Source: Neopararhizobium haloflavum (GTDB lineage Bacteria; Pseudomonadota; Alphaproteobacteria; Rhizobiales; Rhizobiaceae). Taken from it: a stretch of 64,000 nucleotides of DNA. A program made the translations under genes and the position numbers. The stretch is taken from contig NZ_NWUC01000005.1 in assembly GCF_002750855.1 (NCBI RefSeq), positions 186,001 to 250,000 on the forward strand, written 5' to 3'. The notes beneath the pieces were generated by a model. It searched no databases. It was not told the origin of the DNA and worked only from the letters and a program-made list of their open reading frames with translations. Shown piece by piece: positions 1 through 64,000 of the stretch. Position 1 is the first letter of the stretch, and the number at the start of each line of letters is the position of its first letter.

Positions 1-116
1 ATGTTGCCCGACGACAGCGAAATGAAGAACGTCTGGCCGAAGCTGGAAAAGAAGGTCAGCAAGAATCCGCCGGCAAGCCAGCGACTGTTTTCGGTGATGA
101 ACCTGAAGAACGACAT
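1..116 (-). CDS. MFS transporter, N-terminal part (cut by window edge)
   Basis: Reading the minus strand from an ATG at 116 gives about 38 residues beginning MSFFRFITENSRWLAGG, followed by the phrase LLTFFSSFGQTFFISL. This resembles the first transmembrane helix of a group of alphaproteobacterial major facilitator superfamily permeases. The rest lies outside the window, so the substrate is unknown. The gene follows rpsU on the same strand but is separated from it by an intrinsic terminator at 205-227. The opposite-strand frame over the same bases is open to 387 but runs through that terminator and looks like a shadow. Confidence 0.6.
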   Translation of the reverse strand, partial: MSFFRFITENSRWLAGGFLLTFFSSFGQTFFISLSSGN

Positions 117-204
117 GAAGCCCTGCGAGGAAAACGGCTTGCAAATCGAACCGAACCGCGGGTTCGGTTGCCCGGCCTGTAAGCGCTGGGCGGCTGGATG
201 TCAC

Positions 205-227
205 AAAAAAAGCGGGGTGTCCCCCGC
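205..227 (-). terminator. intrinsic terminator downstream of rpsU
   Basis: On the minus strand a GC-only stem (GCGGGG at 212-217 with CCCCGC at 222-227) is followed by seven T residues (A run at 205-211 on the plus strand). It ends the rpsU transcript, or a separate short transcript, before the MFS gene. Confidence 0.75.
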
Positions 228-403
228 CTTGTCATCTACGTGCCGCTGGAACGCCCGGCGGCTGCTCCCCGGAGTGGAGCTCTCGCGCGGCAAGTTCTGC
301 CGCAGGATGCTCCACCCGGAGATTGCGTGCCGTCGCTGCCAGTACATCCGTGGTCAGCATCCGGCACAGCAAATCGCCTGGACGTGAATCTAGGCGCCGA
401 TTG
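228..403 (-). ncRNA. possible structured 3' UTR or small RNA between rpsU and its terminator
   Basis: The stretch folds into a long nested hairpin: CCGG 269-272 with 316-319, GTGGAGC 274-280 with GCTCCAC 309-315, and an inner GCGGCA 287-292 with TGCCGC 298-303. It is bounded by a palindrome at 404-420 and the terminator at 205-227. No Rfam family was recognised. It may simply be the rpsU 3' UTR or may encode a 44-codon minus-strand ORF starting with an ATG at about 361. Confidence 0.25.
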
Positions 404-420
404 GTTAACGAACCGTTAAC
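404..420. promoter_or_regulatory. CtrA-like palindrome TTAA-N7-TTAA
   Basis: GTTAACG (404-410) and CGTTAAC (414-420) form a perfect inverted repeat with a 3-base centre. It also matches the CtrA box spacing TTAA-N7-TTAAC. It overlaps the rpsU stop codon. Binding is inferred only from the motif. Confidence 0.35.
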
Positions 421-646
421 GCCGTGCGCCGGCCGAACGCGGCAGCAGGCCCTCGCGCTGCGCCTGCTTCTTGGCTGCCTTGCGAACCCGGCGGATCGCC
501 TGCGCCTTTTCGCGTGCGCGGCGCTCGGAGGGCTTTTCGTAAGCCCGGCGCTGCTTCATCTCGCGGAAAAGACCTTCGCGCTGCAGCTTCTTCTTCAGCG
601 CCCGCATTGCCTGTTCAACGTTGTTGTCGCGTACCAGTACCTGCAA
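416..646 (-). CDS. rpsU: 30S ribosomal protein bS21
   Basis: A 76-residue basic protein of the small ribosomal subunit. The family signature is clear: [19 protein letters not shown] near the N-terminus, then an Arg/Lys/Ala-rich helical tail. Length matches alphaproteobacterial S21. The reading frame is open much further upstream, but the family start aligns with a TTG at 646-644 preceded by AGGAG at 5 bases, so TTG is chosen. The gene is monocistronic, with its terminator about 190 bases downstream. Confidence 0.95.
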
Positions 647-1062
647 AACTGCTCCTAACCCGATCGCCCTGAAATCGCGCACCGGTTTCTGCGGAAAGCC
701 TTCAGGCGCCTCGAAAGCGCCGGCATCCCTGTTGAAAGTCCGAACCCGAGGCAACGCGCCGGATCGGCGCTCGCCAGACGAAGCAATGGGACCGATAGAC
801 CGAGACAAGCGGCCTGATCCGTGCGTTGGCGAGGCTTCGCCCGCCTGCACATTGTCCGTCATGGGTAGATGATGGAAACCGCCATATGGGCAGTCGGCGC
901 TCCCTATGGAGCACCCATGTTTGCTATCATATGGCATCGCACACCCTGAAATCAATGCCCGCGCGCCCGGCGTGGGACGAAATCGCCTCGCATTTGACCT
1001 GGCGGACGCGAAGTTGACGATTGCGCGTTGTATTTTGCCGGCGCCGCCATACATTGCGCGCC
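647..1062. other. intergenic region between divergent rpsU and ABC exporter operon
   Basis: No convincing gene is seen here; open frames have poor codon use. It must hold the rpsU promoter (minus strand) and the exporter promoter (plus strand). A weak sigma70-like candidate for the exporter is TTGACC at 994-999, but no good -10 follows, so no promoter is called. Confidence 0.5.
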
Positions 1063-1989
1063 ATGCATCCCGTCATAGCAATCTCCTCCCTTTCGAAACG
1101 ATACGATTCCGGATTCGAGGCCCTGAAAGGCGTCGATCTGGAGATCGACCGTGGCGAAATCTTCGCACTCCTCGGCCCCAACGGGGCCGGCAAGACGACG
1201 CTGATCTCGATCATCTGCGGCATCGTCAATCCGACGGGCGGCAGCGTCAGCGTCGACGGCCACGATATTCTTGCTGATTATCGCGCCGCACGCTCCCTGA
1301 TCGGTCTTGTCCCGCAGGAGCTGACGACCGATCAGTTCGAATCGGTCTTCGACACCGTCTCCTTTTCGCGCGGCCTTTTCGGCAAGAAGCCCGATCCCGC
1401 CTATATCGAGAAGGTCCTCACCGACCTTTCCCTTATCGACAAGCGGGACAACAAGCTGCGAGAACTCTCCGGCGGCATGAAGCGGCGCGTTCTCATCGCC
1501 AAGGCGCTGTCGCACGAGCCCAAGATCCTTTTCCTCGACGAGCCGACGGCCGGCGTCGACGTCTCGCTCAGAAAGGACATGTGGGAAGTCATCCGCAAGC
1601 TGCGCGAATCGGGCGTCACCATCATCCTCACGACCCACTACATCGAGGAAGCCGAAGAGATGGCCGATCGCATCGGCATCATATCCGGTGGCCGTCTGCT
1701 CCTCGTCGAGCGCAAGGCAGATCTCATGCGCAAGCTTGGCATCAAGCAACTGCGCCTGGAGCTGCGCGAGCCTCTATCCGCGCTGCCTGCGGAACTGCAG
1801 GGCTACGACCTGACGATCGAGGACGACGGCAAGACCCTTCTCTACACCTTCGACCGCGAAGGCGAGCGCACGCGCATCACCTCGCTTCTGGCAGACCTCC
1901 AGAGCGCGGGCATCCGCGTGCGCGATCTCGACACCAAGCAAAGCACGCTCGAAGACATCTTCGTCAGTCTCGTGAAGGAGCAGGCGTGA
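1063..1989 (+). CDS. ABC transporter ATP-binding protein (drug/antibiotic exporter type)
   Basis: A 308-residue nucleotide-binding subunit. Visible motifs are Walker [10 protein letters not shown], signature LSGGMKRRV, Walker [13 protein letters not shown] and the switch His in [14 protein letters not shown]. The C-terminal about 90 residues form the extra domain typical of ABC-2 exporter ATPases (NodI/DrrA/CcmA-like). ATG at 1063 is chosen because the frame upstream (from 1021) gives an Arg-rich sequence unlike the family. Its stop overlaps the GTG start of the permease, so the two are translationally coupled. Substrate unknown. Confidence 0.93.
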
Positions 1990-2747
1990 ATTTCCAGGCC
2001 GTAAAGTCCATCTATGCCTTCGAGATGAATCGCTGGAGGCGCACCGTGCTTCAGTCGATCGTCTCGCCGGTCATCTCCACGTCGCTCTATTTCGTGGTTT
2101 TCGGCGCCGCCATCGGCTCGCGCATCGAAACGGTTGAAGGCGTCTCCTACGGCGCCTTCATCGTGCCCGGCCTGATGATGCTAACGCTTCTGCAGCAATC
2201 GGTCTCGGCCGCGTCCTTCGGAATCTATTTTCCCAAGTTCACCGGCACCATCTATGAGATCCTGTCGGCCCCGGTCTCCTTCTTCGAGATCGTTCTCGGC
2301 TATGTCGGCGCTGCCGCCACCAAATCGATCATCCTTGGCACGATCATCCTGATCACCGCCTCGCTCTTCGTGGATCTCAGGATCGCCCACCCGTTCTGGA
2401 TGGTTGCCTTCCTTCTCCTGACGGCTGTCACCTTCTCGCTGCTCGGCTTCATCATCGGCATATGGGCCGACAATTTCGAGAAGCTTCAGCTCGTCCCGCT
2501 CCTCATCATCACGCCGCTCGTCTTCCTCGGCGGCTCCTTCTATTCCGTCGACATGTTGCCCCCCTTCTGGCAGGGCGTGACGATGTTCAATCCGGTCCTC
2601 TATCTGATCTCCGGGTTCCGCTGGAGCTTCTACGAGGTCTCGGACGTGTCGATCGTCTGGTCCGTTGCCGCAATCGGCATGTTCCTGTCGCTCGCGCTCG
2701 GTATCGTCTGGTGGATCTTCAAGACCGGCTATCAGCTGAAAAGCTGA
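1986..2747 (+). CDS. ABC-2 type permease
   Basis: A 253-residue membrane protein, partner of the preceding ATPase. It has about six hydrophobic segments and the ABC-2 family phrase [14 protein letters not shown] followed by [13 protein letters not shown]. It starts at GTG 1986, overlapping the upstream stop by three bases. Together the pair forms an exporter of the YadG/YadH type, in which one ATPase and one permease each dimerise. Exported compound unknown. Confidence 0.93.
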
Positions 2748-2757
2748 GCGGGACACC

Positions 2758-3651
2758 ATGCGGACACCGCTCGCGCAATCGGTCTTCGGGCTGCTTCTCG
2801 TCACCGGCACGCTGCTCGGCGCCACGCCGCCACTCGGCAAGGCGGCCACAGCGGCCGGTGCGCCGCCGCTGCTCTGGGCATTCGTCATCTCGTTCGGCGC
2901 CGGCGCAATCCTCCTCGCCGGCCTTCTGGCAACCGGCCGCGGGCTCGGTCTGACGCCCCACAAGCTGCGTTTCTATCTGCTGGCGGCGATCGTTTCCTAT
3001 GCCATCCCGAACGTCTTGCTGTTTTCCGCTGTGCCGCACCTTGGCGCCGGCTACAGCGGCATCATGTTCACGCTCTCGCCGGTGATCACCCTGACCATGT
3101 CGATCGCGCTCGGCGTTCAGCCACCCAATCGGCTCGGCATCATCGGCATTGCCGTCGGCTTCATCGGTGCGCTGATCGTCGCCACGACGCGTGGTGCTGC
3201 CGGCGCGCCGGCCAGCATAGGCTGGGTCGTGGTCGGGCTGATGATCCCGATCAGCCTCGCCGCCGGCAACGTCTACCGCAGTTTCGACTGGCCGGCCGAC
3301 GCCGGTCCGACCGAGCTTGCAGCCGGCAGCCACCTTGCATCCGCCGCGATCGTCTTTGCCGGCCTCTTCCTGACCGGTGACATGGCATCTTTCGCGCTGC
3401 TTCCGACGATCCCGTGGATCACGCTCGCACAGATAACGAGCGCGGCGGCGATGTTCGTCTTCTTCTTCCGCCTTCAGGAAGTCGGAGGCCCGGTCTATCT
3501 GAGCCAGATCGGGTATGTCGCCGCCGCAATCGGCCTTCTGGCCGGCATCTTCCTTCTGGGAGAACGCTACGCGGCACTGACATGGGTCGGAGCGCTTATC
3601 ATTGCCGCCGGCGTCGCGCTCACCACCCGGGCCCAGCGGAACGCACAATAA
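2758..3651 (+). CDS. EamA/DMT-family transporter
   Basis: A 297-residue protein with about ten hydrophobic helices, in two repeats of five, as in the drug/metabolite transporter superfamily (for example LFSAVPHLGAGYSGIMFTL in the first half). It starts 10 bases after the ABC permease stop and is probably co-transcribed. Direction is most likely export of a small metabolite; the substrate cannot be read from sequence. The 234 bases to nadE (convergent) hold no gene. Confidence 0.85.
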   Translation: MRTPLAQSVFGLLLVTGTLLGATPPLGKAATAAGAPPLLWAFVISFGAGAILLAGLLATGRGLGLTPHKLRFYLLAAIVSYAIPNVLLFSAVPHLGAGYSGIMFTLSPVITLTMSIALGVQPPNRLGIIGIAVGFIGALIVATTRGAAGAPASIGWVVVGLMIPISLAAGNVYRSFDWPADAGPTELAAGSHLASAAIVFAGLFLTGDMASFALLPTIPWITLAQITSAAAMFVFFFRLQEVGGPVYLSQIGYVAAAIGLLAGIFLLGERYAALTWVGALIIAAGVALTTRAQRNAQ

Positions 3652-3885
3652 AACGCCTCACGAAGAGCCGCATCGGGCTGCCTCCAAGCTTGAGGCGAAT
3701 GGCAGAGCGCAGCGGCGGCTGACGCATCGGGTCTGGATATTGATGTCGCATCTGGGGCTTTTCCTCGCGCCCCCAACCCGACGAAACCCGCTTTCGATAC
3801 GAAACGCGAGATAGAAAGTTTCACAGTCGTCATCACGAGAATGTGAATTTCACTATATTGATGAAAATTTAACTTTGTCAGTGCG

Positions 3886-5559
3886 TTAGCCACGATCCCT
3901 GAATCGGTTTGTGATCGGATATCGCCGGTCCCGGCCGAAATTCTTGCGCGTGATCTTCACGCCCGGCGCCGACTGCCGGCGCTTGTATTCGGCGATGTAG
4001 AGCAGATGTTCGATGCGGTGCACGAGCGCCTCTTCATGTCCGCGCGCGACGATCGCTTCCGTCGACATCTCGCCCTCCACGAGACATTCCAGGATATCGT
4101 CGAGCACATCGTAATCCGGCAGCGAGTCCTGGTCGGTCTGGTTCTCGCGCAGTTCGGCCGAGGGCGCCTTGTCGATGATGCTTTCGGGGATCACGACGCC
4201 CGCCGGCCCCATGGCGCCGGCGGGCCGATTGGCGTTGCGCCAGCGTGACAAACTGTAGACTTCGCTCTTGTAGAGATCCTTGATCGGATTGAAGCCGCCG
4301 TTCATGTCGCCGTAAAGCGTCGCATAGCCGACCGACATCTCCGATTTATTGCCTGTCGTCACCACCATCGAACCGAACTTGTTGGAGATCGCCATCAGGA
4401 TCGTCCCGCGGGTGCGGCTTTGCAGGTTCTCCTCCGTCACCCCCTCCTCGGTGCCTTCGAACATCTGGTCGAGTGCGGCAAGGAAGCCCTCCACCGGCTC
4501 GGCGATCGGCACGATGTCGTAACGGCATGCGAGCGCTCTTGCGCACGCCTCCGCGTCGCTGAGCGATGTCTTGGCGGTATAGCGATAGGGCATCATCACC
4601 GTGCGCACCCTTTCCGCACCGAGCGCGTCGACCGCAAGCGCCGCACAGATCGCCGAATCGATGCCGCCGGAAAGGCCAAGCACCACCTGCTTGAAACCGT
4701 TCTTGTTGACGTAGTCCCTGAGGCCCAGCATGCAGGCGCGGTAGTCGGCCTCCTGGGGCTGCGGCAGCGCCTCGATAGGGCCGGACCGGCAGACCCACCC
4801 TTCGACGCTGCGCTCCCAGCGCGTCAGCACCACCGTCTCGTCGAATTGTCCGAGCTGGAAGGCAAGTGTCTTGTCGGGGTTGATCGCGAACGAGCCGCCG
4901 TCGAACACCAGTTCGTCCTGGCCGCCCACCTGGTTGGCATAGACCAGCGCCAGCCCGCTTTCGATCACCTGCCTGATCGCCACCTGCTGGCGGACGTCCA
5001 TCTTGCCGCGATAATAGGGCGAGCCGTTCGGCACGATCAGCAGCTCCGCGCCGCTCTCGGCCAGCGTCTCGCAGACATCGAGGTCGCCCCAGATGTCCTC
5101 GCAGACCGGCAGGCCGATCCGCACGCCGCGAAAGTCGACCGGCCCTGGCATCGCGCCGGGCTGGAACACGCGCTTTTCGTCGAACTCGCCGTAATTGGGA
5201 AGGTCCACCTTGTCGCGCGTCGCCGCGACCCGGCCACCGTCGAGCAGCGCCACCGCGTTGTAGCGGCCATGGGCGTCAAAGCGCGGATAGCCGATCACCA
5301 CGCCCGGCCCGCCGTCCCCCGTATCGTCCGCAAGCGCCTCGAGCGCGCGCGCCGATGCCGCGAGGAACGCCGGCTTCAGCACCAGGTCTTCGGGCGGATA
5401 ACCGGACAGGAAGAGTTCGGTGAAAACCACGAGGTCGGCGCCCTGCTCCGCAGCCTCGCGTCGCGCCCGTCGTGCCTTTTCCAGATTGCCGGCGATGTCG
5501 CCGACGGTCGGATTGAGCTGCGCGATGGCGATGGAAAGCGTATCGGTGGATGCGGTCAT
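3886..5559 (-). CDS. nadE: glutamine-dependent NAD+ synthetase
   Basis: A 557-residue two-domain enzyme converting nicotinic acid adenine dinucleotide to NAD+ with ATP and glutamine. The N-terminal nitrilase-type glutaminase carries the catalytic triad Glu48 (VVFTELF), Lys117 (TRDKVDLPN) and Cys153 (LPVCEDIW). The C-terminal synthetase has the ATP-pyrophosphatase loop SGGIDS at 297-302 and the NKSEMSVGYATLYGD segment. Length and order are those of bacterial long NadE. It is convergent with the EamA gene and divergent from the GGDEF gene. Confidence 0.97.
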   Translation of the reverse strand: MTASTDTLSIAIAQLNPTVGDIAGNLEKARRARREAAEQGADLVVFTELFLSGYPPEDLVLKPAFLAASARALEALADDTGDGGPGVVIGYPRFDAHGRYNAVALLDGGRVAATRDKVDLPNYGEFDEKRVFQPGAMPGPVDFRGVRIGLPVCEDIWGDLDVCETLAESGAELLIVPNGSPYYRGKMDVRQQVAIRQVIESGLALVYANQVGGQDELVFDGGSFAINPDKTLAFQLGQFDETVVLTRWERSVEGWVCRSGPIEALPQPQEADYRACMLGLRDYVNKNGFKQVVLGLSGGIDSAICAALAVDALGAERVRTVMMPYRYTAKTSLSDAEACARALACRYDIVPIAEPVEGFLAALDQMFEGTEEGVTEENLQSRTRGTILMAISNKFGSMVVTTGNKSEMSVGYATLYGDMNGGFNPIKDLYKSEVYSLSRWRNANRPAGAMGPAGVVIPESIIDKAPSAELRENQTDQDSLPDYDVLDDILECLVEGEMSTEAIVARGHEEALVHRIEHLLYIAEYKRRQSAPGVKITRKNFGRDRRYPITNRFRDRG

Positions 5560-5720
5560 TGCGAAAACTCATGCCTTGTCGTCCGGTCCGCCTGCTCTAG
5601 CCCGGTTCATGCCCGGACGGAAGCCGCCGACCGGAATGGTCGTTGCTTGAAGTGAAAAGCTTTACGCTGAATTTACCCCGGCTGCGCAATGTGGGCTCAC
5701 AAGCACAACCGAGACCATCG

Positions 5721-7658
5721 ATGTTCCTGCGCCTCCAACTCAATCGCGCCCCTCCGACGGGCGCGGCAAAAAATGCCTTTCGCATCATCGCGCTGACGGT
5801 GTGTCTTGCCATCCTCTATATCCTCGGCACCCGCGCCAGCATTCTCTTCGCCGATCTCGTGGCCGACGGCTCGATCCGCAAGAACTGGGTCCCGTTCTGG
5901 CTGCCGTCAGGCCTCGCGCTGGCCGCTGTGATGCGCTTCGGGCCGGCCGCCCTGCCGGGTATCTTCATCGGTTCGTGTCTTGCCAATCTCTCGCTCAAGG
6001 CGCCGTTTGCGATCGCTGTCTGGCTCGCCGCCGTCAATGCGTCCCAGCCGTTGCTGATCGTCGCGCTCTTGCGGCGCTGGTCCGTCCCGGAAAGCCCGTT
6101 TCTCACCGGCCGCGGCGTCGCCTGCTTCGTCGCCGCGACGTTCATCGGCTGCTGCCTCTACGGCGCCGTCCTCGGACCGGTCGGCTTTGCAATGGCCGGC
6201 TGGATGAAGCTCGGCGCCTTCCCGGTGGAGTGGATGCGCTGGGCTCTCGGCGACATCACCGCGATCTTGATCCTCACCCCGATCATCCTCATCGCGCTTC
6301 ACCCGTGGGCTCAGCCGCGCGGCGACATGATCATGACCGAAACCTTCGCCGTCATGCTGATTGGCGCGGGCCTGGTCGCCGTCGTGTTCAGCGACATGCT
6401 CGTTGGCGGCCCGCTGCATCACCTCTCGCTGGAATTCTTGCTGTTTCCACTGATCATCTGGGCGGCGCTGCGCGGCACGCTGCTCACCACCACCTCCCTC
6501 GTCTTCGTCATGTCCGTCGCCATTGCCGTGTGCACCGCCTTCGGCCATGGGCCGATCAGCAACGCGGCACCCTCGCGTGAGGCGCTGATCATGCTGCAGG
6601 CGTTGATAGCCGTCCTCGCCGTCACCGGCCTTCTGCTCACTGCCACCAGCGGCGAGCGCCGCTTCAGCCAGGCGCGGCTCAAGGAAACGCTGGAGGGTCT
6701 TGATCACCTCGTTCGCGCCCGCACCGCCGCGCTCGACAATGCCAATCGCCGCCTCGCCATGGAAGCGGCACAGCACGCGCAGATTTCCCGCATCAATGAA
6801 GGCCGCAGCCGTCTGCTCCAGAAGCTGACCACAGGCGAGCGGCTGGAATCCCTGCTGTCGACGCTGGAGCGGGAAATCGAACGAACGGCCCCCGACTGGA
6901 AGGTCCGCATCGATGTCGGCGCGACGTCGAAGCGGTACCGTCACGTCGCCGCCGCCGGCGTCGAGCGGCATGATATCAAAGGCGCCGAGGGTCGTGTCCT
7001 GGCGTTGATGTTCATCGAACGTCCGATCGGACGGGCGCTCAGCGAGCAGCAGGTCGGCCTCATCGAGGAAAGCGCCGATCTCGTCCGCCTCATCGTCGAA
7101 TTCAAGGCCAATGAGCATCGGTTGCAGCGCCTTGCGCGCTACGACACGCTGACGGGTGCGCTCAATCGCGGCGCGTTCTCGGCCGAACTGTCCACCCTGA
7201 TGCAGGAGATCGACGGTCCGGCCGGCACGCTCAGCCTCCTCTATGTCGACCTCGACGGCTTCAAGGCGGTCAACGACACGTGCGGCCATGCGTTGGGAGA
7301 CACCATCCTGAAGGAAGTCGTCGAGCGGTTTCAGGTTTTGGCCGGCCCGCGCGCGGTCATCGGCAGGCTCGGGGGCGACGAGTTCGTCATCGCCCTCCCA
7401 CGCATTTGCGACCGCGAGCTTGTCTCGCTGATGGCCGGGCGGCTCGTCGATTGCTGCGCAAGCCTTTCGACGGGCGATGCCGCGCCGCCCATCACCGCCA
7501 GCATCGGCATCGGTCGCTACCCGGTCAACGGGACGACTGCGACGGATCTGCTGATCGCGGCCGATACCGCCATGTACAGCGCCAAGCGCGCCGGCGGCAG
7601 CCGCTACGTCTTCTCAGACGCGCAGATCGATCCGCGGGAATGCCGAGCCGCCGGCTGA
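5721..7658 (+). CDS. MASE1-GGDEF diguanylate cyclase
   Basis: A membrane-bound c-di-GMP synthase candidate of about 645 residues. The first about 300 residues form a multi-helix MASE1-type sensor domain (FWLPSGLALAAVMRFGPAALPG is the usual landmark). A coiled stretch (about 320-390) and a GAF-like linker follow, then a GGDEF domain with intact GGDEF motif near residue 551 and substrate-binding DLDGFKAVND. No EAL domain is present. ATG 5721 is preferred; upstream in-frame TTG 5643 would add 26 residues. An RxxD inhibitory site is not evident before GGDEF. Confidence 0.9.
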   Translation: MFLRLQLNRAPPTGAAKNAFRIIALTVCLAILYILGTRASILFADLVADGSIRKNWVPFWLPSGLALAAVMRFGPAALPGIFIGSCLANLSLKAPFAIAVWLAAVNASQPLLIVALLRRWSVPESPFLTGRGVACFVAATFIGCCLYGAVLGPVGFAMAGWMKLGAFPVEWMRWALGDITAILILTPIILIALHPWAQPRGDMIMTETFAVMLIGAGLVAVVFSDMLVGGPLHHLSLEFLLFPLIIWAALRGTLLTTTSLVFVMSVAIAVCTAFGHGPISNAAPSREALIMLQALIAVLAVTGLLLTATSGERRFSQARLKETLEGLDHLVRARTAALDNANRRLAMEAAQHAQISRINEGRSRLLQKLTTGERLESLLSTLEREIERTAPDWKVRIDVGATSKRYRHVAAAGVERHDIKGAEGRVLALMFIERPIGRALSEQQVGLIEESADLVRLIVEFKANEHRLQRLARYDTLTGALNRGAFSAELSTLMQEIDGPAGTLSLLYVDLDGFKAVNDTCGHALGDTILKEVVERFQVLAGPRAVIGRLGGDEFVIALPRICDRELVSLMAGRLVDCCASLSTGDAAPPITASIGIGRYPVNGTTATDLLIAADTAMYSAKRAGGSRYVFSDAQIDPRECRAAG

Positions 7659-7687
7659 TCCTTGCGAGCGGCGCCCGCGCCCTGCCG

Positions 7688-8266
7688 TCAATAGAGCCCC
7701 AGCCGATCCTCACCCCTGTCGATCATAAGCGGGATGATGAGGTCTTCCTCGTCCTCAAGGTGCCGCAGCAGGCCCGCAAGGAGCCGTTCGGCCTGCTGCC
7801 CGTAATCCTCGCTCGCCCGCTTCAGTTGATCCCCGCCTGCCCGCAATCCCTCAAGGAAGCCACGCGCAGCGTGCGCATTGGCTTTCAGCAGATCGTGAAT
7901 CAGATGATGGTCGGAATCGAGGATGTCGAAGCCGCGCTTGAGGCGTGGATCGGCCGCCGCGAAGGCAGGAAAGTAATGCTGGTCCTCGATCTGATGGTGC
8001 CCTTCGAGCTGCGACAGGAAGAAATTTAGTCGCGGCACGAACCAGCCGGCAAAGGCATCCGGCGCCATCCGCCCTTCTTTCAGGTCGTTCGTCGTCGTCA
8101 CCAGCGCCCGGCCGAGTTCGCGGAACATGTCGTGCCGCTGCAGCCAGAACGAACCGGTCTGCCCGATCGTGTGATCGCGATGCCATCCCTCACGCGGATA
8201 TTTGGCGAGAAGCACCCTGAGGTCGTCCGGCAGGCCGGAGCGGGCATAAAGCGTTTCGTCGGACAT
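7688..8266 (-). CDS. hemerythrin domain-containing protein
   Basis: A 192-residue predicted four-helix protein with the His/Glu pattern of a hemerythrin-like diiron site: HRDHTIG near residue 29, HHQIEDQHYFP near 89, DSDHHLIHDLL near 118 and HLEDEEDLIIP near the end. Such proteins bind or sense O2, NO or iron. The function here is unknown. It lies 15 bases downstream of dgkA on the same strand. Confidence 0.85.
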   Translation of the reverse strand: MSDETLYARSGLPDDLRVLLAKYPREGWHRDHTIGQTGSFWLQRHDMFRELGRALVTTTNDLKEGRMAPDAFAGWFVPRLNFFLSQLEGHHQIEDQHYFPAFAAADPRLKRGFDILDSDHHLIHDLLKANAHAARGFLEGLRAGGDQLKRASEDYGQQAERLLAGLLRHLEDEEDLIIPLMIDRGEDRLGLY

Positions 8267-8281
8267 GGGATGCTCGGTTCG

Positions 8282-8632
8282 TCAGTTGAAGAAGCGAAGA
8301 TATAGCGCGGCGAGCCAGACGGACCCGGACAACATCACCGAGAAGAGGACGGCAGCCGATCCGCAGTCCTTGGCGATCTTGATCTCTTCCATGTAGTTGC
8401 GCGAAAGCCCGTTGCAAACCGCCTCCACGGCCGTGTTGAGCAGTTCCACGATCATCATGAAGACGACGACCCCGATCAGCACCAGAAACATGACGAGGCT
8501 GTCGCTGATCAGCGCGGCAAGCGGCACCGCGATGGCGAAGAGGATCAGTTCCTGCTTGAACGAGGCCTCGTGGCCGGCCGCATAATAGATGCCGGCGCAC
8601 GAGTGCCGGAATGCGTGATAGATGCGCTGCAT
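8282..8632 (-). CDS. dgkA: diacylglycerol kinase (integral membrane)
   Basis: A 116-residue protein with three transmembrane helices that phosphorylates diacylglycerol to phosphatidate in phospholipid turnover. Family motifs are HEASFKQEL at the N-terminus, VELLNTAVEAVCN in the second helix and KDCGSAAVL before the third. The ATG at 8632 has a strong GGGGGAAGG upstream and aligns with known DgkA; an in-frame TTG at 8692 would add 20 residues. Probably co-transcribed with the hemerythrin gene. Confidence 0.93.
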   Translation of the reverse strand: MQRIYHAFRHSCAGIYYAAGHEASFKQELILFAIAVPLAALISDSLVMFLVLIGVVVFMMIVELLNTAVEAVCNGLSRNYMEEIKIAKDCGSAAVLFSVMLSGSVWLAALYLRFFN

Positions 8633-8734
8633 GCCTTCCCCCGCGTCGACGGCCCTGTCTAACGAGGTAGCGGCTCCGCGCTGAACACGCAATTACCGCA
8701 ATGGGCGACGTCATGCCCACCCTGCGCGCCGCAG

Positions 8735-9538
8735 TCAGTGAAACGCATAGGCATCCATCGCCAGCGCCCCGAATTCGTTGCTCGCGTGGATCGCGTCGGC
8801 TCGCCAGCCAGCGTTTCGGTTTGCCGCGCCGATCGCGACGAAGAGCGGCATCAGATGCTCGGGCGTCGGGTGGTTGCGCGCCGCGTGCGGCGCCTGCTCC
8901 AGCCAGCCGGTGAGCGCCTGTTCGTCGCCCGCCCGGATGCGATCATCCATCCACGCGGCAAATTCCGCCACCCAGTCCGGCACGGGCGCATCACGCCGGC
9001 CGGCACGCAGCGCCTTGAACGCTTCGCCGAGATTGTGCGTGAACGAGCCGGACCCGATGATCAGCACATCCTCCCCCCGCAGGTCGGCCAGTGCCCGCCC
9101 GAGGCTCATGTGGTAGGCGGCATCGCGGCCCGGATCGACCGAGACCTGCACGACCGGAATGTCGGCTTCGGGATAGATCAATGACAGCGGCACCCAGGTG
9201 CCGTGGTCGAAGCCGCGATCGCCGATGGTCCGCGCCTTGAACCCCTGCTCTGTCAGCCGTCTGGCGATGTCTGCGGCCAGCCCCGGCAAGCCGGGTGCCC
9301 CATAGCGTATCTCGTAGAGCTTGCGGTCGAAGCCGCCGAAGTCGTGGATCGTCTCGGGCATCGCATCGGCCGTGACGGCGACACCGCCCTCGACCTCGAA
9401 ATGCGCGCTCACGACGATGATCGCGCGCGGCCGCGCAATGGTCGCGGCAAACCCCTTCAGGAACGTCGCAGCGGCCGTATCTGCGATCGCCGTGTCCGGC
9501 GAACCATGGGAAATGAAGATTGTCGGCAACGCATCCAT
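8735..9538 (-). CDS. DODA/LigB-type extradiol ring-opening dioxygenase (YgiD-like)
   Basis: A 267-residue class III extradiol dioxygenase. Metal-binding signatures are FISHGSPD near the start, SAHFEVEGG near residue 63, and GFDHGTWVPL in the middle. This class opens catecholic rings; the E. coli relative YgiD acts on DOPA. The ATG at 9538 is preceded by AAGGAG at 8 bases; the open frame extends 27 codons further but with poorer context. Native substrate unknown. Confidence 0.9.
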   Translation of the reverse strand: MDALPTIFISHGSPDTAIADTAAATFLKGFAATIARPRAIIVVSAHFEVEGGVAVTADAMPETIHDFGGFDRKLYEIRYGAPGLPGLAADIARRLTEQGFKARTIGDRGFDHGTWVPLSLIYPEADIPVVQVSVDPGRDAAYHMSLGRALADLRGEDVLIIGSGSFTHNLGEAFKALRAGRRDAPVPDWVAEFAAWMDDRIRAGDEQALTGWLEQAPHAARNHPTPEHLMPLFVAIGAANRNAGWRADAIHASNEFGALAMDAYAFH

Positions 9539-9630
9539 GTCGTGCACTCCTTTGCCTCGAAATCTAGGCGAAGAAGCATGTTCACAAAAGATGGGATAAG
9601 CGCCACGCAGCGTTCGCAATTTGAAGACGA

Positions 9631-10032
9631 TCAGCCATTCCCGACCGATTGAGCCACGCCGTCGGCGATATCGTAATAGTCGCCCTTCTCACCGCAGAAG
9701 ATGTGGCGCGCAATCGTCATTTCCGTTTTGCCGTCTAGGCTCCCGGCAAGAATCGAGGTCGTCGTGCTTGCCTGCCGCTTCCAGAAGAGCGCCGAGCCGC
9801 AGTGGCGGCAGAACCCGCGTTGCGCGACGTTTGATGCCGCATACCAGGTGATATGCTTTTCACCGGTCACAACGAGGTCGCTGTCCGCCGCGGCCGTCGC
9901 CGCGAAGAAATGGCCGCTCTGTTTGCGGCATTCGATGCAGTGGCAGGCGATGATCGCGCGCAGCGGCCCGCTGACGGTGTAGCGCACCCGTCCGCAGGAG
10001 CATGATCCGGTCCTGATCCCATCGCTCGCCAT
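9631..10032 (-). CDS. GFA family (CENP-V/GFA zinc domain) protein
   Basis: A 133-residue protein with the GFA zinc-binding cysteines: GSCSCGRVRY near the start, CHCIECRKQSG (about 30-40) and GFCRHCGSALFW (about 70-80). The family was named after glutathione-dependent formaldehyde-activating enzyme, but most members have no proven activity. It lies 58 bases downstream of cobT, on the same strand. ATG 10032 is the likely start. Confidence 0.9.
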   Translation of the reverse strand: MASDGIRTGSCSCGRVRYTVSGPLRAIIACHCIECRKQSGHFFAATAAADSDLVVTGEKHITWYAASNVAQRGFCRHCGSALFWKRQASTTTSILAGSLDGKTEMTIARHIFCGEKGDYYDIADGVAQSVGNG

Positions 10033-10090
10033 AAGGCCGATGGTGGCCCCAACAGGCCGGAAAGACTTGCTCGAATGCGACCTCCAGCGG

Positions 10091-11110
10091 TCAGTCGCGG
10101 CCACTTACCCCGGCTTGGGAGAATGTCGCCATGCCCGAGTGACATTGGGCCGCCGCCTTGACGATCCCGGCGGCCAGAGCCGCGCCCGTTCCCTCGCCAA
10201 GCCGCATTCCAAGGGCGAGCAGAGGCGTCTTGCCGAGCTTCTCGATCGCCTTCATGTGTCCCGGCTCGGCCGATACATGGCCGATCAGGCAATGGTCGAG
10301 CGCCTTGGGATTGGCCTTGTGCAGAACCGCCGCCGCGGCTGTCGCGACATAGCCATCGATGATGACGGGGATCCGCTCGACCCGCGCGGCGAGGATCGCG
10401 CCGGCCATTGCCGCCAGTTCGCGCCCGCCAAGCCGACGCAGCACTTCTAGGGGATCGCCGAGATGCGCCTGGTGAAGCGTCACCGCGCGCTCCACTGCAG
10501 CGACTTTGCGGGCCAGCGTCTCGCCTTCGGCGCCGGTTCCCGGCCCCACCCATTCCGCAGCCGTCCCGCCATGAAGGCCATGCATCACGGCCGCTGCCAC
10601 CGTCGTGTTGCCGATTCCCATTTCGCCGATGCAGATCAGGTCGGATCCGCCGGCGACCGCCTCCATGCCGAAGGCCATCGTCGCTGCGCAGCCGCGCTCG
10701 TCGAGCGCCGCTTCCCTGGTGATATTGCCTGTCGGCATGTCGAGCGCCAGGTCGAAGACCTTGAGGCCGAGGTCGTGCGCGATGCAGATCTGGTTGATCG
10801 CTGCCCCGCCTGCGGCGAAATTCGAAACCATCTGCGCCGTCACCGCGGCCGGAAAAGGCGAGACACCTTCTTCCGTGACGCCGTGGTTACCGGCGAAGAC
10901 AGCGACCAGCGGGCGGTTGACGGCCGGCGGACGCCCCGTCCAGGCTGCCAGCCACTCGGCAATCTCCTCCAGCCTGCCAAGCGAGCCTTGCGGCTTGGTC
11001 AGATCCTTGTCTCGCGCCCTGACGGCTTCCACCGCCGCCATGTCCGGTCCCGGCAGCGTATCGATCAGCGTGCGAAAATCGTCGAAGGGCATTCCGGTTG
11101 TGGCGGCCAT
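10091..11110 (-). CDS. cobT: nicotinate-nucleotide--dimethylbenzimidazole phosphoribosyltransferase
   Basis: A 339-residue enzyme of cobalamin nucleotide-loop assembly that makes alpha-ribazole phosphate from nicotinate mononucleotide and dimethylbenzimidazole. Seen: TKPQGSLGRLEEIAEWLA, FAGNHGVTEEGVSPFP, GEMGIGNTTVAAA and the C-terminal MRLGEGTGAALA containing the catalytic Glu. It is divergent from cobS, whose product uses alpha-ribazole. No cobalamin riboswitch was found in the 137-base divergent region. Confidence 0.96.
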   Translation of the reverse strand: MAATTGMPFDDFRTLIDTLPGPDMAAVEAVRARDKDLTKPQGSLGRLEEIAEWLAAWTGRPPAVNRPLVAVFAGNHGVTEEGVSPFPAAVTAQMVSNFAAGGAAINQICIAHDLGLKVFDLALDMPTGNITREAALDERGCAATMAFGMEAVAGGSDLICIGEMGIGNTTVAAAVMHGLHGGTAAEWVGPGTGAEGETLARKVAAVERAVTLHQAHLGDPLEVLRRLGGRELAAMAGAILAARVERIPVIIDGYVATAAAAVLHKANPKALDHCLIGHVSAEPGHMKAIEKLGKTPLLALGMRLGEGTGAALAAGIVKAAAQCHSGMATFSQAGVSGRD

Positions 11111-11247
11111 GGCACTTTCCTGTCGAGGGAGGTTCGGAGAAGCGGACCCACCTCTGGTAAAAGCTTCGTCGCTCCGCCACAACAGCGAATACGGCGCCTC
11201 GGTCCTCCCGCACGCCGGAAATCCCGCTGAACCGGAGATGTCACCGC

Positions 11248-12024
11248 ATGCGCGCCTTCATCACCGACATCGCGCGCGCCGTCGCCTTTTTGAGCAGGCT
11301 GCCGGTACCGGCCGGCTTCTTTGTCGGTGACGACGGCAGGCTGACGAGGGTCGTTCGCGCCTTTTCTCTGGCCGGCCTCATCATCGCACTTCCCCAGGCG
11401 CTCGCAGCCGCGGCGCTCATGGTCATCGCGGCGCCTGATCTGGTATCGGCGGTGCTTGTTCTTTTCGTACTGGTCCTGACAACGGGCTCGTTGCACGAGG
11501 ACGGTCTGGCCGACACCGCCGATGGACTGGGCGCGGGCGGCGACCGCGAGCGCGCGCTCGCGGTCATGAAGGACAGCCGCACCGGCGTATACGGCGTTGT
11601 CGCGCTCGTCTTGACGCTGGCGCTACGCGCCGCCGCGCTGGCGGCCCTATTCGCGATACTGCCGCCGACGGCGCTCGTTCTCGTGCTTTTCGCCGCCGCC
11701 TGCCTCAGCCGCGCGGCGATGGTCTGGCATTGGCACATGCTGCCATCGGCGCGCACCACCGGCGTGGCAGCAGCCGCCGGCCGGCCCGACCCCGGCGCCG
11801 CCCGGCTCGCCCTTGCATCAGGCATCGTGATCGCCGGCTCTCTCATTGTCCTTGCCATGGGCCCGGTCGCATCGCTTGTTCTGCTCGCGGCCGCTGCATT
11901 GGCGCTCTTCAGTTTCACCAGCCGCACGCGTCGTCGTCTTGGCGGCCATACCGGCGACACGATCGGCGCCTGCCAGCAGATCGTCGAAACAGCCTGCCTC
12001 GTGTGTCTCGCCCTTTTGGTCTGA
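11248..12024 (+). CDS. cobS: adenosylcobinamide-GDP ribazoletransferase
   Basis: A 258-residue integral membrane protein that joins alpha-ribazole to adenosylcobinamide-GDP, the last step of cobalamin assembly. Family motifs seen are AFLSRLPVPAGF near the N-terminus, HEDGLADTADGLGAGGDRERALAVMKDSRTG split over residues 88-118, and the C-terminal GGHTGDTIGACQQ. ATG 11248 has GGAG 9 bases upstream. Called cobV in some nomenclatures. Confidence 0.96.
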   Translation: MRAFITDIARAVAFLSRLPVPAGFFVGDDGRLTRVVRAFSLAGLIIALPQALAAAALMVIAAPDLVSAVLVLFVLVLTTGSLHEDGLADTADGLGAGGDRERALAVMKDSRTGVYGVVALVLTLALRAAALAALFAILPPTALVLVLFAAACLSRAAMVWHWHMLPSARTTGVAAAAGRPDPGAARLALASGIVIAGSLIVLAMGPVASLVLLAAAALALFSFTSRTRRRLGGHTGDTIGACQQIVETACLVCLALLV

Positions 12025-12124
12025 GATGAACGGTTGCGTGCTGCGCCTGCCCGACCCTATATCGATGGAGCCGACCGGCATGGTGCCGGCCGGCGATTGA
12101 GAAAGAGGCAAACCGGCGCCCCCC

Positions 12125-12352
12125 GTGTCCATCGAAAGCCCCTGCATCCTCGTCTGCGCGATCGACATGAAGACCGGATATTGCTTCGGCTGCGGGCGTA
12201 CCAGCGCCGAAATCGCCGGTTGGATCGGCTATTCGCCGGAACTGCGCCGCGCCGTCATGGCCGAACTGCCGGCCAGGCTCGCCAAGCTCGAACGCAAGCC
12301 CAGGCGCGAGACGAAACGCGCTCGCATCGCCCGCGAACGCGGAGAGATTTGA
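12125..12352 (+). CDS. DUF1289 family small zinc-ribbon-like protein
   Basis: A 75-residue protein starting at GTG. It has the DUF1289 pattern [19 protein letters not shown], then RTSAEIAGW; four cysteines in two CxxxC/CxxC-like pairs suggest an Fe-S or zinc site. The tail is very basic. It stops two bases before the next gene, so the two are coupled. Function unknown. Confidence 0.9.
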
Positions 12353-12354
12353 GA

Positions 12355-13056
12355 ATGCGGCGCGGCAATTTCCTCTTCTATGCCGTGATGGGCATTCTTG
12401 CCGCCGGGCTCGCCATTCTGTTCTTCAACCACGGTGCCGGCACGAGTTTTGGCCTCGCCAACGACGAATTCGCCCGCCTCGTGATGCTGGTCGCGCTCGT
12501 CGGCGCCGGCGTGGTGCGGCGCGGCAATCTCGGCGAGGCGGCGCGCAACGCGCTGATCTGGCTGGTCATCATCCTGGCTCTCGCCACGCTCTATCTCTAC
12601 CGCTATGACCTGCAGGCCGTCGGCACGCGGCTTTCCGCCGGCCTCATGCCGGGAAGCGCCGTCACCCGGCAGACCGCCGAGGGTGAAACCGAGGTGATCG
12701 TGCGCAAGGGCCTTGGCGGTCATTTTCAGATCGAGGCGGAGATTGATGGCACACCAGTGGATTTTCTCGTCGACACCGGCGCGACGACGATCGCGTTGAC
12801 CTATCGCGACGCTGAGCGACTTGGCCTCGATCCGCAGACCCTTGCCTTCAGCCGCACCGTCATGACCGCCAACGGGCCGGCCCGCGCCGCGCCGGTCCGC
12901 CTGCGCCAGATCACGATCGGCCCCATCGTGCGCCATGACGTGCGCGCGACCGTCTCCGCGGAAGGCGCGCTCGGCCAGAGCCTTCTCGGCATGAATTTCC
13001 TCGGCGACCTCTCCTCCTTCAGCATGCAGCGCGACGAACTGGTGCTCACAGACTGA
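12355..13056 (+). CDS. membrane-anchored retropepsin-like aspartic protease (clan AA, TIGR02281 type)
   Basis: A 233-residue protein with two or three N-terminal membrane helices (residues about 5-90) and a periplasmic retropepsin-like domain with the active-site motif VDFLVDTGATTIALT near residue 140 and the second conserved region LLGMNFLGDLSSF near the C-terminus. A single DTG suggests it works as a homodimer. It follows DUF1289 with no gap, a pairing seen widely in alphaproteobacteria as far as I recall. Substrate unknown. Its last 11 bases overlap the convergent TauE gene. Confidence 0.88.
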   Translation: MRRGNFLFYAVMGILAAGLAILFFNHGAGTSFGLANDEFARLVMLVALVGAGVVRRGNLGEAARNALIWLVIILALATLYLYRYDLQAVGTRLSAGLMPGSAVTRQTAEGETEVIVRKGLGGHFQIEAEIDGTPVDFLVDTGATTIALTYRDAERLGLDPQTLAFSRTVMTANGPARAAPVRLRQITIGPIVRHDVRATVSAEGALGQSLLGMNFLGDLSSFSMQRDELVLTD

Positions 13057-13861
13057 GGAAAAACCGCGCGGCCACCAGGAACAGGAAGATACCGAGCAGC
13101 ACCTCCAGCTGGCGCCGGCTCAGCCGATGCGCCAGATTGGCGCCCACCGGAGCCATCAGCATCGATCCCGGAATCATCATCGCCGCTGTGATCCAGTTGA
13201 CGTAACCCGTGGAAAACGGCGGCAGGCCCGCCTCGCCCCATCCCGCGATGATGTAGCCGATCATGCCGGGAATCGCGATCAGGACGCCCACCCCGGCTGA
13301 TGTCGCAACGGCCTGATGCACCGGGCGGTTGAAGCTGGTCATGAAAGTGTTGTTCAAGACACCGCCGCCGACCCCCATCAGACCCGACAGAAGTCCGATC
13401 GCCACCCCCACCAGCCATGTATAGGGATTGCGCGGCAGGTCGTTGCCGAGCCGCCAGCTCTTGCGGTTGAGCACCATCCGCACGCCGATCACGACCGCGA
13501 TTGCGGCGAAGATTCCCCTCAGCGCCTCGCTCGACGCATAGGCCGCGACCCCCGAGGCGAGCACGGCTCCGAGCGGCACCGCGATCGCCCAGTTCCTCAG
13601 CAGCGCATCGTCGACCGCTCCGCGCTTGCGGTGCGACAACATCGAGCGCACCGAGGTCGGCACGATGATCGCGAGCGACGTGCCGACGGCCACATGCATG
13701 CGCACCGCATCGTCGATACCGACCAGGCCGAAGACCTGGTAGAAGACGGGAACGAGGATGGCGCCGCCGCCGATGCCGAACAGCCCGGCGAGCACGCCGG
13801 CGACGGCGCCCGCGCCGGCAAGCGCGATGGCGAAGAATATCAGATCCTCAAAGGGCGGCAT
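13046..13861 (-). CDS. TauE/SafE (sulfite exporter) family permease
   Basis: A 271-residue membrane protein with about eight helices in two repeats. Landmarks are AGLFGIGGGAILVPVF in the first half and GLMGVGGGVLNNTFM in the second, the paired Gly-rich loops of the family (PF01925). The family moves sulfite, sulfoacetate or other organic anions; the substrate here is not deducible. It is convergent with the protease gene. Confidence 0.92.
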   Translation of the reverse strand: MPPFEDLIFFAIALAGAGAVAGVLAGLFGIGGGAILVPVFYQVFGLVGIDDAVRMHVAVGTSLAIIVPTSVRSMLSHRKRGAVDDALLRNWAIAVPLGAVLASGVAAYASSEALRGIFAAIAVVIGVRMVLNRKSWRLGNDLPRNPYTWLVGVAIGLLSGLMGVGGGVLNNTFMTSFNRPVHQAVATSAGVGVLIAIPGMIGYIIAGWGEAGLPPFSTGYVNWITAAMMIPGSMLMAPVGANLAHRLSRRQLEVLLGIFLFLVAARFFLSL

Positions 13862-14001
13862 GGGTCCATCGCGGCTTGCGGCTGAAAGGCGGGAGGCCCG
13901 CCCCTTCTAGCGTGCGTCATGCGCCCCGGCAATTGCGCGGTGCCGATGGGTCCCATGCGCTGGCGGAATGTTCGCGTCGGCAAAAAACTTTGAACCGGTG
14001 A
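13862..14001. other. intergenic region upstream of ectD and TauE permease
   Basis: No gene. This divergent region also serves as the leader of the minus-strand permease. A candidate stress promoter and hairpins follow at 14002-14107. Confidence 0.5.
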
Positions 14002-14026
14002 GGAACACTCGCATATCCGGCTAGTT
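14002..14026 (+). promoter_or_regulatory. EcfG-like (general stress sigma) promoter candidate for ectD
   Basis: GGAAC (14002-14006) and AGTT (14023-14026) are separated by 16 bases. The established EcfG consensus is GGAAC-N16/17-CGTT, so one base differs. GGAAC and GTTCC (14024-14028) are also an inverted repeat, so a similar match exists on the minus strand toward the TauE gene. It would give an ectD leader of about 130 bases. Confidence 0.45.
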
Positions 14027-14046
14027 CCGACACTGCCAGGTAGCGG

Positions 14047-14107
14047 TCACGGGAGCCCGGCAAGGACTGCGATGCAGTCCCGTGACGCGTCATGCGCCTT
14101 CAGGCGC
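14047..14107 (+). promoter_or_regulatory. hairpins in the ectD leader
   Basis: GGACTGC (14064-14070) and GCAGTCC (14074-14080) form a perfect 7-bp stem with a 3-base loop. Flanking TCACGG (14047-14052) can pair with CCGTGA (14080-14085). A second hairpin, GCGCC 14094-14098 with GGCGC 14103-14107, follows. No T-run is present, so these are leader structures rather than terminators. Role unknown. Confidence 0.4.
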
Positions 14108-14163
14108 CCGCCAATTGTCCCGCACCTGGCCGTTGAACGACAACAGCCAGCAAGAGGAGACGA

Positions 14164-15093
14164 ATGATGGCTGAGATGCGCGATCTTTATCCCACCCGAA
14201 AAGGCACGACCCCTGACATCCGAAGCCGTCAGGATCCGGTCGTTTATTCGGAATGGAGCGAAGACGCACCGCTCACCAGGGGCGAGTACGAATCATATCG
14301 CGACAACGGTTTTCTGTTCATGCCCGGCCTGTTCAAGGCGGAAGAGCTCAAGAGCCTCCTTGATGAGTCTGCGCGGCTGAGAACCGACACATCCCGCCTT
14401 GAGCCCGAAACCCTCGTCAGCGAGCCGGATTCGGGCGACGTGCGCTCGATCTTCGCCCTGCATCGCCAGTCCGACGTCATGCAGAGCCTGGCCGCCGACG
14501 AGCGTCTGGCCGGCATCGCGGAGTTTCTTCTCGGCGAGGCGGTTTACATTCACCAGTCGCGGCTGAACTACAAACCCGGCTTTAGGGGCAAGGAATTCTA
14601 TTGGCACTCCGATTTCGAGACCTGGCACGCCGAGGACGGCATGCCGCGCATGCGTGCCCTGTCCATGTCCTTGCTGTTGACCGACAACGAGCCGCACAAC
14701 GGACCGTTGATGCTCGTGCCCGGCTCGCACCAGACCTTCGTCGGCACGGTTGGCGCAACGCCGGAGGACAACTACAAGTCTTCCCTCAAGGCCCAGGAAA
14801 CCGGCGTACCTGACGATGAAAATCTTGCCAGGCTCTACGAGCGCCACGGCATGTCGACGCCGACAGGGCCGGCCGGCTCGCTGCTGATCTTCGACTGCAA
14901 CACCCTGCACGGATCGGCATCGAACATTTCGCCGCTGCCGCGATCCAATGCGTTCTTCGTTTTCAACGCGGTTTCGAATAGACTGGTGGCGCCCTTCGCC
15001 GCGAAGGAGCCGCGCCCGGAATTTATTGGCGCGCGTCGTCACACGGATGTTGTCACGCCCACGCGCCGCAACGCCAAGCCGCTGGCGGCCTGA
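14164..15093 (+). CDS. ectD: ectoine hydroxylase
   Basis: A 309-residue Fe(II)/2-oxoglutarate dioxygenase turning ectoine into 5-hydroxyectoine, an osmo- and thermoprotectant. The iron triad is visible as His148 and Asp150 (FYWHSDFETWH) and His249 (CNTLHGSASN), matching EctD positions. The motif region WHSDFETWHAEDGMPRMR is diagnostic. RBS AAGAGGAG lies just upstream; two adjacent ATGs (14164 and 14167) are possible. No ectABC genes lie in the window, so ectoine must come from elsewhere in the genome or from uptake. Confidence 0.95.
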   Translation: MMAEMRDLYPTRKGTTPDIRSRQDPVVYSEWSEDAPLTRGEYESYRDNGFLFMPGLFKAEELKSLLDESARLRTDTSRLEPETLVSEPDSGDVRSIFALHRQSDVMQSLAADERLAGIAEFLLGEAVYIHQSRLNYKPGFRGKEFYWHSDFETWHAEDGMPRMRALSMSLLLTDNEPHNGPLMLVPGSHQTFVGTVGATPEDNYKSSLKAQETGVPDDENLARLYERHGMSTPTGPAGSLLIFDCNTLHGSASNISPLPRSNAFFVFNAVSNRLVAPFAAKEPRPEFIGARRHTDVVTPTRRNAKPLAA

Positions 15094-15242
15094 AAGGTCG
15101 CCCGTGGGCGATAAACACATCGGCGCGCCCATCCGGACGCGACCAGGGGTTGAACGGTGGTGCCGATCCTGCGATTGGTCATCCACCGTTCGGCAGTCCG
15201 TCCATCGGGGACGGACGCTTACGACGGGAGGATCGATCGGTC

Positions 15243-15458
15243 ATGGATAAGAAGACGGGATCATTCAAGGTCGTCGACGACAAGGGCAAACAGCACCGGG
15301 TCGACGAGTATCACGACGTCATGGCGAGCGGCGCGCTCGGCATGCGCCATCACGTTCTGGAAGACGGCCGCAAGGTCACCAATCTCGGCGATGGCCGCTT
15401 TGCCATCGACGTCACACAGGAAGTTCTGGTTCTCGCCGACGAGCCTGAGCCGGCCTGA
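15243..15458 (+). CDS. conserved small hypothetical protein
   Basis: A 71-residue acidic protein beginning MDKKTGSFKVVDDKGK and containing HHVLEDGRKVTNLGDGRF. Codon use is normal for the genome and a GGAGG lies about 10 bases before ATG 15243. It looks like a short all-beta or mixed domain; no family recognised. It sits between ectD and the convergent 669-residue gene. Confidence 0.6.
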   Translation: MDKKTGSFKVVDDKGKQHRVDEYHDVMASGALGMRHHVLEDGRKVTNLGDGRFAIDVTQEVLVLADEPEPA

Positions 15459-15534
15459 TATCGCTATCTGAAGGATTGGCGGTCGGGACGTGCCCGGCCG
15501 CAGAAAGCGCGCTTGTCACGCGCCGTGATACGCT

Positions 15535-17544
15535 TCAGATCGCCTGCGCCGCCGCATCGAGCGGTTGCCTGTCCCCCGCCCAGCTCTCTCGCGCCATTGC
15601 CATGATGGCCCCGATCTCCTCGGCCGGCACGCCCGCACCCATTTCCTGGGCCGACAGATCGTCGTCGTGGAAGATGTAGAGACGCGAGGCAAACTGCCCG
15701 AACGGCAGAGACGCTTCGCCGAAACGCTCGCCGTTGCCACTGGTCGAAACCACGACGCCGTGGCCCCAGTCCTGCCCGCTGTCATTGTTCGGATTGAAGA
15801 AATAGACCCGCATGATCCCGTCATGATCGAGCGCGGCGCGGATGATCGAGATCGCGTGCCAGCCAACGAAGACGCCCCGGCTGTCCGTCACCGCGATGCC
15901 TGCCGGCTGCGGGTGGATGACCGGCTGATTGCCGTTGTAGAGCGGATGATACGACGCGTGGAACCGCGCAAGGAAAGCGGCGTGGTCCTTCATCATCCCT
16001 GTCGCGACGTCGACGGCGATGTGGAACGAGCGGCTCACCCACCATCCGTGCAACTCCGGATTGATCCAGCGATGCGGGTCCTCGCCGCGGTCGCCGCATC
16101 GGCGTCCCATCTCGGCATAGATCCTGTCGAGATGCGGCACCAGCAGCACCGAGACAGGGTCGGTATCGAGCGGCGTCAGTGAGGTCAGCCCTGCCGGCAG
16201 CTCGGCGCTGTCGAGCAGCTGCCCTTCGAAATGCATCACCATCCGGTCCGACAGCGCCACCCGCGCCACAAGATAGAACAGGTAGTCGGGATCGTTCAGC
16301 GCCCACATGGACAGCGCCCGCGCTGACTGGCAGGTTGGATTGTTGCCCTGCCCGATGCCGAGTGGCTGGCCCAGAAGGTCGATGAGGCCGGCAAGCAGGA
16401 AGGCCCGCGGCGTGCAGGCGCTGCCGAACGCGGCTGTCATCGTCGCGGCCGTATGCTCTGAGACGTTGATCGACAGCATTCGCCAGAGCGATGGCGCGAT
16501 CGGCGGTGAATAAAGAATGCCCCGCTCAAGCATCAGCGCCAGGCCGAGCAGCGTCTGCCCGGTCGCCGGATGAATGGCCTCGCGGATGATGGCGATGATC
16601 AGCGGCTCGTAGCAGCGATAGCCGTCGAGTCCCGTGCTGCTCAGGCCCAGCGCGTGCGGGATGAGGTTGGTCTTGTCGGTCTCGATCAGCCACTGCACGA
16701 ACGCGGCGTGGTAGTCGGAAACAAGGCCTGTGTCGTGCATCGCACGGGCAAAACCCGTCGCTTCCTTCAGATGAGCCAGGGAATCGCTGTGATCGAGCCG
16801 GCTGCGATAGCGCTCCACGCCGACATCGTCGGCCGAAAGCCGCGTCGGGCCGAACAGCGCGCTGATCAGGCGGTCGGCGCCGAGCCGCATCTCGCCGCCA
16901 TGCACCGCGTCGCCTTCCAACACGACGGCGATCTGGACGATCATTCCCTTGACGTGGCCCACTTGCAGCGGCCGCTGCTCCAGTATGCGCCAGATCTCGT
17001 CGATCAGGATGCCGAGAATGTCGTCGGTGCCGATCTTGTCGAGCAGGAAGGCGAAGACGGCGTCGACCGTCTCGCCGATCTCCTGTTTACCCGCCTGTAC
17101 GCGGGACGCTTCGCTCGTGGAGCCGAAAATGCGCTCCAGATTGAGCGCCAGCACCTGTGTCAGGAAGTGTTGCGCCTGGTCACCCGGCAGGCCGGACACC
17201 GAATGCGCGCCCTTTGCCACGGCCAGGAACCGCAAGAGGCTCAGACATTCCAGGATGATCGTCGCGCGTTCGCCGTAGCGCAGCGTGTTGCCGACGAGAC
17301 GCGGCAGAAGTCCCGCCGGCTTGTCCCAGTCGGTGCCGCCGAAAATGCCTGCATCGTCGAGACGGCCCGCCCGCTCGTAAAGCGCGGCAACACCGCCTGG
17401 CCGCATCAACAGCCGTCGCGCCTGATCGAGCACGCGGCTGCGATAGCTGACCTTGGCGAAAGGCGCGGCCCGCTCCAGCTGTTCGAGCGCATAATCCAGG
17501 CGGGCGGCGAAAGCACTGATGTCGAAGGCGTCGCTGGATGTCAT
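15535..17544 (-). CDS. uncharacterised 669-residue protein with papain-like Gln/Cys/His/Asn signature
   Basis: No family was recognised. The N-terminal about 390 residues are helical and Leu-rich. A segment GIGQGNNPTCQSARALSMWA places Gln399 six residues before Cys405, the papain oxyanion-Gln/nucleophile-Cys spacing (Q19/C25). Then come His563 in GWHAISIIRAAL and Asn584 in YFFNPNNDSGQDWG, in the papain-fold order Cys, His, Asn. This suggests a cysteine peptidase, transglutaminase or amide-transfer enzyme; it is inference from motif order. There is no signal peptide, so it is probably cytoplasmic. It lies 127 bases downstream of an ATP-grasp gene on the same strand and is probably co-transcribed with it. 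Confidence 0.7.
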   Translation of the reverse strand: MTSSDAFDISAFAARLDYALEQLERAAPFAKVSYRSRVLDQARRLLMRPGGVAALYERAGRLDDAGIFGGTDWDKPAGLLPRLVGNTLRYGERATIILECLSLLRFLAVAKGAHSVSGLPGDQAQHFLTQVLALNLERIFGSTSEASRVQAGKQEIGETVDAVFAFLLDKIGTDDILGILIDEIWRILEQRPLQVGHVKGMIVQIAVVLEGDAVHGGEMRLGADRLISALFGPTRLSADDVGVERYRSRLDHSDSLAHLKEATGFARAMHDTGLVSDYHAAFVQWLIETDKTNLIPHALGLSSTGLDGYRCYEPLIIAIIREAIHPATGQTLLGLALMLERGILYSPPIAPSLWRMLSINVSEHTAATMTAAFGSACTPRAFLLAGLIDLLGQPLGIGQGNNPTCQSARALSMWALNDPDYLFYLVARVALSDRMVMHFEGQLLDSAELPAGLTSLTPLDTDPVSVLLVPHLDRIYAEMGRRCGDRGEDPHRWINPELHGWWVSRSFHIAVDVATGMMKDHAAFLARFHASYHPLYNGNQPVIHPQPAGIAVTDSRGVFVGWHAISIIRAALDHDGIMRVYFFNPNNDSGQDWGHGVVVSTSGNGERFGEASLPFGQFASRLYIFHDDDLSAQEMGAGVPAEEIGAIMAMARESWAGDRQPLDAAAQAI

Positions 17545-17671
17545 GCCTACCCCTTGCCGGCCATTGGCTCGGCACGCGGCTTTGCTGCCGCGTCCTTTCG
17601 CAAAAGCGCCAACCGGCGCGGCGATTCGCTGTCCCCGTCACCGCACAGCGTGCGCCGGCCGGCTGCCGAGG

Positions 17672-18898
17672 TCAAACGTAGAAGTCCAGTTCTTCCTGTC
17701 TCTTCAGGAGCTCCCGCATCTCGTGCGGGTCCTCGCCGAAGAAATAGACGAGACCCCAATGTGTTCCAAAAGCGGTGCGCTTCGTGACCTTCTGCTCCAT
17801 CGGCGGAGCCAGTTCGTGGAACTCGAAATAGGGATGGTCCTCGGTCTCCTCCGGTATGTCGAGGTCGCTGACGACGCGGCGGCGCGGATAGACGCCGAAG
17901 CATCCGGCGTGCCCCGATGCCCCTTTCACCGGCTCGGGGAAGAAGGCGTCCATTTCTTCCTGCGTCGTCTTGGGGTCGAAAGCCAGAACCAGCGCCTGAT
18001 AGGCGTTGAACCCATAGGCCCGCTCCATCAGTTCGAACGCGTTGAACCCCGGCGGGCGGTAGGCCACCTCGCCGAAATAGAGCGTGCCGTCATTGGTGAC
18101 GAAGTATTCCGGATGGATGAAGCCGAAGTCGATATCGAACACGTCGATCAGCTTTTCGATCTGTTCGGTGATGCGCCCGCGCCATTTCTCGAGCTCCGGC
18201 GTCGCCGGCACGAACACCGAATAGCCGAGCGTCACATACTCCGAAATGTTCAGGAACTGGATTTTCCGGTCCTTGATCCAGGCCTCGACCGCGAATTCCC
18301 AGCCGTCTAGGTGGGATTCCAGCAGCGCCGGGAATTCGTCGTCGGAGATCGCGTCGACATCGTCGGCCGTGCGGATCACGCGGTGCCCGAGGCAGCCGGC
18401 CTTGTCGAACGCCTTCATGTGGATCGGGTCGTTGACGTCGCCTTCCAGCTTCAGCAGCGTCTGGTTGACGCGCTTCAGGAAACGGATGACATCGGACTTG
18501 TCCATCGCCTCTTCGAAGATCCCGACCCGGATGCCGCCAAGCTGCGCGCGCCGCTTCATCAGCGACTTGTCGCGGAAAAGCATCGACTGGCCGAGGAGCC
18601 GCGGATTGTTGAGCAGCACGGAATTGATCGCGCCGGCCCATTCCACCGTCTCCTCGAAGAGCGGGATGGCGACGTCGACGCCCATGTCCTTCAGCGTCTG
18701 CGCGATCTCATGCGACCGGTCGTTCAGCCGCTCGAAATTCCAGCTGATGAACGGAATGTCGTGTTCCTTGGCATAGGACTCGGCCCATTCCGGCGCCACG
18801 ATGACATAGCGGCGGTCGAACCGCGCCATCGCATCGATCGCTCTCAGGCTCCAGCCCAGTACGGCGACATATCCTTTGTCGGGGTTCTTCTCGGCCAT
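17672..18898 (-). CDS. ATP-grasp carboxylate-amine ligase-like protein
   Basis: A 408-residue ATP-grasp enzyme, the class that couples ATP to joining a carboxylate with an amine or thiol through an acyl phosphate. Seen: DKSLMKRRAQLGGI near residue 110, ESHLDGWEFAVEAW near 194-207, and the metal-binding end FIHPEYFVTNDG and FGEVAYRPPG (260-284). In the last motif the usual Asn of E-x-N-x-R is Ala279, while Glu277 and Arg281 are kept. The N-terminal domain is Rossmann-like. Substrates unknown. It heads an operon with the papain-like gene and has a near-consensus promoter upstream. Confidence 0.88.
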   Translation of the reverse strand: MAEKNPDKGYVAVLGWSLRAIDAMARFDRRYVIVAPEWAESYAKEHDIPFISWNFERLNDRSHEIAQTLKDMGVDVAIPLFEETVEWAGAINSVLLNNPRLLGQSMLFRDKSLMKRRAQLGGIRVGIFEEAMDKSDVIRFLKRVNQTLLKLEGDVNDPIHMKAFDKAGCLGHRVIRTADDVDAISDDEFPALLESHLDGWEFAVEAWIKDRKIQFLNISEYVTLGYSVFVPATPELEKWRGRITEQIEKLIDVFDIDFGFIHPEYFVTNDGTLYFGEVAYRPPGFNAFELMERAYGFNAYQALVLAFDPKTTQEEMDAFFPEPVKGASGHAGCFGVYPRRRVVSDLDIPEETEDHPYFEFHELAPPMEQKVTKRTAFGTHWGLVYFFGEDPHEMRELLKRQEELDFYV

Positions 18899-18979
18899 CT
18901 AAACTCCTCTAACAAATAAAATTCGGGCCCACGACGGAGCCCGCTCGTATTCTCATTCGAACTTTATGCTGTTGCTCGA

Positions 18980-19008
18980 ATATTAGCGCACGCCATCAGG
19001 ATTTTCAA
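18980..19008 (-). promoter_or_regulatory. sigma70-type promoter of the ATP-grasp/papain-like operon
   Basis: On the minus strand, -35 TTGAAA (19008-19003) and -10 TAATAT (18985-18980) are separated by exactly 17 bases. The predicted start is near 18972, giving a leader of about 75 bases before the ATG at 18898. The match is unusually close to consensus for this GC-rich genome, and the surrounding 18.9-19.2 kb is AT-rich. Confidence 0.65.
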
Positions 19009-19183
19009 CATGTGACGCTGGGAATCGTTTTGTGATGAGTCTGCGGAAAAGCAGCGCAACAGATCGATTATAATTCAACCGATGGCGCATTATTCTTTCA
19101 TGACGTTGCGATTCACTACGATGCACAATCTGTGGTTGATCGCAGATGCACTATCGAAAAATCCGCGTTGTCGGCCTCATCGC

Positions 19184-19210
19184 TGTCGGCTACGGATTTT
19201 TCCTTTCGTC
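19184..19210 (+). promoter_or_regulatory. ECF42-type promoter of the DGPF-sigma operon
   Basis: TGTCGG (19184-19189), a 17-base spacer, and CGTC (19207-19210). The published ECF42 motif is TGTCGA at -35 and CG(A/T)C at -10. The same arrangement recurs at 22071-22097. It lies inside a 9-bp inverted repeat, AAAAATCCG (19157-19165) and CGGATTTTT (19193-19201). It would make the sigma operon self-activating. Confidence 0.65.
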
Positions 19211-19237
19211 CTTGGAACAACCCGCGAGGCCAAGCCA

Positions 19238-19621
19238 ATGCTCTACGCCATCCTTTGCTACGACCACGAAGCGGTCACCGGCGCATGGTCGCAGGAAGAA
19301 GAAGACGCCGTGATGGGCCGTCTCATGACGGTTCAGAAGGGTCTTGAGGCAGAAGGCCGTCTCGGGCCGGTCGCACGGCTCATGCCGACGACGTCCGCCA
19401 CCACCTTGCGCAAGTCGGCCGAAGAGCCGCTCGTCATCGATGGGCCGTTCGCCGAGACGAAGGAGCAGTTCCTCGGCTTCTACGTCGTCGAATGCGAGAA
19501 TCTCGACGCCGCCCTCGACGTCGCGCGTGACCTTGCCAAGGCCAATCCGGGCAACGGCGCCTATGAGATCAGGCCCGTCATGCTCTATCGACCCAATGAA
19601 ACGAAAGCCGAAACGAGATGA
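19238..19621 (+). CDS. YCII/DGPF-domain protein
   Basis: A 127-residue ferredoxin-like-fold protein of the YCII family. The DGPF signature is visible as VIDGPFAETKEQFLGFYVVE, with MLYAILCYDHE at the N-terminus. DGPF proteins are the known genomic partners of ECF42 sigma factors, although their biochemical role is not settled. ATG 19238 is chosen over a longer frame from 19082 because MLYA is the family start. Its last four bases overlap the sigma start (ATGA). Confidence 0.92.
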   Translation: MLYAILCYDHEAVTGAWSQEEEDAVMGRLMTVQKGLEAEGRLGPVARLMPTTSATTLRKSAEEPLVIDGPFAETKEQFLGFYVVECENLDAALDVARDLAKANPGNGAYEIRPVMLYRPNETKAETR

Positions 19622-20913
19622 CCGCTGACCCCGCCTGGATCGAGAAATCGCTGACCGCCGCACGCCCGCGGGCGGTTGCCGCGCTGCTTCGCTATTTCCG
19701 CGATCTCGACCGGGCGGAGGAAGCCTTCCAGGAAGCCTCGCTCAAGGCGCTGTCCGCCTGGCCGAAAAACGGTCCGCCGCGCGATCCGACTGCCTGGCTC
19801 ATCTTCGTCGGGCGCAACGCCGGCATCGACGCCGTCCGCAAAGTGGCACGCCACACCGAGTTGCCGGACGAGGATGCGATTTCAGATCTGTCCGACGCCG
19901 AAGCCGACATGGCCGACCGGCTCGACGACGGACACTACCGCGACGATATCCTGCGTCTCCTCTTCGTGTGCTGCCATCCTGATCTGCCGGCAACGCAGCA
20001 GATCGCGCTGGCGTTGCGGATCGTCTCCGGCCTCAGCGTTGCCCGGATCGCCCGAGCGTTTCTCGTCAGCGACAGCGCAATGGAGCAGCGCATCACCCGT
20101 GCCAAGGCAAAGATTGGGCGTGCCGGTGTCGCTTTCGAGACCCCCGACGCGGATGCGCGCGCCGCGCGGCTCGGCGCCGTCGGCGCCATGATCTATCTCG
20201 TCTTCAACGAAGGCTATTCCGCCCGCGCCAGCGACCTTGCAGGCGGCGGCAAGGACGAGGACGCCCGCCGGTCCGCGGCGCTCTTCGCCGAGGAGGCGAT
20301 CCGTCTGGCGCGGCTCCTCACCGGCCTTTTCCCCTCCGAGCCTGAGGTCATGGGCCTGCTGTCGCTTCTGCTGCTCCAGCATGCGCGCAGCCGCGCCCGC
20401 TTCGACGCAAAGGGCGAGATCGTTCTTCTCGAGGATCAGGACCGGGGGCTTTGGGACCGGACCATGATCGCCGAAGGCCTCGCCATGATCGACAAGGCGA
20501 TCCGCCACCGCGCCCCCGGCCCCTATCAGATCCAGGCTGCCATCGCCGCGCTTCACGCCCGTGCGCAGCGTCCCGAATTGACCGACTGGGCGGGGATAGA
20601 CCAGCTTTACGCGACGCTTGAACGCATTCAGCCCTCGCCCGTCGTCAGCCTCAGCCGGGCGGTCGCCACCCACAAGCTGCACGGTGCGCAAGCGGCCCTC
20701 GCCGCGATCGCGCCTCTCGCCGACCGGTTGGCGGGCTACTTCTATTTCCACGGTCTTCGCGGCGGCCTTCTGCGTGAACTCGGCCGCATCGACGAGGCCC
20801 GCGAAGCCTTCGACCGCGCCATCGCGCTCGCCACCACCACCGCCGAGGCCTCGCACATCCGCCAGCATCTCGACGGACTTTGCGCCGCGCCTCAGGCGCC
20901 GAAGACGCGGTAG
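19618..20913 (+). CDS. ECF42-group RNA polymerase sigma factor
   Basis: A 431-residue extracytoplasmic-function sigma factor with a long C-terminal extension, as in ECF42. Sigma region 2 covers about residues 10-80 (FRDLDRAEEAFQEASLKAL). Region 4 lies near 120-165 (IALALRIVSGLSVARIARAF). The large tail (about 180-430) contains the DUF6596-type block MIYLVFNEGYSAR and TPR-like helices ending REAFDRAIALATT. In this group the extension is known to be needed for activity, and no anti-sigma gene is linked; none is seen here. Its 3' end overlaps the convergent luxR gene by 22 bases. Confidence 0.94.
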   Translation: MTADPAWIEKSLTAARPRAVAALLRYFRDLDRAEEAFQEASLKALSAWPKNGPPRDPTAWLIFVGRNAGIDAVRKVARHTELPDEDAISDLSDAEADMADRLDDGHYRDDILRLLFVCCHPDLPATQQIALALRIVSGLSVARIARAFLVSDSAMEQRITRAKAKIGRAGVAFETPDADARAARLGAVGAMIYLVFNEGYSARASDLAGGGKDEDARRSAALFAEEAIRLARLLTGLFPSEPEVMGLLSLLLLQHARSRARFDAKGEIVLLEDQDRGLWDRTMIAEGLAMIDKAIRHRAPGPYQIQAAIAALHARAQRPELTDWAGIDQLYATLERIQPSPVVSLSRAVATHKLHGAQAALAAIAPLADRLAGYFYFHGLRGGLLRELGRIDEAREAFDRAIALATTTAEASHIRQHLDGLCAAPQAPKTR

Positions 20914-21995
20914 CGCTCGAACATCTGGTGCAGCGTCTTCTGGCTGTGGATCTCCATCTTGGCCATCGCCGACTTCAGTTGCTGCTGCGCCGTTCCGGGC
21001 CGGATGCCGCGCGCCGCCGCATGGTCCGACAGCGAGACGTCGCCAAGCACGGCCGCCACCGCAAGCGATTCCGCGCGCGAAACGCCGAAGAGACCGCAGA
21101 ACGCAATCACCTCTGCCTCGTCGGGGCTTTGCGCTCGGTTCAGTTCGCTGACCGTCACGATGAGATGCCGCGCAGGCGCTTGATGTCCGCCGGGAAACTG
21201 CGGCTCGTGCCGTTCCGCCCGCAGCACATACCGTCCGGCCGTATCGGGATCGCGCAGCAGCATCGGCCCGCCGGTCTCACCGCGCACCGCGCAAGCGATG
21301 AAACGTTCAAGGCGCGCCCGCTCGCCCCGGTTCGCGACCGCCAGCTGATCGTTGTGCAGCAGGAAGAAGCCCTGCCCCAGCAATCGGCGCGCCTCGGCGT
21401 TGGCATCGATGACGCGCGCGCCGCGCATCAGGAACAGCGCCGTGTTGAGCCGCTCCAGCGCGCCCATCGCCAGGTCGCGTCCAAGACTGATTTCGTGCCG
21501 CGACCTGGTGATCGCGAACGCCCGCAGCACATGGCGCGACAGCGCCGCCAGCAGCGCCGTCTGTCCGGGATCGAAATCCTCCTCGGCCCGGCGCGTCGAT
21601 ATTCCGAAAAACCCGATGCAGCCGGGCAGGCTTATGTTCGCCCCGCCGATCCGGTGGACCTCAAAGCGCGGCAACAGATCCTGGTGGATCGGGCTGACCT
21701 TCGCCTCCTCGGGGCTGACATAGGCCCGCTCGTCGGTGAACGCGCCGAGCGGCCGGGCCATGACGCGCGGCACGCGGAAGTCCATCGGCGAGAAATCGTT
21801 CAGATAGATCGGCGCGAAATCCGGGTCGCCGGAGAAAAGATTGACATAAGCCGCGCTGCCGTCCTGCGCCGCGAGCATCATGTGCACCGTTCCGCCCTTG
21901 ACCAGGTCCGACAAGGCCACCGCGGCGTCCGGCCAGCCTTCCGGCGCGGCCGCAGCCTCGTAGATCTGATGGATGATCCTGTCTGTCGCGTCCAA
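20892..21995 (-). CDS. LuxR-family transcriptional regulator
   Basis: A 367-residue protein with a C-terminal LuxR-type helix-turn-helix (SRAESLAVAAVLGDVSLSDHAAARG, then TAQQQLKSAMAKMEIHSQ) and an N-terminal about 290-residue sensor region with no recognised ligand domain. It starts at TTG 21995 because no ATG or GTG lies near. It is embedded between the two ECF42-controlled operons on the opposite strand, suggesting a local regulatory role. A terminator-like palindrome lies in its leader. Confidence 0.85.
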   Translation of the reverse strand: MDATDRIIHQIYEAAAAPEGWPDAAVALSDLVKGGTVHMMLAAQDGSAAYVNLFSGDPDFAPIYLNDFSPMDFRVPRVMARPLGAFTDERAYVSPEEAKVSPIHQDLLPRFEVHRIGGANISLPGCIGFFGISTRRAEEDFDPGQTALLAALSRHVLRAFAITRSRHEISLGRDLAMGALERLNTALFLMRGARVIDANAEARRLLGQGFFLLHNDQLAVANRGERARLERFIACAVRGETGGPMLLRDPDTAGRYVLRAERHEPQFPGGHQAPARHLIVTVSELNRAQSPDEAEVIAFCGLFGVSRAESLAVAAVLGDVSLSDHAAARGIRPGTAQQQLKSAMAKMEIHSQKTLHQMFERYRVFGA

Positions 21996-22053
21996 AGGTG
22001 CCCCAACCCCCGATCCGATCGGGGCAGTTTAGCGGGAAAAATCGCGACCTGAA

Positions 22054-22078
22054 CAAAAAAATCCGAAAGCTGTCGGAT
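22054..22078 (-). promoter_or_regulatory. palindrome with T-run in the luxR leader, overlapping an ECF42 -35 element
   Basis: ATCCGA (22061-22066) and TCGGAT (22073-22078) form a perfect 6-bp inverted repeat. On the minus strand it is followed by seven T residues, like a small intrinsic terminator. It sits about 60 bases upstream of the luxR start and covers the -35 TGTCGG of the divergent promoter. It may be an attenuator or an operator. Confidence 0.4.
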
Positions 22079-22097
22079 ATCACTGCCAACGCCCGTC
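22071..22097 (+). promoter_or_regulatory. ECF42-type promoter of the SRPBCC-VOC operon
   Basis: TGTCGG (22071-22076), a 17-base spacer, and CGTC (22094-22097), identical in both boxes and spacing to the promoter at 19184-19210. The SRPBCC start codon is at 22133, giving a leader of about 30 bases. Confidence 0.65.
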
Positions 22098-22132
22098 CTA
22101 TGGCCGACAAGCACGATATGGGAGTTTGACCG

Positions 22133-22609
22133 ATGACCGAGACCGCCGCACGCCCCGCCAGCCACGAGCTGACCCTGACCCGCCTGATCGACGCGCCCCG
22201 CGCCAGCCTCTATCGCTGCTGGACCGAGCCGGCGCTGATCCGCCAGTGGTTCGTCCCCGCGCCCTGGACCATCGCCCACGTCGAGACCGATCTTCGCCCC
22301 GGCGGACGCAGCTTCATCGTCATGGCCGATCCCGACGGCAACGAGCATCCCAATGACGGCGTCTATCTCGAACTCGTGCCAAACGAGAAGATCGTCTTCA
22401 CCGACGCTTTCACCGCCGGCTGGGTGCCCACCGAAAAGCCGTTCTTCACCGGCATCGTCACCTTCGAGGAGGAGGACGGCAAGACGCGCTACACGGCAAG
22501 GGCCCGTCATTGGCGCCAGGAGGACATGGAGGCGCACGAGAAGATGGGCTTCCACGAAGGCTGGGGCGTGTGCGCCGACCAGCTCGCCGCCCTTGCCGCC
22601 CGCATCTGA
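22133..22609 (+). CDS. SRPBCC (AHSA1/START-like) domain protein
   Basis: A 158-residue protein of the Activator of Hsp90 ATPase homologue 1-like group. Seen: LTRLIDAPRASLYRCWTEP, then IRQWFVPAPW near the N-terminus, FEEEDGKTRYTARARHW in the middle, and the C-terminal HEGWGVCADQLAAL. The fold is a helix-grip ligand-binding cavity; ligand unknown. First gene of a four-gene operon whose members (SRPBCC, DUF1428, VOC) are typical ECF42 neighbours. Confidence 0.92.
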   Translation: MTETAARPASHELTLTRLIDAPRASLYRCWTEPALIRQWFVPAPWTIAHVETDLRPGGRSFIVMADPDGNEHPNDGVYLELVPNEKIVFTDAFTAGWVPTEKPFFTGIVTFEEEDGKTRYTARARHWRQEDMEAHEKMGFHEGWGVCADQLAALAARI

Positions 22610-22655
22610 CGTCTTCCGCACCTGACAACCATCCGATCGCGAAAGGAAACGACCG

Positions 22656-23036
22656 ATGAGCGACCTGCCCGAAAAGACCGACCTTCCCTATGTCGACGGC
22701 TTCATCCTCGCCGTCCCCACCGACAAGCTCGACGCCTACAAGGACATGGCCCGCCGCGCCGGCGACATCTGGATGGAGCATGGCGCCCTTTCCTATGTCG
22801 AATGCGTCGGCGACGACGTGCCCTATGGCGAGCGCACCTCCTTCCCGCGCTCCGTCGAGGCGAGCGACGACGAGACGGTGATCTTCGCCTGGATCACCTA
22901 CACCTCACGCCAGAGCCGCGACGAGATCATGAAGAAGATCTTCGAGGACCCGCGCATGCAGGCTGACATGGCGTCAATGCCCTTCGACGGCAAGCGCATG
23001 ATCTTCGGCGGCTTCAAGAGCTTCATGGCGCTCTGA
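22656..23036 (+). CDS. DUF1428 family protein
   Basis: A 126-residue protein. Landmarks are YVDGFILAVPTDKLDAYKDMA near the start (split over 11-32), ALSYVECVGDD, and the C-terminal MPFDGKRMIFGGFKSF typical of DUF1428 (YbaA-like, dimeric alpha-beta barrel fold). No enzymatic role is established. AAAGGAAA precedes the ATG. Second gene of the ECF42-controlled operon. Confidence 0.92.
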   Translation: MSDLPEKTDLPYVDGFILAVPTDKLDAYKDMARRAGDIWMEHGALSYVECVGDDVPYGERTSFPRSVEASDDETVIFAWITYTSRQSRDEIMKKIFEDPRMQADMASMPFDGKRMIFGGFKSFMAL

Positions 23037-23066
23037 CGCGCCGCAACCCCCATTGGAGGACCTCAC

Positions 23067-23477
23067 ATGGCCGAAACCACGCAAACCGCGATGCCCGGCG
23101 TCGTGCCCTACATCATGTCGAGCGACGCCAGCGCCGCGATCGACTTCTACGCCCGCGCCTTTGATGCGCGCACCGTCGGCGACATCATGCGCATGGACGA
23201 CGGCAAGCGCGTCATGCACTGCCAGCTCGAAATCAACGGCGGCGCCTTCATGCTCGGCGACGCCATGCCCGAATACGGCCATGGCTGGCAGACCCCGCAG
23301 GGCACCACGCTGACCCTCGCCGTCGCCGATCCGCGCCGCTGGTGGGACCGCGCGGTCGAGGCTGGCTGCGAGGTCACGATGCCGCTCGAAGTCGCCTTCT
23401 GGGGCGATCTCTACGGCCAGGTGAAGGACCCCTTCGGCCACGCCTGGGCGATCGTCGGCCCGCCGGACGGCAAGTGA
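23067..23477 (+). CDS. VOC superfamily (glyoxalase/PhnB-like) protein
   Basis: A 136-residue protein of the vicinal oxygen chelate fold. Seen: VPYIMSSDASAAIDFYARAF at the start, MHCQLEINGGAFMLGD in the middle, and VKDPFGHAWAIV at the end. The PhnB-like subgroup often lacks a confirmed metal-dependent activity. GGAGG lies just before the ATG. It is followed 13 bases later by a second VOC gene. Confidence 0.92.
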   Translation: MAETTQTAMPGVVPYIMSSDASAAIDFYARAFDARTVGDIMRMDDGKRVMHCQLEINGGAFMLGDAMPEYGHGWQTPQGTTLTLAVADPRRWWDRAVEAGCEVTMPLEVAFWGDLYGQVKDPFGHAWAIVGPPDGK

Positions 23478-23490
23478 GTGGGGCACGGCC

Positions 23491-23943
23491 ATGCAAAAGC
23501 TCATGCCCTGCCTCTGGTTCGACGACCAGCTGGAGGAGGCGATCGCCTTTTACAGTGAGATCTTCCCCGACGCCGAAATCCTTCAAACCGTGCGCCACGA
23601 CGATGGCAGGCTCTTCGTCGCCGTCTTCCGCCTCGCCGACCAGACCTTCCAGGCGCTGAACGGCGGCCCGCACTTCACCTTCAACGAGGCCGTCTCCTTC
23701 ACCATCGCCTGCCGCGACCAGGCCGAGGTCGACCACTATTGGCAAAAGCTGCTGGACGGCGGCGCGCCGCGCCAGTGCGGCTGGCTGAAGGACCGCTATG
23801 GCCTCTTCTGGCAGGTCGTCCCCGAAATCCTGCCGCGCGCCATGCAGGACCCCGACCGCGAAAGGGCCGGCCGCGTCAGGGATGCGATGATGAAGATGAT
23901 CAAGCTCGACGTCGCCGAACTGGAGCGCGCCTGGCACGGCTGA
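23491..23943 (+). CDS. VOC superfamily protein (PhnB / 3-demethylubiquinone methyltransferase-like fold)
   Basis: A 150-residue VOC protein beginning MQKLMPCLWFDDQLEEA, with FQALNGGPHFTFNEAVSF in the middle and CGWLKDRYGLFWQVVP near the end. These are the hallmarks of the family annotated as 3-demethylubiquinone-9 3-methyltransferase-like (PF06983), a label that does not imply methyltransferase activity. Last gene of the ECF42-controlled operon. Confidence 0.92.
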   Translation: MQKLMPCLWFDDQLEEAIAFYSEIFPDAEILQTVRHDDGRLFVAVFRLADQTFQALNGGPHFTFNEAVSFTIACRDQAEVDHYWQKLLDGGAPRQCGWLKDRYGLFWQVVPEILPRAMQDPDRERAGRVRDAMMKMIKLDVAELERAWHG

Positions 23944-24062
23944 ACCGCCAGCCAGCGACACCCCCGGCGGCGCCCCACTGCGGCAAAAAGCCGATGCACC
24001 GCGCCGCCGGCCTTCCTGTGCAGGACATCGCGCTCGGTGTGGGAGCCACCCTTCAAAAAAGG

Positions 24063-24113
24063 CCCCGCCCTCAGCGCAGCCCCGCCCTCAGCGCAGGCCC
24101 GTCCTCAGCGCAA
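24063..24113. repeat. 17-bp tandem repeat, three copies
   Basis: The unit CCCCGCCCTCAGCGCAG occurs at 24063-24079 and 24080-24096 exactly, and with two or three changes at 24097-24113. The third copy contains the stop codon and last codons of the acylphosphatase gene, so the repeat probably arose by duplication of that gene's end. Confidence 0.85.
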
Positions 24114-24401
24114 AATGGAAAAGCCCGCAGGCAGCCCCGCAGCACCCGCCGCGATCCGGTCGATCCGCGAAACCCGCGCACCCGGCGGCCCTTCCGCCAG
24201 CCGCGCGATCGCCGCCTCCACCGCGCCGCGCTCGCCGCCGATCAGGGCCTCGACATGCCCCTCCGGCGCATTGCGCACATGCCCGCAAAGCCCGTGCGCC
24301 AGCGCCACCTCACGCACAAACGCCCGATACCCCACCCCCTGCACCCGCCCGAAAATGGCCAGCTGAAACGCCACCGCGCCCGTCTCGAATTTCTCGCTCA
24401 T
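24105..24401 (-). CDS. acyP: acylphosphatase
   Basis: A 98-residue enzyme hydrolysing acyl phosphates. The active-site loop GRVQGVGYRAFV carries the catalytic Arg and the following GHVRN the catalytic Asn. Length is typical. ATG 24401 is preferred to an upstream in-frame start at 24437. The third copy of a 17-bp tandem repeat covers its stop codon, and a G-rich tract lies about 37 bases upstream of its start. Confidence 0.92.
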   Translation of the reverse strand: MSEKFETGAVAFQLAIFGRVQGVGYRAFVREVALAHGLCGHVRNAPEGHVEALIGGERGAVEAAIARLAEGPPGARVSRIDRIAAGAAGLPAGFSILR

Positions 24402-24437
24402 GCCAGGAAGGCTGAGGCAGATTGCTGCGCGATGCAA

Positions 24438-24455
24438 GGGTGGGGGTGGGGTGGG
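24438..24455 (+). other. G-quadruplex motif at the left edge of the Shedu island
   Basis: Four G-runs of at least three separated by single T residues (18 bases), with a further GGGGG at 24471-24475. A strong G4 candidate on the plus strand. It stands between acylphosphatase and the low-GC island; a comparable G-rich tract on the minus strand lies at the right edge (26745-26763). Confidence 0.55.
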
Positions 24456-24644
24456 CGGATTGGGGGTGGAGTGCGGACCGGCAGGTTTCGGCGGCGGTCC
24501 GAGAATTTACGGCCGTTCGTTCAGTTGCAGCACGCCAGCATTTACGTGCCCAGAAATGCAGGCAACCGATGCTTCCGCACTATTGTTTGTGGCACCGACT
24601 TTCGCGCTCGCTATTTCCCATCAGAATCCGATAAACTGACTGGC

Positions 24645-25532
24645 ATGGAGTATCCGTTAAGCAAAAAATTGGAGCGCATCTTTGAGTGCGCACAAAATCC
24701 GGTACCATATGGAATAGAACGTAGCCTGCTCCACGCCTACGTCGCCTGCCTAACATTCGAAGAACTCTGCGAGGCGATTTGCAGCACACTGGAAGCGGAC
24801 GCGCCCGTGCGACTGGCCCTTAGGGGAAGGCTGTTAAGGCTATTGCGTTTATCCGATGGCGAACTTGCGGAGCGGATTTCGCTCCTAGCCGATAAAGCGC
24901 AATCGCTCGCTGAGGGTAATCATGTCGTGCGAACGCGCGTGGACGCGCTTCTCTCCGCCGTCTATTCGTGGTTACCCCTTCCCCATCGGCATGCGGTACT
25001 CGAACATTGGATTGATCGCGGTACAAGGGGCGCCGCGAGTAGATGGCTCAAAGCCATGGCTTCCGATGAGCCGTTATTCGACGCTAAGGCAATATTCGAA
25101 TATTGGTTGGAATCGCGCAGTACGCGCGCGGCGAAGATATTAGCCTATCAGGCAGAGCCTGCTTTTTTAGACAGAAACCTCGCTGAGCTTGCAGCTGGAT
25201 GCGCGGAAGGATGGATCATCAGCAAAGCCGCTTTGCGAGCGACTTCAATACCCGATGATATCTTGCATCTTCTACGAGACAAACATCCGGCCAGCTATGC
25301 CTATCTCTGTGCGATGACGGGACGAAAGCTCACCGATGAGGAAGCGCTCGCGCTGATTTCAGACGCACCATCCAGCATCCTTGATGACGAACGGGGACTC
25401 GTGATTTGGTCCATGGGGCAAATGGGCCTGATATCTGCACTCGATCGTCTCGGCGCAAATCGAGAGACCTACGCCGCGCAAGGGGTAGCAGCCATACTAA
25501 GATCGAGGCAGGAAACGCCGGAGGCGGACTAG
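24645..25532 (+). CDS. unknown helical protein coupled to Shedu nuclease
   Basis: A 295-residue protein beginning MEYPLSKKLERIFECAQ. I recognise no family. It is rich in Leu/Ala/Glu/Arg helices, with repeated short amphipathic blocks (for example LRGRLLRLLRLSDGELAERI and DRNLAELAAGCAEGWI), suggesting a helical-repeat (HEAT-like) scaffold. No nuclease or ATPase motif is visible. Base composition is lower in GC than neighbours. It ends three bases before the Shedu start, so the two are almost surely one operon; a role as accessory or sensor is inference. ATG 24645 is used; the frame is open far upstream through non-coding sequence. Confidence 0.65.
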   Translation: MEYPLSKKLERIFECAQNPVPYGIERSLLHAYVACLTFEELCEAICSTLEADAPVRLALRGRLLRLLRLSDGELAERISLLADKAQSLAEGNHVVRTRVDALLSAVYSWLPLPHRHAVLEHWIDRGTRGAASRWLKAMASDEPLFDAKAIFEYWLESRSTRAAKILAYQAEPAFLDRNLAELAAGCAEGWIISKAALRATSIPDDILHLLRDKHPASYAYLCAMTGRKLTDEEALALISDAPSSILDDERGLVIWSMGQMGLISALDRLGANRETYAAQGVAAILRSRQETPEAD

Positions 25533-25535
25533 CTA

Positions 25536-26630
25536 GTGTCCGATGACATTGAATATCTCGCGAATTACAGGGCAAACCAGCTCTATACTCATCCTGGTAA
25601 GGCGGGTGCTTACGCTACTATAGTTGGCGAGAGCGAACAGGTCTTCGGCGAAATCGATGTCACCGGTAGATGCAAGCTGGCCGTCTCAACATTCTACGTG
25701 AGCGACAAAGCGAATTTCGGAACCCTTAAGATAACGAAGCTTCGCTTTCACAAGACATACGGATGGCAGCAAGACGGTCATATCCAAGTCAACAATTTCC
25801 AACTTGCTCAGATAAACGATTTCCTAGCGATTATATCGAACTTAGATTTCAATGATGCACAGAAAACCAGAATTTCTCTGGATAATCTGAACTTAGGCGC
25901 CCTAAATGCCCTACTGAGTAGTTCAAAGGGTGCTCAGCTAATTCACGAACTAGCCGAATCTCCCGATTTGCATCATGACATCTACGCCGTGGCCGCCAAG
26001 CGCAAGGTGTTGAGCGATTTCGAAGCCAAGCTCGGATCGGGGCTATCGGAACCTGAGTGGCAGAGTTTTTTCGAAAGCAACCCGTGGATTTTTGGGCACG
26101 GCTTGAATTACGTTTTTCTCGATAAGGCAGCGGACGCTCTCGAAAGCCGTACGACGGGAAACACCTTCGATAAGCCTGGCAAAACCGTTGACGCACTACT
26201 GCGAACTCGCGCGGAAATCAGCCAGTATGTGCTTGTCGAAATCAAGAAGGATCAAACGGCGCTGTTGCGATCGGGCAAGCCATATCGCGCTGGGTGCTGG
26301 GGTGTATCCGATGAAGTGTCTAACGCCGTGACGCAGATTCAAAAAACGGCGTTCGAATTTGGCCGTACCCGTTTCAGGGAAGCGCTCAAGAATGGTGACG
26401 GCACCGACATCGGAGAGAGCACCTACTCGATCGAGCCGCGAAGCTATTTGGTCGTTGGCAATCTGTCGGAGCTTATCGGAAATGACGATAAGATCGCTTG
26501 CTTCGAGCTCTACCGCCGAAACATTCGCGCGCCGGAAATTCTGACTTTCGACGAGTTGTTTCATCGAGCGAAGTTCATCGTCGCCAACATCAGTCGCGAA
26601 GCGATGGACGGCGCAGAGGTCTCATTCTAG
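25536..26630 (+). CDS. Shedu-type anti-phage nuclease (SduA/DUF4263)
   Basis: A 364-residue protein. The C-terminal DUF4263 nuclease is of the PD-(D/E)XK class: Glu174 in EPEWQSFFESNPWIFG, Asp219 in KTVDALLRT, and Glu235-x-Lys237 in YVLVEIKKDQ, followed by YRAGCWGVSDEVSNAVTQIQ. These are the Shedu hallmarks. The N-terminal about 150 residues are a variable domain, as is usual, and probably sense or oligomerise. It starts at GTG 25536. Lower GC than flanks indicates transfer. Established Shedu systems are single-gene; here an unknown gene is tightly coupled upstream. Confidence 0.9.
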   Translation: MSDDIEYLANYRANQLYTHPGKAGAYATIVGESEQVFGEIDVTGRCKLAVSTFYVSDKANFGTLKITKLRFHKTYGWQQDGHIQVNNFQLAQINDFLAIISNLDFNDAQKTRISLDNLNLGALNALLSSSKGAQLIHELAESPDLHHDIYAVAAKRKVLSDFEAKLGSGLSEPEWQSFFESNPWIFGHGLNYVFLDKAADALESRTTGNTFDKPGKTVDALLRTRAEISQYVLVEIKKDQTALLRSGKPYRAGCWGVSDEVSNAVTQIQKTAFEFGRTRFREALKNGDGTDIGESTYSIEPRSYLVVGNLSELIGNDDKIACFELYRRNIRAPEILTFDELFHRAKFIVANISREAMDGAEVSF

Positions 26631-26750
26631 CCGACTCGCGGCGACTTGCCTCTGCAATGCTTGGGACATGTGCCAATCTCCGGATCTGGGAAGCGGGAAA
26701 TCCGACTTGGACGTCCGAAATGGGATCGAAAGCAGCCACCGGCCACCCCC

Positions 26751-27377
26751 TCACCCACCCCCCATCCAATACCCATGAAGCGCCGCCACGTCTCCGCTCG
26801 TCAAAAATGGCATCGCCTCCTTCAGCGCTTCATCGCTCCAGTCCCACCACCGCATCGCCAGAAGCCGTTCGATGTCCGTCTCGGAAAAGCGCATGCGGAT
26901 CACCTTGGCCGGGTTGCCGCCGATGATGGCGTAGGGTGCGACGTCGCGGGTGACCAGCGCGCGGGTGCCGATCACCGCGCCGTCGCCGACGCGCACGCCC
27001 GGCATCACGATCGCCTCCGAACCGATCCACACATCGTTGCCGATGACGGTGTCGCCGGCCGGCGCATAGCCGTTCTGCGCGCCCTCAAAGGCCGGCACCT
27101 CGTTCATCCAGTAGAAGGGGAAGGTGCTGATCCAGTCGTTCCGATGGCCCTGGTTGCCGGCCATGATGAACGCCGCGCCCGAGCCGATCGAGCAGAAGCT
27201 GCCGATGATCAGCCTGTCCGCGCCCGCCTCGGGTGAGAGATAGCGCGCGCAGTCGTCGAAGCCGTGGCCATGATAATAGCCGGAATAGTAGCTGTAGCGG
27301 CCGACGACAATGTTGGGATTGCTGACCTGGCGGTCGAGCGTGATGCCCTTGAACGGGCTTTCGAAATGATTGTGCAT
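26751..27377 (-). CDS. catB: type B chloramphenicol acetyltransferase (CatB-like xenobiotic acetyltransferase)
   Basis: A 208-residue left-handed beta-helix hexapeptide-repeat acyltransferase. It begins [11 protein letters not shown] like CatB/XAT enzymes, followed by [40 protein letters not shown] (catalytic His), and [18 protein letters not shown]. Length and the C-terminal HGYW ending fit the family. It uses acetyl-CoA; chloramphenicol is the classic substrate, but chromosomal homologues may act on others. It starts at ATG 27377 and lies immediately right of the Shedu island in opposite orientation. Confidence 0.93.
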
Positions 27378-27580
27378 GAGACGTACCGGAAAATGCGTTG
27401 CCGCAGGACGGCAGAAAAGCGCGGCGGCGAAAGGCGGCGCGCGCGGGAACCTGCCGGAACGAACATTCGCGCCGACATGGCGGCACCCCGCGTTCAAAGG
27501 CGGGATGCGGGTTCAGGTGGTACAGTCTGCGGACTTCATCCCCGCACCATGGCCACGCAAGCACCGTTTGGCAACTGCCC

Positions 27581-28870
27581 TCAGTCGCAGTGCCGGTAGC
27601 CGTTGCGGCGGGCCCTGAGGTCGAAATGGAAATGGTCGGCATGGTTGGCGTCGGAGCCGGGGCCGAGAATGGTGGTGAAATATTTGCAGCCGTCGTCCCG
27701 CACCGAATTCAGAAGGCCGCGCTCGCGAAACGCGAAGAAGCCCTTGGAGCGGACCTTGATCGTCTTGCCCGAATTCAGCTTCAGGCTGCCCACATCGATG
27801 GCGTTGCCCTTGGAATGTTCCGACATCGGCGCGCCGCGCCGCGAGTTCATGGTGCGGCAGGAATAGCCGCCCATCGAGCCGACGGTGTCGATGCCCGATA
27901 GGTAGCGCTTGCGCACGCCCGGTGCCAGTTCGTTCTTCACCCAGGTCGCGAAGGCTTCGGCCATCGGGCAGTTCAGCGTGGTCGCCGGCCGCACCTTGAC
28001 GTTGCCCGAGAGGGCGGAAATCTCGACCGGATGGCCGATGCCGCACGAGCCGCCATTGCCCACCGCCGGTTTGTCGGTGAACGTGACGCCGAGCCGGCGC
28101 AGCCGGTCGCGGCAGGCCGCTTCCGCCGCCGGCAGGCCGCTGCGCGCGGTTTCGCGCCGCGACGAGGCCAGCGGGTTCAGCGCCCGCGGAATAAGCCCGG
28201 CAAGGCGCCGCGGCTCGGGTTCGGGCGCCACCTGTTGCGGTGCCGCGGCAACCGGCGGCGATGGCGGCGCTGAAACCGGGGCTGCGGGCGCGGCGGCCGC
28301 CGGCGGCAGGGCCGCGACGCTTGGCGCCGGCGCGATCTCCATCGGTGCCGGCTGGTCTGTGATGTCAGCGCCGTAGCCGCCCGCCGGCATCGGCGCGACG
28401 GCGGCCAGTCCGCCGCCGGAGGAGTAGTTGTCGCCGATGGATGCGGACGCCTGCCCCGGCGCCACCGGCTGGCCCGTCGCGCTGTCGATCGTCAGCGTGC
28501 CGAGCGACGCCGGCGGTGCGCCCCGGACCTGCGTCTGCGGTTGGCTGGCGAGCGAATCGTAGCTCGGCAATTGCGAAACGCGCGCCTGCGGCGCGCCATA
28601 GGTTTCCGGCGGCAGCGCCTCGAGCGGGCCTTCATCGGCGGTGCGCGCCCATGGGTCCGCGCTTGGCGATTGCGGCGCCGGCTCGGCCGGTGCGCTGTAG
28701 GAAGGGGTGATGGAGCCCGTCGGCACCGATGACGGCGGCTCCAGCACGCTGGAAACGGAACAGGATACGAGAAACCCGGCAAGCACGCCCGTGGTCAGCG
28801 CCGTGCGGCACACCGTTCGGCCAAGGTGCCGGATGGCCTTGCGGTGATGATGATGGGCGCCGATGGCCAT
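27581..28870 (-). CDS. extensin-like C-terminal domain lipoprotein
   Basis: About 429 residues. The N-terminus has a basic stretch, a hydrophobic segment and lipobox LVSC, so it is probably a lipoprotein. A long Pro/Ala/Ser-rich low-complexity linker follows, and then the extensin-like_C domain (PF06904) with cysteines in CRDRLRRLGVTF, GGSCGIGHPVEIS, TLNCPMAEAFATWV and YSCRTMN, and the HSKGNAIDVGSL and NHADHFHFDL motifs that resemble a DD-carboxypeptidase zinc site. A cell-envelope role is likely. ATG 28870 chosen. Confidence 0.88.
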   Translation of the reverse strand: MAIGAHHHHRKAIRHLGRTVCRTALTTGVLAGFLVSCSVSSVLEPPSSVPTGSITPSYSAPAEPAPQSPSADPWARTADEGPLEALPPETYGAPQARVSQLPSYDSLASQPQTQVRGAPPASLGTLTIDSATGQPVAPGQASASIGDNYSSGGGLAAVAPMPAGGYGADITDQPAPMEIAPAPSVAALPPAAAAPAAPVSAPPSPPVAAAPQQVAPEPEPRRLAGLIPRALNPLASSRRETARSGLPAAEAACRDRLRRLGVTFTDKPAVGNGGSCGIGHPVEISALSGNVKVRPATTLNCPMAEAFATWVKNELAPGVRKRYLSGIDTVGSMGGYSCRTMNSRRGAPMSEHSKGNAIDVGSLKLNSGKTIKVRSKGFFAFRERGLLNSVRDDGCKYFTTILGPGSDANHADHFHFDLRARRNGYRHCD

Positions 28871-29043
28871 ACGCGATACTCTGTGGACGGTGCTCGCCGA
28901 GCTCCTCAAGCCGGAATCCTATGGGATTGTGGTAAACGAGTTCTGAACGCGCGATCGGCTTGCCATTGCCGGCCGGCGCGGGAAAACTGCGATCGTCCGT
29001 CAGGCCGCAAGGCTTGATCCCGCCGCCCCCTTCAGGAGTTCCG

Positions 29044-29478
29044 ATGCACCATCCGACCGATCCCGCGACCACCCGGTCGTCCGCCGCCGCCCCCTTAGCC
29101 AGGCCTGCCGGCGAGCTCACCTTGCGCACCCTCGCCATGCCCGGCGACGCCAACGCCGCCGGCGACATCTTCGGCGGCTGGGTCATGGCGCAGATGGACC
29201 TTGCATCCGGCATCCGCGCCGCCGAGCGGGCGCGCGGGCGCGTCGTCACCGCCGCCGTCAACGAGATGGCCTTCGCCATGCCGGTCAAGATCGGCGACAC
29301 GCTCTGCATCTATACCGACGTCACCGGCGTCGGCCGCACCTCCATCACGCTCAAGGTCGAGGCCTTCGCCCAGCGTTACCTCTCCGACCGCATGGACCGT
29401 GTCACCGATGCCACCTTCGTCATGGTCGCCCTTGATGGCGAGGGCAGACCGACCCCGGTTCCGGACACCGGCGTGTAG
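29044..29478 (+). CDS. acyl-CoA thioesterase (hotdog fold, YciA-like)
   Basis: A 144-residue hotdog enzyme hydrolysing acyl-CoA. Signatures are MPGDANAAGDIFGGWVMAQM with the catalytic Asp region, VTAAVNEMAFAMPVKIGD, and RYLSDRMDRVTDATFVMVAL. It has the length and order of YciA/BFIT hotdog proteins. ATG 29044 is chosen over upstream frames. Cytoplasmic. Confidence 0.93.
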   Translation: MHHPTDPATTRSSAAAPLARPAGELTLRTLAMPGDANAAGDIFGGWVMAQMDLASGIRAAERARGRVVTAAVNEMAFAMPVKIGDTLCIYTDVTGVGRTSITLKVEAFAQRYLSDRMDRVTDATFVMVALDGEGRPTPVPDTGV

Positions 29479-29525
29479 CGCGGCTTGGCACCGCCTTCAC
29501 GTTGCAGTGAACGGCGTGTCGGAGG

Positions 29526-29550
29526 GGAACAAAAATCGGTTGGGACCGTT
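29526..29550 (+). promoter_or_regulatory. EcfG (general stress) promoter, exact consensus
   Basis: GGAAC (29526-29530), a 16-base spacer, and CGTT (29547-29550) match the alphaproteobacterial EcfG consensus exactly. Transcription would start near 29557, about 43 bases before the ATG of the SH3 protein. Confidence 0.75.
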
Positions 29551-29599
29551 TCACGCATCGAACAAGAAATGTGTCATCCACTGACAGTGAGGTTTCGTC

Positions 29600-30187
29600 A
29601 TGAGAGGATTACTGAAAGCAGCGGCCTTCGCGGTCGGCCTGTTCGGCGCCTCCAGCGCCATGGCCGCCTCAGCGCTCGTCACCACCGATCTCAACATTCG
29701 CTCCGGCCCCGGCACGCAATACCGGTCCGTCGGCGTCCTGCCCAATGGCGCGGTCGTCAACGTCGCCGGCTGCACCAGCGGCTATTCCTGGTGCCGTGTG
29801 AATTATCAGGGCTATGACGGCTGGGCCTCCTCCCGCTATCTCGCCCAGCAGGAAGGCGGCTATGCAGGCCGCAGCTACAACTCCACCGCCGCCGCCATCG
29901 GCATCCCGCTGATCGCCGGCGTCGTCATCGGCAGCGTCCTTTCCAACGACGACGACTATTATGTCCGCCGTCCGGGCCGCTATTATCGCGACCGTGACTG
30001 GCGCGACCGCCGCGAATGGCGCCGCGATGCCCGCCGCGACTGGCGGCACGAGCGGATCGACCGCCGCGAGGACTGGCGCGACGCCCGCCGGTTCGACCGT
30101 GAGGGTTGGGAGGCCATGCGCGGCTCGCGCCTCCCCAACAACGCCCACAACCGCCGGATCATGCGCGAGATGACCACCGGTCGGTGA
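29600..30187 (+). CDS. secreted SH3b-domain protein with Arg/Asp-rich tail
   Basis: A 195-residue exported protein. Signal peptide: MRGLLKAAAFAVGLFGASS then AMAA. Bacterial SH3 domain at about 25-85 (TTDLNIRSGPGTQYRSVG, GYDGWASSRYL). A glycine/hydrophobic segment (about 97-113) is followed by a highly charged tail of Arg, Asp and Trp (DWRDRREWRRDARRDWRHE). Periplasmic or envelope-associated, possibly peptidoglycan-binding. Preceded by an exact EcfG promoter and followed by a strong terminator, so a single-gene stress-response transcript. Confidence 0.9.
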   Translation: MRGLLKAAAFAVGLFGASSAMAASALVTTDLNIRSGPGTQYRSVGVLPNGAVVNVAGCTSGYSWCRVNYQGYDGWASSRYLAQQEGGYAGRSYNSTAAAIGIPLIAGVVIGSVLSNDDDYYVRRPGRYYRDRDWRDRREWRRDARRDWRHERIDRREDWRDARRFDREGWEAMRGSRLPNNAHNRRIMREMTTGR

Positions 30188-30217
30188 TCGTGATCCGTCA
30201 CGCCCCGGCGTGACTGC

Positions 30218-30256
30218 AAAGCCGCGTCGCTCCTCCTCCCGCGACGCGGCTTTTTC
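30218..30256 (+). terminator. intrinsic terminator after the SH3 gene
   Basis: A 13-bp perfect stem (30218-30230 with 30241-30253), a 10-base loop, and a T-run at 30251-30255. One of the clearest terminators in the window. Confidence 0.92.
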
Positions 30257-30339
30257 TATGGCGCCGGCGGTCGCAATTCGCCGCCGCGAGCCGCACCGTC
30301 ACCCTTCCAATCCGTCCGCACTGCGCCCATATTCCCCTG

Positions 30340-33300
30340 ATGGCATCCCGAGACAAAAAGACCGCCCCGCGTCCCGACCGGGATGGCGAGACCTTCGACC
30401 CGACGCACGCCCGCGGCTTCGACGAGCCGCCCCAGCGCCCCTTGAGCGGCCAGCCGCTGTCCGGCGGCGTTTCCGACTGGGCCCGCGAGATGGAGCGCAT
30501 GGCCGAGGCCGAGACGATCGAGACCCGCCACGACGTCGCCTCCAAGGCCGGCAAGCACCGCCGCAAGGTCGAACGCGCCGCCAGCGCAGAACGCGAAGCC
30601 AGTGATCGCCAAGAAAGAGCGGAGCGCAGCGCCCGAACGGGCGCCGGCGCCGATGCGCCGTCCCGTCCGCAGGCCAGCGCGAAGCGCGGTACGGCCGCGA
30701 AGACAGAAAAAACCACCGCAATCAAATCTTCCCGCGGCACCTCCATGGGCGGCTCGACCGATCCCAAGACCCGCGCCGCCGCCGGCCTCAACCCGGTCGC
30801 CGGTATGGATGTCAGCCTGGAAGACGCCGGCTCCCTCGCCTCCACTTCCGTAACGGCGACGGTGGAAGCCCTCTCCGCCCTCATCGAGAGCGGCAATCCG
30901 CTGCACAAGAACGGCAAGATCTGGACGCCGCATCGCCCGGCCCGGCCGGAAAAGTCCGAGGGCGGCATCGCCTTCACCATGGCGACGGACTACCAGCCCG
31001 CCGGCGACCAGCCGACCGCCATTGCCGACCTCGTCGCCGGCGCCAACGAGAACGAGCGCTCCCAGGTCCTTCTCGGGGTAACGGGCTCAGGCAAGACCTT
31101 CACCATGGCCAAGGTCATCGAGGAGACCCAGCGCCCCGCCGTCATCCTCGCGCCCAACAAGACGCTCGCCGCCCAGCTCTATTCGGAGTTCAGGAACTTC
31201 TTCCCCGAAAACGCGGTCGAGTATTTCGTCTCCTATTACGACTACTACCAGCCCGAGGCCTACGTCCCGCGCTCCGACACCTATATCGAGAAGGAATCCT
31301 CGATCAACGAGCAGATCGACAGGATGCGCCACTCGGCCACCCGCGCGCTTCTGGAGCGCGACGACGTCATCATCGTCGCCTCGGTCTCCTGCATCTACGG
31401 TATCGGCTCGGTCGAGACCTATACGGCCATGACCTTCCAGATGCAGGTCGGCGACCGGCTCGACCAGCGCCAGCTCCTCGCCGATCTCGTCGCCCAGCAA
31501 TACAAGCGCCGCGACATGGATTTCCAGCGCGGCTCCTTCCGTGTCAGGGGCGATACGATCGAGATCTTCCCCGCCCACCTTGAGGACGCCGCCTGGCGCA
31601 TCTCGCTCTTCGGCGACGAGATCGAGCAGATCACCGAGTTCGATCCGCTGACCGGCCAGAAGACCGCCGACCTCCAATCGGTGAAGATCTACGCCAATTC
31701 GCACTACGTCACACCCAAGCCGACGCTCAACCAGGCGATCAAGTCGATCCGGGAAGAGCTGAAGCTCCGCCTCGCCGAGCTCGAAAAGGCCGGCCGCCTG
31801 CTGGAAGCCCAGCGGCTCGAACAGCGCACCCGCTACGACATCGAGATGCTGGAGGCCACCGGCTCCTGCCAGGGCATCGAGAACTATTCGCGCTATCTCA
31901 CCGGCCGCGCGCCGGGCGAGCCGCCGCCCACCCTTTTCGAATACATCCCCGACAACGCGCTGCTCTTCGTCGACGAGAGCCACGTCACCATCCCGCAGAT
32001 CGGCGCCATGTATCGCGGCGACTTCCGCCGCAAGGCAACGCTCGCCGAATATGGCTTCCGCCTGCCCTCCTGCATGGACAACCGCCCCTTGCGCTTCGAG
32101 GAGTGGGACGCCATGCGCCCCGCCACCGTCGCCGTCTCGGCCACCCCGTCCGGCTGGGAGATGGAGCAGGCCGGCGGCGTCTTCGCCGAGCAGGTCATCC
32201 GCCCCACCGGCCTCATCGACCCGCCGGTCGAGATCCGCCCCGCCAAGTCCCAGGTCGACGACGTGCTCGGCGAGATCCGCGCCACCTCGGACGCCGGCTA
32301 CCGCACGCTCTGCACCGTGCTGACCAAGCGCATGGCCGAGGATCTGACGGAATATCTGCACGAGCAGGGCATCCGCGTCAGATACATGCACTCCGACATC
32401 GACACGCTGGAGCGCATCGAGATCATCCGCGATCTGCGCCTCGGCGCCTTCGACTGCCTCGTCGGCATCAACCTCCTGCGAGAAGGCCTCGACATCCCCG
32501 AATGCGGCTTCGTCGCCATCCTCGACGCCGACAAGGAGGGGTTCCTGCGCTCCGAGACGAGCCTCATCCAGACGATTGGTAGAGCGGCGCGCAACGTCGA
32601 CGGCAAGGTCATCCTCTATGCCGACAATGTCACCGGCTCCATGCAGCGCGCCATGGACGAAACCGCCCGCCGCCGCGAAAAGCAGCTCGAATACAACGCC
32701 GCCAACGGCATCACGCCGGAAAGCGTCAAGGCCAAGATCTCCGATATCCTCGACAGCGTCTACGAGAAGGACCACTACCGCACAGACATCGGCGGCAAGG
32801 GCTCCCGCCGCGGCGGCGAGAACGACCCCAACAACCTCATCGGCAACAACCTCGCCGCCCACCTGGAAGACCTCGAACGCCGCATGCGCACCGCCGCCAC
32901 CGACCTCGACTTCGAGACCGCGGCCAGACTGCGCGACGAAATCAAGCGCCTGAAGGCCAAGGAACTGGAAGTCATGGACGACCCGCTGGCGCGGTCGCAG
33001 GGCAACGCGGGTGAAGGCGCGGGCGGAAAATCGGGCAAATCAAAGTCCACGGGCAGGAACGAAAGCAATTCCCTATTCCGCAAGCCCGAGCTCGACGAAA
33101 TGACGGTGGGAAGAACCGAGAAGCCCGCCCCGCGCGGCACCTCTCCCCTTGTGGGAGAGGGTGAGAAGCGGTCTGCGCAGCAGACGAAACGATCCAGTGA
33201 ATCGTTTCGAGCGACGAACGCCCGGAGCGAAAGCGAGGGGCCGGCAGGCAAGCCCCGCGAGGCAAAGCCGAGCGGTTCGGCGCGCTCGGTGAGGGGGCAA

Positions 33301-33423
33301 GCGGCGGACGCGGAGTCACCCGCCCCCCTCAAACGCGAAAAAATCGGCGCCGGCTCCTACGAAGACGAAGGCGACGCCCGCCGCAAACGCCGCCCGAGCA
33401 AAACTGGCCGTCCTGGTCGGTAA
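30340..33423 (+). CDS. uvrB: excinuclease ABC subunit B with an in-frame repeat insertion
   Basis: A 1027-residue DNA-damage helicase of nucleotide excision repair; E. coli UvrB is 673. The core begins near residue 215 ([14 protein letters not shown]). Seen are Walker [14 protein letters not shown], the beta-hairpin region [14 protein letters not shown]-like [13 protein letters not shown] and helicase motif TIGRAARN. The 210-residue N-terminal extension ([19 protein letters not shown]) is usual in rhizobia. Near the C-terminus, about 53 residues are encoded by a palindromic repeat (33138-33297), after which the normal family tail resumes ([17 protein letters not shown]). The UVR motif is present before it. 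Confidence 0.96.
33138..33297 (+). repeat. modular palindromic repeat, copy A, in frame within uvrB
   Basis: It starts with CACCTCTCCCC and its inverted partner GGGAGAG, has a variable core (GAGAAGCGGTCTGCGCAGCA onward, then GCAAGCCCCGCGAGG) and ends in GGTGAGGGGG. The last third is nearly identical to the intergenic copies at 35493-35568 and 36276-36352. It is translated without stop into a [10 protein letters not shown] to SGSARSVRG segment of UvrB. Confidence 0.85.
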
Positions 33424-33439
33424 GCGGATGGCGCAATGC

Positions 33440-33472
33440 CCACCTCTCCCTTGGTGGGAGATCGTGAGGGGG
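33440..33472 (+). repeat. modular palindromic repeat, copy B (minimal form)
   Basis: Only the two ends are present: CACCTCTCCCTTGGTGGGAGA joined to GTGAGGGGG without a core. It lies 16 bases after the uvrB stop and next to the 3' end of the OLD nuclease gene. Confidence 0.75.
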
Positions 33473-33502
33473 AAGCCAACAAATGTTAAATCAACATTTC
33501 GG

Positions 33503-35404
33503 TCAGAGTCCCCGTACGGTGTCAACGATACTGTCCAGATGACTGAAATCAACGCCTTTGGAAATCGCTATTTCAATGATAGCGGCGGCAGCTACTGGCG
33601 ATTTGCATGCTTCGCCTCCTGCAATATCAAAATTGCTGCAGACTTTCTGTTTAATATCACCATACAAATCGCCGATCTTTGCTGAAATATACTTTTCTAA
33701 ATTACCAGGGAACGCTGCGTAGTAATCACTCACGCCAGATGGAAAATCCGTTAAATTAGGTGCCCCTGCAATTGATTGAATTAATCGGTTTCTTTTCAAA
33801 GCCTGATTACGATTTTTACCTCCTTCATCAGAGTCCAATACAGGATACGCTATCATTCCAAGGCTTTTGAATGCGTATAGCGGCTTATCAATTTTTGTTT
33901 TGCCGCCAACATCGACAATCGATATTCCAAATGTATACGGATCGATATCGCGTCTCTTAAAGGCTGCTTCAAGAATTGCCTTATCGCTTGCTCCTTCGAC
34001 AATAACGATTTTGTCCGCAAAGAATCCTTCATTTATCTCCCGAGTAAATATATGAAGTCCAACAGCAAAACGGTCACGGCTCATGGGGGTAGTATCAGCA
34101 CCGATATGGGACGCCATTCCGGCGCTGAAACTCTCAATGGAAAGGCTTCGACAGGTCGTTTGCAGTTCGCCATCCAGATCGCTTTTTGAAATTAAGCGTA
34201 TGTTATCAACGTCGACTATGTTTACAAATTTTTCCGAATGTGTCGTGTAAATAATTTGAATACGAATACCGGAAATATTATTAAATCCAGTCGTTATTTC
34301 TTTAAACGCTTGATAAAATAAAAGCTGCTTTATTGGATGCTGATAAATTTCCGGCTCTTCAATTAGCAAAATTATGTCACTATACGCTTCTTCGAAGCGT
34401 CCCTCATTCTCACCACCGTCGCCGGATGTCTCCTCGGCAAGAAATTGAACCAAGGAAAAGAAGATAGCTCGCTGGAGGCCGTGACCCACGTTGCCGACCT
34501 CGACACGCAACCCTCTGTGTTGAACTGAAATAAGCGGACTAGGAAAGCTAACAGATATCTCATTTGCTTTTTGAAGGTCCGCAATTAGGTGAGTATCTGA
34601 ATAGTACCTTTGAAGTGTGTCAGTCAGACGGGAGCTAATTGAAGACAACTGAGGTATATTTTTTGGGTCGGTTATCTCGGCCAGACGAGTGTTCGACGCC
34701 TGGATAAACTCGGTGAACTCTTCTTTGTTTTCGAAGGTTTGTTTGATAATATCATTTAGCAAACTAACCACTGGACTCTTTTTGAGGTCCCCGGCCTCTT
34801 CTGATGCATCTTTAACCGCAGGAACTAATCGTACCGCCGTTTTCTTTTTCAGCTTGCCATTTGCAACGTTCATCGCGCCGAAAAAGCCACGAACTTTGTC
34901 GAACGTTAGCTGATCTTCATTTTGCGCTTCCCAGTTCTTCAATTCGGTTTCCATTTGGTCTCCAGACGCAGATGGAAGCCCAAATTGATCGCGCAAACGC
35001 GCATAGATGCTGCGCTTTTTCGTGCCATTACTTTCTTGACGAAATTCGTCGAATTCCGCCATTACATCAGTGTAAACAAAATATTCGCCCCTCTCTTGAT
35101 TCGGCCCACCGAATTCACGCGCAACCATGAGGGCGTTGTCTTTGATCGCGGACCCAAACTCCTGACGTTCGATGGGGGTCAGGCGAGTAAAAACCAGCGC
35201 GATAGAAATTGGCCGGTCTGTATCATACAAATAATGGTCTTCTTTCCTTACACGAGGAGAGCTATCAAAAAACAGATCAATTGCTTTAATTATGGTGGAT
35301 TTGCCAGCATTATTGCTTCCAACCAAGGCATTCAAATTACAAAAATCAACATCGATACTTTGTATTGATTTGTAGTTTTCAATTCTAACTCGACCTATTT
35401 GCAC
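33503..35404 (-). CDS. OLD-family nuclease (AAA ATPase plus TOPRIM)
   Basis: About 633 residues. The N-terminal ABC/SMC-like ATPase has IENYKSIQSIDVDF and Walker A GSNNAGKST (residues 29-37), and a Walker B ILLIEEPEIYQHP. The C-terminal TOPRIM nuclease has IVEGASDKAIL near 466 and VLDSDEGGKNRN near 520. This is the Overcoming-Lysogenization-Defect architecture used in anti-phage defence, related to GajA; no UvrD-like gajB is adjacent, so it resembles a single-gene (class 1) OLD. Strikingly AT-rich against its neighbours. Start is GTG 35404 (or GTG 35410) after a G-rich RBS. Confidence 0.9.
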   Translation of the reverse strand: MQIGRVRIENYKSIQSIDVDFCNLNALVGSNNAGKSTIIKAIDLFFDSSPRVRKEDHYLYDTDRPISIALVFTRLTPIERQEFGSAIKDNALMVAREFGGPNQERGEYFVYTDVMAEFDEFRQESNGTKKRSIYARLRDQFGLPSASGDQMETELKNWEAQNEDQLTFDKVRGFFGAMNVANGKLKKKTAVRLVPAVKDASEEAGDLKKSPVVSLLNDIIKQTFENKEEFTEFIQASNTRLAEITDPKNIPQLSSISSRLTDTLQRYYSDTHLIADLQKANEISVSFPSPLISVQHRGLRVEVGNVGHGLQRAIFFSLVQFLAEETSGDGGENEGRFEEAYSDIILLIEEPEIYQHPIKQLLFYQAFKEITTGFNNISGIRIQIIYTTHSEKFVNIVDVDNIRLISKSDLDGELQTTCRSLSIESFSAGMASHIGADTTPMSRDRFAVGLHIFTREINEGFFADKIVIVEGASDKAILEAAFKRRDIDPYTFGISIVDVGGKTKIDKPLYAFKSLGMIAYPVLDSDEGGKNRNQALKRNRLIQSIAGAPNLTDFPSGVSDYYAAFPGNLEKYISAKIGDLYGDIKQKVCSNFDIAGGEACKSPVAAAAIIEIAISKGVDFSHLDSIVDTVRGL

Positions 35405-35492
35405 CTTCACCCCCCTTATTGGATAGTAAAGCACTCGGTGGCTCAAAAAAGATTTCAACTATCCATCGTAACCAGCCCATTATCTACACTAG

Positions 35493-35568
35493 CCCCCTCA
35501 CCAAGCGCGCCAATCCGCTCGGCTTTGCCTCGCGGGGCTTGCTATCCTCTCCCACAAGGGGAGAGGTG
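35493..35568 (-). repeat. modular palindromic repeat, copy C
   Basis: Inverted copy: CCCCCTCACC, a core of about 45 bases matching copies A and F (AAGCCGAGCGGATTGGCGCG on the minus strand), and CCTCTCCCACAAGGGGAGAGG. It lies between the OLD gene start and the DUF559 gene. Confidence 0.85.
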
Positions 35569-35578
35569 ACCACCCCAT

Positions 35579-35938
35579 CTACCGCCCCACCCGCGTCCAC
35601 AACGCCTCCAGGATCACCCGGCACACCCCGTCCCCGTTCCGCAAGACCTCGTCGTTCCAGAACCGCAGAGTCAGAAACCCCTCCCCCGCCATCATCGAGT
35701 CACGCCGCGCATCACGCGAACTTTCTGCATGCTGCGCCCCGTCCACCTCGACGATCAACCGCGCCTCGAAGCAGACGAAATCGAGGATATAGCCCTTGAG
35801 CGGCACCTGCCGGCGGAACTTGAACCCCTCCAGCCGCCGGTCGCGCAGGCACTCCCAAAGCTCCCATTCCGCATCCGTCATCTGCCGCCGCATGGCGCGG
35901 GCATGAACGCGATGGACCGGCGGCGGCGCGTGTCTCAT
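35579..35938 (-). CDS. DUF559 family (Vsr-like endonuclease fold) protein
   Basis: A 119-residue protein with the DUF559 pattern: RRQMTDAEWELWECLRDRRL, then FKFRRQVPLKGYILDFVC, LIVEVDGAQH, and FWNDEVLRN near the end. The Asp of ILDF and Glu-x-Asp of VEVDG fit a PD-(D/E)XK-type nuclease core. Such small genes are common in Rhizobiales; the function is not established. ATG 35938 chosen. Confidence 0.9.
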   Translation of the reverse strand: MRHAPPPVHRVHARAMRRQMTDAEWELWECLRDRRLEGFKFRRQVPLKGYILDFVCFEARLIVEVDGAQHAESSRDARRDSMMAGEGFLTLRFWNDEVLRNGDGVCRVILEALWTRVGR

Positions 35939-35983
35939 CCCCCGACGATAGCAATGGTTGTACCGAAAGGCGAGCGGCAACCC

Positions 35984-36070
35984 CCACCTCTCCCCAAGGT
36001 GGGAGAGGTTGCAAAAACTTTGGTTTGGGCGCGATCAGCGACCAAGCCTTAGTTTTTGCTGGTGAGGGGG
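35984..36070 (+). repeat. modular palindromic repeat, copy D
   Basis: CCACCTCTCCCCAAGGTGGG..., then an imperfect palindromic core beginning GCAAAAACTTTGG and ending AGTTTTTGC, then TGGTGAGGGGG. A different core from copies C and F but the same ends. More repeat-like palindromic sequence (AAATCGCATCGCGATTT) continues to 36173. Confidence 0.8.
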
Positions 36071-36173
36071 TGAGGAGCGATGGCCGGAGGCCAGAAATCG
36101 CATCGCGATTTCAGCGACGAACGCGCGGAGCCATAGCGCAGCGCCATGGACGCAAGATCTTGCCCCAAAACGA

Positions 36174-36253
36174 CCCCCTCACCAGCGATTTCTATGGATT
36201 TGGGTAAACCCAAGCCCAAGAAATCGCGTCCTCTCCCACCTTGGGGAGAGGTG
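36174..36253 (-). repeat. modular palindromic repeat, copy E
   Basis: Inverted orientation: CCCCCTCACCA, a core GCGATTTCTATGG ... AAGAAATCGC that is itself palindromic, and CCTCTCCCACCTTGGGGAGAGG. Confidence 0.8.
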
Positions 36254-36275
36254 ACGGCGCGGCAGCCCGGATGCC

Positions 36276-36352
36276 CCACCTCTCCCCTGGTGGGAGAGGA
36301 TAGCAAGCCCCGCGAGGCGAAGCCGAGCGGTTCGGCGCGCTTGGTGAGGGGG
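36276..36352 (+). repeat. modular palindromic repeat, copy F
   Basis: CCACCTCTCCCCTGGTGGG..., core GCAAGCCCCGCGAGGCGAAG ... GCGCTT, and TGGTGAGGGGG. The core is shared with copies A and C. Confidence 0.85.
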
Positions 36353-36386
36353 ACGGTGAGGTCGGCGAGATCATGCCTCCACGCCG

Positions 36387-36460
36387 CCCCCTCACCAGCA
36401 AAATCTGGCACTTGGCTGCGCCAAGGCACCGATTTTGCGTCCTCTCCCCAAGGGGAGAGG
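36387..36460 (-). repeat. modular palindromic repeat, copy G
   Basis: Inverted orientation: CCCCCTCACCA, palindromic core GCAAAATCTGGCA ... CACCGATTTTGC with inner CTTGGCTGCGCCAAG, then CCTCTCCCCAAGGGGAGAGG. Confidence 0.85.
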
Positions 36461-36935
36461 TTTTGTTTTCCCCGCCCCTGACGCCCATGCCATAATCCCC
36501 TCGCTGCTACCGAGCGGGATGGGACAGGTCGACGGTCCGGTTCCAGGTGGCGGCCGGCGCTTCCGCCGGCGGTGAAACGTGGCCGCCGGCCGGAGAGGTC
36601 CCGAAACGGCTCCCCCTGGCACTATGACCAGGTTCGGCTGCGTGCCCGTGCAAGCGGGCCGGCCGCGCGTCCCCGAAAGGCCGAGCGCCCGAAGGGATGG
36701 CCGGTCCGCGCAGAGAGCTTGAACCGGGATCTGACGGAGGATGCCCCCGAGAACGCCGCCGGGGCGCGAAGACCGCGCCATGACAACACACATCTCCAGG
36801 CGGCTCGATCTTTGCGCCCCGGACCCGTCACTGCTGCTTTCCCCCTGGCGCCCGCATGGGCCGAAGGGCGCTTTCGCGCGCCCCTGCCTGCCCGCTTCAG
36901 GCGGCGCCGGGACGACCCGGAGACGAGGATTTTCG
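36461..36935. other. GC-rich region without a recognised gene
   Basis: Open frames exist on both strands but none has a recognised product. Local hairpins include GCCGGCGG with CCGCCGGC around 36558-36585 and CCTGG with CCAGG around 36616-36633. An upstream in-frame ATG at 36780 could extend the next gene. No riboswitch or RNA family was identified. Confidence 0.4.
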
Positions 36936-37295
36936 ATGGCCGATCTCAAACGCCGCATTGCCCTTTCCACGCTGCGCCGCGACATCACCCGCATCCGCGA
37001 CGAGATCGAGGCGCTCGCCCGCGAAGGCTGGCAGCCGCATCCGCGCGACGATGCCGCCTGCTGCCGCCTTGCCGCCTGCCGTCGCCACCGCGCCTGCCAG
37101 AGCGATGCCGTCCGCCGCGCCTGCGGCCCGGCATGCGAGGCCGTAGGGACATCGGCCCGCCGCCGGAAGCGCCCGCCCGGTGGCGATCCCGCCGGCGTTC
37201 AGCCGCAGCGTCCCGGCGCCGCCCGGCCAGAACCCGTGGGCCAAACGCCCCCGCCGTCCGAGCCGGCGCTTTATTGGCCGAAGGATTTCGCCTAG
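36936..37295 (+). CDS. hypothetical protein, Cys/Arg-rich
   Basis: A 119-residue basic protein starting MADLKRRIALSTLRRDI, with a helical RDEIEALAREGW segment, a Cys/Arg/Ala stretch and a Pro-rich tail ending LYWPKDFA. ATG 36936 follows GACGAGGA at 5 bases. No family recognised; the N-terminal coiled stretch and codon use make it a plausible gene, 9 bases before DUF922. Confidence 0.45.
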   Translation: MADLKRRIALSTLRRDITRIRDEIEALAREGWQPHPRDDAACCRLAACRRHRACQSDAVRRACGPACEAVGTSARRRKRPPGGDPAGVQPQRPGAARPEPVGQTPPPSEPALYWPKDFA

Positions 37296-37304
37296 AACCG
37301 CTTC

Positions 37305-37937
37305 ATGCGCCCTCGCCCTCCCGCCGTCCTCCGCTTCCGCCTTTCCCGTTGCGCCGCCCTCGGCCTCGCGTTCGCGCTCGGCCTTGCCGCAAGCCCGGCG
37401 CACGCCCGCGACTGGCAACCGGCCGAGCGCATCGAGACCTATGCGGTGAGCGGCGCAAGCGGCATCGCGCTTTATCGCTCCATCGGCGACAGGGCGCCCG
37501 CTGCCGGCGTCGGCTCGGCCATCGCCCACACCGATTTCGAGCTTTTGTGGACGCGCGACTATCGCCCGCAGCCGGATGGTTCCTGCGTCCTCGCGCTCGC
37601 CCGGCCGAGCCTCACCATCATCTATCGCTGGCCGAAGGCGCCCGCCGGCCTGCCGGAGCCGGCCGCATCCAAATGGGCCCGCTTCATCGCCGGCGTCGAA
37701 AAGCACGAGCGCGTCCATGGCGATCATCTGATCGAGATGACCGAGCGGATCGAGACCTTCAGCCGCAACCTCTCCGCGCCCGACGATCCGCAATGCACGA
37801 AGGTGCGCGAAAAGCTCCAGGCCTTCCTCGCCGAAATGGCCGCCTGGCGCCTGCAAAAGGCCCGCAGCTTCGACCGCGCCGAAATGTCGGAAGGCGGCAA
37901 CGTCCACCGGCTGATCCTGGAACTCGTCAACCCGTAA
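37305..37937 (+). CDS. secreted DUF922 protein with HExxH motif
   Basis: A 210-residue exported protein. Signal peptide at 1-34 ending in ASPAHA. The DUF922 domain includes ETYAVSGASGIALYRSIGD, FELLWTRDYRPQPDGSC and the zinc-protease-like VEKHERVHGDHLIEM, where HERVH is an HExxH motif. The family is predicted to be a secreted Zn-dependent protease; activity is unproven. Periplasmic. Confidence 0.85.
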   Translation: MRPRPPAVLRFRLSRCAALGLAFALGLAASPAHARDWQPAERIETYAVSGASGIALYRSIGDRAPAAGVGSAIAHTDFELLWTRDYRPQPDGSCVLALARPSLTIIYRWPKAPAGLPEPAASKWARFIAGVEKHERVHGDHLIEMTERIETFSRNLSAPDDPQCTKVREKLQAFLAEMAAWRLQKARSFDRAEMSEGGNVHRLILELVNP

Positions 37938-37949
37938 GCGCGCCGGCTC

Positions 37950-38089
37950 CCACCTCTCCCGTGATGGGAGGTGAGGGTGAGAAGCGGACCGCTGCGCGGG
38001 TCGCCCTGCCCTTCGCGATGGCTCAGGGCGTTCGTCGCTCGAAAAGCCCAACCGTTGGCTTTTCGTCCGCTGCGCGGACCGCTCCTCAC
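37950..38089 (+). repeat. modular palindromic repeat, copy H (long core)
   Basis: CACCTCTCCCGTGATGGGAGGTGAGGG start and a long core framed by GAGAAGCGGACCGCTGCGCG and its near-inverse CCGCTGCGCGGACCGCTCCTC. The beginning GTGAGAAGCGG and the GTTCGTCGCTCGAAA part match the core of copy A. It reaches into the stop codon of clpS (minus strand). Confidence 0.75.
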
Positions 38090-38454
38090 TCCTCCGGTTC
38101 GGCGATGAACTGCAGGGGAAAGCCGAATTTCTTGCCGTATTCGTTGGCCCGCTGGACCTTGGTTTCGGCGACATCGCGCGGATAGACCGAGATGACGCAG
38201 GAGCCCTTGCGGTGCGCCGTCAGCATCACCTGCGTCGCCCGGTCCTCGCCCATGCCGAACTCGGCTTCGAGCACCATGACGACGAAGTCGCGCGGCGTGT
38301 AGTCGTCATTGAGGAGCAGCACCTTGTAGAGCTTCGGCCGCTCCAGCTTGGTCCGGGTCACTGTCTTCGGCTTGGCCGGCGCCGTGACGTCGTCGCCCGA
38401 GCCGGGACCGGGTCCGGACGCGATGCGGGCAGAAAGGGTTGACTGCGCTATCAT
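38086..38454 (-). CDS. clpS: ATP-dependent Clp protease adapter
   Basis: A 122-residue N-end-rule adaptor that delivers substrates to ClpA-ClpP. Core motifs are KLYKVLLLNDDYTPRDFVV with the binding-pocket Asn-Asp-Asp, VLEAEFGMGEDRATQVMLTAH, and GSCVISVYPRDVAETKV. The N-terminal about 35 residues are the flexible arm. ATG 38454 chosen (ATG 38466 also possible). Rhizobia usually have two ClpS paralogues; which one this is cannot be told. Confidence 0.95.
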   Translation of the reverse strand: MIAQSTLSARIASGPGPGSGDDVTAPAKPKTVTRTKLERPKLYKVLLLNDDYTPRDFVVMVLEAEFGMGEDRATQVMLTAHRKGSCVISVYPRDVAETKVQRANEYGKKFGFPLQFIAEPEE

Positions 38455-38558
38455 GGGCAAGAACATAGCGCGCCGACGCGCGGATTTCACGGGGGGTGTG
38501 CTGCCCCGGAAGGCTGCCGCGCCGCCGCAAGCTCCAAGGTCGCGAGGTTCGAGCATCC

Positions 38559-39584
38559 ATGGCCTATCGCTTCAAGCCCGGCACCCGTGCCGTCGGAAAG
38601 GCCCTGCGCCGCATCGCCGCCGAGCAGGTCGACAAGGCGATCGCCGAGCTGGAGGACGGCGACCTCGCCGCGCCGGTGCGCGTCCATCAGGCCCGCAAGC
38701 GGCTGAAGAAGCTGCGCGGCCTCGTTCGGCTCGTGCGGCCGGTCTTTCCCGCCGGAAAGCGCGAGAACGCCGCCTGCCGCGAAATCGCCAGCGCGCTTTC
38801 GCCCTATCGCGACGACGCGGTGATGACGAATGTCTACGACGCGCTGTGCGCGGCGAACGCCGGCGGCATCGACCGGCCGGCGCTGGCGCCGGTGCGCCGC
38901 GCCCTCACCGGCCAGCGCAGTGTCGCCGCCGATACGGGCGATATCGATGCCGCGCTGACCGGCGCCCTCGACGCGCTGCGTGAGATGCGGGCCCGCATCG
39001 ATGGCTGGCACCTGTCGCAGACGGGCTTCGCCGCGCTCGGCAAGGGGCTGGCCGCCACCTATGGCGCTGCCCGCGACGGTCTCGACCGCGCCGTGGAGAC
39101 GCCGGCGGGTCCCGAGCGGGTCGAGGCCCTGCACGCCTGGCGCAAGCAAGTGAAGTATCACAGCCAGCACGCCCGTCTCCTCGCCCTCGCCTGGCCGGAG
39201 GCGACGGGTCCGCACATCGCCGCCGCCCGCGCGCTCGCCGCCATGCTCGGCGAGCACCATGACGCCTGCGTCTTCGCCGAGCGCATGGCCGATCCCGCCG
39301 CTGGCCCGGTCGAGGCGCGCGGCACCCTCGCTGTCCTGGCAACGCGCCGCGCCGCCGCGCTGGAGCAGGATAGCCTCGTCCTCGGCAGGCGGCTCTTCGC
39401 CGACAAGCCGAAGGCGCTGAAGCGGCGCTGGCGGATCTGGTGGAAGAGCGCCGCCGATGCCGAAAAGATGAGAAAGGCACCCGCCGCTTCCCACGCGGCC
39501 GAGGTCGGCGACGAGGGAGACGAGCGCGCAGCCACCAAGGGCTGGTTCGGACCCAGTCCGCTGACCCGCGACAGCATAAGATGA
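38559..39584 (+). CDS. CHAD domain-containing protein
   Basis: A 341-residue helical protein with conserved histidines and basic residues: VRVHQARKRLKKLRGLVRLV near residue 45 and LHAWRKQVKYHSQHARLL near 190. CHAD domains bind polyphosphate and associate with polyP granules. Here CHAD stands alone without a CYTH domain. It is divergent from clpS with a start at ATG 38559. Confidence 0.9.
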   Translation: MAYRFKPGTRAVGKALRRIAAEQVDKAIAELEDGDLAAPVRVHQARKRLKKLRGLVRLVRPVFPAGKRENAACREIASALSPYRDDAVMTNVYDALCAANAGGIDRPALAPVRRALTGQRSVAADTGDIDAALTGALDALREMRARIDGWHLSQTGFAALGKGLAATYGAARDGLDRAVETPAGPERVEALHAWRKQVKYHSQHARLLALAWPEATGPHIAAARALAAMLGEHHDACVFAERMADPAAGPVEARGTLAVLATRRAAALEQDSLVLGRRLFADKPKALKRRWRIWWKSAADAEKMRKAPAASHAAEVGDEGDERAATKGWFGPSPLTRDSIR

Positions 39585-39708
39585 GGCCAGCCCGAAACCA
39601 TCACCGCTTGCGCCGCATCGATCACCAATATTGATTTGTCGGCGCCACCGCCGCCGTCTAGCGAAAGTCCGTAAGCCCGCCTTATCACCCCTGTCCTCGG
39701 GTCGGCCC

Positions 39709-40620
39709 ATGCCCCTTTCTGCCAATGTCCGCGGCGCGCTGTTCATGTCGCTCGCCATGGCCGGATTTTTGTTCAACGACACCATCGTCAAGGTGCTGTC
39801 GTCGGACATGAATGTCGGTCAGGTCATGATCCTGCGCGGCATGGTCGCCACGACGCTGATCACCGCGCTCGCCTGGCACCGTGGCGCGCTGCGCCCGCTG
39901 GCCACGATCATGGAACCGATGATCGTCCTGCGCGTCATCGGCGAGGTCGGCGGTACCGTCACCTTCCTGATCGCGCTGACACACATCCCCATTGCCAATG
40001 CCTCGGCCATCCTGCAGGCCCTGCCGCTCGCCGTGACCATGGGCGCAGCGCTCTTCCTCGCCGAACCGGTGGGCTGGCGCCGCTGGACGGCGATCGCCGT
40101 CGGCTTCCTCGGCGTCATGATCATCGTACGCCCGGGCGTTGCGGGTTTTTCGGCCTATTCGCTGTTGGTCCTCGCCACGGTCGGGTTTGCCGCGCTGCGT
40201 GATCTCGCCACCCGTATGGTCCGCGCCGATGTGCCATCGCTGTTCCTGTCCGTGGTCACCAGTCCGATCGTCGCCCTCACCGGCCTCGTCATGGCGCCCT
40301 TGATGGGCGGCTTCAGCCCGGTCGAGGCGAAACATGCCGGCCTCATCCTGTTCGGCGCGATACTCCTGCTGTTCGGCTACCAGTTCATCATCATGGCAAT
40401 GCGCGAGGGCGACATCTCCTTCATCGCGCCGTTCCGCTACACCAATCTGTTGTGGGCGATGCTGGTCGGCTATCTCGTCTTCGGAGACATTCCCGATCGC
40501 TACATGATCGTCGGCGCCGCGATCATCGTCGGATCGGGCCTTTATACGCTCTATCGCGAACGCAGGAAGCCCGAAGCCGAGCCCGTTGCCGCCGAGACGC
40601 CGGCGCGCCACGCGCCCTGA
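39709..40620 (+). CDS. EamA/DMT-family transporter
   Basis: A 303-residue ten-helix membrane protein. Seen: MSLAMAGFLFNDTIVKVLS at the N-terminus, IPIANASAILQALPLAVTM after helix 3, and the second EamA repeat ending with IVGSGLYTLYRERR. It resembles the S-adenosylmethionine/amino-acid-type DMT group of alphaproteobacteria, but the substrate is unknown. It is separate from the EamA gene at 2.8 kb. Confidence 0.88.
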   Translation: MPLSANVRGALFMSLAMAGFLFNDTIVKVLSSDMNVGQVMILRGMVATTLITALAWHRGALRPLATIMEPMIVLRVIGEVGGTVTFLIALTHIPIANASAILQALPLAVTMGAALFLAEPVGWRRWTAIAVGFLGVMIIVRPGVAGFSAYSLLVLATVGFAALRDLATRMVRADVPSLFLSVVTSPIVALTGLVMAPLMGGFSPVEAKHAGLILFGAILLLFGYQFIIMAMREGDISFIAPFRYTNLLWAMLVGYLVFGDIPDRYMIVGAAIIVGSGLYTLYRERRKPEAEPVAAETPARHAP

Positions 40621-40698
40621 CGGCCAGATTTTTTGTAAGGGAGCCTTTCCTTTTTACTCGTCCTGCGCCAAGTGAGCCGCGAAGGATCTAGACCGCGC

Positions 40699-41955
40699 AT
40701 GCAGCAGCCATCCCGCTTTCTCGACGCCGGCACGCCGCCGCACATCATCACGCTCGTCCTCATGGCGGCCGTGGGCGCGCTCAACATGAACATCTTCCTG
40801 CCCTCTCTGCCAGGGATGGCCGCGTGGTTCGAGACGGACTACGCGCTTGTGCAATTGACGGTGTCGCTCTATCTCGCCGGCACAGCGTTGCTGCAACTGT
40901 TCCTCGGCCCGCTGTCCGACCGTTTCGGCCGCCGACCCGTCATGCTGGCGAGCCTGTGGCTGTTCCTCGCCGCCACTCTCGTCTGCGTCTTTGCACCGAC
41001 GATCGAAATCCTGCTCATCGGCAGGGTGCTGCAATCCGTCGTCATCGCCGGGCTCGTTCTGTCGCGGGCCGTGGTCCGCGACATGGTCGGCACGGCCAAG
41101 GCCGCAAGCATGATCGGCTATGTCACCATGGGCATGACGCTGGTTCCGATGCTCGGGCCGACGCTCGGCGGCATTCTCGATCAGTTGTTCGGCTGGCAGG
41201 CCAATTTTGTCGTGACCTTCATCTTCGGCGTCATCGTGCTTGTCGTGGTCTGGCGCGACCTTGGCGAAACCAACGAGACGATGTCGGCGAGCTTCGCCCA
41301 GCAGTTCCGTGCGTACCCGGAACTGCTCCGGGCCCGGCGTTTCTGGGGCTATGCGCTGACCGCGACATTTGCATCCGGTGCATTCTTCTCGTTCCTCGGC
41401 GGCGGCCCCTATGTCGCCTCCAACGTCCTCGGCATGGCACCGCACGAGGTCGGCTATCATTTCTTCTTCATCGCCCTTGGCTACATGATCGGCAATTTCC
41501 TCGCCGGCCGCTTTTCGATCGTTATCGGCCTCAACCCGATGATGGTGATCGGCAATTTCGTCGCCGCCTGTGGCATGGTGCTGTCGATCGGCTTGTTCCT
41601 CGCGGGGTTCTTCCATCCGATGGCATTCTTCGGACCGATCTTTTTCGTCGGCTTCGGCAACGGCATGACACTGCCCAACGCCAATGCGGGCGTCGTCTCG
41701 GTGCGTCCCCACCTCGCCGGTTCTGCTTCCGGTCTCGGCGGCGCCATGATGATCGGCGGCGGCGCCGGCCTGTCGGTGATCGCAAGCGCCTCCCTGTCTC
41801 CCGAGACAGGCCCCTATCCCCTCCTCGTCACCATGCTGATTTCGTCCATGGCAGGGGTCGCGGCCTCTCTTTACGTGGTCTATGCTTCCCGGCGATCCGG
41901 CGTTGCGGCCACCGCGCTGGAAGACGCCGCACCGGATCGCATTGTGGGAGAATGA
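40699..41955 (+). CDS. MFS drug transporter, Bcr/CflA type
   Basis: About 418 residues with twelve predicted helices. The family loop GPLSDRFGRRPVMLAS follows helix 2, and DALHA-type features (MNIFLPSLPGMAAWF) fit Bcr/CflA multidrug exporters. ATG 40699 or an upstream GTG 40672 may be used. It ends one base before the fdhD start, so it may be transcribed with the molybdenum cofactor genes; a transport role tied to them is not shown. Confidence 0.88.
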   Translation: MQQPSRFLDAGTPPHIITLVLMAAVGALNMNIFLPSLPGMAAWFETDYALVQLTVSLYLAGTALLQLFLGPLSDRFGRRPVMLASLWLFLAATLVCVFAPTIEILLIGRVLQSVVIAGLVLSRAVVRDMVGTAKAASMIGYVTMGMTLVPMLGPTLGGILDQLFGWQANFVVTFIFGVIVLVVVWRDLGETNETMSASFAQQFRAYPELLRARRFWGYALTATFASGAFFSFLGGGPYVASNVLGMAPHEVGYHFFFIALGYMIGNFLAGRFSIVIGLNPMMVIGNFVAACGMVLSIGLFLAGFFHPMAFFGPIFFVGFGNGMTLPNANAGVVSVRPHLAGSASGLGGAMMIGGGAGLSVIASASLSPETGPYPLLVTMLISSMAGVAASLYVVYASRRSGVAATALEDAAPDRIVGE

Positions 41956-41956
41956 C

Positions 41957-42847
41957 GTGGTGCGCGAATTCCTGATCCGCCCGGATCCAGCCGACGAACG
42001 CTTGTCGACCGTGGTGTCGGGCGTCGACCAGACCGGCCGTGGCATCGAGACGAGGGTCGTCACCGAAAAGCCGCTGACGCTCTATCTCAATCGCCAGGAG
42101 ATCGTGACGATGATGACGATCGGCGATCATCCGGACCTTCTGGCGCTCGGCTACCTCCTCAATCAGAACATGCTTAGCGCCAACGACCGGGTCACCGCGA
42201 TAGACCATGACGACGATCTGGACGTCGTCGTCGTGCGCACCGACAGCGAGACCGATTTCGAGACGAAGATGCAGAAGAAGGTGCGCACATCCGGTTGCGC
42301 CCAAGGCACCGTTTTCGGCGACATCATGGACAATCTGGAGCATCTCTCTCTCGATCCGGACGCCCGGTTGAAGACTTCCTGGCTATATGGGCTGACGCAG
42401 AAGATAAACACGGTGCCGTCGCTCTATCTCGAGGCAGGCGCGATCCATGGCTGTGTGCTGTGCGAGGAAGACCGCCCGCTGGTCTATATGGAGGATGTCG
42501 GGCGCCACAATGCCGTCGACAAGATCGCAGGCTGGATGTATCGCAACCGCGAGGATCCGGCCTCGAAGATCTTCTATACGACCGGCCGACTGACATCCGA
42601 GATGGTGATCAAGACCGCAATGATGGGCATTCCGATTCTCGTGTCGCGATCCGGTTTCACTGCCTGGGGCGTCGAACTTGCCCGTAAGATCGGGCTGACC
42701 CTGGTCGGGCGGGCGCGCGGGAAACGGTTCATCGCGCTTTCCGGCCACGAGCGTATCGTCTTCGATCTCGATCCCGACAGTGTACCTGACGAGGACCGTA
42801 AGCATCGACGCAAAGGCGCAAACGCCGGCGCAGAGGTCGACGCGTGA
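41957..42847 (+). CDS. fdhD: formate dehydrogenase accessory sulfurtransferase
   Basis: A 296-residue protein that passes sulfur from IscS to the Mo-bis-PGD cofactor of formate dehydrogenase. The catalytic CxxC loop is HGCVLC; the family blocks EKPLTLYLNRQEIVTMMTIG, EDVGRHNAVDKIAGW and TSEMVIKTAMMGIPILVS are clear. It starts at GTG 41957 (or GTG 41960). Its stop overlaps mobA by four bases. No formate dehydrogenase genes are in the window. Confidence 0.96.
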   Translation: MVREFLIRPDPADERLSTVVSGVDQTGRGIETRVVTEKPLTLYLNRQEIVTMMTIGDHPDLLALGYLLNQNMLSANDRVTAIDHDDDLDVVVVRTDSETDFETKMQKKVRTSGCAQGTVFGDIMDNLEHLSLDPDARLKTSWLYGLTQKINTVPSLYLEAGAIHGCVLCEEDRPLVYMEDVGRHNAVDKIAGWMYRNREDPASKIFYTTGRLTSEMVIKTAMMGIPILVSRSGFTAWGVELARKIGLTLVGRARGKRFIALSGHERIVFDLDPDSVPDEDRKHRRKGANAGAEVDA

Positions 42848-43488
42848 CAAGACCAGAGCCAAGGCAGATTCTCGGATGTATCCTTGCTGGCGGCCTCTCT
42901 CGACGGATGGGCGGCGGCAACAAGGCGCTGAAGGAAATCGGTGGCAAGCCGATGCTCGACCATGTCATCTCGCGGCTGGAATCGCAGGTTTCCAGCCTGA
43001 TTCTGAATGCCAACGGCGACCCGCATCACTTTGATCTTTATGGCTTTCCGATTGTCGCGGATACGATCGAAGGCTTTACTGGGCCATTGGCGGGAATTCT
43101 CGCGGCGATGCGCCACGCCAAGGCCAATCATCCAGCGATCACCCACATCGCATCGGCCGCCAGCGACACGCCATTCTTCCCGCTCGATCTCGTCGAGCAG
43201 CTTTCCGACGCCGCGCGTGACGAGACCACGATCGTGCTGGCCGGCTCGGGTGGAAACAAACATCCGGTGTTCGGTCTGTGGCCCGTCGCTCTCGCCGATG
43301 ATCTGGATAGCTGGCTGCGCACCACCGACACCTACAAGGTCCTCGTATGGATCGAGAGGCACCGCCTGGCGGTCGTCGACTTTCCACTGATCGAACATGG
43401 CAGCCAGACGCTCGATCCCTTTTTCAATGCCAACACGCCGGAAGACATCGCGGCGGCGGAGCATTATTTCGCGGAGCGTCTGACGTGA
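42844..43488 (+). CDS. mobA: molybdenum cofactor guanylyltransferase
   Basis: A 214-residue enzyme attaching GMP to molybdopterin. The nucleotide-binding signature GCILAGGLSRRMGGGNKAL is at the N-terminus, followed by GPLAGILAAM and AASDTPFFPLDLV. It starts at GTG 42844 in a GTGA overlap with fdhD and ends in another GTGA overlap with mobB. Confidence 0.96.
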   Translation: MTRPEPRQILGCILAGGLSRRMGGGNKALKEIGGKPMLDHVISRLESQVSSLILNANGDPHHFDLYGFPIVADTIEGFTGPLAGILAAMRHAKANHPAITHIASAASDTPFFPLDLVEQLSDAARDETTIVLAGSGGNKHPVFGLWPVALADDLDSWLRTTDTYKVLVWIERHRLAVVDFPLIEHGSQTLDPFFNANTPEDIAAAEHYFAERLT

Positions 43489-44024
43489 CCGGCGCCTCCA
43501 CCCCGCGCGTATTCGGTGTGACGGGCTGGAAGAACTCCGGCAAGACGGGCCTTACCGTGCGCATCGTCGAGGAACTGACACGCCGCGGATGGCGGGTCTC
43601 GACCATCAAGCACGCGCATCACGAGTTCGACATCGACCGCCAGGACAGCGACAGCTGGCGCCACCGGCAGGCAGGCGCCGGAGAAGTGGCGATCGTTTCC
43701 GGCAACCGCTGGGCCCTGATGCACGAACTGCGAAACGAGAAGGAACCCGCTCTGGCCGATATTCTGGCGCGCCTTACGCCATGCGACCTCGTGGTGATCG
43801 AAGGCTACAAGCGCGAGGGCCATATGAAGATCGAGACGCGGAGGCGCGATTCGGCCAACCAGATGCCGCTTGCGCCGAATGATCCCGCTATCGTGGCGAT
43901 AGCCGCCGACCAACCGCCAGGGGAGACCAGCCTGCCGGTTTTCGACCTGAACGACACCATCGCGATCTGCGATTTCGTCGAGGCGATGACGGGACTTTCG
44001 ACGCTGCGAAAGACCGCGCCATGA
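43485..44024 (+). CDS. mobB: molybdopterin-guanine dinucleotide biosynthesis adapter
   Basis: A 179-residue GTP-binding partner of MobA. Walker A is GWKNSGKTGLTVR at residues 14-26; KHAHHEFDIDRQDSDSWRHR and VVIEGYKREGHMKIE are family blocks. It starts at GTG 43485 and overlaps moeA by four bases (ATGA). Confidence 0.95.
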   Translation: MTGASTPRVFGVTGWKNSGKTGLTVRIVEELTRRGWRVSTIKHAHHEFDIDRQDSDSWRHRQAGAGEVAIVSGNRWALMHELRNEKEPALADILARLTPCDLVVIEGYKREGHMKIETRRRDSANQMPLAPNDPAIVAIAADQPPGETSLPVFDLNDTIAICDFVEAMTGLSTLRKTAP

Positions 44025-45319
44025 GCCGGTCCAGGGAACGCCGGCTTCTGGACGACTGCTTTCTGACCGATCGCGACCGGGTGCGCCACGACGATGTTGT
44101 CGCGATGATCCGCGAGCGCCTGACGATCATCGCACCCACCGAGACGATTGGCCTGGCTGAGGCGCAAGGCCGCTATCTCGCCACGCCGGTGACCGCCCCG
44201 CGCGACGTACCGCTGGCCGACAACGCCGCAGTCGACGGATATGCGTTTGCCTATGCCGACTATTTTCGCCGCAATACCCTCGGTGTGCGAGGCCGCGTGG
44301 CTGCCGGCGACCTCGGCTCCATCGAACTGGTGCGCGGCGAAGCGGCACGTATCTTCACCGGAGCAGTGATGCCGCTGGGCGCCGACACCGTCGCAATGCA
44401 GGAGGATTGTGACGTCTCCGATGACGGTCGCACCGTCACGGTGCCCAAGGGGCTGAAGCCGGGCGCGAACCGGCGGCGGGCCGGCGAGGACCTTGAGGCC
44501 GGTCAGCCGGTGCTGGAACAGGGAGACGCCCTCAGACCCCAGGAGATCGCAGCGCTGGCGTCGCTCGGGGTCGGCCAACTGGAAGTTTATCGCCCCTTGA
44601 GGATTGCCCTCGTCTCCACCGGCAACGAACTGGTCGAACCGGGGACGGCCAATGATCTGGTGCCCGGACAGGTGTTCGACAGCAACCGCGCCATGCTGCG
44701 CGCACTGACCGCCAGCTTGCCGGTGACGGTGACGGATCTCGGCATCCTGACCGACGACAGCGCGACGATCGAGGAAACCTTGCGCGAGGCAGCGGCCAGT
44801 CATGACCTCATCCTGTCGACAGGCGGAGCATCCCGCGGCGAAGAGGACCACATCGTCGAAATCCTCGACCGGATCGGCAAGCGGCATCTGTGGCAGATCG
44901 CGGTCAAGCCCGGACGGCCGATGACCTTCGGGCAGATCAGCGACGATGCCCACGACTGCGTCTTTCTCGGCCTGCCCGGCAATCCGGTCGCCGTGTTCGT
45001 CTGTTTCCTCCTCTATGTCCGGCCGGTCCTCCAAAGGCTTGGGGGGCGAGCGGACGAAACCATCGCGCGCTATCCGCTTCCGGCCAATTTCGAGATCGCC
45101 CGCAAGAAGCCAGGTCGCCGCGAATTCCTGCGCGGGTGGCTGGGCACCGGAGAGGATGGTCGACCGGCGGTCGAGAAGTTCGCCAGCGACGGGTCGGGAC
45201 TGATCACGGGCCTGCGGCAGGCCACCGGACTGATCGAGCTGCCCGAGGACACCGAGCGCGTGGCGCGCGGCGACACGGTATTGTTCATCCCGTTCTCCAC
45301 ATTCGGGATCGCTCAATGA
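44021..45319 (+). CDS. moeA: molybdopterin molybdenumtransferase
   Basis: A 432-residue enzyme inserting molybdate into adenylated molybdopterin. Seen: PLADNAAVDGYAFAYAD, RIFTGAVMPLGADTV, RIALVSTGNELVEPG, LSTGGASRGEEDH and GLPGNPVAVFVCFLLYVRP. It has the usual MoeA length and domain order. Last gene of the fdhD-mobA-mobB-moeA operon. Confidence 0.96.
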   Translation: MSRSRERRLLDDCFLTDRDRVRHDDVVAMIRERLTIIAPTETIGLAEAQGRYLATPVTAPRDVPLADNAAVDGYAFAYADYFRRNTLGVRGRVAAGDLGSIELVRGEAARIFTGAVMPLGADTVAMQEDCDVSDDGRTVTVPKGLKPGANRRRAGEDLEAGQPVLEQGDALRPQEIAALASLGVGQLEVYRPLRIALVSTGNELVEPGTANDLVPGQVFDSNRAMLRALTASLPVTVTDLGILTDDSATIEETLREAAASHDLILSTGGASRGEEDHIVEILDRIGKRHLWQIAVKPGRPMTFGQISDDAHDCVFLGLPGNPVAVFVCFLLYVRPVLQRLGGRADETIARYPLPANFEIARKKPGRREFLRGWLGTGEDGRPAVEKFASDGSGLITGLRQATGLIELPEDTERVARGDTVLFIPFSTFGIAQ

Positions 45320-45485
45320 GCTAGCATGACGTGGACTTCGTTCACGTAAGGGATTTCCTGTTGCAATTGCGCGAAAAACAGTGGGATTATTGAATTCGAA
45401 GCGCTGTGAACGCATGGCGCGCAAGCCGAAGCCGGATCGGCACAGCAGAAAAAAAGCCGCCGGCACAACCGCAGAGAGGACCAGC

Positions 45486-46265
45486 ATGCCTATTTCAAAA
45501 GCTTTCACGCTCGCCGCGTCCACGGCGCTATTGGCCGTGACCATGAGCGCAGCCAGCGCGCAGGACGTTGTGCGCATCGGCACCGAAGGCGCCTACCCTC
45601 CCTTCAACGTCATTGAATCGGACGGTTCGCTGACCGGCTTCGACATCGACATCGCGAACGCGCTTTGCGACGAGATGGAAGTCGAGTGCGAGTTCGTCAC
45701 ATCGGACTGGGACGGCATCATCCCCGCGCTGCAGGCCGGGCGCTTCGACGCGATCATCGCATCGATGTCGATCACCGAAGAGCGCAAGGAACAGGTGGAT
45801 TTCACCGAGAAATACTACAACACGCCGCCGGCCATCGCCGTTCCCAAGGACAGCGATCTGACCGAGGCGACGCCGGAAGCGCTGGCGGGCATTGCGCTCG
45901 GCGCGCAGTCGTCGACGACGCACTCCAACTATGCCGAGGAAAAGTTCGCGGACGCCGACCTGCGTCTTTATCCGACCCCTGACGAATACAAGCTCGACGT
46001 CGCCTCCGGCCGCATCGACGCCGTCATCGACGACGTTATCGTGCTGTCTGAGTGGCTTGAATCGGAAGATGGCGCTTGCTGCAAGATTCTCGATACGTTG
46101 CCGATCGACCCGGTCATCAACGGCGAAGGCGCCGGCATTGCCGTGCGCAAGGGCGAAGATGAACTGCGCGAGAAGTTCAACGCGGCGATCCAGGCAATCC
46201 GCGAGAACGGCACCTACCAGGAAATCAACGACAAGTATTTTGATGTCGACGTCTATGGCAGCTGA
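45486..46265 (+). CDS. polar amino acid ABC transporter substrate-binding protein
   Basis: A 259-residue periplasmic binding protein of family 3. Signal peptide ends in SAASAQ; mature start DVVRIGTEGAYPPFNVI. GFDIDIANALCDEMEVECEF and FDAIIASMSITEERK are typical of lysine/arginine/ornithine/histidine/octopine binders. ATG 45486 is chosen; the longer frame from 45381 has no signal peptide. Ligand is probably a basic amino acid or opine-like compound, by similarity of motifs only. Confidence 0.93.
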   Translation: MPISKAFTLAASTALLAVTMSAASAQDVVRIGTEGAYPPFNVIESDGSLTGFDIDIANALCDEMEVECEFVTSDWDGIIPALQAGRFDAIIASMSITEERKEQVDFTEKYYNTPPAIAVPKDSDLTEATPEALAGIALGAQSSTTHSNYAEEKFADADLRLYPTPDEYKLDVASGRIDAVIDDVIVLSEWLESEDGACCKILDTLPIDPVINGEGAGIAVRKGEDELREKFNAAIQAIRENGTYQEINDKYFDVDVYGS

Positions 46266-46293
46266 TCGCGCCTGACATTGGCTTTGACAAAAT

Positions 46294-46318
46294 GGCGGCG
46301 GAGCGTTTCTCCGCCGCC
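46294..46318 (+). promoter_or_regulatory. intercistronic hairpin between binding protein and permease
   Basis: A perfect 10-bp GC stem (46294-46303 with 46309-46318) and 5-base loop, no T-run. Such hairpins protect the upstream binding-protein mRNA from 3' decay, allowing more binding protein than permease. Confidence 0.6.
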
Positions 46319-46392
46319 CTCGCCTGTGGACAGCAACCGCTTTCAGCACCGTCGTCCTGCCGACCGCTGAGCGAAGTTCCGGGAAAGCATGC

Positions 46393-47166
46393 ATGCCTGG
46401 CTTCCTGACGACATGGTTCGACCCGTTCTGCGGCCCGGTCGGCCTTTTCTCGCTGTTTCTGTCCGATAGCCTGCTCGCCTGCGGTGACGCCGGCTGGGGC
46501 GACGAGATCGCAGGCGGCGTCCTCGTTACCGTCTCGCTGGCGCTGGCTACGCTTCCGCTCGGCCTTGTCGCCGGGTTCTTCATCGCGCTCGCCAAGCAGT
46601 CGAACGAGAAATCGCTGCGCCTTGCAGCAAATGTCTACACCACCATCTTCCGCGGGCTGCCGGAGCTGCTGACGCTCTTCCTGGTCTATTACGGCGCCCA
46701 GATCGGCATCCAGCAGGCGATGCGCGCAATGGGCGCGGACCTCGTCATCGAGATCAACGCCTTCATCGCAGGCATGGTGGCACTCGGCCTCGTCTTCTCG
46801 GCTTACTCCAGTGAGGTCATCGTCTCGGCCTTCCACGCGATCCCGCGCGGCCAGTACGAGGCGGGGAACGCGCTCGGCATGCGGCGCGGCACGACGATGC
46901 GCAAGATCATCCTGCCGCAACTCGTCCGCATCGCGCTTCCGGGCCTCGGCAATCTCTGGATGATCCTGCTCAAGGAGACCGCGCTGGTCTCGGTGATCGG
47001 CCTTTCCGATATCCTGCGCCAGACAGGCGTTGCGGCTCGCGTGACCAAGGAAGCGTTCATGTTCTTCGGTCTTGCCTGCCTGCTCTATCTGGTGCTTGCC
47101 ATTCTGTCATCGATCGTCATCAGCGCGATCGAGCAATGGGCAAGCAAGGCGGAGATGAAGCGATGA
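46393..47166 (+). CDS. polar amino acid ABC transporter permease (HisQ-like)
   Basis: A 257-residue inner-membrane permease. The family blocks are TIFRGLPELLTLFLVYYGAQ and the EAA loop HAIPRGQYEAGNALGMRRG followed by KIILPQLVRIALPGLGN. It partners the next gene (ATGA overlap) as a heterodimer. Confidence 0.93.
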   Translation: MPGFLTTWFDPFCGPVGLFSLFLSDSLLACGDAGWGDEIAGGVLVTVSLALATLPLGLVAGFFIALAKQSNEKSLRLAANVYTTIFRGLPELLTLFLVYYGAQIGIQQAMRAMGADLVIEINAFIAGMVALGLVFSAYSSEVIVSAFHAIPRGQYEAGNALGMRRGTTMRKIILPQLVRIALPGLGNLWMILLKETALVSVIGLSDILRQTGVAARVTKEAFMFFGLACLLYLVLAILSSIVISAIEQWASKAEMKR

Positions 47167-47993
47167 GCGTCGCCGAACGCCTGATCGCGCCCAAGGCGCC
47201 GCCCGCCCCGCAGCCGCAGGCCTGGACCGGCCAGAAGCTCGTCGGCCATTCTCTGATGGGGCTGTGGGTCGCCGCAAGCGTCGGGCTGTTCCTTTTTCTC
47301 GTAGGCAGCTTCGACATCGAGAAGATTAGGACGTACGGGCCGGATTACCTGAGCGGCCTCTGGATCACGCTACAGCTTGTCATCATGGCGGTGGCGATCG
47401 GAGCGCTCGTGTCGCTTCCCGTTGCGATCGGCAGGATGAGCGCCAACAAGCCAATCTCGTGGCTGGCATACGCCTATGTCTATGCATTTCGCGGCACGCC
47501 ACTGATCGCCCAGCTGTTTCTCATCTATTACGGGCTCGGCAGCTTCCGCGACACACTCGACGCGCTGCATCTTTGGACGTTCTTCCGCGACCCCTGGAAT
47601 TGCGCCCTCTTCACGTTCACCCTGAACACGGCGGCCTATCAGGCCGAAATCCTGCGAGGTGCGATCCAGAGCGTGCCGCGCGGCCAGCATGAAGGCGCAG
47701 CCGCGCTCGGTATCAGCCGATGGATCACGTTCCGCAAGATCGTGTTGCCGCAGGCCATGATGGTCGCGCTGCGGCCCTATGGTAACGAAATCATCCTGAT
47801 GGTGAAGGGCTCCGCCATCGTCGCGATCATCACTGTCTTCGATCTGATGGGAGAGACCAGGCGCGCCTATTCTCGCACCTTCGACTTCCAGACCTACATC
47901 TGGGCAGCGATTTTCTACCTCATCATCGTCGAGGCCCTGCGCAATGTCTGGGCCGTGTTGGAGAACAGGCTCACCCGACATCTCAAACGCTGA
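47163..47993 (+). CDS. polar amino acid ABC transporter permease (HisM-like)
   Basis: A 276-residue permease with YVYAFRGTPLIAQLFLIYYGL, the EAA loop QSVPRGQHEGAAALGISRW and KIVLPQAMMVALRPYGNEI. It has a longer N-terminus than HisM, with one extra hydrophobic segment. No ATP-binding subunit follows; the next gene on this strand is a histidine kinase. A shared or distant ATPase must energise the importer. Confidence 0.93.
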   Translation: MSVAERLIAPKAPPAPQPQAWTGQKLVGHSLMGLWVAASVGLFLFLVGSFDIEKIRTYGPDYLSGLWITLQLVIMAVAIGALVSLPVAIGRMSANKPISWLAYAYVYAFRGTPLIAQLFLIYYGLGSFRDTLDALHLWTFFRDPWNCALFTFTLNTAAYQAEILRGAIQSVPRGQHEGAAALGISRWITFRKIVLPQAMMVALRPYGNEIILMVKGSAIVAIITVFDLMGETRRAYSRTFDFQTYIWAAIFYLIIVEALRNVWAVLENRLTRHLKR

Positions 47994-48280
47994 GAATAAC
48001 CGAAGCGCTTTGGAGAAGAAATGCTGCGGCAGCGAGCGCTACCCACTTGAAAAAACAGACCTCCTGCGCGATTGTGCGATTGGGCGCCTCTGTCGGGATC
48101 AAGTTACTTCCATCACGCGCGGGCCGCGATACGCCGTCTCGGAAGCACTCTTCCAGGCCGGAACGTCGATGAATACGCCGACCGGCATGGAGCGGGCGGA
48201 AGGCGGGATTGTAAACTTTCTGGATACAGAGGTCTTAAGGGTCGGGACGCCCCGCAGGCCAGACGAGGCGGTGCCGAGCG

Positions 48281-49816
48281 GTGCCGAAATGCATGGTGGC
48301 CAACGAGCAAGGCGGAGCGAGACGGCAACTGACGGCGAACGCCCCGGTTGGATTCGACGCGTTCGAACAGTTTTTTGACGCCATCCCGAGCCCTTACATG
48401 ATGCTGGACACCGAACTGCGCTACGTAGCGGCGAATCAGGCGTATCTCGAGGCGACCAACTCGACGCCTGAACTCCTTCTCGGCCAGAACATATTCGATG
48501 TCTTTCCCAATGACGGTGCCGCGGGCCGTGACCTGAAGAGTTCCTTCATGCGGGTCATCGAATCCGGCAAGAGCGATACGCTTTCCTATATCCATTATGC
48601 GATCCCGGATGCCACAGGCGAGACCTTCGAGGATCGCTACTGGACGGCCGTCCATTTCCCGATCTTCAACGAGGACGGATATGTCGCCTATGTCGTGCAG
48701 AACACGGTCGATGTCACCGAACTGCACAATTTGCGCAATTCAAGCGTCCTGCCGTTCCGCTATGCCAAGATCGAGACCGACCTGATCCAACGCGCCCAGG
48801 AAGCTGAGGAGGCGCACAGGGCCCTGCTCGCGGAAAACAACGATTTCCGCCGCCTCTTCAATCAGGCGCCTGGCATGATCGCGGTTCTCTCCGGGCCGGA
48901 ACACGTATTCACCTTCACCAATGAAGCCTATACACGCTTCATCGGTGGGCGGCGGGTGGTCGGCGAGACCGTGCGCGATGCGCTGCCGGAGATCGATGGT
49001 CAAGGCTTCTTCGAGATGCTGGATGGCGTCTATACGAGCGGCAACCCCGTCAGCATCAACGGTGCGCGCATCGTGATCCAATACACGCCCAACGGCCCTG
49101 CAGAAGAAGCCTTCCTCGATTTTTCCTACCATCCAATCTTCGACCATGACGGTGCAGTGAACGGCATTTTCGTGCAAGGCATGGATCGCACGGAAAGCAT
49201 GAAGGCGGATCAAAGCCGCGAACTGCTTTTGCGTGAACTCAACCATCGGGTGAAGAACCTTTTCAGCGTCGCCATGTCGATGGTCAACATGACCGCCCGC
49301 AACGCCACGTCGCCCAGTGAAATGGCGCAAATACTCACCGGTCGGCTGAGCGCGCTCTCCCATGCCCACGGCATGGTCATGAACGAAGGCGGCCTGGAGC
49401 CCGACGCCGGACGCATTGCTTTTTCCGAATTGCTGCGCAAGGTCATGGCACCCCATGTTGGTGACGGGAGCCGTTTGGAGGCGGACGGCCCGCCTTTGAT
49501 GCTGGGGTCGAAAGCCGCGACCAGTCTCGCACTCGTCATTCATGAACTGGCGACAAACGCTGTGAAATACGGCGCCTTCACAGCGCCTGGCGGCAGCGTT
49601 TCCGTGCATTGGACGATTACGGCCGGGGAAGTGGCAATCCGCTGGCGGGAAGCCGGCGGCCCGCCGATTGAAGGTACGCCGCTGCCAAGCGGCTTCGGCA
49701 GCCGGCTGGCGCGCATCAGCGTCGAGGGCCAGCTGGGGGGACGACTGTCCTTCAACTGGCCGAAGGAAGGCGCACAAGTCGACTTGGCTTTTCCGTTGGA
49801 CAACGCCGCGATCTGA
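48281..49816 (+). CDS. PAS-containing HWE/HisKA_2 histidine kinase
   Basis: A 511-residue soluble sensor kinase. Two PAS-like domains lie at about 28-150 (AIPSPYMMLDTELRYVAANQ) and 188-305 (FNQAPGMIAVLSGPEHVFTF). The phosphoacceptor is His322 in LRELNHRVKNLFSVAMSM. The ATPase domain has VIHELATNAVKYGAF. HWE/HisKA_2 kinases often feed the alphaproteobacterial general stress pathway. It starts at GTG 48281 or ATG 48293. It is convergent with the single-domain response regulator. Confidence 0.9.
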   Translation: MPKCMVANEQGGARRQLTANAPVGFDAFEQFFDAIPSPYMMLDTELRYVAANQAYLEATNSTPELLLGQNIFDVFPNDGAAGRDLKSSFMRVIESGKSDTLSYIHYAIPDATGETFEDRYWTAVHFPIFNEDGYVAYVVQNTVDVTELHNLRNSSVLPFRYAKIETDLIQRAQEAEEAHRALLAENNDFRRLFNQAPGMIAVLSGPEHVFTFTNEAYTRFIGGRRVVGETVRDALPEIDGQGFFEMLDGVYTSGNPVSINGARIVIQYTPNGPAEEAFLDFSYHPIFDHDGAVNGIFVQGMDRTESMKADQSRELLLRELNHRVKNLFSVAMSMVNMTARNATSPSEMAQILTGRLSALSHAHGMVMNEGGLEPDAGRIAFSELLRKVMAPHVGDGSRLEADGPPLMLGSKAATSLALVIHELATNAVKYGAFTAPGGSVSVHWTITAGEVAIRWREAGGPPIEGTPLPSGFGSRLARISVEGQLGGRLSFNWPKEGAQVDLAFPLDNAAI

Positions 49817-49842
49817 CCGGTCGATAATGCTTGCTGTCAGAG

Positions 49843-50271
49843 CTATCCCGCAGCACGCAATTCGATCGGGGTCTGGTCGGCGCGATCCACCTCCTGATTG
49901 ATGATCTTCATCAGATGGGCAAGTGCTTCGCGCATGCCGGACACGGTGTATGGCTTCGCAATCACGCCGTAAGCCCCCGCCAGATCGTCGGGCAGCGCCG
50001 CTCTGTTAGCCGTGACGAACACGACCAGAGCATCGGTGTTCTCGACAGCATGGCGTGCGACATCGACACCAGTCGGCCCGTCCAGCAGATGCACGTCGAT
50101 CAGGCAGAGATCGGGCCTTCCCTTGTCGATGGTCGCGATCGCCTCGGATTTCTTGGCCGCCTGACCAATAACGGAATACCCGACTTCTTCGGCAATCATT
50201 TCAAGATCGAGCGCGAGCAAGACCTCGTCTTCAACGATCACAATGCTACGCTTAACGCTATCGCTCTTCAT
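49843..50271 (-). CDS. single-domain response regulator
   Basis: A 142-residue receiver with VEDE acidic cluster (14-16), phosphoacceptor Asp59 in LCLIDVHLLDG, and the conserved Lys in VIAKPYTVSGM. There is no output domain, so it may act as a phosphorelay shuttle or modulator. It overlaps the LOV kinase gene by 14 bases and is its likely partner. Confidence 0.92.
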   Translation of the reverse strand: MKSDSVKRSIVIVEDEVLLALDLEMIAEEVGYSVIGQAAKKSEAIATIDKGRPDLCLIDVHLLDGPTGVDVARHAVENTDALVVFVTANRAALPDDLAGAYGVIAKPYTVSGMREALAHLMKIINQEVDRADQTPIELRAAG

Positions 50272-51430
50272 CGTGGGTTCCGTTAACAGGCATTGTCAGC
50301 ACCACGCCGCAGCTGTTGTCGTCATCGACGAAATCGATCTGAGCGTTGAGCTGCTTTTCAAGAAGCTTGACGGTCCACGGCTCGACTGCGTCGAGAGCGT
50401 CCTGGCAAGCCGAGCGAACGAGATTTCGCGACGAAATGGTGATGAGCAACCGGCCGTTGCGCGTTGTCGCCGAGATGATGAGCAGATTGTCGCCAGCCGG
50501 AGAGCTGTCTACGCCGCCAAGCAGCGCACGGACGAACTCATTCAGCGCCAATGCCAGAGGCGCGGCCTTGCCGATGGGCAAGCTGATCTGATCGAGCGCG
50601 TAGCGTGGCTCGCGCTCCCACTGTTCGTGCTGGACCAGAATCTTGCCGATCAGGACACGGATGAAATTGTCGACGCGGAAATATCCAATCGCATCCTTGT
50701 TGTGCTGATCACGATGCGCCAGCCCCAACGCGTCGACCCGCTGATGCAGCCGTGTGACGAGTTCGCGCGCTTCTTCTCCCAGATCGTTGCGAAGTTCAAA
50801 GCCGAGCAGCGAGCTGATGAGCTGGAGATTGTTCTTCACCCGATGGTCAAGCTCGTTCACCAGCCGCGAACGCTGCGCGAGCAGACGCATCAATTCGGCC
50901 GTGCGGTCGTCGATCTGCTGTTCCAGAAGGGTCTTCGTCTCTCGCAGTTCGTCGTTGACCGAATGCAGCGCGAATTCCGTCTGCTTCTTGTTGCTGACAT
51001 CAAGTTGCGAGCCAAAAAAGAAGACGACCTCGCCGTCATCGTTGCGCACCGGGGAAATGAACAGCGAGTTCCAGAACGGGGTGCCGTCCTTGCGATAGTT
51101 CATGATCTCGACATGAACATCCTCTTCCCGTTCCACGGCCCTGTTGAGCGCTGCGATATCCCGCGGATTGGTTTCCGGACCTTGCAAGAAGCGACAATTC
51201 CGGCCGATCAGTTCGTCGTGGTGATACCCGGTGAGCCGGCAGAAACTGTCATTGGCGAAGATGATCGGATTATCTTCCTGGCGCGGATCTGTGACGATCA
51301 TCGCCATGCGCGTGCCGCGGATGGCCGCCGCGAAGGGATCGCCCGTCTCATGCTTTGAATAAAGCAGCTGCTCGGCAAGCTTCGCGTTGTCTATCTGACC
51401 TTCTGTCGGTTTCTGTCTCCGGTCAGTCAA
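50258..51430 (-). CDS. LOV-domain blue-light histidine kinase (LOV-HK)
   Basis: A 390-residue soluble photoreceptor kinase. The LOV domain (about 35-150) has the photoactive motif GRNCRFLQGPETN with Cys79 that forms the flavin adduct under blue light, plus NYRKDGTPFWNSLFISPV. A coiled linker leads to a HisKA_2 domain with His196 in VNELDHRVKNNLQLISSL and a divergent ATPase domain. The order matches Brucella LOV-HK. It starts at TTG 51430. It is followed by its response regulator; an EcfG-like promoter lies upstream. Confidence 0.93.
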   Translation of the reverse strand: MTDRRQKPTEGQIDNAKLAEQLLYSKHETGDPFAAAIRGTRMAMIVTDPRQEDNPIIFANDSFCRLTGYHHDELIGRNCRFLQGPETNPRDIAALNRAVEREEDVHVEIMNYRKDGTPFWNSLFISPVRNDDGEVVFFFGSQLDVSNKKQTEFALHSVNDELRETKTLLEQQIDDRTAELMRLLAQRSRLVNELDHRVKNNLQLISSLLGFELRNDLGEEARELVTRLHQRVDALGLAHRDQHNKDAIGYFRVDNFIRVLIGKILVQHEQWEREPRYALDQISLPIGKAAPLALALNEFVRALLGGVDSSPAGDNLLIISATTRNGRLLITISSRNLVRSACQDALDAVEPWTVKLLEKQLNAQIDFVDDDNSCGVVLTMPVNGTHDEER

Positions 51431-51497
51431 CGGAAGGCCTCGAACTCAGGTGAACGCCCGCGTTAACAGCGGCGACAACGTTTGTGATGTGACGGTC

Positions 51498-51523
51498 AAC
51501 TCGGCAGTAGCCGACTCGGTTCC
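51498..51523 (-). promoter_or_regulatory. EcfG-like promoter candidate for the LOV kinase operon
   Basis: On the minus strand GGAAC (51523-51519), a 17-base spacer, and AGTT (51501-51498): one base off GGAAC-N16/17-CGTT, with the same AGTT variant as at ectD. It is about 70 bases before the LOV kinase start. Confidence 0.4.
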
Positions 51524-51582
51524 ATCCCCGATGCGATATTGGCACAATGGCCGGCGCATCCTGCCAAGGGCTTTGAATTTCT

Positions 51583-54039
51583 TTAAGGAACCATTTGCCA
51601 GACGCTGTCGACATCGCGTTCGTAGAGGCTCGGATCGCTCGGGATCTCGATGCCTTCCACAGCGGACCAAGGCTGGGCGAGATTGCTGTAGTTCGACGAA
51701 AACACGTTACCGGACTGCCCGGTCGTAATCACGAATGTCGAATTGTCCAGATCAGAAAGATCGTAGATTGCCCGGAAGCTCGCCGCATGCCGGTTGGCGA
51801 ACGGTGCATCCTCGTCGCCAAGGTCAGTGCGCCCGCGATCGAGCGTGAAGGGCCCGCCCCCGCTCTCGACGCTCACATTGAAGATGCGATCGAGCGGCCA
51901 GACCTGCCCGAAGGGTTGATGAACGCTGAGCGCGACATGGGCATCGCCCCATCGCCAATCGTTTCGGTCATCACCGTAACGCGCCTCAAGTGTGCCGAGT
52001 GCGGTCTCGAGCGCGGAACTCAACACGGCGGCGCAATCCTCGACCTGCGAAGTATCCGCCACATCGCACCAGTCGCGCGCCGACCGACCGGTCAGAATAC
52101 GCGCAAGAACCTGCCCGCGCGCTTCAAGCCAGGGTTCAAAGGCGTCCCCCAGATCATCGACGAAAATCGCGTACATCGCCTCGCGCAGCCATGCCATGGC
52201 GATCAATGGCTCGGCCGCATCACGCTGCATCTCGAAATCCCAGTCGCTCATCAACGAAACGACGAACCGGTCGACGCCGTCACGGTCCCGAATGGCATCG
52301 AGCATCAAAGGCATGAGTTCGGCAAACCCGCCTGAATAAGTGTCGGCCTGGACCGCCCGCGACGTTTCCATGCCATGCGGTTGATCCGCCTCGATAACGC
52401 GCTCATCGACCCTGGCCTGACGGTAGGCTTCGTCCCAATCGAGCGTCAGGAAAGGTTCGTAGCTGCGAGGCACCATGCGGGTGTTCGCCGTTCCGATCGC
52501 GCCGACCTCGGGATTGCGCGCGGTCGGGAGATCGCCATAGGGAATGAAGCCTTGCCAGTCATAGCGCGCCTCCCAGCCGGGAACCGGCGCACGCCCCATC
52601 ACCGCGTTGTCCGGATCGCGCACCGGCACGCGGCCGGGCGCGATCAGGCCGATCGCGCCCTCGGTGTCCGCAAGGACGATCGACTGCATGGGCGTGACGA
52701 AGTCGCGCATGCCATCCTGAAAGTCTGCGACGCTTGCAAAGTCCCATAGCGCAAGGCCTGAGAGCATGGTGCGATCGTCATCGGCGAGCGCCGTCCAGCG
52801 CAGTGCGGCCACCTTGTCGTCCGGCAAGAGGGCGCCGAGGTTGCGATAGCTTGCCGGCATGACCGGCCCATGGCGCGTCCATCGCCGGGTGAAGACGTGA
52901 TCCTCGGCACCGTCGACACGGATGCGCTCCTCCGCCTCTCCGAAAGCCTGCCAGCCATCGGGTGTGCGATAGCGCGAGGCATCCTCAGGATCGACCGCCT
53001 CGATGAAGAGATCCTGAACGTCCGTGCCCGTATTGGTGAACCCCCAGGCGACAGCATCGTTGCGGCCGAGCAGGACCAGCGGCGCGCCAGCCAACGTCGC
53101 CCCGACGAGGTTCTTCGCCGTCTCCCCGTTTTCCACCCGAAGATGCGCGAGATACCAGACCGACGGGGCCGAAAGGCCGAGATGCGGATCGTTGGCAAGG
53201 ATCGGAAGGCCGGTATCGGTGCGCTCGCCGGAAACCACCCAGTTGTTGGAGGCCCCGCTACCCGTCAATCCAACCCTGGAAATATCGCCCCACGCCGCGG
53301 CATCCAGATGCGCCTGTTGGGCGGCAGGGTTCAGATCGAGAAGGGCATTGAGGTCGGGGAGCGGCGGCACCTTCGTCTCGTCAGGGAGCAAAGGCAACAA
53401 ATCATCGATCTCGTCCGGCGACAGGCCCTTTCGGGCGAACGCCAATCTGTTCACCTCATCGGCGATATTGGCGGCCAGGCCGACCGACATCATCTTGACA
53501 ACGACAACGCTGTCTTCCGGCCGCCAGGGTTCGGGCTCGTGACCGAGAACGACGAATTCAGGTGGCAGCGCCGACGAGAACGCGCGAGGCTCGCGGGCCA
53601 GCCAGCGGTTGACCCCGGCAGCATAGGCCTCCAGCGCGCGCTTCGCCTCATCGGGGAACGTTTCGTAGGATCGCCGGGCGGCGTCGTAGATGGCGATGGT
53701 GCGCAGCCAGACATCGGTGCCGATGGTGGCATCGCCGAACATTTCGGACAGCCGGCCCTTTCCTGCCATGCGCGCCACCTCCATCTGCCAGAGCCGGTCC
53801 TGTGCATGAGCAAATCCGAGGGCGGCGAAAACGTCGTCGCGGCTTTCTCCCTGAATATGCGGAACCCCTTGCCGGTCCCTCGCGATCGTCACCGGTCCGT
53901 CGAGGCCGTCAAGTTGCACTGTACCCGCCGCAGGGGGAAGCGAGCGCGACATCCACAACAGGCCGAGACCGGCAAAAACGGCAAGGAGCGGCACGACCGC
54001 AAAAATAAACAGGACCAACCCTTTGAGCAGCCGCTTCAT
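51583..54039 (-). CDS. penicillin acylase family (Ntn-hydrolase) protein
   Basis: An 818-residue exported or membrane-anchored acylase. N-terminal hydrophobic anchor at about 8-30, A-chain motif GVPHIQGESRDDVFAALGFAH, and the autocatalytic cleavage/nucleophile site TGSGASNNWVVSGERT with Ser264. Further blocks are PILANDPHLGL and WGFTNTGTDVQDLF. Members hydrolyse beta-lactam amides, cyclic imides or acyl-homoserine lactones; the substrate here is unknown. Same strand as and upstream of the LOV kinase, 152 bases away. Confidence 0.93.
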   Translation of the reverse strand: MKRLLKGLVLFIFAVVPLLAVFAGLGLLWMSRSLPPAAGTVQLDGLDGPVTIARDRQGVPHIQGESRDDVFAALGFAHAQDRLWQMEVARMAGKGRLSEMFGDATIGTDVWLRTIAIYDAARRSYETFPDEAKRALEAYAAGVNRWLAREPRAFSSALPPEFVVLGHEPEPWRPEDSVVVVKMMSVGLAANIADEVNRLAFARKGLSPDEIDDLLPLLPDETKVPPLPDLNALLDLNPAAQQAHLDAAAWGDISRVGLTGSGASNNWVVSGERTDTGLPILANDPHLGLSAPSVWYLAHLRVENGETAKNLVGATLAGAPLVLLGRNDAVAWGFTNTGTDVQDLFIEAVDPEDASRYRTPDGWQAFGEAEERIRVDGAEDHVFTRRWTRHGPVMPASYRNLGALLPDDKVAALRWTALADDDRTMLSGLALWDFASVADFQDGMRDFVTPMQSIVLADTEGAIGLIAPGRVPVRDPDNAVMGRAPVPGWEARYDWQGFIPYGDLPTARNPEVGAIGTANTRMVPRSYEPFLTLDWDEAYRQARVDERVIEADQPHGMETSRAVQADTYSGGFAELMPLMLDAIRDRDGVDRFVVSLMSDWDFEMQRDAAEPLIAMAWLREAMYAIFVDDLGDAFEPWLEARGQVLARILTGRSARDWCDVADTSQVEDCAAVLSSALETALGTLEARYGDDRNDWRWGDAHVALSVHQPFGQVWPLDRIFNVSVESGGGPFTLDRGRTDLGDEDAPFANRHAASFRAIYDLSDLDNSTFVITTGQSGNVFSSNYSNLAQPWSAVEGIEIPSDPSLYERDVDSVWQMVP

Positions 54040-54129
54040 TGTTTTATGTCCTTGCATTGAAATTCTTGATTGAAACGCTTTTTGGCGGCGCGCGCTAAAG
54101 AGCTTGCATCGTTAGTGAGGAGCATCGCA

Positions 54130-54999
54130 ATGGCAAACGTCTCGTTCATAGGCCTCGGCGTCATGGGCTACCCCATGGCTGGTCACCTGAGAAAAAAGGG
54201 TGGCCACGAGGTCACGGTATATAACCGGACGCACGCCAAGGCGGAAAGATGGGTTGAGGAGTTCGGCGGCAAGGCCGCCAAGACGCCGGCCGAGGCCGCG
54301 CAGGGCGCAGATTTCGTCTTCTCCTGCGTCGGCAATGACGATGATCTGCGCTCGGTCACAACGGGACCAGACGGTGCCTTCGGCGCCGTCAAATCCGGCG
54401 CGATCTTTATCGACAACACCACCGCTTCCGCCGAGGTTGCCCGCGAACTGTCCGGCATTGCCAAGGAAAGGGGCTTCGGCTTTCTCGATGCGCCGGTTTC
54501 GGGCGGTCAGGCCGGCGCGGAAAACGGAGCGTTGACGGTCATGGTCGGCGGCGACAAGGCGACCTTCGACAAGGCAAAGCCCGTGATCGACGCCTATGCC
54601 AAGATGGTCGGGCTGATGGGCGAAGTCGGCGCGGGGCAGTTGACCAAGATGGTCAACCAGATCTGCATCGCCGGGCTCGTTCAGGGTCTTGCCGAGGGCA
54701 TCCATTTCGGCATGAAGGCCGGCCTCGACATTCCCGCGGTGATCGACGTCATCTCGAAGGGCGCCGCCGGCTCCTGGCAGATGGAAAACCGCTTCAAGAC
54801 CATGGTGGCCGGACAATACGAGCACGGTTTCGCCGTCGACTGGATGCGCAAGGACCTCTCCATCATCCTGGAAGAGGCGCGCCGCAACAAGACATCTCTG
54901 CCGGTCGCAGCGCTCGTCGATCAGTTCTACGCCGAGGTCCAGTCGATGGGCGGCAATCGATGGGACACCTCGTCGCTGCTGGCGCGCCTCGAACGCTGA
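54130..54999 (+). CDS. 3-hydroxyisobutyrate dehydrogenase-family NAD(P)-dependent oxidoreductase
   Basis: A 289-residue beta-hydroxyacid dehydrogenase. The Rossmann motif VSFIGLGVMGYPMAGHL is at the N-terminus, the substrate-binding FLDAPVSGGQAGAENG near 120 and the catalytic Lys in GAGQLTKMVNQICIAGL near 171. The substrate (3-hydroxyisobutyrate, tartronate semialdehyde, succinate semialdehyde) cannot be fixed. AGGAG precedes ATG 54130; the longer frame from 54070 lacks an RBS. Confidence 0.93.
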   Translation: MANVSFIGLGVMGYPMAGHLRKKGGHEVTVYNRTHAKAERWVEEFGGKAAKTPAEAAQGADFVFSCVGNDDDLRSVTTGPDGAFGAVKSGAIFIDNTTASAEVARELSGIAKERGFGFLDAPVSGGQAGAENGALTVMVGGDKATFDKAKPVIDAYAKMVGLMGEVGAGQLTKMVNQICIAGLVQGLAEGIHFGMKAGLDIPAVIDVISKGAAGSWQMENRFKTMVAGQYEHGFAVDWMRKDLSIILEEARRNKTSLPVAALVDQFYAEVQSMGGNRWDTSSLLARLER

Positions 55000-55029
55000 G
55001 GCGGCGACCTACGATGATCAGACGGCGCG

Positions 55030-55512
55030 CTATTCCCCCCGCGCGCCGTCGATCGCCAGATAGTCGAGCGGCAATTCGGTCGTATACTTGATCTGCTCCA
55101 TGGCAAAGCTTGACGACACGTCGCGTATCTCGATCCGCTGGATCAGGCGCTTGTAGAAGGCGTCATAGGCGGCGATGTCCGGCACGACGACCCGCAAGAG
55201 GTAGTCGACATCACCGCTCATCCGGTAGAACTCCACCACTTCGGGGAAGTCGACGATGACCTCCGAGAAACGCTTGAGCCACTCCTGGCTGTGGGTGTTG
55301 GTGCGGATCGAGACGAAGCAGGTAACCTTGGTGTTGACCTTTGCAGGGTCGAGCAGCGCAACCCGTTTGCGAATGACGCCCTCTTCCTCCAGCTTCTGGA
55401 TCCGTCGCCAGCAGGGCGTCGTCGACAGTCCGACCTTCTTTGCAAGATCGGCGACGGCAAGCGTCGTATCCTCTTGAAGAAGCCTAAGGATCTTGCGGTC
55501 GAGACGGTCCAT
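55030..55512 (-). CDS. Lrp/AsnC family transcriptional regulator
   Basis: A 160-residue protein with N-terminal helix-turn-helix (LDRKILRLLQEDTTLAVADL, then STTPCWRRIQKLEEEGVI) and C-terminal RAM ligand domain (FYRMSGDVDYLLRVVVPD). Lrp-type regulators sense amino acids and act as octamers. It is convergent with the dehydrogenase gene; its target may be itself or amino acid genes. Confidence 0.95.
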   Translation of the reverse strand: MDRLDRKILRLLQEDTTLAVADLAKKVGLSTTPCWRRIQKLEEEGVIRKRVALLDPAKVNTKVTCFVSIRTNTHSQEWLKRFSEVIVDFPEVVEFYRMSGDVDYLLRVVVPDIAAYDAFYKRLIQRIEIRDVSSSFAMEQIKYTTELPLDYLAIDGARGE

Positions 55513-55623
55513 GAATCACATCCAACTGGAATGAATTTCTCATGAGCAGCGAATTTTGTTGCATTTAAGCAATAACGTTCTGCTCGCCTGCGCGGTGCTA
55601 TCATGAGGCCCGTCGGGCCGCAA

Positions 55624-56295
55624 TCAGATTTCGCCCTGCTGCTGCCCTTTGGGAACAACCCTTTCGCTCACCCGCGCCCTGAGATCGGGCAGCAGTTCCT
55701 CGGCGAACCAGGGATTGCGTTTGATCCACGCATTGTTGCGCCAGGAAGGGTGCGGCAGCGGGATGATCGTGCGCCCGCGACGGGTGGTCGCCGCGATGGT
55801 TCGCCATGAGGCGACGGTCGCCGTCATGCTCGCGCGCGACCACTCGGGCAGATGATAAGCCTGTGCGTAGCGGCCGATCGCCAGAACCAGGTCGGCCTGC
55901 GCCATCGCGTCGAAAAGCTGATCGTGCCAATGCCGACGACATTCGCCGCGCGGCGGGCGGTCACTGCCTTTCGCATCGAGACCGGGGAAGCAGAACCCCA
56001 TCGGAACGATCGCAATCCGGTTGGCGTCGTAGAACGTCGCCTCGTCAAGACCGAGCCAGTCGCGCAACCGGTCGCCCGAGGGATCCGTGAACGGCCGGCC
56101 CGACGCATGGACGCGTGCGCCGGGCGCCTGGCTGCAAAGGATGATCTGCGCTGTCGGCGATGGCACGCAGACCGGCCTCGGCTCATGCGGCAGCCGGCGC
56201 ACCGGCCCTCCATCGGGCGTGTCGCGGCAGATGCGACACGCCGCGATGTCCTTTTGAAGACGCGTCAGAAATGTCCTTCTGATCGTCAGCGTCAA
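55624..56295 (-). CDS. uracil-DNA glycosylase family protein
   Basis: About 223 residues. Conserved blocks are DIAACRICRDTP, IILCSQAPGARVHASG, FTDPSGDRLRDWLGLD, IAIVPMGFCFPGLDAKGS and IIPLPHPSWRNN, which fit the UDG-like superfamily found across proteobacteria. Biochemical activity of this subgroup is not established. A TTG at 56295, 11 bases after the GST stop, is the most reasonable start; the open frame extends through the GST gene antisense-free but out of family. Confidence 0.82.
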   Translation of the reverse strand: MTLTIRRTFLTRLQKDIAACRICRDTPDGGPVRRLPHEPRPVCVPSPTAQIILCSQAPGARVHASGRPFTDPSGDRLRDWLGLDEATFYDANRIAIVPMGFCFPGLDAKGSDRPPRGECRRHWHDQLFDAMAQADLVLAIGRYAQAYHLPEWSRASMTATVASWRTIAATTRRGRTIIPLPHPSWRNNAWIKRNPWFAEELLPDLRARVSERVVPKGQQQGEI

Positions 56296-56306
56296 GGCGA
56301 CCTGTG

Positions 56307-56918
56307 TCAGCCCTTGACGCTGGGCCGAGCCGACACCGCCTCGTGCCAGCGGCGAACGTTCTGAAGATGCGCCGGCAGCTCGATCTTCGCCGGTTTCATG
56401 AAGCTGATGCCGACGATTCCGGTGATGTCGGCGATGGTGAAGCGGTCTCCGGCGATGTAGTCCCGTTCCGCCAGTTCGCCATCGAGCAGGGTCAGGAAAT
56501 CGACGGCGCGCGAACGATTGGCTTCGCCCCATTCGGGGACCTGCGGCACTTCCCAGTCGCGCATGGCAGGGTGGGTGTGACGGAAGACCGCCGTGACCGA
56601 ACCGAGGAAGTTGAGTTCCATGCGCCGGTTCCACATCTCGATCTGAGCCGTCTCAAGCGGATTCTTGCCAAAGAGGTTGGGCTCGGGATGAAGCGCCTCG
56701 ATATAGCGGCAGATGGCGACCGACTCCGTCAGGATCGTTCCATCATCAAGCTCGAGCACCGGCAGGCGCTGCAACGGATTGCGCGCGGTGATTTCCTCGC
56801 TCTTGTGACCGAGCTTGCCCATATCGACCGGGACGATATCGATGTCGATGCCTTTTTCGGCGAGAAAGATCGTGACCCGGCGCGGGTTGGGCGCGCGGCC
56901 GCCGTCATAAAGCTTCAT
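56307..56918 (-). CDS. glutathione S-transferase family protein
   Basis: A 203-residue two-domain protein: thioredoxin-like N-terminus (MKLYDGGRAPNPRRVTIFLA, RLPVLELDDGTILTESVAI) and helical C-terminal domain (GDRFTIADITGIVGISF). It resembles the beta/theta-like GSTs of proteobacteria. GGAGG lies upstream of ATG 56918. Substrate unknown. It lies just before the UDG gene in the same direction. Confidence 0.94.
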   Translation of the reverse strand: MKLYDGGRAPNPRRVTIFLAEKGIDIDIVPVDMGKLGHKSEEITARNPLQRLPVLELDDGTILTESVAICRYIEALHPEPNLFGKNPLETAQIEMWNRRMELNFLGSVTAVFRHTHPAMRDWEVPQVPEWGEANRSRAVDFLTLLDGELAERDYIAGDRFTIADITGIVGISFMKPAKIELPAHLQNVRRWHEAVSARPSVKG

Positions 56919-57126
56919 CTTGGTGCATCCTCCCTCGGACGTTGCGCGGCATTGTCTCTTCCAGCCCTTTCGGCTGGCGCGCGGAAGGTTGCATGAAGCC
57001 TCGCCGCGCTCAAGTCCCACGATGGTTTCCGCGGACCGGCCGAGCAGGCGACCGCAGTTCGGCTGGTTGGAAGGGTCTTCTTAATCATTCGCCGTTAACC
57101 TTGATTCAAAATCATCAAAGGTCAGC

Positions 57127-58683
57127 GTGCAAACGATTGCGATGTCCATCGCCGTAGAAAGCAGCAACGACAAGAATATCGTCGACCGCTCGCGTCCAAG
57201 ACGCAATGCGGGCGTGGCCAAGACCGTGCGCGCTACGCGCGACCGGCTCCAGGTGGGCCAGCCGAGCAACCTCGAATTCGCCCGCGAGATGCTGCTCCTG
57301 CATATCAACGCGATCCTGCAGGGCGCGGCGGCGATGCCAATCCTCGTCCTGGCCGCAACGGCGATCAGCATTTATTTCGGCGAATCCTTCGAACTCATTC
57401 CGTGGGCCGCGGTGACGCTGACCGCCTATGCGGCCCTCGTCTTCTTCGCGCGCCGCGCATCGAGCCAGACGTTCGACCGCGACACCACGGCGAAATGGGC
57501 CCGCCGGTTCCTGCTCGGCCATCTCGCCATCGGCATCTGCTGGGCGATATTCGCGGCACAGGACTGCGCCGAATGCACCGATCCGTCTTTTTCCTTCTAC
57601 AAGGGCGTCATCCTGCTCGTCGCCGTCGCCGCCACCGCGATGACGACGTTTACCCTGCGACGGGCCATCGTCGCCTCCTTCATGCCGCCAGTCCTGGTTT
57701 TCAGCGCACTCGCCTATCTGACGCAGAATCCCTACGATATCGGCATGGCGATCGTTGTCGTGGCCGCGTTCGGCTTTTTCATCTTCGTGTCCGACCGGCT
57801 CTATTTTTCCAATCTCAAGCTCTTGTCCTTTCAATCGGAGAAGGTGGCACTGATCGCCGAACTGGAAGTCGCCAAGGCGATGTCGGACGAGGCACGCCGC
57901 AGGGCTGAAGAAGCCAATCTGGCAAAGTCCCGCTTTCTTGCCTCGATGAGCCATGAACTGAGAACGCCGCTCAATGCCATCCTCGGCTTTTCCGAGGTGA
58001 TGAGCGGCGAAGTGCTCGGCCCGCTCGCCAATCCGACCTACAAGGACTACGCCGCCGACATCCATCGGTCCGGCCAGCATCTGCTGAACCTGATCAACGA
58101 GATTCTCGACCTCTCACGCATCGAGGCGGGACGCTATGACCTTGCAGAAGACGCCCTGTCGCTCGCAGAAATCGCGGAAGACTGCATCGGCATGGTGCAG
58201 TTGAAGGCACGCAGCAAGGAAATCACGATTGCCGAGCAGTTCGAGCGAACCCTGCCCCTCGTCTGGGTCGACGAACGCGCCATGCGCCAGGTGGTCCTCA
58301 ATCTTCTTTCGAACGCCGTGAAGTTTACCCCGGCTCGTGGCCACATCACGGTGAAGGTCGGCTGGACCGCGGGCGGCGGCCAGTACATCGCCGTCTCCGA
58401 CAACGGGCCGGGTATCCCCGAAGAGGAGATCCCGATCGTGCTCTCCGCTTTCGGGCAAGGTTCGATCGCTATCAAGAGCGCTGAACAGGGTACCGGTCTC
58501 GGCTTGCCGATCGTTCAGGCGATCCTCGCCAAGCATGGTGGTCAGTTTGTCTTGAAGTCCCGGTTGCGCGAGGGAACGGAGGCCATTGCCATTCTACCGC
58601 CAAGGCGCGTGCTGCAAGGTCTGCCGCCGATCAACGATGGGGATCTGCCGACGCGCCAGGCAAGAAAGCCGGCATTTGCGTGA
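57127..58683 (+). CDS. membrane sensor histidine kinase (HisKA-HATPase)
   Basis: A 518-residue kinase with about six membrane helices (57-230), a short coiled coil, and a classic HisKA domain SRFLASMSHELRTPLNAILG (phosphoacceptor His in SHELRTP). The ATPase has N-box LLSNAVKFTPARG, G1 DNGPGIPEEE and G2 GTGLGLPIVQ. The catalytic part resembles PleC/PdhS-type kinases of alphaproteobacteria. It starts at GTG 57127 or ATG 57142. No response regulator is adjacent. Confidence 0.9.
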   Translation: MQTIAMSIAVESSNDKNIVDRSRPRRNAGVAKTVRATRDRLQVGQPSNLEFAREMLLLHINAILQGAAAMPILVLAATAISIYFGESFELIPWAAVTLTAYAALVFFARRASSQTFDRDTTAKWARRFLLGHLAIGICWAIFAAQDCAECTDPSFSFYKGVILLVAVAATAMTTFTLRRAIVASFMPPVLVFSALAYLTQNPYDIGMAIVVVAAFGFFIFVSDRLYFSNLKLLSFQSEKVALIAELEVAKAMSDEARRRAEEANLAKSRFLASMSHELRTPLNAILGFSEVMSGEVLGPLANPTYKDYAADIHRSGQHLLNLINEILDLSRIEAGRYDLAEDALSLAEIAEDCIGMVQLKARSKEITIAEQFERTLPLVWVDERAMRQVVLNLLSNAVKFTPARGHITVKVGWTAGGGQYIAVSDNGPGIPEEEIPIVLSAFGQGSIAIKSAEQGTGLGLPIVQAILAKHGGQFVLKSRLREGTEAIAILPPRRVLQGLPPINDGDLPTRQARKPAFA

Positions 58684-58794
58684 AAACGACGTTGCGGCTT
58701 GCAACAACGGGCAAAATCGCCCACATGCGGCCCTTCACACTGAAATATGTAGTTGAGCATAATGGCGTGACGCGATTCGCTGTTTGAGGAAGAT

Positions 58795-59262
58795 ATGAAC
58801 CTGGCCACCTTGACGAGCAACTGGACTTCGAGTGCCCGCGACAGCGCGGCGGTCGTGCAGTATGGTGCAATGCCCTACCGGGTCGTCGAGGGTCGCGCCG
58901 CATTCCTTCTGATCACGTCGCGACGCACCGGGCGCTGGATCTTTCCCAAAGGCGGGCTTATCGATGGGATGTCGCCCGCCAAGTCGGCAGCGCAGGAAGC
59001 CTTCGAGGAAGCCGGCGTGCGAGGGTCCGTCGACATGACTCCGATCGGCACCTACCGCACGATCAAACAGCGCCTGCGCAGGACCGAGATCGACGTGCAG
59101 GTTTTCCCGCTCCTGGTCGAAGACCAGTTGGATGAATGGCCCGAAATGACGCAACGCCGCCGCCACTGGGTCCTGCTGACCGAAGCCAAGCGGCTGTTGT
59201 CAGACAAGGGCGCGATCAGCCTGGCGCAGAAGCTGAACAAGCGCGTCACCGAGACGGGCTGA
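58795..59262 (+). CDS. Nudix hydrolase (DIPP-like subgroup)
   Basis: A 155-residue protein with IFPKGGLIDGMSPAKSAAQE then AFEEAGVRG, which is a Nudix box with Met and Gln in place of the usual Glu and Arg of Gx5Ex7REUxEExGU; the metal-binding EExG is intact. The PKGG...EEAGV form is common in Rhizobiales homologues of diphosphoinositol polyphosphate phosphohydrolases. Substrate unknown. GAGGA precedes the ATG. Confidence 0.88.
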   Translation: MNLATLTSNWTSSARDSAAVVQYGAMPYRVVEGRAAFLLITSRRTGRWIFPKGGLIDGMSPAKSAAQEAFEEAGVRGSVDMTPIGTYRTIKQRLRRTEIDVQVFPLLVEDQLDEWPEMTQRRRHWVLLTEAKRLLSDKGAISLAQKLNKRVTETG

Positions 59263-59312
59263 CCGACCGACGGTTTGCCGTTGTGCCGTTTCATTTCCGC
59301 ACGTGAATTGGT

Positions 59313-60815
59313 CTAGCCGACCACCGCTTCAAGCATGAAATAGACCAGCGCCGACAGAAGCGCCGAAGCCGGCACCGTGATGACCCATGCGGCCGCGATG
59401 CCGAAGGCATGCTGCCGGCGAACGAGGCGACGCCGCTCGCGCTTCTGGAAATTGGCCAGGGCTTCCTCGGCGGTCTCGTTCAGCGTCGTCGGCTGAAGGA
59501 AGAGAGAACGCGGCTGGACGGCCGGGTTGGGAACGCCCTTGTTGGAGGTCAACTCGCGGAGGAACCCGACACCGAAGACAGCGCCGATAGCAATGTGTGT
59601 CGACGATACCGGCAGGCCGAGCGCCGAAGCGATGAGAACCGTGGTGGCGGCGGACAGCGCCACGCAATAGGCACGGATCTCGTTCATTTTCGTGATGCGC
59701 TCACCGACCGTGCGAATGAGCTTCGGGCCGAAAAGGGCAAGACCGACGGCAATGCCCGCAGCGCCGATGGCCAGCACCCAGATCGGCAAGAGCACGGCTG
59801 CAACGTCCGTCGAGGCGCTGTCGGCGACGGCGACGATGGCGGCCAGAGGACCAACCGCATTGGCCACGTCGTTCGCGCCGTGCGCGAAGGACAACAGCGC
59901 CGCCGCGAAGATGAGCGGCAGGCGAAAAAGACCGTTGATGCTCTTGGACCGGTTCTCAAGCCCCTGCGAACGCCGCAATACCCAAGGCCGCGACAGCGCC
60001 CAGCCGAGCCCGCCGAACAGCAGGCCGAGCATCGCGACCGCCCCGAAAGACGGGTCCCAAAGCCGGCTGAAACCCTTCATCGCCATATACATCGCGAAGA
60101 CGGCGGTCATCAGCCCGATCAGTACCGGCACCCAGATTCGCGCGGCCTCGACCTTTTCGTCCTTGTTGACGATCGTCGCATTGGTGATCGTCAGAAGCAG
60201 CGCCGCGAGGATGCCACCAAGCGCGGGGGAGATCACCCAGCTGGCGACGATCGCGGTCATCATCTGCCAGTTGACCATTGCGAGACCGGCGGCCGCGACG
60301 CCGGACCCGATCACACCGCCAACCACGGAGTGTGTCGTGGAAACCGGTGCTCCGAGGACGGTCGCAAGATTGATCCACAGGGCCGACGACAGAAGCGCCG
60401 CCATCATGACCAGCGTGAAGCCGACGGGCGACAGATCGGCGCCCGGACGGAGCAACTCGCTGGAGATCGTATCAACGACGTCGCCGCCGGCCAGAAGGGC
60501 ACCCGACGCCTCGCAGATCGCCGCGATCGTGATGGCCCCCACCATGGTCAGCGCACGACTGCCGACCGAAGGACCCATATTGTTGGCAACGTCGTTGGCA
60601 CCGATGTTGAGTGCCATATAGCCCGCGATGACCGATGCGATGATGACGAGGTAGCCGAATGGGCCCTCCTCGACGAACAGCGCCGCCAGCACCATTGCGG
60701 CGAGCAGGAAGAGAAAGGCCAGCCCCGGCGCAGCGAGAGAACGGGAAAGATCGAAAGTCGCTGTTTCGAGCGAGCCGACCTTCTTCAGGTCCTTGTCCAA
60801 CGCGCTTTTCGCCAT
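59313..60815 (-). CDS. pit: inorganic phosphate transporter, PiT family
   Basis: A 500-residue membrane transporter with about eleven helices and the duplicated PiT signature: GANDVANNMGPSVGSRAL in the first half and FAHGANDVANAVGPLAA in the second. VSTTHSVVGGVIG and VSSTHIAIGAVFGVG are the paired PHO4 motifs. Imports phosphate with H+ or as metal-phosphate. No DUF47/PhoU-like gene is next to it, unlike in many rhizobia. Confidence 0.95.
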   Translation of the reverse strand: MAKSALDKDLKKVGSLETATFDLSRSLAAPGLAFLFLLAAMVLAALFVEEGPFGYLVIIASVIAGYMALNIGANDVANNMGPSVGSRALTMVGAITIAAICEASGALLAGGDVVDTISSELLRPGADLSPVGFTLVMMAALLSSALWINLATVLGAPVSTTHSVVGGVIGSGVAAAGLAMVNWQMMTAIVASWVISPALGGILAALLLTITNATIVNKDEKVEAARIWVPVLIGLMTAVFAMYMAMKGFSRLWDPSFGAVAMLGLLFGGLGWALSRPWVLRRSQGLENRSKSINGLFRLPLIFAAALLSFAHGANDVANAVGPLAAIVAVADSASTDVAAVLLPIWVLAIGAAGIAVGLALFGPKLIRTVGERITKMNEIRAYCVALSAATTVLIASALGLPVSSTHIAIGAVFGVGFLRELTSNKGVPNPAVQPRSLFLQPTTLNETAEEALANFQKRERRRLVRRQHAFGIAAAWVITVPASALLSALVYFMLEAVVG

Positions 60816-60960
60816 GCCTGCCGCACCGCCATTCTTGTCACAGAACTGTCATACGAGGCGGCGCATAGCATTATCGGCGGGCCGGTACAGGCCCACCGCG
60901 ACATTTTTTACCTGTCAGTGCAACGAAATCGTCCCCGGCCCCCAGGAAAATGCGCCGAGA

Positions 60961-61434
60961 TCAACGCTTCTCATAAAATGCGTTGCCGCCGGCCACGAGC
61001 TTGTAATGCATGTTGTCGTACGGAAATTTGAGGCCCGCCATGTGGAAGAACATGGCGTCGCTGAGGTCGGGATGGCGATGACCGCCAAGGACCTTTTCAG
61101 CCGCAACCTGAATGTCGGGGACTTTCTCGCGCGGCATGGTCCGCGTCAGGACGCCGGGCGCGAACTGGTTTTTCTGCCCCACCACGCCGCAGACGCTATT
61201 GGGAAACTCGGACGAGTGCACGCGGTTCATGACGACCGTGCCGACCGCCAGGAGGCCCTCCTCGCTGGAGCGGTTGGATTCAAAATAGATCGCCCTCTCC
61301 AGGCACTCACGCTCTTTCGCCGAGTAGGATTGGGCCGCCTCGGCCGGAATGGCGCCGGTTGCCAATTCATCGACCGCGCTGCTGGTGCACGCGGACAGTG
61401 ACACTGCGGACGCAAGAATGACCGATACGGTCAT
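60961..61434 (-). CDS. SleB-like cell wall hydrolase lipoprotein
   Basis: About 157 residues. The N-terminus MTVSVILASAVSLSAC is a lipoprotein signal with lipobox LSAC. The Hydrolase_2 domain follows: CLERAIYFESNRSSEEGLLA with the catalytic Glu, then VVMNRVHSSEFPNSVCGVVG and NQFAPG. It probably cleaves peptidoglycan glycan strands. The frame is open upstream to 61635, but the lipoprotein start at 61434 is preferred. Confidence 0.85.
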   Translation of the reverse strand: MTVSVILASAVSLSACTSSAVDELATGAIPAEAAQSYSAKERECLERAIYFESNRSSEEGLLAVGTVVMNRVHSSEFPNSVCGVVGQKNQFAPGVLTRTMPREKVPDIQVAAEKVLGGHRHPDLSDAMFFHMAGLKFPYDNMHYKLVAGGNAFYEKR

Positions 61435-61795
61435 GGTACGACCGTTCCAACGCGCGACAACCCGATCCCCAAACACGCCCGCCCTCTCCAAATGCCTGAC
61501 CCGAAAGCATGGTGTTTCGCCTCGCAATGCGGCGAGACAAAGGCCTTGGATGATGCGGGCAATCCCCGCCAAAATGGAATCAATGGGCGCGCGCTTGGCC
61601 GAATCGGTCTTGCATTTTTGCCTTTCTCGTGTCATGCCTCGGCCGTTCGGGATTTACTGACCCGGAGACTGGACTGTTTATGGACGTTCTTTCCCCGTAA
61701 CTGTGACTGCTCGACACCGCCGCATGACGCGGCCTGCCGTACCGCGCGATAGGCGCGCGGCGGTCGGAACAATCAGGGGAAAGGACCCTTTCATC
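61435..61795. other. intergenic region with cold-shock gene leader
   Basis: No gene is seen. It holds the divergent promoters of the SleB-like gene and the cold-shock gene. A perfect 7-bp hairpin, CCGCGCG (61742-61748) with CGCGCGG (61754-61760), stands 36 bases before the cold-shock ATG, as expected for a structured cold-shock mRNA leader. The promoters themselves could not be placed. Confidence 0.45.
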
Positions 61796-62008
61796 ATGGC
61801 TCAGACGGGCACCGTTAAGTTTTTCAACGCCGACAAAGGCTACGGCTTCATCACGCCGGATGGCGGCGCAAAGGACGTTTTCGTCCATATTTCCGCTCTT
61901 CAGGCATCGGGCATCGCGCACCTGAACGAAGGCGACAAGGTCACCTTCGACACGGAAGCGGACCGCCGCGGCAAGGGCGACAAGGCTGTCAACCTGCAGC
62001 AGCTCTAA
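61796..62008 (+). CDS. cold-shock protein (CspA family)
   Basis: A 70-residue single-stranded nucleic-acid-binding beta barrel. RNP motifs are [10 protein letters not shown] and [22 protein letters not shown] is the usual start. Acts as an RNA chaperone. GGGGAAAGGA is the RBS region. It has its own terminator at 62036-62064. Confidence 0.97.
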
Positions 62009-62035
62009 GCGCGGCAGAAGCCTGAGACGATTTTG

Positions 62036-62069
62036 AAGCGGGCGGCAGCGATGCCGCCCGCTTTCGTTT
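62036..62069 (+). terminator. intrinsic terminator of the cold-shock gene
   Basis: AAGCGGGCGGCA (62036-62047), loop GCGA, and TGCCGCCCGCTTT (62052-62064), followed by CGTTTG. A strong GC stem with flanking A and T runs. Confidence 0.88.
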
Positions 62070-62080
62070 GTGGCAGCGCG

Positions 62081-62527
62081 TCAGCAACCGCCCTGGCCGA
62101 CCACGCGGAAGCCCTCGGAGACTGCGCTGCAGGCATTGCCAAATGACCGGCGTTCACCGCCGCGAATGGCGCAGACCGGCGCGAACTCGCGCGTGCACAC
62201 CTGCGGACGGCCAGGACGAGGCGGCGGACCACCATACGGGGGACGAGGGCCTGGCGGACGCGAGATCGGCGGGCGTTCGCGCCGGCACTCTCCATCCGCA
62301 ATGACCCGAAAGCCGCGCGCCTCGGCCGTGCACTGGTTCGGAAACGTTTCCCTGTCGCCGCGACGCACGCCACATACGGGCGCGTAGATCTGCGGGCAGA
62401 CGGTTGGTCCGGGCCCGGGCGGCGGCGGCCGATAGGGCGGGCCGCCCTCCTCCACAACAACGCAGCCCGAGAGCGCGATGAGCGCCAGCATGCCCACGCC
62501 CGCGAGTTTGGCGATAATTGGTGTCAA
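62081..62527 (-). CDS. double Kazal-type protease inhibitor-like lipoprotein
   Basis: A 148-residue lipoprotein with lipobox LSGC after a hydrophobic signal. Two Kazal-like repeats are visible: CPQIYAPVCGVRRGDRETF then NQCTAEARGFRVIADGEC, and CTREFAPVCAIRGGERRSF then NACSAVSEGFRVVGQGGC, separated by a Pro/Gly/Arg linker. The spacing of four cysteines per repeat is the reduced bacterial Kazal_2 form. It may inhibit serine proteases at the cell surface; activity is unproven. It starts at TTG 62527 with AAGGAG upstream. Confidence 0.85.
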   Translation of the reverse strand: MTPIIAKLAGVGMLALIALSGCVVVEEGGPPYRPPPPGPGPTVCPQIYAPVCGVRRGDRETFPNQCTAEARGFRVIADGECRRERPPISRPPGPRPPYGGPPPRPGRPQVCTREFAPVCAIRGGERRSFGNACSAVSEGFRVVGQGGC

Positions 62528-62671
62528 GCGTCCTCTCCTTCTACCGATCGATACCCCGACCTTCCCCGGAAGGAACGCTAAACCGTTTCACGGCCGCACG
62601 GAAGCGCTCTCAGGCAACGCGGAGCCACGCGGCATGGACCCCGCTGGACACTTGCGTGACTGAAGCGGCCT

Positions 62672-63700
62672 TCAGGCGGCACATGCGGACAGATGCGGCA
62701 GGACCGCGTCGAATGCGGTCGCGATGACGTCCAGCCCGGCCTCGGGGCGGCTTGCCCCCGTGGACAGCACCTGGCGGAACCGCCTGGCGCCCGGCACACC
62801 CTGGAAAAGGCCGACCATGTGACGGGTGACATGGATGAGGCGGCCACCCTCGCCGATGTGGCGGGCCGCATGCTCCATCATTGCATCGCGCACGACAATC
62901 CAGTCGACCGGCGGTGTTTGCGCCCCGTACAGCGCCTGGTCGACCTCGGCCAGCAGTGACGCATTGTGATAAGCCGCCCGCCCGAGCATGACCCCATCGA
63001 CATGACGCAGGTGTTCCATCGCCTGATTCACATTCTCAATGCCGCCGTTGATGCCAATGAATCCATTGGGCAATCTCTGCTTGAGCCGATAGACGCGCGG
63101 GTAGTCGAGCGGTGGAATGTCCCGATTTTCCTTGGGGCTCAGCCCCTGCAGCCAGGCCTTGCGTGCATGCACCCAGAGCGCGTCGGCCCCTGCCCCGGCC
63201 ACCCGGTCGGCGAGCTCATCGAGAGCGATTTCCGGGTCCTGGTCGTCGACCCCGATGCGGCATTTTACCGTGACGGGAATGGCAACGGCGCGCTTCATCG
63301 CCGCCACGCCCTCGGCGACCAGCGCGGGCTTGCGCATCAGACAGGCCCCGAACGTGCCCGACTGCACCCGGTCGGAGGGACACCCGACATTGAGATTGAT
63401 CTCATCAAAGCCAAGATCGGCTCCGATGCGGGCGGCCTCGGCCAGTTTGTCGGGTTCGCTGCCACCAATCTGCAGCGCAAGCGGATGTTCCACTTGATCA
63501 AAGCGCAAGAGCCGCTGACGATCGCCATGAATGACCGCATCGGCGACCACCATCTCCGTATAAAGCAACGCATGCCTGGTCAGCAGACGGTGCAGATATC
63601 GGCAATGGCGATCGGTCCAATCCATCATGGGCGCGACGGCGAAGCGATGATCACCATAGTCACCGAGCCTTGCAGCTCTTTCGGCTTGTTCAAACGGCAT
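62672..63700 (-). CDS. dusA: tRNA-dihydrouridine(20/20a) synthase
   Basis: A 342-residue FMN-dependent enzyme reducing uridine in the tRNA D-loop. Family motifs are RFAVAPMMDWTDRHCRYL, ALQIGGSEPDKLAEAA, INLNVGCPSDRVQSGTFGA with the catalytic Cys, VTVKCRIGVDDQD, HARKAWLQGLSPKENR and GINGGIEN. These distinguish DusA from DusB/C. ATG 63700 chosen; an upstream frame to 63793 is Arg/Ser-rich. Confidence 0.97.
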   Translation of the reverse strand: MPFEQAERAARLGDYGDHRFAVAPMMDWTDRHCRYLHRLLTRHALLYTEMVVADAVIHGDRQRLLRFDQVEHPLALQIGGSEPDKLAEAARIGADLGFDEINLNVGCPSDRVQSGTFGACLMRKPALVAEGVAAMKRAVAIPVTVKCRIGVDDQDPEIALDELADRVAGAGADALWVHARKAWLQGLSPKENRDIPPLDYPRVYRLKQRLPNGFIGINGGIENVNQAMEHLRHVDGVMLGRAAYHNASLLAEVDQALYGAQTPPVDWIVVRDAMMEHAARHIGEGGRLIHVTRHMVGLFQGVPGARRFRQVLSTGASRPEAGLDVIATAFDAVLPHLSACAA

Positions 63701-63924
63701 CTGTTCGGACTTGCTTCTTTTTCGGCGACGGCTTGGCTTGTGGGGTGTCCTTGCGCCAGAGCAAAGGCCACCGCGCGCCGGGGCCGCGCTCAACGGGCGG
63801 ACGCGCAGCGCGAACTGGTACGGTCGTCCTTCTAGCCCAAGTGCTGCGCGAAGAAAATGGCAGTCCTATTCGCCAGCTCTCTGGCAGGCGAAGGATCGCA
63901 CCCTCAGCGTGGCAGGATGGGGCG

Positions 63925-64000
63925 TTATTGCGGATGCTCTTCCAGCCATTCCCTCATCTCGGCGATCTCGCGCTCCTGAGCCGCGATAATCGCTTCCGCG
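63925..64000 (-). CDS. DUF305 family protein, C-terminal end (cut by window edge)
   Basis: The last 24 codons on the minus strand read AEAIIAAQEREIAEMREWL then EEHPQ and stop (TAA at 63927-63925). This is the typical C-terminus of DUF305 (CopM-like, ferritin-like helical, often metal-linked) proteins. The rest lies beyond the window. Confidence 0.75.
   Translation of the reverse strand, partial: AEAIIAAQEREIAEMREWLEEHPQ

Follow-up and report, generated by a model that had tools for sequence, protein, structure and literature searches.

The window, by which we mean the whole 64,000-nucleotide stretch of DNA analysed here from a genome of 4.17 Mb, carries a Shedu nuclease gene (sduA) directly behind a gene for a 295-residue protein of an unnamed family, which we call the companion. 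Judged from sequence comparison, the two genes are a real cassette, beyond chance adjacency. In our judgement it is an even call whether they make up a two-gene, horizontally moving phage-defence cassette, in which the SduA nuclease is joined by an exchangeable alpha-solenoid accessory acting on the neighbouring nuclease.

Gene layout and the SduA nuclease

The pair and the features around it are located as follows.

24595..24644 (+): short conserved segment ahead of the companion gene, from blastn and an alignment of upstream regions
24645..25532 (+): companion gene, 295 amino acids, predicted HEAT/ARM-like alpha-solenoid of a family without a name, from its translation, model, family searches and relatives
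25520..25524 (+): GGAGG, the likely sduA ribosome-binding site, lying within the 3' end of the companion gene, from the sequence
25536..26630 (+): sduA, Shedu nuclease of 364 amino acids with conserved E172, D219, E235 and K237
24105-24437 (-): acylphosphatase gene, flanking the cassette
26751-27383 (-): hexapeptide-repeat transferase gene, flanking the cassette
33503-35458 (-): OLD-family ATPase with TOPRIM domain (PADLOC Old 1.7e-52, Pfam PF20469)

The companion gene starts with an ATG at 24645 and stops with a TAG at 25530-25532. Three bases (CTA) separate it from the GTG of sduA at 25536 on the same strand. The GGAGG lies 11 bases ahead of this start, AGAGG is found at a near-equivalent place in Hoeflea, and the position of the motif within the end of the companion gene suggests that translation of sduA is coupled to that of the companion. 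Both genes are poor in GC (55% for the companion and 51% for sduA, against 63% for the window). The preliminary description had given the coordinates, the spacing and the low GC correctly. At 25530-25538, sduA stands in the reading frame of the companion, with the TAG and one sense codon between them (TAG-CTA-GTG; TAG-ATA-GTG in Hoeflea). This shared frame suggested read-through from the companion into sduA, which we set aside since a one-in-three frame match and the ribosome site suffice to account for it.

SduA is unambiguously a full-length, ordinary Shedu nuclease and, by its sequence, appears catalytically intact. The best match to the PADLOC SduA models (PDLC00394) had E=2.7e-91, the score against Pfam SduA_C (DUF4263 / PF14082) was 103.5 bits at a curated cut-off of 27, and the solved Bacillus cereus Shedu 8ti8 was matched at 7.6e-14; no NCBIfam model matched. 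The PD-(D/E)XK residues are intact, with E172, D219, E235 and K237 invariant in a 17-row homologue alignment, and E235 is aligned to the Glu mutated to Ala in the 8ti9 chain. The preliminary description had named the last three residues rightly and had taken E174 for the first acid, which is E172; residue 174 varies in the same alignment and is Asp in Hoeflea. The AlphaFold2 model of SduA was poor (pLDDT 63), too poor for a judgement of the N-terminal domain, and its top eight Foldseek matches were all Shedu chains (best 2.4e-09).

Three genomes of the genus were compared with the window over the interval 23944-27576. All of them keep the VOC gene and the gene from 27577 and have other genes between the two. 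A simple empty site for the cassette was thus rejected, and the different filling of the interval indicates a variable site rather than a clean insertion. Repeats around the cassette were weak or unrelated to its edges and gave no sign of an integration boundary, and promoter and terminator scans at the cassette stayed at chance level, with no consensus promoter. Just outside the cassette, at 24062-24112, a G+C-rich unit of 17 bases occurs in three tandem copies. The OLD gene at 33503-35458 is the second defence gene of the window; it lies in a region with about 43% GC and is adjoined by a gene that appears uvrB-like by eye.

The companion family and its neighbours

The companion was modelled as an all-helical protein (pLDDT 91.3), and its predicted fold is a HEAT-like alpha-solenoid. 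The model gave no Foldseek match at E<=0.001, and Z values in this range are common among helical repeats. The HEAT families PF13646 and PF03130 were matched by 2 and 1 of 17 companion members, with best E values of 0.03 and 0.005 that fall short of the cut-off, and the window companion matched neither. PADLOC and NCBIfam gave no family for it, and Pfam and PHROGs no significant match, so the earlier account of a helical partner of no recognised family stands. The profile search against the defence models of PADLOC-DB 2.0.0 gave no match, and such pairs would therefore be scored there as the effector alone. Across five companion pairs, dN/dS was 0.17-0.21, which indicates purifying selection.

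Genome searches, which included the window's own genome, found the companion in 4 of 297 genomes of the window's order (one weak) and in 4/151 and 9/395 genomes of the family-level draws (one weak, one fragment). In the class-level (1/385) and phylum-level (1/359) draws the single genome was the window's own. Relatives were present on two plasmids and in none of the phage records. A scan with two short peptide patterns, which misses divergent relatives, gave 14 loci on genome contigs, and a pattern-based scan of viral contigs confirmed none. Two weak hits (G278/L004, E=6.9e-4; G886/L035, E=9.1e-4) were discarded as chance before counting and duplicates were merged, leaving 21 loci, several of which end at a contig edge. 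Sixteen come from named records and the remaining ones are the window and four genomes of its order. The named records are of genera and families that we take to be alphaproteobacterial, their class being judged by the names except for the two plasmid records. Three companions are damaged: L024 is split across two frames, L026 is truncated next to a transposase-like ORF and L040 is a C-terminal fragment.

SduA adjoins the companion at 2 of the 21 loci, the window and Hoeflea (L013/L041), where the window copy was scanned with PADLOC and the other SduA was taken as its close homologue. An OLD/AriA-like AAA gene lies 56-64 bases upstream of the companion at two loci (L018, L012). PDC-S06 is found three bases upstream at three loci, called by PADLOC for the L019 neighbour (E=5.1e-162) and assigned by DNA homology for L022 and L023. 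A RecB-like UvrD helicase-nuclease precedes the companion by 111 bases at one locus (L006), and convergent AAA/SMC-like defence genes, PDC-S06-like and LmuB-like, occur at two (L014, L016). Strictly adjacent defence neighbours were thus present at 10/21 loci, or 11 if we include L024 (Roseibium), where a Ppl-like gene lies about 1 kb off on the opposite strand, with a doubtful ORF between it and the broken companion. The companion comes first with sduA and second with the OLD, PDC-S06 and RecB-like genes; two or three defence neighbours converge with it instead of being co-transcribed.

The other ten loci were partly scanned, with gaps at the neighbours of L026 and L040 and on one side of several others, and they hold transposases, recombinases, repABC, a possible phage gene (by eye), housekeeping genes and unknowns. 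With no recognised defence gene near it at these loci, the companion can persist alone. Two neighbours were left uncounted: the one at L020 (PADLOC mad3, 8.9e-28) is by eye likely an ABC-transporter ATPase, and the one at L038 is a weak ShosT match (3.5e-7). At L006 the companion stands behind a PD-(D/E)XK nuclease gene and the RecB-like helicase gene and faces a possible set of response regulator, kinase and AAA ATPase (by eye), perhaps a defence island.

For a control we took the 39 window ORFs that are 200 amino acids or longer; one, a real OLD-type gene, matched PADLOC at E<=1e-20. This control is small and from a single window, and its rate is lowered since the mechanical ORF set probably includes some non-genes. 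Compared with it, defence neighbours took 11/42 slots (Fisher p=0.004) or 10/42 (p=0.007), where the 42 slots include some unscanned or past a contig end. When related loci were merged we obtained 7/34 (p=0.02) and 6/34 (p=0.045), both borderline, and same-strand neighbours alone gave 8/42 (p=0.03). An association of the companion with defence genes is, on these moderate statistics, likely but not overwhelming.

Shared inheritance and exchange of partners

Positions 24595-26601 of the window form one blastn homology block with Hoeflea, at 82.5% identity, spanning both genes. Order, strand and the three-base spacing are the same in Hoeflea. Between the two, dS was 0.78 for the companion (95% interval 0.57-1.04) and 0.76 for sduA (0.58-1.01), and dN/dS was 0.17 and 0.06, respectively. 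Equal dS is expected if both genes stayed together since the window and Hoeflea copies split.

Comparable blocks were observed with other defence genes. The OLD gene and the companion of a genome of the window's order (G045) share 80.7% identity over 2793 bases with Altererythrobacter; the block ends near the edges of the pair, and the dS values of 0.89 and 0.68 have overlapping intervals. A block of a regulator, PDC-S06 and the companion is common to three genera. Between L019 and L023, the companion dS of 0.33 (0.25-0.44) was below the 0.51 of PDC-S06 (0.44-0.60), with intervals that barely touch, which is a misfit with strict co-inheritance.

In the tree, the window companion clusters with L013, L014, L002 and L024 (98/96). 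The five rows of this clade have SduA twice (the window counted), a convergent PDC-S06-like gene once, a more distant Ppl-like gene once and no recognised neighbour once. For L014 and L024, DNA homology to the window is confined to most of the companion and the 30-50 bases upstream of it. Upstream of the companion, homology begins at 24595 in Hoeflea, at 24597 in Rhizobium sophoriradicis and at 24614 in Roseibium, and this onset within 24595..24644 suggests that the stretch may hold a promoter.

None of 27 other SduA loci in the family draw, two of them short fragments, had a companion within about 1.5 kb. Counted by genome, a companion is present in 3 of the 27 that have SduA (Fisher p 0.008-0.018), with two of the three representing one inherited cassette and the third (G800) unlinked, at 284 kb from its SduA. 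For this comparison the companion and SduA family draws, of 395 genomes each with the same settings, were assumed to be the same set. The closest companion-free sduA genes that we found are on Rhizobium and Agrobacterium plasmids (L007, L008). They are 70-72% identical, and their homology to the window begins at the sduA start codon. Their upstream neighbours are an AAA gene, a second, large gene and one of 78 aa; the first two proved to be IetA and IetS (AAA ATPase and S8 peptidase) in L008, which was scanned, and L007 has the same layout by annotation. It follows that sduA, too, swaps neighbours. The set of IetAS, the 78-aa gene and sduA is another possible multi-gene Shedu arrangement.

These counts bear on the central proposal of the preliminary description, that the partner is a functional component of a new Shedu subtype. 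The two-genus block and the equal dS make a functional tie plausible, but the subtype is unsupported, with SduA at 2/21 partner loci and no partner at the 27 other SduA loci. A regular linkage to SduA was contradicted by the same count, even in the nearest clade (2 of 5 rows, window included), and so was specificity for Shedu, since the family associates with various unrelated defence genes. Partner homologues that are never linked to Shedu genes were said to speak against the proposal; the linkage recurs in Hoeflea, and most loci are without SduA.

Competing explanations and known systems

If the pair is a defence cassette with an exchangeable accessory, SduA would cut invading DNA and the companion would act on the adjoining nuclease through protein contacts. 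It may dock the nuclease on a cue common to several DNA-attacking systems, such as DNA ends or blocked RecBCD/AddAB repair, or it may restrain the nuclease until infection. The parts consulted of a review (PMC12904381) group Shedu, OLD, Gabija, Lamassu and Ppl as systems that sense DNA ends or monitor RecBCD. Since Shedu, OLD, Lamassu-like and Ppl-like genes are among the neighbours of the companion, a shared cue is suggested; PDC-S06, its most frequent neighbour, does not appear in those parts. The interaction, the direction of regulation and the cue are what we infer, and the solenoid, a generic fold, is predicted. The presence of the companion beside several other defence nucleases points to a shared immunity accessory and not a Shedu-only part. 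Taken to its full extent, the companion would be a general immunity plug-in, with one solenoid family on Shedu, OLD/AriA, PDC-S06 and RecB-like genes and a common trigger or self/non-self check tied to DNA ends or blocked RecBCD/AddAB repair, an extension that we hold tentatively and consider unlikely.

The main rival is a companion that works as an independent, stand-alone defence or island gene and came near SduA through the clustering and joint movement of defence genes. This would fit the loci without a recognised defence neighbour (10/21), the convergent neighbours at L014 and L016 and the SduA relatives that have no companion. We regard it as rather unlikely, because the block that two genera have in common stops close to the borders of the pair, the spacing is three bases with the ribosome site of sduA inside the companion gene, and similar same-strand pairing is seen with three other kinds of defence gene. 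Were the companion a dedicated Shedu subunit, and the pair a new two-gene subtype, the pairing, order and spacing kept in two genera and the co-occurrence by genome would follow. That relation is largely refuted as an exclusive one by the 19/21 companion loci without an adjoining SduA, the 27 companion-free SduA loci and the close SduA relatives that belong to a different operon (IetAS, scanned in L008), and we think it very improbable.

The companion could also be an antitoxin-like restraint that spares host DNA, with lone copies as leftovers or as a shield against incoming nucleases. It is acidic (pI 5.6) and first in the operon, damaged copies exist (L024, L026, L040), and Shedu is toxic upon expression in a foreign host, according to the same parts of the review (PMC12904381). 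SduA has the same predicted pI of 5.6, however, its homologues manage without a companion, and the gene order is reversed with the OLD, PDC-S06 and RecB-like genes. A single inhibitor that fits several unrelated folds is also demanding, and a restraint of this kind seems improbable to us.

Should the reading as an exchangeable accessory be true, a small protein family found together with several DNA-attacking defence genes would open a direct route to the self-avoidance of Shedu and related DNA-end nucleases. In the consulted parts of the 2026 review, host-DNA avoidance by Shedu and related DNA-end nucleases is still an open question, and Shedu may be held back from self DNA by specificity determinants yet to be identified (PMC12904381). 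Other Shedu proteins have a regulatory N-terminal domain of their own, as stated in the excerpt of PMC12137116.

Compared with the solved Shedu proteins (8ti8 of Bacillus cereus, 8ps5 of E. coli), the window SduA is alike in nuclease domain and catalytic residues. In the portions of the literature consulted, Shedu counts as a single-gene system (PMC8565338) and has SduA as its sole listed gene (PMC12948488), and titles and abstract openings mention neither a multi-gene Shedu nor a shared accessory; in contrast, the window and Hoeflea have a tightly linked second gene. AAA-TOPRIM genes of the OLD / AriA / GajA-like kind lie directly upstream of the companion at two loci, in a shared two-gene block, whereas none touches the window pair, whose OLD gene is separate and 7 kb away. 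PDC-S06, a phage defence candidate in PADLOC, has the same close spacing at its three loci, but the effector differs and the order is reversed relative to the window. IetAS, upstream of the companion-free sduA relative, is unrelated to the companion. SduA is of a known kind, and the new part, which was not found in the libraries and literature searched, is the companion family and its exchange among defence genes.
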